Part shown: in pieces, positions 1-6,597 of the stretch
Numbering within the stretch: the stretch's first letter is position 1
How the letters are laid out: every line of letters begins with the position of its first letter
Source: an uncultured Pseudomonadota bacterium
GTDB lineage: Bacteria > Desulfobacterota_B > Binatia > UBA9968
Direction: 5' to 3'
Assembly: GCA_946478635.1 (NCBI GenBank)
Contig: CAMLCX010000280.1
Span: 1 to 6,597 of the forward strand
Length of the DNA stretch: 6,597 nucleotides
The notes under the pieces: model-generated
Database searches by the model: none
The model's input: the letters and a program-made list of their open reading frames with translations, nothing else
Told to the model about the DNA's origin: nothing
Position numbers and translations under genes: made by a program

Positions 1-11
1 TCTTCCGATCT
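1..11. other. Residual Illumina adapter end at the contig edge
   Basis: The first 11 bases, TCTTCCGATCT, equal the 3' end of the common Illumina adapter (…GCTCTTCCGATCT). The next codons, GAC GTG TTT, already read as plausible protein (Asp-Val-Phe leading into HMNLENV), so genuine insert probably starts at base 12. The string GACGTGT at 12-18 also occurs in an adapter, so the exact border is uncertain by a few bases. This is a sequencing artefact, not biology. Confidence 0.8.
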
Positions 12-740
12 GACGTGTTTCACATGAACCTCGAAAACGTCATGCAGGTGCATGAGCAGGGCCTCGTGCTCGAAAAATTGCCGCCCGAAGCCGACGTCTT
101 CGCGAGCCATCTCAAGGGCACCTACTGGGTGGCGACGCGCTTCAACACTTTGGTCGCCGCGTGGAACACGCAGTTGGTCGGGAAATCGGACGAACCGAAA
201 AGTTTTGAAGAGTTTGCCGAGCCGAAATGGAAGGGCAAACTTTTGGCCGAGCCGCGCGACGCGGAGTTCTTGATCGCTTTCGCCGAACAAAGGTACAAGA
301 GCGCCGACAAAGCTGTCGCCTTGTTCAAAAGAATCGCCGCCAACGGTGTCGAGTTTCATAGCGGTCATCCGCAATTGGTGGAGCTCTTGATGGCCGGGCA
401 AGGCTCGGTTTGTCTCACCTGCTACACGCATCATTTATTGCCGCGAATGCAGAAAGGCGGGCCGCTCAATTATTTGCGGTCCCTCGGCGTCGGGTTGATC
501 AGCGCGACGGCGGTATTCAAAAACGCGCCCCACCCAAACGCGGCGTGGTTGTTCCATCGCTGGGCCGCTTCGGATGAAGGGCAAAAAGCGTTCGGCATCG
601 AGGGCCGCGTGCCGGCAAATCCGAAAGTCGAACCCGCCGAGGCCATCGGCCTGACAACGGTTTATGGCCTGGGCGAGAAGGAATACCGGGAATTTGCCAG
701 ATATGAAAAGATCTGGAAGCAGATCTTTAGCCTGAGGTAG
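12..740 (+). CDS. Periplasmic solute-binding protein of an iron/ABC-type importer (C-terminal part, 5' truncated)
   Basis: About 242 residues of a family-1 extracellular solute-binding protein (Fe3+/2-aminoethylphosphonate type); full members are about 330-350 residues. The N-terminal lobe and signal peptide are lost at the contig edge. A GTG at 15 could be called as a start, but the frame is open to the edge and lacks a Shine-Dalgarno site, so the gene is partial. Family-like segments are the hinge region YWVATRFNTLVAAWNTQLV, the segment SFEEFAEPKWKGKLLAEPRD, and the C-terminal AWLFHRWAASDEGQKAF with a following GRVPANP, a typical end for this family. The role inferred is capture of a small ligand in the periplasm for an ABC permease. 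No permease or ATPase gene is visible, so the ligand cannot be named. The stop is TAG. Confidence 0.82.
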   Translation, partial: DVFHMNLENVMQVHEQGLVLEKLPPEADVFASHLKGTYWVATRFNTLVAAWNTQLVGKSDEPKSFEEFAEPKWKGKLLAEPRDAEFLIAFAEQRYKSADKAVALFKRIAANGVEFHSGHPQLVELLMAGQGSVCLTCYTHHLLPRMQKGGPLNYLRSLGVGLISATAVFKNAPHPNAAWLFHRWAASDEGQKAFGIEGRVPANPKVEPAEAIGLTTVYGLGEKEYREFARYEKIWKQIFSLR

Positions 741-816
741 GTCGTTGACGCGGCAGACGACTGACGCGGCCGCCGGCCGGGGACAAGCCCCACTTAGCCG
801 AGCCCGGTATCAGAGT

Positions 817-845
817 TTGTATGCGCCGCGCCGCCATTTTATAAA
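817..845 (+). promoter_or_regulatory. Possible sigma-70 promoter for the EVE-domain gene
   Basis: TTGTAT (817-822), a 17-nt spacer and TATAAA (840-845, 5 of 6 consensus) lie upstream of the gene. The predicted start near 852 would leave a leader of about 14 nt, just containing the Shine-Dalgarno GGGAGGA at 853-859. The -35 box is weak (3 of 6). Confidence 0.4.
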
Positions 846-865
846 GAAGCTCGGGAGGAAAGTTT

Positions 866-1276
866 ATGGCAACTCGTTGGTTGTTCAAGACCGAACCGTC
901 GGTCTACTCGTTTCAGCAACTGCAGAAAGACAAGCAAACCATGTGGGACGGCGTGGCCAATAATCTGGCGCTTAAGAATCTCAAGGACATCAAAAAGGGC
1001 GAGCAGATTTTCATCTATCACACGGGTGATGAAAAGGCGGCGATCGGTATCGCGAAGGCATTGGGCGGCGCATATCCCGATCCCGGCAAGAACGATCCCA
1101 AGCTGCTGGTGGTCGACATCGAGGCATCGAAGCCGCTGCCCAAGCCCGTTACCTTGGCTGAAGTGAAGGCGCACCCGAAACTCAAGAATTTCGACCTCGT
1201 TCGTAATTCACGGTTGTCGATCATGAAAGTGACCGACGAGCAGTGGGAGATTATGGAAGGCATGGCCAAGCAATAG
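866..1276 (+). CDS. EVE-domain protein (THYN1-like, PUA-superfamily fold)
   Basis: 136 residues, essentially one EVE domain. Visible family features are the opening RWLFKTEPSVYSFQQL, WDGV at about 27-30 followed by ANNLALKNLKDIKKGE, the FIYHTGDEKAAIGIAKA strand pair (about 49-65), an AYPDPG turn, and the closing LVRNSRLSIMKVTDEQW. EVE domains are PUA-like pockets that bind modified bases in nucleic acid; what this one reads is unknown. The loop usually reads RNYQAR, but here it is ANNLAL, a variant I recall from a subset of bacterial members. The start is set by GGGAGGA at 853-859, 6 nt before ATG. The next gene lies 168 nt on, across a palindrome, so any operon is loose. Family call is secure; function is not. 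Confidence 0.9.
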   Translation: MATRWLFKTEPSVYSFQQLQKDKQTMWDGVANNLALKNLKDIKKGEQIFIYHTGDEKAAIGIAKALGGAYPDPGKNDPKLLVVDIEASKPLPKPVTLAEVKAHPKLKNFDLVRNSRLSIMKVTDEQWEIMEGMAKQ

Positions 1277-1304
1277 GCGCGAGCCGTGAGGCGAGAGGCG
1301 CGAG
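1275..1304. repeat. Short direct repeats in a GAG/GCG-rich intergenic tract
   Basis: The 9-mer AGGCGCGAG occurs at 1275-1283 and 1296-1304, with the related GTGAGGCGAG between. The first copy includes the end of the EVE stop codon. It looks like a decayed tandem tract of roughly 10-nt units. I recall similar GTGAGTCGTGAG-type tracts from intergenic regions of environmental deltaproteobacteria, but cannot verify kinship here. Confidence 0.45.
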
Positions 1305-1351
1305 TCAGAGAAGAAATAGGCATTAGCCATATAGAGAAGGTATAACTCCGA

Positions 1352-1420
1352 CTCTGCGAACTCTGTGTCTCTGTGGTGAATCTTCGGATTTTTCACCGCG
1401 GAGGCGCGGCGGACGCGGAG
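1352..1420 (+). repeat. Long intergenic palindrome with cUUCGg tetraloop (RNA hairpin in the methyltransferase leader)
   Basis: The arms are 1352-1380 and 1392-1420 (29 nt each). Strict complementarity is 20 of 29, but six of the nine mismatches are U·G in a + strand transcript, giving 26 of 29 pairs. The same positions would be A/C mismatches in a minus transcript. Two further pairs (T1381-A1388, C1382-G1387) close a C(UUCG)G tetraloop at 1383-1386, with a three-T bulge at 1389-1391. The left arm core CTCTGTGTCTCTGTGGTGAA resembles a dispersed palindrome I recall from many bacterial genomes. It lies 24 nt upstream of the methyltransferase ATG, so it would form in its 5' leader or act as a boundary after the EVE gene. 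No U-run follows, so a simple intrinsic terminator is unlikely. Confidence 0.75.
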
Positions 1421-1444
1421 ACTAAGAAACGTAAGGATAAGAAA

Positions 1445-2386
1445 ATGGCGGACGAACAAAAACACGGACACAAGCACGATCACGATCAAGCGCATGATCA
1501 CGGCCACGATCACGAGCATTCCCACGAGCACGGCCATGGGCACGCTGACAAGCAGGCGGAGCAGCACGGTCATTCGCACGATCACGGTCACGAGCAAAAA
1601 ACACGCTTCCACGACCCCGCCCATGCCGCCGAGTTCGACCAGCGCGGGTTGTCCGGCATCCGCAGCTCGCTGACGGAAAAACTCATTGAAATGCTCGCGC
1701 TCAAAGGCGGCGAGTTGATTCTCGATGTCGCGACCGGTACCGGCCGCGTCGCCCGGCCGCTCTCCCAAAAGATGACTGGTGGAAAAATCATCGGCGTCGA
1801 TCAGGCTCTCGCGATGCTTGACGTCGGCCACCAGCACAAAGATCCGATTTCTCATTATGCGCAAAGCGCGGGTGAGGCGGATAAACTGCCGTTCAAGTCG
1901 AACACGTTCGATCGGGCGTTTGTATCGTTCAGCTTGCACCATTTCGGCAATCCCGCCGGCGTTGTCAGCGAGGTGCTGCGCGTGCTCAAGAACAGCGGGC
2001 GCTTCGTCGTGCTCGACCCGATCATCGAAGAAGCCAAGGACGCGGTCGATATTCAACTGGAGGCGAAAATCAATCAAGTGTTCCGGCGCACCCACGGCGA
2101 CGAATTTCGCTATCACACGGCGAGCAGCATCCAGCGCCTGCTGACCAAAGCGGGCTACCGGGTGCCGCGCACCAATATTTTGTCATATTCGTTCAATCAG
2201 GAAGGCATGGACGGCATCCCCACCGGACAACACTGGCTCGAAGCGGCGCTGGAATTGGAAACCGAGTCGCCGGAATTGGCCGAGCGCATGAAGAAACATT
2301 ATTTCACCTGGCATTCCCACGGCGACCACGCCCACGTGAAGGGAAGCTTCTCCTACGCGCTGATCACCGGAGTGAAGCCGGCGTGA
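1445..2386 (+). CDS. Class I SAM-dependent methyltransferase with a histidine-rich N-terminus
   Basis: 313 residues. Residues 7-49 hold 18 histidines in H-x-H patterns, like the metal-storage tails of HypB, UreE or SlyD. The UbiE/Methyltransf_11-type Rossmann domain follows: motif I LDVATGTGR (93-101), acidic end of strand 2 at D119 in GVDQALAML, motif IV-like FDRAFVSFSLHHF (155-167), then VLRVLKNSGRFVVLDP. The C-terminal third contains a second His cluster, WHSHGDHAH. I find no cysteine in the protein, which argues against an ArsM-type metalloid methylase. Role inferred: methyl transfer from SAM to an unknown small molecule, with Ni/Zn/Co binding by the tail. An in-frame GTG at 1373 would add 24 residues, but they translate the palindrome. 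ATG 1445 has AAGGA at 1433-1437, 7 nt upstream, and is preferred. Confidence 0.85.
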   Translation: MADEQKHGHKHDHDQAHDHGHDHEHSHEHGHGHADKQAEQHGHSHDHGHEQKTRFHDPAHAAEFDQRGLSGIRSSLTEKLIEMLALKGGELILDVATGTGRVARPLSQKMTGGKIIGVDQALAMLDVGHQHKDPISHYAQSAGEADKLPFKSNTFDRAFVSFSLHHFGNPAGVVSEVLRVLKNSGRFVVLDPIIEEAKDAVDIQLEAKINQVFRRTHGDEFRYHTASSIQRLLTKAGYRVPRTNILSYSFNQEGMDGIPTGQHWLEAALELETESPELAERMKKHYFTWHSHGDHAHVKGSFSYALITGVKPA

Positions 2387-2393
2387 GTTTTTA

Positions 2394-2459
2394 GTCTAGC
2401 GTTTAGGGTCTCGGGTCTAGGGTTGGGCAACTCCAGACTCTGGACGCGAGACTCTAGAC
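2394..2459 (+). terminator. 31-bp imperfect hairpin just after the methyltransferase, possible terminator or repeat element
   Basis: The arms are 2394-2424 and 2429-2459 around a 4-nt loop (GGGC). Identity of arm to reverse complement is 22 of 31; four of the nine differences are G·U in a + transcript, giving 26 pairs. It starts 8 nt after the stop codon and is followed by ACAACTTTT, a poor U-tract. A role as transcription end or mRNA 3' stabiliser is plausible. The GTCTAG/GTCTC-rich sequence also looks like a dispersed intergenic repeat, so the two explanations are not exclusive. Confidence 0.5.
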
Positions 2460-2472
2460 AACTTTTAACCAC

Positions 2473-2548
2473 AGGGAGCCAGACCTTGAAGAAAGCCGAT
2501 TTCCGAACTTTTTACCGGGACGCGCATGCAGTCGCGCGTCGGATACCG
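2473..2548 (+). repeat. Direct repeat, left copy (5' end of the AhpD-like gene)
   Basis: Bases 2473-2534 match 3404-3465 at 58 of 62 positions, offset 931. Weaker similarity runs on to about 2548 with an extra TA in this copy. The match covers the Shine-Dalgarno GGGAG, the TTG start and 16 codons. All four differences are third-position and silent (GAT/GAC, TTT/TTC, CGG/CGC, GCA/GCG). Confidence 0.9.
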
Positions 2549-2593
2549 TTGCAATTGACCCCAAGGCCTGTGATGGCTATTATGGCTATATGA
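2486..2593 (+). pseudogene. Truncated 5' fragment of an AhpD-like gene
   Basis: Starting from the same TTG and GGGAG as the complete gene at 3417, the first 16 codons give an identical peptide (KKADFRTFYRDAHAV after the start). The frame then leaves homology and reads unrelated residues to a TGA at 2591-2593. The remaining active-site half is absent. The stop overlaps the antitoxin start as ATGA (2590-2593), so if translated the stub could be coupled to the antitoxin. It is most likely the scar left when the toxin-antitoxin segment joined this locus. Not expected to make a functional protein. Confidence 0.75.
2555..2583 (+). promoter_or_regulatory. Strong-looking promoter for the toxin-antitoxin pair, with a possible operator repeat
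   Basis: TTGACC (2555-2560, 5 of 6), exactly 17 nt, then TATTAT (2578-2583, 5 of 6). Transcription would start about 7 nt further, at or next to A2590, the first base of the antitoxin ATG. The -10 box lies within a 9-bp tandem repeat, ATGGCTATT at 2573-2581 and ATGGCTATA at 2582-2590. This could serve as the antitoxin's autoregulatory operator; that part is inference. Confidence 0.55.
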
Positions 2594-2889
2594 GAAAAGC
2601 AGGAATCGCTGATTTAAAGAACAACCTGTCTCGCTACCTCGATCAGGTGAAGGGCGGCGAATCCATCCTCGTGTTGGATCGAAACCAACCAGTGGCCCAA
2701 ATTATACCTCTGCAAAAAGCGACGGGGAGCGGTGTTCGGGATGATAGCCGGATCGCACGTCTTGAACGCAAAGGGCTCATTCGGCGCGGAACTGGTGACT
2801 CCGGGAAGTGGCTTGCGAAGCGCCGTTTAGTGAAAGTGCGTGGAAGTGTGCTGCAAGACTTATTGGACGAGCGACGGAGTGGCTGGTGA
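2590..2889 (+). CDS. Type II antitoxin, Phd/YefM (VapB-like) family
   Basis: 99 residues. The N-terminal half is the Phd/YefM DNA-binding fold: KAGIADLKNNLSRYLDQVKGG (about 3-23), then ESILVLDRNQPVAQIIPL (24-41), the standard strand pair. The C-terminal segment, with RIARLERKGLIRRG and SVLQDLLDERRSGW, matches the part that wraps and inhibits a VapC toxin. It should neutralise the downstream PIN ribonuclease and repress the shared promoter. No Shine-Dalgarno precedes ATG 2590, and the predicted transcript starts there, so a leaderless mRNA is likely. The stop overlaps the toxin GTG by 4 nt (GTGA, 2886-2889), implying translational coupling. Confidence 0.9.
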   Translation: MRKAGIADLKNNLSRYLDQVKGGESILVLDRNQPVAQIIPLQKATGSGVRDDSRIARLERKGLIRRGTGDSGKWLAKRRLVKVRGSVLQDLLDERRSGW

Positions 2890-3314
2890 GGTTTTGGGAC
2901 ACCTCTGCAATTATTCCCTTATTCCTTACAGAGCGCGGCTCTGCGAAGGCTGAAGTCTGGTATCGTGAAGATTCCGACGTCGTTGTGTGGACTTTGACGC
3001 GCATCGAAGTATTTTCCGCATTGGCCCGTCGACGACGTGAAGAGCCAAGCGCGGCATCGCGACTGCTTGCCGTTCGTCGAGATTTGCTAAGGCTTTGGCA
3101 ACAATGGTCGGAAGTGACGGCAATCGAGATCGTTCGCCGCCATGCGGAGAGAATAGTTGAAACGCATCCGCTAAGAGCTGCCGATGCCCTTCAGATCGGG
3201 GCCGCGTTAACTGCCGCGGACGAGGATCCGACCAGTATTGAATTTGTTACTTTCGACCGAAATCTCGCCGAAGCAGCCGAGCGAGAAGGCTTTCGAGTGC
3301 TAGGGCACGAGTGA
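2886..3314 (+). CDS. vapC: VapC-type PIN-domain ribonuclease toxin
   Basis: 142 residues, a single PIN domain of normal VapC length. The acidic metal-binding set is visible: D5 in RFWDTSAIIPLF, E41 in LTRIEVFSAL, D100 in LRAADALQIGAAL and D124 in FVTFDRNLAEAAEREGF. VapC toxins cleave RNA (commonly tRNA or rRNA) and are held inactive by their antitoxin; the target here is unknown. An upstream ATG at 2808 would extend the protein within the antitoxin coding region. GTG 2886 is preferred because it begins right at the family N-terminus and overlaps the antitoxin stop by 4 nt. All four acidic residues are intact, so the toxin is probably active. The symbol is given at family level only. Confidence 0.9.
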   Translation: MRFWDTSAIIPLFLTERGSAKAEVWYREDSDVVVWTLTRIEVFSALARRRREEPSAASRLLAVRRDLLRLWQQWSEVTAIEIVRRHAERIVETHPLRAADALQIGAALTAADEDPTSIEFVTFDRNLAEAAEREGFRVLGHE

Positions 3315-3365
3315 ATCAGCACTCGGCGCTTCATTGTGTGTTTTGAACTCAACTTATTTGTTCTA

Positions 3366-3387
3366 GAGGACGCGCCGCGCGGTCTTC
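3366..3387. other. Small GC-rich inverted repeat between toxin and AhpD-like gene
   Basis: GAGGAC (3366-3371) can pair with GTCTTC (3382-3387), one pair being G·U, around the GC-only stretch 3372-3381. No T-run follows. It may help end the toxin transcript. The AT-rich stretch 3331-3365 before it could hold a promoter for the next gene, but I see no well-spaced -35/-10 pair there. Confidence 0.25.
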
Positions 3388-3403
3388 TGACCTGAACGCT
3401 GAG

Positions 3404-3477
3404 AGGGAGCCAGACCTTGAAGAAAGCCGACTTCCGAACTTTCTACCGCGACGCGCATGCGGTCGAGTGTCTGACCG
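3404..3477 (+). repeat. Direct repeat, right copy (5' end of the complete AhpD-like gene)
   Basis: This is the partner of 2473-2548. It contains GGGAG at 3405-3409, the TTG start at 3417 and the first codons of the complete gene. Similarity to the left copy begins abruptly at 3404, upstream of the Shine-Dalgarno; the bases before it do not match. Confidence 0.9.
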
Positions 3478-3677
3478 AGCGCGAGAAGATGCTCATCGGT
3501 CTCACCGTGGCGATGATGCGGCTCTGCGATCCCTGAGTGGACCGGCGCCTTGCGGACGCAAGGAAAGCGGGGATGACCGAAGAGGATCTCGATGCGGCAG
3601 TCGATGTGATCGCGGCGGTGGACGCCGGCGTGCTGCAGTCGCTGAATCAGAGAGTGAAGCAAAGAAGCAAGAGCTAA
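3417..3677 (+). CDS. AhpD/carboxymuconolactone-decarboxylase-like protein with in-frame TGA at the CxxC site: candidate selenoprotein (CxxU)
   Basis: 86 codons from TTG 3417 (GGGAG 7 nt upstream) to TAA 3675-3677, with one internal TGA at 3534-3536, codon 40. The frame reads through without shift: LTEREKMLIGLTVAMMRLCDP (19-39), TGA, then VDRRLADARKAGMTEEDL (41-58) and DAAVDVIAAVDAG. This is the CMD/AhpD helical pattern, in which the second half of the redox motif C37-D-P-x40 should be Cys. TGA differs from TGC by one base, but a SECIS-like hairpin follows at the right distance, and AhpD-like selenoproteins are known from metagenome surveys. Against a canonical AhpD enzyme: the usual catalytic Glu position aligns with M25 and the His four residues after the second Cys is R44. 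Likely role: thiol/selenol redox chemistry. Alternatives are a fresh nonsense mutation or a base error. Confidence 0.65.
3537..3563 (+). promoter_or_regulatory. Candidate bacterial SECIS element
   Basis: After the TGA, 17 nt (3537-3553) lead to a GGAC loop (3554-3557). The loop is closed by a perfect 6-bp stem, CCTTGC (3548-3553) with GCAAGG (3558-3563). Two more G-C pairs (3545-3546 with 3567-3568) are possible across a small internal loop. Bacterial SECIS hairpins sit just after the UGA with the apical loop about 16-37 nt on and a G among its first two bases; the E. coli fdhF loop starts at nearly the same distance. The bulged U and GU loop bases of fdhF are not present. Confidence 0.5.
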
Positions 3678-3932
3678 AGAATCGAGTAGCGGACTACGAC
3701 CGGACTACAAGCCCACACCACCTATTAAACCCCAGACATGCGGTCAATCTCCGAGGGAGACGAAGTCCTATCGGATTGTGTTAGACTACAAACAGACCAC
3801 AGAGGCGGCAGGCAGGTTGCCCTGCGCCACCGGCGACAGTGTAACAATAGCAAATCCGACGAGCGTTAAGTGATGTATTGCGCTCAAGTGTGGGTACGAC
3901 GAAATTGGGAGAATAAAACGAGGAGGCGGATC

Positions 3933-4037
3933 ATGCGGTCAAAAAATGCGTCGACTATCAATCATCATGCAAGGACATTCACCGTAACAGTCAAGGAAAA
4001 GCCTGGCGGTGTATATGTTGCACGTTTAAGAATTTAA
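3933..4037 (+). pseudogene. Short ORF resembling the N-terminus of a HicB-type antitoxin, truncated
   Basis: 34 residues after ATG 3933, preceded by a consensus AGGAGG (3921-3926) at ideal spacing. The segment RTFTVTVKEKPGGVYVAR (14-31) looks like the first two strands of the HicB fold, which normally continue into a PELPGC-like segment and about 50 more residues. Here the frame stops as it enters the AAGAATTTAAGGGGT repeat; codons RLRI-stop are made of repeat sequence. I read it as a decayed antitoxin or HicB-like protein whose 3' part was replaced. No hicA-like toxin is recognisable nearby. It could instead be an unrelated real small protein, given the strong ribosome site. Confidence 0.35.
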
Positions 4038-4059
4038 GGGGTCAAGAATTTAAGGGGTG
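4028..4059. repeat. 16-bp tandem repeat, two units
   Basis: AAGAATTTAAGGGGTC at 4028-4043 is followed directly by AAGAATTTAAGGGGTG at 4044-4059, one mismatch in the last base. It truncates the HicB-like ORF. The TTAAGGGGTCA style recalls ends of REP/RAYT-type elements, but no transposase or clear REP hairpin is present, so its class is unknown. Confidence 0.8.
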
Positions 4060-4061
4060 AC

Positions 4062-4127
4062 CTGTTCTCGCTGTTCTCGTGCGCTGTTCTCGTGACTGAC
4101 CCTGTTCTCTGTCTGTTCTCTGTTCTC
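4062..4127. repeat. Irregular cluster of six CTGTTCTC octamers
   Basis: CTGTTCTC starts at 4062, 4071, 4084, 4102, 4113 and 4120, with spacings of 9, 13, 18, 11 and 7. The first and fourth copies are preceded by TGACC/TGACCC. On the minus strand the unit reads GAGAACAG. The spacing is too uneven for a simple microsatellite or CRISPR. It may be slippage debris or a cluster of protein-binding sites. Confidence 0.75.
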
Positions 4128-4203
4128 CTGTAAGAACGACAAACTTCTCTGGTCGATTCGAGATTCTCAGTTAGCGTAGCCTGATCGATCCTGATTCCAG
4201 GTA

Positions 4204-5265
4204 CTAGCGCGGCGGCAGAGGCTCGCTGCCGGCGAGCCTATTAAACAGCGCAATGACTTCGGAGTCGCGCGGGATGTCCTTGATGGCTTTTTCCTGGGCC
4301 TCCGGCAACAGTGGCGTGGCATCATCGGCGGATAATTTTTTGAACTCTTTTAAAAACGCCGGATCCTTGAAGGTTTTGCGCATGGCTTCGCGATATTGGT
4401 TGGCGATTTCCTGGGGCGTGCCGGGCGGTAGAACGTATGGCGAACCGACCAAACGGAACGTGCGAAACATGGTCATTATTTTTCGTTCTCTCTCAGTCTT
4501 GGCGAACGTTTCCAATTCGGGCAACTTATTAAATAGCGGATGCGGGTGACGATCGTCTTTGGGAATTTGGATGATGGCGTGATAGTTGACGAGTTTTTTT
4601 TCGATGAACTCCGGCGACCTTTGGAGGATGGTATCGGGGATGTTGGCGCGGCCGTCCAGTTCGCCGCGAGTCATGGCCAGGTCCACTTCCGGGCCGGAAT
4701 AACCCGTGACGAATCTGGGATCTTTAAGCCCGAGAAGCCATGAAAATAATCTGCCATTGATGTAAATATCGTGTCCCACCGTTTGAGCGCCGATACGCAA
4801 ACCAGGGCGCCCGCGCAATTTATCAAGGCTATCTAGGCCGAGTTTCGCCCACGTGCCGAAAACATATTGGGCTGTGCTGTTGGCGGCGCCGAGATAGACG
4901 AACTTATCGATGTCATAGTCGACGCCCGTAGAGCCGAGTATGGCGTTGGCGATCAGACCGGAACCGACATTTGCGAACGTCAAGCCATCCGCTTTGGAGT
5001 TGTGGTAGATATAGTTGGCCGCTTTTCGACCGCCGCCGCCGGGCATAAACTGCGTGACGATGATCGGCTCGCCGGGAAGGTATTTTCTCAAGAACGGAAT
5101 CGCCGCCTGCGCGCGGAGCGCGCCGGTGCCGCCGGGTTCACGCCCCTGGACCAGCATGATGGTTTTGCCTTGGAAGTAGGGAGCGGACTGGGCAAAGAGT
5201 GGCGCCGACATCGATAATAGAGCGATGAAAACGACAAGGAATTTTGACGACAAGTGTTTTGCCAT
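4204..5265 (-). CDS. Bug/TctC-type periplasmic solute-binding protein (tripartite tricarboxylate transporter family)
   Basis: 353 residues. A Sec signal peptide is clear: KHLSSK, hydrophobic FLVVFIALLSMSAPLFA, likely cut after A25. The mature part has Bug-family marks: the first strand and loop TIMLVQGREPGGTGALRA (normally a GGG/T-D/xxAR loop), then FMPGGGGRKAANYIYHNSKADGLTF (normally NxPGAGGxxA…pDGyTL), and a C-terminal helix pattern with RKTFKDPAFLKEFKKLSAD. It should bind a small carboxylate-type ligand in the periplasm. No TctA/TctB membrane genes are in view, so it is an orphan; such orphans are abundant in soil proteobacteria and relatives. GGGAG at 5271-5275 lies 5 nt before ATG. It follows the HslR-like gene by 71 nt with its own promoter. 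Confidence 0.85.
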   Translation of the reverse strand: MAKHLSSKFLVVFIALLSMSAPLFAQSAPYFQGKTIMLVQGREPGGTGALRAQAAIPFLRKYLPGEPIIVTQFMPGGGGRKAANYIYHNSKADGLTFANVGSGLIANAILGSTGVDYDIDKFVYLGAANSTAQYVFGTWAKLGLDSLDKLRGRPGLRIGAQTVGHDIYINGRLFSWLLGLKDPRFVTGYSGPEVDLAMTRGELDGRANIPDTILQRSPEFIEKKLVNYHAIIQIPKDDRHPHPLFNKLPELETFAKTERERKIMTMFRTFRLVGSPYVLPPGTPQEIANQYREAMRKTFKDPAFLKEFKKLSADDATPLLPEAQEKAIKDIPRDSEVIALFNRLAGSEPLPPR

Positions 5266-5297
5266 TCGATCTCCCTCTAGAACTCAGGTGTTAGTCC

Positions 5298-5324
5298 ATT
5301 ATCGGTTAGGATTTTCTAAGTCAA
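5298..5324 (-). promoter_or_regulatory. Likely sigma-70 promoter of the Bug-type binding protein gene
   Basis: On the minus strand, TTGACT (5324-5319, 5 of 6) and GATAAT (5303-5298, 5 of 6) are separated by 15 nt, slightly short. The predicted start near 5291 gives a leader of about 25 nt containing the Shine-Dalgarno. It lies wholly in the gap after the HslR-like gene. Confidence 0.45.
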
Positions 5325-5336
5325 GGTGGCGGCCGA

Positions 5337-5677
5337 TTAGTAAAAGCAATAGACCATCTGAGCGATGGCGGCTTCGCGGTTACCCAGGCTTTCCATGGTT
5401 TCCTCATAGAGCTGCTGCGCCCGAGGCGCCGGTCCTCGCAGCCGCGACACGTTCTTGACGACAACGGTCCATTCATACGAACCGCGGCGGATCACCAACC
5501 TATCGCCGGTGCGGATGATACGGCTGACTTGGCTCGATCACCGTTTACTTCGACTTTGCCGCCGCTGACGGCGTCCGCTGCGAGCGATCGGGTTTTGAAA
5601 AAACGCGCGGCCCAAAGCCATTTGTCGAGTCTGATCTCCGCATCCATGTGTTTGTCGTTCAACGGCGACCAACTCAT
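5337..5677 (-). pseudogene. hslR: S4-domain RNA-binding protein, Hsp15/HslR family, broken by a one-base frameshift
   Basis: The first frame from ATG 5677 gives [18 protein letters not shown] (16-33) and [13 protein letters not shown] (39-51), the S4 core. That frame then drifts and stops at 5492. The next frame over continues the family from 5522: [38 protein letters not shown] and a TAA at 5337. Restoring one base near 5524-5525 (for example reading AGC between tca and cgt) joins them into about 113 residues, near the usual 100-135. Hsp15 binds stalled 50S subunits with peptidyl-tRNA after heat stress. It follows surE by 9 nt, so likely one operon. An internal ATG at 5647 may be the true start. 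The break may be real or a sequencing error. Confidence 0.8.
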
Positions 5678-5686
5678 CGCTGATTT

Positions 5687-6436
5687 TCACGGCCAGGGAA
5701 AGTTCGGCAGGGTGCTGTTTTGCAGCAACTTGTAATCCGTCAAATCGACCTGGAGAGGCGTGACGGAAATGTAGCCGTCGTGGACCGCCTGGCAGTCGGT
5801 GCCGTCGTCGTTGGCAAATCCCAGATCGTCGCCGCCGATCCAATAATATTTTCCGCCGCGCGGATCGACTCGCTCGACGATGGTTTCGCTGTAGTGGCGC
5901 TTGCCCATGCGCGTCACGCGCCAACCCTTGAGATCTTCTTTGGGCAGCGGCGGGACATTCACGTTGAGAAGAGTTTTGGGTGGAATTTCGCGCTCGGCGA
6001 TGCGTTGGACCAAAGTCGCAGTAAACTCCGCCGCGGCGCGAAAATCAAAATCTTTGAAAGTGACCAGTGAAACAGCGATCGCCGGAATGCCGAGCAATGC
6101 GCCCTCAATGGCGGCCGAAACGGTGCCGGAGTAAATGATGTCGTCGCCAAGGTTGGGCCCTTTATTGATTCCAGAGATCACCAAATTGGGGCGCACCGGC
6201 AAAAGGCCGGTGAGCGCAAGCTTCACGCAGTCCACGGGCGTGCCGTCGACCGCAAGGCGTCGTTGGCCGAGCACGTTCACTCTCAGCGGGCGATGCAATG
6301 TCAAAGCGTGACTCATGGAGCTCTGTGCGCGGTCCGGCGCGACGATATAAATTTCGCCGATGTTGCGCAACTTCTCTTCGAGGGCGACGAGTCCTTCCGA
6401 CTGGATCCCGTCGTCGTTGGATAGCAGGATGATCAT
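5687..6436 (-). CDS. surE: 5'/3'-nucleotidase SurE
   Basis: 249 residues, normal length. SurE hallmarks are LLSNDDG (4-10) with metal ligands D8 and D9, IVAPDRAQSSMSHALTL (31-47) carrying S39, and SGINKGPNLGDDIIYSGTVSAA (88-109) with N91. SurE is a cytosolic, divalent-metal nucleoside monophosphate phosphatase linked to stress and stationary-phase survival. Start ATG 6436 gives the exact family N-terminus (MIILLSNDDG), but no good Shine-Dalgarno precedes it, only GCGAG and a run of C. A weak TTGTTC/17/GAGAAT pattern ends 6 nt before the ATG and could indicate a leaderless message; this is tentative. It is divergent from cinA and followed closely by the Hsp15-like gene. Confidence 0.95.
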   Translation of the reverse strand: MIILLSNDDGIQSEGLVALEEKLRNIGEIYIVAPDRAQSSMSHALTLHRPLRVNVLGQRRLAVDGTPVDCVKLALTGLLPVRPNLVISGINKGPNLGDDIIYSGTVSAAIEGALLGIPAIAVSLVTFKDFDFRAAAEFTATLVQRIAEREIPPKTLLNVNVPPLPKEDLKGWRVTRMGKRHYSETIVERVDPRGGKYYWIGGDDLGFANDDGTDCQAVHDGYISVTPLQVDLTDYKLLQNSTLPNFPWP

Positions 6437-6492
6437 GGGGGTATTCTCGCAAAGATGTCGAAATCGAACAAGTGCGCAGAAGCATTGCTCAC

Positions 6493-6520
6493 TTGTGTCG
6501 CGCGCGGGCTAAGGTATAGA
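6493..6520 (+). promoter_or_regulatory. Possible promoter of cinA
   Basis: TTGTGT (6493-6498), 16 nt, TATAGA (6515-6520) stand 24 nt before the ATG, on the divergent side of the surE-cinA gap. The match is moderate (3 and 4 of 6), and the predicted start would give a short leader containing GAGGAG. Confidence 0.35.
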
Positions 6521-6544
6521 TTTGGCCAGGCGAGGAGACTGCTT

Positions 6545-6597
6545 ATGGCCACCGCGGAAATCGTTGCGATCGGTTCGGAGCTGCTGTTGGGACAAAT
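6545..6597 (+). CDS. cinA: CinA-family protein (N-terminal molybdopterin-binding-like domain), truncated by the window end
   Basis: Only 17 full codons are visible: MATAEIVAIGSELLLGQ. This is the highly conserved opening of CinA/COG1058 proteins (AEIIAIGSELLLGQ followed by DTN), whose N-terminal domain resembles MoaB/MogA; full proteins often add a C-terminal NMN deamidase domain. GAGGAG at 6532-6537 sits 7 nt before ATG, a strong ribosome site. Whether the deamidase domain is present cannot be seen. Confidence 0.8.
   Translation, partial: MATAEIVAIGSELLLGQ

Follow-up and report, generated by a model that had tools for sequence, protein, structure and literature searches.

A TGA-containing gene that encodes a CMD/AhpD-like protein

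The gene at positions 3417-3677 on the forward strand of the window (the whole 6,597-nucleotide stretch of DNA that was analysed) contains an in-frame TGA and is almost certainly a selenoprotein gene rather than a broken gene. The UGA at codon 40 is very probably decoded as selenocysteine (Sec), yielding a CMD/AhpD-fold protein with a CxxU motif. A selenocysteine reading had been proposed in an earlier note on this DNA, and it is now supported by a TGA shared by 21 of 21 sequences, an invariant SECIS-like hairpin, selection past the TGA, the existence of Cys homologues and the Sec machinery of related genomes.

The gene starts with TTG and comprises 86 codons followed by TAA. Its translation is LKKADFRTFYRDAHAVECLTEREKMLIGLTVAMMRLCDPUVDRRLADARKAGMTEEDLDAAVDVIAAVDAGVLQSLNQRVKQRSKS, and the only in-frame TGA is codon 40, at 3534-3536, in agreement with the frame described previously. 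The context of the TGA in the product is MMRLCDP-U-VDRRLADARKAG, and the redox motif C-D-P-U is encoded at 3525-3536 (forward strand), with TGC for Cys37 and TGA for Sec40. The earlier note had placed the TGA inside a C-D-P-x motif, and TGA was found at this codon in all 21 sequences. A ribosome-binding-like GGGAG at 3405-3409 (forward strand) precedes the TTG start. GGAG is present no more than 22 nt upstream of the gene at 21 of 21 loci, and the codon aligned with the start is ATG, GTG or TTG at 20 of the 21; locus L054 has TCA at this position, with an ATG two codons earlier. When Cys was substituted for Sec, the Pfam CMD model (PF02627) matched residues 9-70 with a score of 39.7 bits (cut-off 23). 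The match crosses the TGA, consistent with the previous description of the 46 codons past the TGA as CMD-type.

Conservation of the TGA and of the sequence beyond it

Twenty close copies of the gene, each carrying one TGA, were found in 19 of the 148 genomes of the class to which genome G007 belongs; with the window, these make 21 distinct sequences, in all of which the TGA is at codon 40. The next-best matches in the class have at most 37% identity, except one partial match at 49%. A scan of genome contigs returned 11 loci, nine of them aligning over essentially the whole protein, and the TGA was present in nine of nine. An even sample of 395 genomes from the phylum contained two close-family copies, both among those already known, together with remoter CMD proteins, some of which have a TGA of their own. 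Genome G122 holds two copies of the gene (L058 and L059) about 20 kb apart, both with TGA and hairpin.

As judged from the aligned sequences, purifying selection on the part of the protein beyond the TGA is strong: mean dN divided by mean dS gives 0.093 past the TGA and 0.091 ahead of it, taken over the pairs with estimable dS (198 and 133 of 210, respectively). The earlier note had named an unconserved region past codon 40 as the result that would count against its reading, and the ratio of 0.093 applies to that same region.

Homologues with Cys at position 40, and homologues with a TGA and a conserved hairpin, had both been suggested as worth seeking. The latter are the 20 further copies; the former are P0003, P0006 and P0007, the P0003 cluster standing for 85 sequences. 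There are at least 235 database relatives, and among the 120 listed, 72 stop at residue 39 and 21 begin directly past codon 40, which shows that gene callers cut the selenoprotein gene in two at the TGA, as had been anticipated. A further 23 of the 120 span position 40, with Cys in nine, Trp in eight, Arg in five and Gly in one; four were left unsorted in this count. As given in the protein records, position 40 is Trp in P0014-P0016 and Arg in P0017 (labelled Entotheonella). A single base change can separate TGA from a codon for Cys, Trp, Arg or Gly.

The SECIS-like hairpin

A SECIS-like hairpin, CCUUGC-GGAC-GCAAGG, is located at 3548-3563 (forward strand). The bSECIS rules, as set out in a figure legend of PMC13188914, are a loop of 3-9 nt, a stem of 4-16 bp, a G in the first two loop positions, a distance of 16-37 nt from the UGA and an MFE of at most -7.5. 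All 21 sequences fall within these limits, with the loop GGAC, a stem of 6 bp, 17 nt between UGA and loop, and -7.7 kcal/mol. The folding energy is ordinary (z -0.67; 49 of 200 shuffles fold equally well), and 11 of the 209 TGA triplets of the window, the target among them, are followed by hairpins with stems of 6 bp or more that satisfy the remaining SECIS rules. As neither the energy nor the occurrence of the hairpin is exceptional, the RNA argument rests on synonymous-site conservation.

Codons 44-49 (CGC CTT GCG GAC GCA AGG) show no nucleotide difference among the 21 sequences. Codons 2-84 were screened, and 43 of them code for an invariant amino acid that has more than one codon; only seven of the 43 are nucleotide-invariant, namely Cys37 and all six of codons 44-49. 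The comparison is thus six of six against one of the 37 other such codons (Fisher p 1.1e-6). The 21 sequences are mutually related, yet the comparison codons sit on the same tree as codons 44-49. Covariation in the stem was looked for in 10 of the 21 sequences and none was seen, because the stem never changes. L092, a relative of the AhpD domain that also has a TGA, carries CCUUGC-AGUU-GCAAGG; by eye, the stem and its register are those of the hairpin in the window, and the loop differs. Rfam gave no match within the window up to E 1, and the hairpins predicted past the TGA of selD in eight genomes differ from that of the selenoprotein gene.

Selenocysteine machinery in related genomes

The 19 gene-bearing genomes belong to relatives of the window's organism. 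Matches above cut-off were obtained for selA in 18 of them, for selB in 17 and for tRNA-Sec in 17, the best tRNA-Sec matches scoring 73-78 bits against a cut-off of 47; selD was above cut-off in eight of the nine tested, and each selD has its own TGA. The corresponding numbers in 14 control genomes were one (selA), two (selB), two (selD) and five (tRNA-Sec). G140 has the TGA gene and no selA, selB or tRNA-Sec above cut-off, selB and selD are not above cut-off in G009, nor is tRNA-Sec in G005; the completeness of these three genomes is unreported. Since selA is widespread in the class (123 of 148 genomes, hence 105 of the 129 without the selenoprotein gene), the machinery is necessary but hardly discriminating evidence.

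Gene neighbourhood

The window also encodes an EVE-domain protein, the product of a linked gene at 866-1276 (Pfam EVE, 130.6 bits), and a class I SAM methyltransferase with a His-rich N-terminus at 1445-2386 (Methyltransf_11, 64.5 bits), both on the forward strand. The methyltransferase start was set at ATG 1445; the open frame opens at GTG 1373. The neighbourhood was counted by tblastn at 20 loci including the window, L063 being left out as it has only 21 nt upstream. An EVE-domain gene is upstream of the selenoprotein gene at 19 of the 20 loci and a methyltransferase gene at 11. At the nine loci that lack the methyltransferase, 50-74 nt separate the end of the EVE match from the selenoprotein gene, and L065 has a methyltransferase upstream and no EVE match within about 8 kb upstream. 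The distance from the methyltransferase end to the selenoprotein gene is 22-249 nt at eight of the 11 loci and about 1 kb in the window and L001, and at L069 the methyltransferase gene overlaps the start of the selenoprotein gene by 4 nt. The selenoprotein gene is probably in one operon with the EVE-domain gene and, in one genome set, with the methyltransferase gene.

In the window and L001, a Phd/YefM-PIN gene pair lies between the methyltransferase and selenoprotein genes. In the window these are a Phd/YefM-type antitoxin gene at 2590-2889 (37.5 bits, Pfam cut-off 29.8) and a PIN-domain gene at 2886-3314 (40.2 bits, Pfam cut-off 23.6), both on the forward strand; the PIN-domain product would be the toxin partner of the Phd/YefM antitoxin. 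Ahead of the pair, at 2473-2543 (forward strand), 71 nt that are 90% identical to the ribosome-binding site and 5' end of the selenoprotein gene form a partial duplicate, without the part encoding CxxU. L001 has a decayed stretch with a stop that resembles this duplicate. The downstream complete copies retain the TGA and the hairpin, which suggests that these copies stayed in use.

The methyltransferase N-terminus is His-rich at eight of the 11 loci (10 to 25 His per 60 residues), the others being L008, L009 and L068 (0-3 His); in the window, the strongly His-rich segment (1445-1620) suggests metal binding. An ArsM-type arsenic role for the methyltransferase was considered and rejected. ArsM-type arsenic enzymes require Cys, and the domain has no Cys at six of the 11 loci and one to four at the other five; an ArsM function is also disfavoured by the best NCBIfam match, which is UbiE/MenG-like. 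It is conceivable, albeit doubtful, that in Binatia-like bacteria the EVE protein, the His-rich methyltransferase and the Sec-dependent CMD protein work together as a single functional module. The selenoprotein would then serve a methylation or modified-base pathway as its dedicated redox partner, and selenium would replace the AhpD relay.

Elsewhere in the window, short CTGTTCTC-like repeat units are found at 4040-4130, downstream of the selenoprotein gene. An S4-domain gene at 5337-5677 on the reverse strand consists of two overlapping frames (5492-5677 and 5337-5498), maybe split by a frameshift; the Pfam S4 match is for frame 5492-5677 only. The contig begins with TCTTCCGATCT (window 1-11), which we take to be the end of an Illumina adapter and which is likely a contig-end artefact.

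Fold, relay residues and proposed mechanism

The AlphaFold model of the selenoprotein has a mean pLDDT of 83 and a pTM of 0.61, and its best fold match is the CMD structure 3bey (TM 0.69, Foldseek E 8e-4). The family profile matched the 3bey sequence with E 3.4e-9, the CxxC of the latter aligning with CxxU.

The relay sites of AhpD are presumably the Glu 12 residues ahead of the first Cys and the His four residues past the second. Both had been reported as replaced in the window's protein (M25 and R44), and the replacement extends to the 20 sequences of the close family, in which position 25 is Met or Ile and position 44 is Arg. A tree was built from the close family and 39 further rows, among them L043, a mis-extracted stretch. 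Glu is present at -12 in seven of the 39, all seven with His at +4, and L053 has the His without the Glu. The Cys homologues P0003, P0004, P0006 and P0007 have Arg44 and no His44, and P0009 has His44. As Arg44 also occurs in Cys homologues, the link between Sec and the missing relay is not a strict one.

Eight other TGA-bearing rows of the tree cluster on their own (83/82), and the branch that separates them from the close family (88/80) also bears CxxC rows. In a tree of few columns and long branches, this is a hint, not proof, that Sec was gained independently. In a second CMD-like group (L049, L079, L080, L083, L084, L088 and L094), C-x-P-TGA comes with a hairpin in almost the same position. 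The L049 and L079 pieces reach 30-33 bits with GSU3128 (cut-off 110) and 35-44 bits with MduS (cut-off 380), and the group may be a further selenoprotein subfamily that lacks its own model.

SelB and tRNA-Sec very probably read the UGA at codon 40 as Sec, directed by the hairpin at 3548-3563. In the proposed mechanism, Sec40 would occupy what we assume to be the position of the second, peroxidatic Cys of AhpD. In AhpD the second Cys is activated through a Glu/His relay, and selenols are deprotonated at neutral pH; a selenol would therefore need no activating base and the Glu/His proton relay would be dispensable, which could explain Met/Ile25 and Arg44. The sequence of events that appears somewhat favoured is an attack of Sec40 on a peroxide or disulfide, after which Cys37 would resolve the product as a selenenylsulfide. 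The protein is likely to function as a Sec-based peroxidase or thiol oxidoreductase, and it may serve the EVE-domain protein and the methyltransferase as a redox partner or protector.

Alternative explanations

An in-frame TGA could also arise by nonsense mutation in a pseudogene or by sequencing error, and the 71-nt remnant of the selenoprotein gene indicates that gene decay occurs at this locus. However, an identical TGA in the window and all 20 copies from 19 genomes, with a dN/dS of about 0.09 beyond it, makes such an origin extremely improbable. The UGA might instead terminate a 39-residue protein, with a second protein restarting after it, or be read as Trp; predicted pieces of both kinds exist in the databases, ending at residue 39 or beginning past codon 40 as counted above, and Trp is the residue given in eight of the 120 listed relatives. 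The codon after the TGA is GTG in 15, GTA in two and ACG in three of 20 sequences, so there is no conserved restart, and the Pfam CMD match runs across the TGA. TGA is a normal stop in the window, since it ends the methyltransferase, Phd and PIN genes alike. Termination with restart and decoding as Trp are accordingly very improbable together, and decoding as selenocysteine explains these observations best.

A different alternative accepts the selenoprotein but assigns it another role, as a partner or sensor of the EVE or methyltransferase protein instead of a free peroxidase. The frequency of both genes upstream (EVE at 19 and methyltransferase at 11 of 20 loci), the 4-nt overlap at L069 and the absence of the AhpD relay residues all point this way, as does the fact that NF045649 and NF041537, which stand for known methyltransferase-AhpD CxxU fusions, rank among the protein's three best NCBIfam matches. 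The CxxU motif and CMD fold, however, suggest redox catalysis, and nine of the 20 loci have no upstream methyltransferase. A partner or sensor role is thus possible but on the unlikely side, and a Sec-based peroxidase or thiol oxidoreductase is preferred.

Comparison with known systems

AhpD-like selenoproteins had been described in the earlier note as known from metagenome surveys, and they are indeed listed in three publications. These are a CMD domain-containing CxxU selenoprotein from the Sargasso Sea in 2005 (PF02627, four sequences; PMC1088965), AhpD-like 2 from GOS in 2008 (pfam02627, 70 sequences; PMC2398784) and the CMD/AhpD-like CxxU selenoproteins of a 2026 review (PMC13188914), whose table gives MBW1767730.1 as representative for its CMD-like CxxU entry. 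The Sargasso and GOS proteins share with the one described here the Pfam domain, the CxxU motif and a bacterial origin; compared by description rather than by sequence, they differ in that the available text describes no EVE/methyltransferase neighbourhood for them. The idea of a divergent, perhaps undescribed subgroup accordingly holds in part: the kind is well known from those publications, and a separate subfamily within the known AhpD/CMD CxxU selenoproteins is supported by sequence comparison, because no NCBIfam model reaches its own cut-off with the 86-residue protein and the next class matches have the low identities given above. Some catalogued CMD/AhpD CxxU sequence may belong to the subfamily.

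As far as the searches reach, the subfamily, the absence of both AhpD relay residues and the conserved EVE/methyltransferase neighbourhood are new. A search for selenoproteins in Binatota found no paper in the literature covered, and one for selenocysteine or selenoproteomes in Binatia, Rokubacteria and Entotheonella gave nothing relevant among the matches listed; among those listed for AhpD, CXXU and selenocysteine, none was on the subfamily by title. In the available main text of an EVE-domain study (PMC7641849), 'AhpD' and 'carboxymuconolactone' are absent and 'selen' occurs once, and in that of a deep-Sep study (PMC12013277) 'AhpD', 'CMD' and 'Binat' are absent. The analysis contributes a well-supported selenoprotein subfamily, split by annotation pipelines, from a lineage represented here mostly by metagenome-assembled genomes, and the gene neighbourhood may point to the function of the selenoprotein.

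The GSU3128 family (NF041047), given in a table of PMC13188914 as a remote homologue of AhpD with CxxU, is similar in length (84 positions) and motif, and the protein scores 25.5 bits to it against a cut-off of 110. In ArsM/AhpD (NF041537) and MduS (NF045649) an AhpD-like CxxU domain is fused to a methyltransferase, whereas the genes are separate here, and the scores are 36.5 of 510 and 37.8 of 380 bits, respectively. Methyltransferase-AhpD fusions were reportedly described by Haft and Tolstoy in 2025. The 64-residue L092 piece matches the AhpD domain of the ArsM/AhpD selenoproteins with 119.6 bits (the cut-off of 510 being for the whole fusion), and its SECIS-like stem is in the register of the hairpin described here. 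TIGR04169, the arsenosugar biosynthesis-associated peroxidase-like family, is a related domain to which the protein scores 37.4 bits (cut-off 120); the relative L081, which scores 91.5 bits to TIGR04169 as a 64-residue piece, has CxxC, unlike the CxxU found here.

The protein also scores below the cut-offs for AhpD proper (15.4 against 191.95 bits for TIGR00777 and 22.4 against 27.8 bits for TIGR00778), and at the positions presumed to hold Glu (-12) and His (+4) it has Met/Ile25 and Arg44. The Methanobacterium protein O27018 (PDB 3bey), with 33% identity in the structural match at TM 0.69, has CxxC, and His at the position of Arg44. Mycobacterium tuberculosis AhpD (1knc and 1gu9 among the weak Foldseek matches) shares the CMD fold and has CxxC in place of CxxU, with what we take to be the relay Glu and His where the subfamily has Met/Ile and Arg; the subfamily lends itself to a test of the idea that Sec can replace the AhpD Glu/His relay.
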